DNA from: Acidobacteriota bacterium | Lineage (GTDB): Bacteria; Acidobacteriota; Blastocatellia; Pyrinomonadales; Pyrinomonadaceae | Length of the DNA: 5,741 bases | Reading direction: 5' to 3' | NCBI GenBank assembly: GCA_003222835.1 | Contig: QHXE01001056.1 | Span: 1-5,741 of the forward strand | Shown here: positions 1 to 5,741 of the stretch, piece after piece | Layout of the letters: each line of letters opens with the position of its first letter | Position numbering within the stretch: position 1 is the first letter of the stretch | Translations under genes and position numbers: made by a program | The notes under the pieces: model-generated | Told to the model about the DNA's origin: nothing | What the model saw: the letters and a program-made list of their open reading frames with translations, nothing else | The model's database searches: none

Positions 1-258
1 CGCATTAGAAATTCGCCGAGCGAGCTGGCTGCGAACAAAGATCGCATGCGGCGGTTCGAACAGGAAGCACAAGCTGCCGCTGCTATCAATCACCCGAACA
101 TCGCGCACACCTACGAGATTGGCGAGAGCGGCGGGTTCAACTTCATGGCAATGGAGTTTGTCGATGGCGTGACGTTGGGCGAGAAGATTCACGGCGAGCG
201 AACTGAACTGAAGAAGCTTCTAAACGTCATAAATGGTGACACAAATGAACGAGAATGA
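1..258 (+). pseudogene. Ser/Thr protein kinase (Pkn-type) fragment, broken
   Basis: Seen: a reading frame open from the window edge encodes a piece of the N-lobe of a bacterial Ser/Thr kinase: the helix-C segment FEQEAQAAAAINHPNI (from base 55), then a YEIGESGG turn and the MEFVDG hinge, ending at ELKKLL near base 222. After that the residues (NVINGDTNERE, stop at 256-258) no longer look like a kinase, and the HRD and DFG parts are absent. At the edge, frame 2 encodes ALEI (bases 2-13) and frame 1 resumes with PSELA (from 16). A one-base deletion at 14-15 would join these into the usual ALKILPxELA strand, but with Glu where the ATP-binding Lys should be. The fragment is therefore truncated, probably frameshifted and lacks the catalytic Lys. 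It runs into the start of the aldehyde dehydrogenase. The kinase style is common in Acidobacteriota. The upstream part lies outside the window. Confidence 0.75.
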
Positions 259-1687
259 AACCGCGGCTCCGGTAAGAGCTTTTGATCGCGCCTACATCAA
301 CGGCCAGTTCGTCACTCCCCATGGAACGCAGGTCGTAGACCTGGTGAACCCGACCAACAACAGGATTATCGGCAAGGTCACCTTGGCGGATGAAATCGAT
401 ACCCGACACGCCATCGCCGCAGCGAAGGACGCGTTCAATACCTTTTCGCAAAGCAGCAAGGAATACCGCATGGACTGCTTGCAAAGATTGCATGATTCCG
501 TTGCCAAGCGAATGGATCAACTCGTTGACGCGACGGTTCTGGAATACGGCGCCCCGCAAGACCGTGCGAAGGGCTCCAACAACCTTGCGGCGAACATTTT
601 CCTGCACTTCAAAGAGGTTCTCAAGGACTTCGATCTGGTCAAGACTGTCGGGAAATCCAAAGTCGTGATGGAACCGGCAGGCGTCGTAGGCATATTCACA
701 CCGTGGAATTCGAGCGCCGGCTCAATAGCGATCAAGGTGGCTCCGGCAATCGCTGCCGGCTGCACGGTCGTTATCAAGCCCAGCGAGATGAGCGCAATGC
801 AAACGGAAGTGTTGATGGACGCTTTTCATGAAGCGGGTTTGCCTCCTGGCGTCATCAATTTCGTGACCGGCCTCGGCGAAGTGGTCGGGACGGAGCTAAC
901 AAAAAGTCCTGACATTCAGAAGATCGCTTTCACCGGTTCGACGCAGATCGGAAAACTGGTCGCAAAGAACTCCCTGGACACGATGAAGCGCTTGACGCTG
1001 GAGCTAGGCGGCAAGTCGCCGAACATCATCCTGGATGACGCCGATTTCTCCACTGCCATTCCGATGGCTGTCGCCGCCTGTTACCTGAATAACGGCCAAG
1101 CCTGCATTGCGGCTTCGCGCCTGATCGTGCCGCAAGACCGGCTCGACGAAGTGAAAAGATTGACCAAAGCGGCCGTCGAACAAATCAAAATGGGCGATCC
1201 GAGGAACAAAGATGTCACCCTCGGCCCCTTGGCGAGCGTAAAGCAGTACAAGCGCGTCCAGGAATACATTAAATCAGGTATCGAGGAAGGTGCGGAGCTC
1301 GTTATCGGCGGAGAAGGTCATCCTCAAGGACTGGAGAGCGGGAATTTCGTGAAGCCCACCGTGCTTGCCAATGTCACCCGCGACATGCGCATCGCGAGGG
1401 AAGAAATCTTCGGACCCGTCCTTTCGATATTGACCTACAAGACGGAAGCCGAAGCCATTGAAATAGCCAATGACACGGAATTCGGGCTTATCGCCTACGT
1501 GAGCTCGGCGGACCCCGAAAGGGCAAACCGCGTGGCGCGCAAACTTGCTGCCGGCCGGGTCCTGATCAATACAATAGGCCACGATCCGTTCGCTCCCTTC
1601 GGCGGGTTCAAACAATCGGGAATTGGTCGGGAAGGCGGAATTTTCGGGCTGGAAGAGTACCTGGAACCCAAGGCGATAATCAGTTAA
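245..1687 (+). CDS. NAD(P)-dependent aldehyde dehydrogenase
   Basis: Soluble enzyme of the ALDH superfamily, which oxidises an aldehyde to the acid with NAD(P)+; the substrate cannot be read from sequence. Numbered from an alternative ATG at 233 (484 aa), the visible landmarks are FTPWN with the oxyanion Asn159, IKPSE at 181-185, the FTGS nucleotide-binding turn at 233-236, LELGGK with general base Glu257, NNGQAC with catalytic Cys291 (codon 1103-1105), EEIFGPV at 390-396, and PFGGFKQSGIGRE near the C-terminus. All key residues are present and the length is normal. I prefer ATG 245 (480 aa) because a GGTGA motif lies 5 bases upstream; 233 has no such motif. The overall pattern, including GLEEYLEPK at the end, resembles the CddD-like (6-oxolauric acid dehydrogenase-like) branch, from memory. 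It is transcribed towards the metal operon and has no evident link to it. Confidence 0.95.
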   Translation: MNENETAAPVRAFDRAYINGQFVTPHGTQVVDLVNPTNNRIIGKVTLADEIDTRHAIAAAKDAFNTFSQSSKEYRMDCLQRLHDSVAKRMDQLVDATVLEYGAPQDRAKGSNNLAANIFLHFKEVLKDFDLVKTVGKSKVVMEPAGVVGIFTPWNSSAGSIAIKVAPAIAAGCTVVIKPSEMSAMQTEVLMDAFHEAGLPPGVINFVTGLGEVVGTELTKSPDIQKIAFTGSTQIGKLVAKNSLDTMKRLTLELGGKSPNIILDDADFSTAIPMAVAACYLNNGQACIAASRLIVPQDRLDEVKRLTKAAVEQIKMGDPRNKDVTLGPLASVKQYKRVQEYIKSGIEEGAELVIGGEGHPQGLESGNFVKPTVLANVTRDMRIAREEIFGPVLSILTYKTEAEAIEIANDTEFGLIAYVSSADPERANRVARKLAAGRVLINTIGHDPFAPFGGFKQSGIGREGGIFGLEEYLEPKAIIS

Positions 1688-1698
1688 CCAACCAACGT

Positions 1699-1722
1699 CC
1701 TGTAAGCAATGGTGCTTACAGG
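1699..1722. terminator. Perfect 10-bp hairpin after the aldehyde dehydrogenase
   Basis: Perfect inverted repeat, CCTGTAAGCA and TGCTTACAGG around an ATGG loop, starting 12 bases after the dehydrogenase stop codon. The position suits a transcription terminator, but no T-tract follows on either strand, so a classical intrinsic terminator is doubtful. It could also be a protein-binding palindrome at the edge of the inserted segment. Confidence 0.4.
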
Positions 1723-1757
1723 CAAAATACAGAGCGAGAGAAACAATGACCGTCCAA

Positions 1758-1922
1758 GCATTGCCTGATTTGCGTGTCGCTGCGGGACGTTTGCGGGACG
1801 GTTACTAGCATGAATTTCAATTTCCTGGAGGCCCGCTAAACCACGATCATGAAGACCGACTTTCTGATAAGTCGACGGGCAATCTCGCAACTGTGAAATT
1901 TTGGAAGCTGAAAGCTACCAAT
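1758..1922 (+). repeat. Left copy of a diverged ~165-bp direct repeat
   Basis: Bases 1758-1922 align with 5577-5741 at a constant offset of 3819 bp. The first ~60 bases are closely similar (shared blocks include TGCCTGATTTGCGT and GGACGGTT). The middle has drifted, with a shared GATC..GAAG block in register. The last ~38 bases share CGCAACTGT and a CTGA.AG.TACC.AT ending. Weaker similarity extends leftwards to about 1716. No convincing protein is encoded. Inside lies a tandem pair of 11-mers, TGCGGGACGTT at 1781-1791 and TGCGGGACGGT at 1792-1802, which resembles arm-type sites for a recombinase. Together with the right copy it brackets the whole metal operon. Confidence 0.8.
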
Positions 1923-1957
1923 CTGTCCAGACCTTGCGTCCCCCCTTAGACCCACGG

Positions 1958-1973
1958 GAGCACGGTCGTGCTC
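1958..1973 (-). terminator. Hairpin just after merB-like gene, possible terminator
   Basis: Inverted repeat GAGCACG and CGTGCTC with a 2-base spacer, beginning 11 bases after the TAA stop of the merB-like gene. It is the last structure of the - strand operon, so a terminator role is plausible. No U-tract follows, so this is tentative. Confidence 0.4.
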
Positions 1974-1984
1974 TGAATCTACGT

Positions 1985-2818
1985 TTACTGCCGCCTCTTA
2001 ATTTCTGCCAACGCCTGCTCGATGGTGCCGTGCGGTTTGTCTTTCAGTTCAGGATATCGAACCAACCATTGATTTAGTGCTTCTTCAGACCTGAAGAAGT
2101 TGATGACCCCTCAACCACCGCCCGCGAAGAAAATCGTTGATGCGGGCTCGGCAGTAATCAATTTTGCTTTATCGAAGACTAGGTGGATGCGTGACGTACC
2201 CTCTGGGGATGAGTCATCAATCGTGAGCTTTTCATTTGCGAGTTTGCCGCTGACCAGCGACAGCGAGTCGAGCGCTCAATTCACGTTGAACTGTCGCCCG
2301 CTGTCCAGGCTTATCTTATGAAAGACGAAGTCCAGTCGCGGCTGCCATTTCATATAGCGCGGTATCACGGCATATCCTGCGCCGCCAGCCTTACTGTCTT
2401 TCTTCAAGATCTCGTACCGCTCAAGCATCGCCAGCCCGCGCTTTACATCAGGTTCTCCTACACCGACTACCGTAGTTAACTCAGATACCGACGGCACAGG
2501 CCTACCGTCACGCTCCGCATTGATGAGCGCGCGTGCGATCAATTTCTCGTCAGGCGTCAGCACGAGCGTGACCCAGCCCCAGCGCCGAATCACTTCGTGC
2601 AGCTCGGGATGAGATTTGATGTAGTTGCCGATACGAAACCGCGTCTCGTCTGACGGCGCGACTTTGATTGCGTTCATCGCGATATCGACACTGGTGACGC
2701 TATAGTCTTCGCCCCAATCCTTCACCAGGTAATCGATAACTTTCTGCTCCTGAGCAGTGAGCTGTGCCTGATCATTTGCAGCGCTCGCGCCGTTCACGAA
2801 CAGCAGTAGCGCAATCAC
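1985..2818 (-). CDS. merB: MerB-like organomercurial lyase with two in-frame UGA (selenocysteine) codons
   Basis: MerB cleaves carbon-mercury bonds by protonolysis using Cys96, Cys159 and Asp99 (family knowledge). Here the frame runs 277 codons from GTG 2818 to TAA 1987-1985, interrupted only by TGA at 2278-2276 (codon 181) and 2113-2111 (codon 236). Codon 181 is followed by ALD, matching the family's C-A-L-D, so it replaces Cys96 and Asp184 matches Asp99. Codon 236 sits five residues before FF, exactly as Cys159 does. The sequence between and after the TGAs is MerB-like, including EPA at 224-226 and a helical tail with Trp251. Residues ~88-140 form the winged-helix part; residues 1-87 are an extra N-terminal segment. 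The start reads like a signal peptide ending in ASA before residue 14; a CTG at 2833 would give a better one. It overlaps the tlpA-like gene by 47 bases. Standard annotation would show only 2276-2818. Alternative: a twice-mutated pseudogene, judged unlikely. Confidence 0.88.
2080..2099 (-). promoter_or_regulatory. SECIS-like hairpin for the second merB-like UGA
   Basis: On the - strand, 11 bases after the UGA at 2113-2111, CUUCUUCA and UGAAGAAG form a perfect 8-bp stem with a GGUC loop that begins 20 bases past the UGA. Bacterial SECIS elements are hairpins just 3' of UGA with a G-starting apical loop at about 16-37 bases; the E. coli fdhF loop contains GGUCU. Confidence 0.8.
2245..2262 (-). 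promoter_or_regulatory. SECIS-like hairpin for the first merB-like UGA
   Basis: On the - strand, 13 bases after the UGA at 2278-2276, UGUCGCU pairs with AGCGGCA (7 bp, one G-U) around a GGUC loop. The loop begins 21 bases past the UGA. The loop sequence and geometry are the same as for the second UGA of the gene although the stems are unrelated in sequence, which argues for selection on structure. Confidence 0.78.
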
Positions 2819-3308
2819 GGTGAGTAGGTTCAGGGCTCGTCTTCAATAGAGTCTCAATGTCTCGCCGAATGTCTGCCGCTTTCGTCTCGGACACGCCGGA
2901 ATATTTCTTGTAGACCTTCCAACCGGGACCAATCACATAAGTGTTGGGAAAGCTGATCACGCCGAAATCAGAAACCGTATCGTCATTGCCGACCAGGACT
3001 GTGTAGCGCATGTTGTACTGCTTAACAAACTTCTGAATGTCGCTTGCCCACCCTGATTGGACCGCGAGCCCTATGACTTTAACGCCGCGCGATGAATATT
3101 CCTTTTCCAGTCTGTTGAATTCGGGGATCTCACTCACGCAGTTCTCACACCACGTAGCCCAAAAATCTAGCACGACGATTTTGTCCTTGAGATCTTCCGA
3201 ACGCAGTGTTCGACCATCGAGCTGCGGTAGGGAAAACTGCGGAACAGAATCCGGCTGTTGAGCCGTTGCGGTTGCGAACAAAATACAGACTAAGATTACT
3301 GCCCTCAT
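2772..3308 (-). CDS. TlpA/ResA-like exported thioredoxin
   Basis: Thioredoxin-fold thiol-disulfide reductase of the TlpA/ResA type, 178 aa. Residues 1-16 are a short signal peptide ending in ATA, so the domain acts outside the cytoplasm. Seen: PQFSLPQLDG (23-32) as in AhpC/TlpA domains, VVLDFWATWCENC with the redox pair Cys54 and Cys57, and the cis-proline Pro121 in SFPNTYVI. This copy keeps ordinary Cys in the active site, unlike the UxxC protein two genes upstream. The ATG at 3308 lies 8 bases after the copZ-like stop, suggesting coupling; no strong ribosome site is visible. The basic C-terminal tail (160-178) overlaps the merB-like gene by 47 bases and is poorly typical of the family; it may be a product of drift. 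Likely role (inference): reducing or demetallating the neighbouring selenoproteins. Confidence 0.93.
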   Translation of the reverse strand: MRAVILVCILFATATAQQPDSVPQFSLPQLDGRTLRSEDLKDKIVVLDFWATWCENCVSEIPEFNRLEKEYSSRGVKVIGLAVQSGWASDIQKFVKQYNMRYTVLVGNDDTVSDFGVISFPNTYVIGPGWKVYKKYSGVSETKAADIRRDIETLLKTSPEPTHRDCATAVRERRERCK

Positions 3309-3316
3309 TTACGTCG

Positions 3317-3782
3317 TCACCGACTCTGCGAAGTTTCTGTCAAGCGGTTCACCGTCTTATTCAGTTCGCCCAGGCAACACATACCTGATGGGTTGCGCGC
3401 CGCGCATGCACATAAGCCCTCTCGAATGAGTCTCGAAACTTTCCGTGGAATGCTGGTTTTACCACTTCCCTCAATTTCATCGCGAATATGCTTCTCGTCG
3501 AAGCCAAAACAGTAGCATACCGGAATGGGATCGTCCGTGACCTTTAGCCCGACGCGCATGCGCAAATCGTCAACACTGAATTGTTGGCTACCTTTATCTT
3601 CGAAATAGACGATTGAACAATCTCGCTCCGAGCAGAAGTTGTAGGCCTTGACCGTCGCACGAACTGCATCGATCAGGGTCGTGCAATTCGTCAGTCCCGT
3701 TCGTCGCTTCGTCAGTCATTGAAGCACTTGATCCGACGCTGTCATCTGTATCGCAGCAGTTCACGACTCTTAGTATCGACAT
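3317..3782 (-). pseudogene. CopZ-like [2Fe-2S] metallochaperone, frame-disrupted
   Basis: Family: proteins like the N-terminal part of Archaeoglobus CopZ, with a zinc ribbon and a BFD-like [2Fe-2S] domain, thought to hand metal ions on in the cytoplasm. The start is ATG 3782, 4 bases after the previous stop. That frame gives NCCDTD, then CSSCDGQG at 3668-3645 (first zinc-ribbon pair), then leaves homology and stops at 3594. A second frame takes over at about 3643 with YNFCSERDCSIVYF (second ribbon pair), RVGLK, VCYCFGF, GLCACAARNPSG and CCLGEL (cluster cysteines), ending at TGA 3319-3317. Normally some 25-30 residues separate CxxC from YxFC; here they are nearly adjacent, so a deletion of about 20 codons plus a one-base shift at ~3644 fits. 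It could be a real lesion or an assembly error. The C-terminal cluster domain is intact. Confidence 0.75.
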
Positions 3783-3786
3783 CCAG

Positions 3787-4359
3787 TTACTTAGTGTTCT
3801 CTCTTAACAATTTCTGGATCGCTTCCCTCGTCCCGTCTATTGCGCGAACAACCGGATCGTGTGAATAGACAGACTGGGGCGGTCCTTTCTCCCAAAGCTT
3901 GCCGGGCGGGTAAACCGCAACGTAATCCCAAACCACCCCGTCTGTTTCCCCGATCGACTTAGAGACCAAGTGCTCCTTATCCCAATACTGTGACGCTCTC
4001 TTATCCGCGATGCGTTTTAGCGTCATCGTGGACGGCGCAGCCAAATCGGTTGGCAATACTGGCTCCCAGATCACGAACACTCGGATTTTTCCCTCGCGTT
4101 GCTCGTCAAGTAGTTTTTGGAATGCAGAGGCCCCCTGCAAACAGACAGTTCAAGTAGGAGACAGCATCACAATTACCCGGACGGAATCGGCAGAGTCATT
4201 GAAGGACTTTTTCAATGAATCAATGTTCGCGTTGTCGAGGCGAACTAACGGTTGTTGCCCAGCTGGGGCCGTGCTACCCAAATACAGGTAGTAAACGACG
4301 AACAAGACAATCGCACCGACCACCGCTACTAATCCATAAATCACGGGCTTACGTCTCAT
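3787..4359 (-). CDS. Membrane-anchored thioredoxin-like protein with in-frame UGA (selenocysteine, UxxC)
   Basis: The 190-codon frame runs from ATG 4359 (or GTG 4365, overlapping the merT stop) to TAA 3789-3787, with one TGA at 4152-4150. Seen: basic MRRK start, a transmembrane helix at ~7-28, then a thioredoxin-like domain placed outside by the positive-inside rule. The strand VIVMLSPT is followed by UGA-T-V-C, so the codon sits at the first Cys of a CxxC motif (Sec70, Cys73). Homology continues through it: LQGASAFQKLL, then WEPVLPTD, LKRIADKRASQYWD and a Trx-like final helix. I recall similar proteins beside mer genes, but cannot check. A GAGGTGA ribosome site overlaps the start region. Proposed role (inference): reductant or metal acceptor for the Sec-containing lyase. 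Standard annotation would split it into a 71-codon piece and a piece at 3787-4140. Alternative: nonsense mutation. Confidence 0.85.
4123..4139 (-). promoter_or_regulatory. SECIS-like hairpin for the thioredoxin-like UGA
   Basis: Ten bases after the UGA at 4152-4150 on the - strand, UGCAGGG pairs with CUCUGCA (7 bp, one G-U) around a GGC loop starting 18 bases past the UGA. The opened form has a 7-base loop beginning GG. Position and loop fit bacterial SECIS rules, though the loop is not the GGUC seen twice in the merB-like gene. Confidence 0.6.
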
Positions 4360-4361
4360 CT

Positions 4362-4689
4362 TCACCTCGCCAGAACATTCGCAACCAAATTCGCTATGAC
4401 TTGCGGGAACAGGAAAAACGTGAGCACGGTAACGACCGAGAGCGACAACACGATCGTGCTAAAGAGACTCGGTTTACAATGGCATTGTTTCATTCGCCAT
4501 CTCTGATAAAAAGCAAAAGCGATCGAGAGAAGAGACGCCGCCAGGAGGAACGGTCGAGCCTTTGCAAAGAACGCTGAACTTCCGGCGGCGCCGGCGGCAA
4601 AGATGAATGGAAACATCGGCAAGCAACAGGTGGAAGCCAACAATTCGACCTGATCCCGGTGCTTTCGCACTAGTTGTTTCCGCACCCAT
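4362..4689 (-). CDS. merT: MerT-like mercuric ion transporter, N-terminus apparently frameshifted
   Basis: Inner-membrane mercuric transporter of the MerT type, which moves Hg(II) inwards through paired cysteines. Read from GTG 4685 (107 aa): helix 1 contains ASTCCLPMFPF with the Cys20-Cys21 pair, helix 2 covers ~46-60 (PFLLAASLLSIAFAF), the loop carries Cys68 and Cys70 in KQCHCKP, and helix 3 covers ~75-103. This matches the MerT plan of a Cys-Cys pair in helix 1 and a second pair in the cytoplasmic loop. The likely original start is ATG 4689, overlapping the merR stop as TGATG, which gives MGAETTSAKAPGSGRIVG; but that frame must shift by one base near 4640-4647 to join the helix-1 frame. 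Either an indel is present and the gene is damaged, or translation starts at GTG with a short basic N-terminus. The stop overlaps the next gene's GTG. Confidence 0.78.
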
Positions 4690-5135
4690 CAACTTATTTT
4701 CTTGCGGCTCTTTCCTTGAGGAGGTTTACTCTTCCCGCCGGCCACGACCGGACAACATGCCGAGTCGCCATGCGTTTCGAGTTCACGCTCACATGCCGAG
4801 AGATGCCGTGCGAGCGTGCGACGGAAATCTTTCATAGCGGTCATCTTGTCGTCTAACTCACCTATTCTTTTACCCAACAGATCACGAACACTCCGGCACT
4901 CTCCAGCACCGCCCGTAGCCAGAAGTCCTTTAATTTCATCCAACGTCAGACCTAGCTCTTGCGCCTGCTTAATGAATTGGACGCGTTCTACAGACTCCGG
5001 CCCAAAGAGCCGAAAGCCACCCGTAGTACGCCCGGCGCGAGGCAAGAGCTTCAACCGCTCGTAATAGCGAACGGCGTCGATACTCACTCCTGCGCGAGTT
5101 GCCAATTCACCAATGCGAAACTCTGTTTGCTCCAC
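4689..5135 (-). CDS. merR: MerR-family metal-responsive regulator, probably mercury type
   Basis: Dimeric activator/repressor that untwists promoters with overlong spacers when metal binds. 148 aa. Seen: the N-terminal winged helix FRIGELATRAGVSIDAVRYY, the wing with TGGFRLF, the QELGLTLDEIKGLL segment, a long dimerisation helix (~82-114), and metal-ligand candidates Cys80, Cys115 and Cys127/Cys128 in ACCPVV. The 35-residue gap between the first two equals that of Hg-sensing MerR (Cys82 and Cys117), and the CPVV end resembles CPII of MerR, so mercury is the best guess; a Zn/Cd/Pb sensor is not excluded. The C-terminal tail is basic and Ser-rich. GTG start at 5135, preceded by a GAGGAAGGGG ribosome site. 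It is the first gene of the operon it should control, unlike the divergent arrangement in Tn501. Confidence 0.93.
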   Translation of the reverse strand: MEQTEFRIGELATRAGVSIDAVRYYERLKLLPRAGRTTGGFRLFGPESVERVQFIKQAQELGLTLDEIKGLLATGGAGECRSVRDLLGKRIGELDDKMTAMKDFRRTLARHLSACERELETHGDSACCPVVAGGKSKPPQGKSRKKIS

Positions 5136-5159
5136 GACACCCCTTCCTCAAACGCGCCA

Positions 5160-5191
5160 AGTATAGACCCTTGAGTTAGCTCCAGAGTCAA
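5160..5191 (-). promoter_or_regulatory. MerR-type promoter/operator of the operon
   Basis: On the - strand, TTGACT (5191-5186) and TATACT (5165-5160) are separated by 20 bp, longer than the normal 17 and typical of MerR-controlled promoters. The spacer carries a dyad, GACTCTGGAG (5189-5180) and CTCAAGGGTC (5175-5166), 8 of 10 bases symmetric, much like known ZntR/MerR operators. Transcription would start near 5153, giving a short leader before merR and autoregulation of the whole operon. Confidence 0.88.
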
Positions 5192-5469
5192 GTCTCTTTC
5201 TTTAGGTATTACTGATTGGATAAGGAGACAAGGACAAATACTCTCCTACTCAGTGATCGTGGTTGCGCGGTTAACGCGCACCGGCGTTGCCACGCACAAC
5301 ACTCGATATCGCGAGATGATTTCCTGCTCAATATCTCATTTAAACTTAAGCCCGGAAAGCAAAGACTGTCAGTTCTAGAGGCTGACAGTTACTTAGAGAG
5401 ATAGTTCGCGGGACGTCTTTGAAGTTTCTAAAACTTTTGAAGCTTGAGTCTGACAACTATTGAGTAAAT
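5192..5469. other. Non-coding region upstream of the operon with hairpins
   Basis: I see no credible gene here. Visible structures are an inverted repeat TGCGCG and CGCGCA (5264-5280, 5-base loop), an 8-bp inverted repeat ACTGTCAG and CTGACAGT (5365-5389, 9-base loop), and the palindrome CGATATCG near 5310. The right arm of the second belongs to the 11-mer CTGACAGTTAC (5382-5392), which recurs at 5727-5737 at the end of the right repeat copy. These look like recombination or protein-binding sites, without proof. Confidence 0.5.
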
Positions 5470-5513
5470 TGGAGCGGGCGACGGGAATCGAAGCCGTATT
5501 ACCAACTTGGGAA
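5470..5513 (-). other. 3' fragment of tRNA-Gly(CCC), likely integration site
   Basis: On the - strand, 44 bases match the 3' half of a tRNA-Gly: anticodon loop TTCCCAA (anticodon CCC, bases 5511-5509), GTTGG as the 3' strand of the anticodon stem, a short variable region, the T-arm with TTCGATT loop, acceptor strand TCGCCCGC and the CCA end (5472-5470). The 5' half is absent; the bases before the anticodon loop cannot pair with GTTGG. One T-stem pair is broken (CGGC opposite CCCG). So it is not a working tRNA. A block from anticodon loop to CCA is the classic att identity left by tyrosine integrases that insert into tRNA genes. Confidence 0.75.
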
Positions 5514-5576
5514 TCAAAATTTCCTCTCCTTTATTTTCACTACTTACAAAATCGCTCGGAAAAAAAGTACGTGCAT

Positions 5577-5741
5577 GCACTGCCTGATTTGCGTATCGCT
5601 GGGGGGATGTTTGGGGGACGGTTGCTCGCATAAATTTTCGATCACTTCGGACTCGTTTTCGGTGATCGCGAAAGTGCATCTACTGCTCCCGAAACCGCCC
5701 GTGGCGCAACTGTAAAATCTCAGAGACTGACAGTTACCGAT
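5577..5741 (+). repeat. Right copy of the ~165-bp direct repeat
   Basis: This copy matches 1758-1922 at a constant offset of 3819 bp and runs to the window edge, so its true end is unseen. It carries the same tandem pair in diverged form (about 5601-5611 and 5612-5622, GGGGGATGTT and TGGGGGACGGT), plus a 7-bp hairpin CGATCAC and GTGATCG (5639-5668) that the left copy lacks. It lies ~65 bases from the tRNA-Gly fragment, the spacing expected between an att core and arm-type sites. Confidence 0.8.

What the first reader, a model, noticed from the sequence alone, without database searches (positions are those of the whole stretch)
1985..2818. MerB-like lyase with selenocysteine at both catalytic cysteine positions
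Seen: two in-frame UGAs at codons 181 and 236, with MerB-like sequence before, between and after them. The first is followed by ALD (Cys96-Ala-Leu-Asp99 in MerB); the second is five residues before FF, exactly like Cys159. No other stop interrupts 277 codons. Known: Cys96, Cys159 and Asp99 carry out MerB catalysis. Inference: a double-Sec organomercurial or organometal lyase. I recall Sec-containing MerB-like lyases being linked to 'selenocysteine-assisted organometallic' cassettes (SaoL). Whether this mer-type operon belongs with them or is a separate invention I cannot check.
Basis: partly seen in the sequence, partly recalled or inferred. Interest (0 to 1): 0.96.

Follow-up and report, generated by a model that had tools for sequence, protein, structure and literature searches.

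The report
Organomercury lyase with two selenocysteines
Soil acidobacteria carry a relative of the mercury-detoxifying enzyme MerB in which both metal-gripping cysteine positions are UGA codons, predicted to be read as selenocysteine; it is likely exported and would split organic mercury outside the cytoplasm, and protein databases list it cut short at the first UGA.

Summary
Window 2818-1985 (minus strand) is a 277-codon frame with two in-frame UGAs, at 2276-2278 and 2111-2113. All six full-length loci found (window, L001-L004, L009; 56-81% identity to the window) keep both UGAs and stay conserved beyond them. Of 120 listed homologs, 118 end just before the first UGA. Both UGAs are followed by a hairpin with a GGUC loop 19-20 nt downstream (11 of 12 sites), against 0 of 36 homologous sense codons and 0 of 2517 background codons. 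Relatives' genomes hold tRNA-Sec (5/5), SelA (4/5) and SelB (3/4) over cut-off. The predicted fold is MerB; both UGA residues align with the two MerB2 cysteines, and D184 sits at the Asp99 position. Neighbours are MerR, a MerT-like gene, a membrane-anchored Sec-thioredoxin, CopZ and TlpA. It is not SaoL (12.9 bits, cut-off 140). Acidobacteriota also hold a second double-Sec MerB clade and many single-Sec MerBs. The double-Sec call is strong; lyase activity, export and substrate are inferred. Caveat: in the window copy, copZ is frameshifted and the 5' end of merB is disturbed.

The parts
1985..2818 (-). MerB-like gene with two Sec codons (277 codons from the fallback GTG start)
   Evidence: Pfam MerB PF03243 35.9 bits, cut-off 27; predicted MerB fold
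2276..2278 (-). UGA codon 181, at the MerB Cys96 position
   Evidence: UGA in 6 of 6 full-length loci; aligned to a MerB2 cysteine
2245..2262 (-). SECIS-type hairpin for UGA 181: 7-bp stem, GGUC loop starting 20 nt after the UGA
2111..2113 (-). UGA codon 236, at the MerB Cys159 position
   Evidence: UGA in 6 of 6 full-length loci; aligned to a MerB2 cysteine
2080..2099 (-). SECIS-type hairpin for UGA 236: 8-bp stem, GGUC loop starting 19 nt after the UGA
   Evidence: found by a covariance model trained on other MerB types
2772..3308 (-). TlpA/ResA-like thiol-disulfide protein (WCENC), directly upstream of merB
   Evidence: adjacent to merB in 6 of 6 loci
3317..3782 (-). CopZ-like Fe-S/zinc metallochaperone gene, frameshifted in the window; the UGA read is not a Sec codon
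   Evidence: Pfam zf_CopZ, NCBIfam CopZ_Nterm_CC 99.6 bits, cut-off 100; comparison with L001 and L096
3787..4365 (-). membrane-anchored thioredoxin-fold selenoprotein, motif SPTUTVC
   Evidence: fold; UGA in 18 and Cys in 2 of the 20 loci examined
4150..4152 (-). UGA (predicted Sec) of the thioredoxin-like gene
4362..4685 (-). MerT-like inner-membrane protein with Cys-Cys in the first helix
   Evidence: NCBIfam MerTP E 2.2e-7, below its cut-off; Pfam MerT below cut-off; the L028 counterpart passes Pfam MerT
4689..5135 (-). MerR-family regulator; cysteines align with the metal-ligand regions of Tn501 MerR
   Evidence: best NCBIfam model is Hg-MerR TIGR02051, 98.9 bits, below cut-off 150.85; alignments to 4ua1 and 5crl
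5160..5191 (-). MerR-type promoter TTGACT-20 bp-TATACT
   Evidence: same layout upstream of merR in window, L001, L002 and L028, the 4 loci compared

Best explanation
This gene encodes a protein with a predicted MerB fold and a signal-peptide-like start in which both catalytic cysteine positions (Cys96, Cys159) are UGA codons, predicted to be decoded as selenocysteine, and it likely works as an exported organomercurial (or related organometal) lyase. Inferred mechanism: MerR senses Hg(II) or a similar soft metal and switches the cluster on. The two selenolates U181 and U236, with D184, grip R-Hg(+); a proton passed through D184 goes to the carbon, R-H leaves, and Hg(II) stays on the diselenolate site. 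In an oxidising compartment U181 and U236 would tend to form a diselenide, and Hg-Se bonds are hard to break, so the membrane-anchored Sec-thioredoxin and the TlpA-like protein would keep the pair reduced and help unload Hg(II) towards MerT/CopZ or an outside chelator. Shown by sequence: conserved UGAs, hairpins, gene neighbours, alignment to MerB2. Predicted: fold, Sec decoding, export. Untested: lyase activity, substrate, redox partners.
Against: No activity or Sec detection. Canonical MerB models score far below cut-off (13.8 of 193 and 13.7 of 200 bits). The Cys117 position holds Ser (read by eye). Whole-chain TM-scores are low (0.33-0.36 by query length). Under synonymous resampling a GGUC hairpin of the observed size arises with P 0.006-0.054 per site, and the best stem of any kind is not unusual (P 0.04-0.28), so no single hairpin is decisive. 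The tRNA-Sec model also passes its cut-off in 5 of 14 control genomes. No MerA over cut-off in 5 of 5 genomes, which leaves the fate of Hg(II) open. L003 and L004 show no MerT, CopZ or Sec-thioredoxin by tblastn within the stretch held. The window's own genome is not held, and its copZ and merB start are disturbed.
Confidence: 0.7

Rival explanations
1. A MerB-fold diselenolate metal trap or chaperone: it binds Hg(II), Cu(I) or another soft metal outside the cytoplasm and hands it to MerT or CopZ without cleaving a carbon-metal bond.
Against: The Asp99 position is kept as Asp in 6 of 6, as are both chalcogen positions, the set known to be needed for C-Hg cleavage (passages of PMC8261052 and PMC4525700).
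Confidence: 0.2
2. A lyase for another organometal or organometalloid (tin, lead, arsenic, tellurium) rather than mercury.
For: The regulator scores below the cut-off of every NCBIfam MerR-type model, Hg-MerR first (98.9), then Zn (89.4) and Cd/Pb (78.0 bits); the promoter half-sites resemble those of ZntR/PbrR operators (recalled).
Against: MerR is the best model, with cysteines at the three ligand regions of Tn501 MerR; MerT-like neighbour.
Confidence: 0.2
3. The UGAs are ordinary stops: a truncated 180-190-residue protein, a decaying gene, or sequencing error.
For: Protein databases list the homologs cut at the first UGA; the window has indels in copZ and at the merB start; a second copy in G002 is broken into pieces.
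Against: The same two UGAs in 6 of 6 full-length loci, with coding constraint past both; SECIS-type hairpins; Sec machinery; Cys at these columns in MerB2.
Confidence: 0.02

Closest known systems
MerB organomercurial lyase (PDB 3F0O/3F2F) and MerB2 (PDB 5C17)
   Same: Predicted fold of the catalytic domain; two chalcogen residues and Asp at the catalytic positions; MerR and MerT-like neighbours
   Different: Sec instead of Cys at both positions; Ser at the Cys117 position; signal-peptide-like start and extra N-terminal helices; no MerA nearby; below NCBIfam MerB cut-offs
SaoL (NF040728), MerB-like organometallic lyase selenoprotein
   Same: MerB-like with predicted Sec (PMC13188914, table passage)
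   Different: SaoL is listed with one Sec in a CU motif; here two Sec, no CU motif; 12.9 bits against a cut-off of 140; none of the seven window proteins scanned matches another Sao model
Other Sec-MerB types found here in Acidobacteriota: type ii (double, UAED...YU..FFWSEEH) and type iii (single, Sec at the Cys159 position)
   Same: Sec at both positions (ii) or at the Cys159 position (iii); GGUC-loop hairpins at the second position (ii 5/5, iii 12/14)
   Different: No hydrophobic signal-like start in the one type ii and one type iii protein checked; no mer neighbours seen by eye in the 8 loci listed (3 type ii-bearing plus L069, 4 type iii); types i and ii are separate clades
Mercury-related selenoproteins listed in PMC13188914 (putative MerT-type transporter, putative mercuric reductase-type metal-binding protein, CopZ forms)
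   Same: Soft-metal proteins with Sec for Cys (table passages)
   Different: Not MerB-fold lyases

Membership tests
MerB domain family (Pfam PF03243) | score over the gathering cut-off | tested here: met
   35.9 bits against 27; L004 protein 47.8
MerB domain family (Pfam PF03243) | MerB catalytic-domain fold | tested here: met
Canonical MerB (NCBIfam NF009710, NF033555) | score over curated cut-off | tested here: not met
   13.8 of 193 and 13.7 of 200 bits
Canonical MerB (NCBIfam NF009710, NF033555) | Cys96 and Cys159 | tested here: not met
   both columns are UGA (predicted Sec) in 6 of 6; positions align with the MerB2 cysteines
Canonical MerB (NCBIfam NF009710, NF033555) | Asp99 | tested here: met
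   D184, three residues after U181, in 6 of 6
Canonical MerB (NCBIfam NF009710, NF033555) | Cys117 | tested here: not met
   Ser at the aligned column, read by eye
Canonical MerB (NCBIfam NF009710, NF033555) | organomercurial lyase activity | not testable with these tools
   needs an enzyme assay
SaoL (NF040728) | score over curated cut-off | tested here: not met
   12.9 of 140 bits; L002 17.0 and L009 12.1
SaoL (NF040728) | Sao gene neighbours | tested here: not met
   seven window proteins scanned, no Sao model other than the sub-cut-off SaoL match
Bacterial selenoprotein | conserved in-frame UGA at a functional Cys position | tested here: met
   6 of 6 at both columns; Cys in MerB2. No Cys version of this close family was found
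Bacterial selenoprotein | SECIS hairpin shortly after the UGA (apical loop 16-37 nt downstream, PMC10778597 passage) | tested here: met
   11 of 12 sites by a GGUC rule; the twelfth (L009, UGA 236) has a 7-bp stem with a 6-nt loop
Bacterial selenoprotein | SelA, SelB and tRNA-Sec in the genome | tested here: inconclusive
   present in relatives (tRNA-Sec 5/5, SelA 4/5, SelB 3/4 over cut-off); the window's own genome is not held
Bacterial selenoprotein | Sec shown chemically | not testable with these tools
   needs 75Se labelling or mass spectrometry
mer operon | MerR regulator and Hg transporter next to the gene | tested here: met
   MerR family over Pfam cut-offs, best NCBIfam model MerR below its cut-off; MerT-like below cut-offs in the window but over cut-off in L028
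mer operon | mercuric reductase MerA | tested here: inconclusive
   none in the window; 0 of 5 relatives' genomes over the TIGR02053 cut-off, best 383.1 of 454.45 bits; four of the five are titled as MAGs, completeness not told

The most novel reading that the evidence does not exclude
A MerA-independent, extracytoplasmic organomercury detoxification module: a diselenolate MerB working outside the cytoplasm, recharged and unloaded by a dedicated membrane-anchored selenothioredoxin and TlpA, and one of at least three selenium-based MerB types in Acidobacteriota, a phylum in which a large mer survey listed no MerB, likely because UGA truncation hid it.
Probability: 0.45. Interest if true: 0.9.

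Novelty: new variant of a known kind. Interest (0 to 1): 0.8.

Why it matters
Mercury binds selenium more tightly than sulfur and inhibits selenoenzymes (recalled). A mercury enzyme with selenium at both gripping positions would turn that affinity into catalysis and makes the question of how Hg(II) leaves a selenolate site directly testable. It would also mean that methylmercury-degrading potential in soil Acidobacteriota is undercounted: the 2021 survey lists MerA in 7 Acidobacteria genomes and MerB in none (PMC8261052, Table 1 passage), whereas here 27 of 396 Acidobacteriota genomes have MerB-domain matches over the Pfam cut-off, and 21 of the 33 places over cut-off carry in-frame UGA.

Tried and rejected
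Rejected: (a) SaoL membership. (b) Ordinary stops or errors (see rivals). (c) A Sec in the window's CopZ gene: the reading is out of frame; L001, L002, L028 have Cys motifs there, and L096 shows the same out-of-frame stretch beside an in-frame CopZ part. (d) General UGA reassignment: several window frames end in UGA and the 484-codon aldehyde dehydrogenase frame holds none.

Led nowhere or against the reading: viral-contig scan, 41 stretches matched, no relative; Rfam at E<=5, one sub-threshold hit; ARAGORN, no tRNA; plasmids, one distant Rhodococcus MerB. In the class search 6 of 162 genomes match, 5 at full length; the sixth (G138) is a 23-residue match, and G002 also has a broken second copy. 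G139, whose thioredoxin is 97% identical to the window's, gave no MerB match; its two contigs end in or just after copZ. Type ii first Sec sites (0 of 5) and 2 of 14 type iii sites fail the GGUC rule. The HMA-type UGA in L028 has no convincing hairpin. One of the 11 sense codons at the Cys159 position has a G-first tetraloop hairpin, though not GGUC. Covariation within the window family is weak: 21 and 34 of 500 shuffles reach the score. The covariance model did not find the UGA-181 sites. The tree does not resolve whether the two double-Sec clades are sisters. SaoL's own Sec position could not be examined.

Full report
1. The observation. The minus-strand frame 2818-1985 holds 277 codons with two UGAs (2276-2278, 2111-2113) and ends in a normal stop. 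A-L-D follows the first UGA, and FF starts five residues after the second.

2. Conservation. A search of 5.8 billion proteins gave 632 homologs at E<=1e-3, of which 120 were listed. Of these 120, 118 end with the Asn that precedes UGA 181 and two end earlier. Words drawn only from the part after UGA 181 gave 54 candidates and no match at E<=1e-3, from the window protein and again from the most distant member; so in that database, at that sensitivity, no predicted protein joins the halves, and no Cys version of this close family was found. A scan of GTDB species genomes gave four loci (L001-L004, titled Acidobacteria, Pyrinomonadaceae and Blastocatellia). A search of 162 genomes of the class gave 6 with a match, 5 of them full length: the same four plus G148 (57% identical; L009, wider L028). 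With the window that makes six full-length genes, and all six have UGA at both columns. Pairwise codon differences at positions 1, 2, 3 are 182, 133, 382 between the UGAs and 98, 69, 292 after the second.

3. SECIS. Each UGA is followed by a hairpin; a GGUC loop starts 20 nt after UGA 181 and, in five of six, 19 nt after UGA 236. With a fixed rule (GGUC tetraloop, at least 6 bp, loop start +18..21): UGA 181 column 6/6, UGA 236 column 5/6, type ii first Sec 0/5, type ii second Sec 5/5, type iii 12/14, in all 28/36; homologous positions with a sense codon 0/36 (11 at Cys159, 25 at Cys96; they include Ser, Trp and one plasmid-borne gene); other in-frame codons of ten genes 0/2517. The thioredoxin and HMA UGAs were left out of this count: three of three thioredoxin sites have a 7-8 bp stem with a G-rich loop at +16/17, the HMA site has nothing convincing. 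Stems change on both sides: 4 of 7 pairs over 19 sites of types ii and iii (18 distinct), covariation score reached by 0 of 500 shuffles; in the window family 2 of 7 and 1 of 8 pairs, score reached by 21 and 34 of 500, so weaker. A covariance model built only from those 19 sites and run on 75,906 bases of window-family loci and L096 gave six matches with E<=1, exactly the six UGA-236 sites; as these proteins are homologous there, this is not fully independent. Synonymous resampling gives P 0.006-0.054 per site for the GGUC hairpin in the 11 sites that have it, and 0.04-0.28 for the best stem of any kind, so the contrast with sense-codon sites carries the weight. The likeness of the GGUC loop to the E. 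coli fdhF SECIS is recalled; the 16-37 nt range is from a passage of PMC10778597.

4. Machinery. tRNA-Sec is over cut-off in 5/5 genomes (G001-G004, G148; best scores 63.8-69.7, cut-off 47; but also in 5 of 14 control genomes). SelA is over cut-off in 4/5 with a partial match in the fifth (1 of 14 controls over cut-off). SelB is over cut-off in 3/4 searched (2 of 14 controls). The window's own genome is not held.

6. Neighbours. MerR (best NCBIfam model Hg-MerR, below its cut-off; cysteines at the three ligand regions of Tn501 MerR 5crl, residue roles recalled) lies behind a TTGACT-20 bp-TATA-type promoter in the 4 loci compared. Then follow MerT-like, Sec-thioredoxin, CopZ, TlpA and MerB. TlpA is next to MerB in 6 of 6 loci. 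A MerR is upstream in 5 of 6 (frameshifted in L001, of another kind in L004, none on the short L003 contig). CopZ is in 4 of 6 (broken in the window), the Sec-thioredoxin in 3 of 6 (split by a frameshift in L002). L028 instead has an HMA(GMTUDGC)-TlpA fusion and a MerT-HMA fusion. The thioredoxin has one N-terminal helix and a thioredoxin fold in its model. Of 44 places in 34 of 162 genomes the 20 fetched loci were read: UGA in 18, Cys in 2 at the active-site column. No MerA is over cut-off in 5 of 5 genomes.

7. Wider picture. Over 396 Acidobacteriota genomes PF03243 matched in 29 and passed its cut-off in 27. Of 33 places over cut-off, 15 have one in-frame UGA, 6 have two and 12 have none; the G186 pieces without UGA count as two of the 12. 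Of the 15 single-UGA genes 14 were read: all keep Cys at the Cys96 position and have UGA at the Cys159 position (type iii). Five of the six double-UGA places form a second double-Sec clade (type ii), the sixth is the G004 member of the window family. In the tree of 36 proteins types i and ii are each one clade (100/100), their mutual relation is open, and type iii mixes with sense-codon members.

8. Known or new. Full-text searches, seen as listings, showed no title or abstract on a double-Sec MerB. Passages of the 2026 review PMC13188914 list SaoL with one Sec, CU motif; a passage of PMC7435645 lists 'Organic mercuric lyase MerB2' among selenoproteins, and one of PMC9312934 an alkylmercury lyase MerB-like protein, so a Sec-MerB as such is not new. 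Passages of PMC8261052 list no MerB for Acidobacteria. A term search in deep-Sep PMC12013277 found no 'MerB'. No NCBIfam release 20 model passes its cut-off for the window protein. Subscription papers are not in the library.

9. Verdict. The double-Sec reading is about as strong as sequence can make it (about 0.95). Organometal lyase activity is likely (about 0.75), exported and mercury-directed is the best single reading (0.7 overall). The window copy has a frameshifted copZ and a disturbed merB start, by assembly or by decay.

Noticed in passing
window 1740-1922 and 5559-5741: Imperfect direct repeats (pieces of 47, 34 and 37 nt at 81, 85 and 76%, constant spacing 3819-3820) bracket the whole cluster; the stretch near 5465-5520 looks by eye like a partial tRNA 3' end, which ARAGORN does not call. 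The cluster may be, or have been, a mobile insert.
   Followed up: partly
L054, L055, L056, L057, L069:5898-6164: A second double-Sec MerB clade (type ii, UAED ... YU..FFWSEEH) in Acidobacteriota, without a signal-like start in the one checked; its first Sec site lacks the GGUC hairpin.
   Followed up: partly
L033-L042, L044, L045, L048, L052: 14 single-Sec MerB proteins with Cys at the Cys96 and UGA at the Cys159 position; sense-codon relatives are mixed into the same clade.
   Followed up: partly
window 3787-4365; L076-L095: A membrane-anchored thioredoxin-like selenoprotein (mostly SPTUxxC), UGA in 18 and Cys in 2 of 20 loci read; the window, L096 and L076 proteins match no NCBIfam model over cut-off.
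   Followed up: partly
L028 10415-11212 (-): HMA domain with GMTUDGC (in-frame UGA) fused to a TlpA-like domain, next to a MerT-HMA fusion and the double-Sec MerB; no convincing hairpin after this UGA.
   Followed up: partly
window 3317-3782 and 2790-2860: copZ is frameshifted in the window, with a stretch present in L096 missing, and the start region of merB differs from relatives; assembly error or decay cannot be told apart.
   Followed up: partly
L029 / G002:C184:11031-11416: A second, fragmented copy of the double-UGA merB in different frames of genome G002.
   Followed up: no
L075:3620-4621 (Rhodococcus plasmid pRZP1): A Cys-type alkylmercury lyase with a long N-terminal extension (by eye thioredoxin-like), next to a MerR gene.
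   Followed up: no
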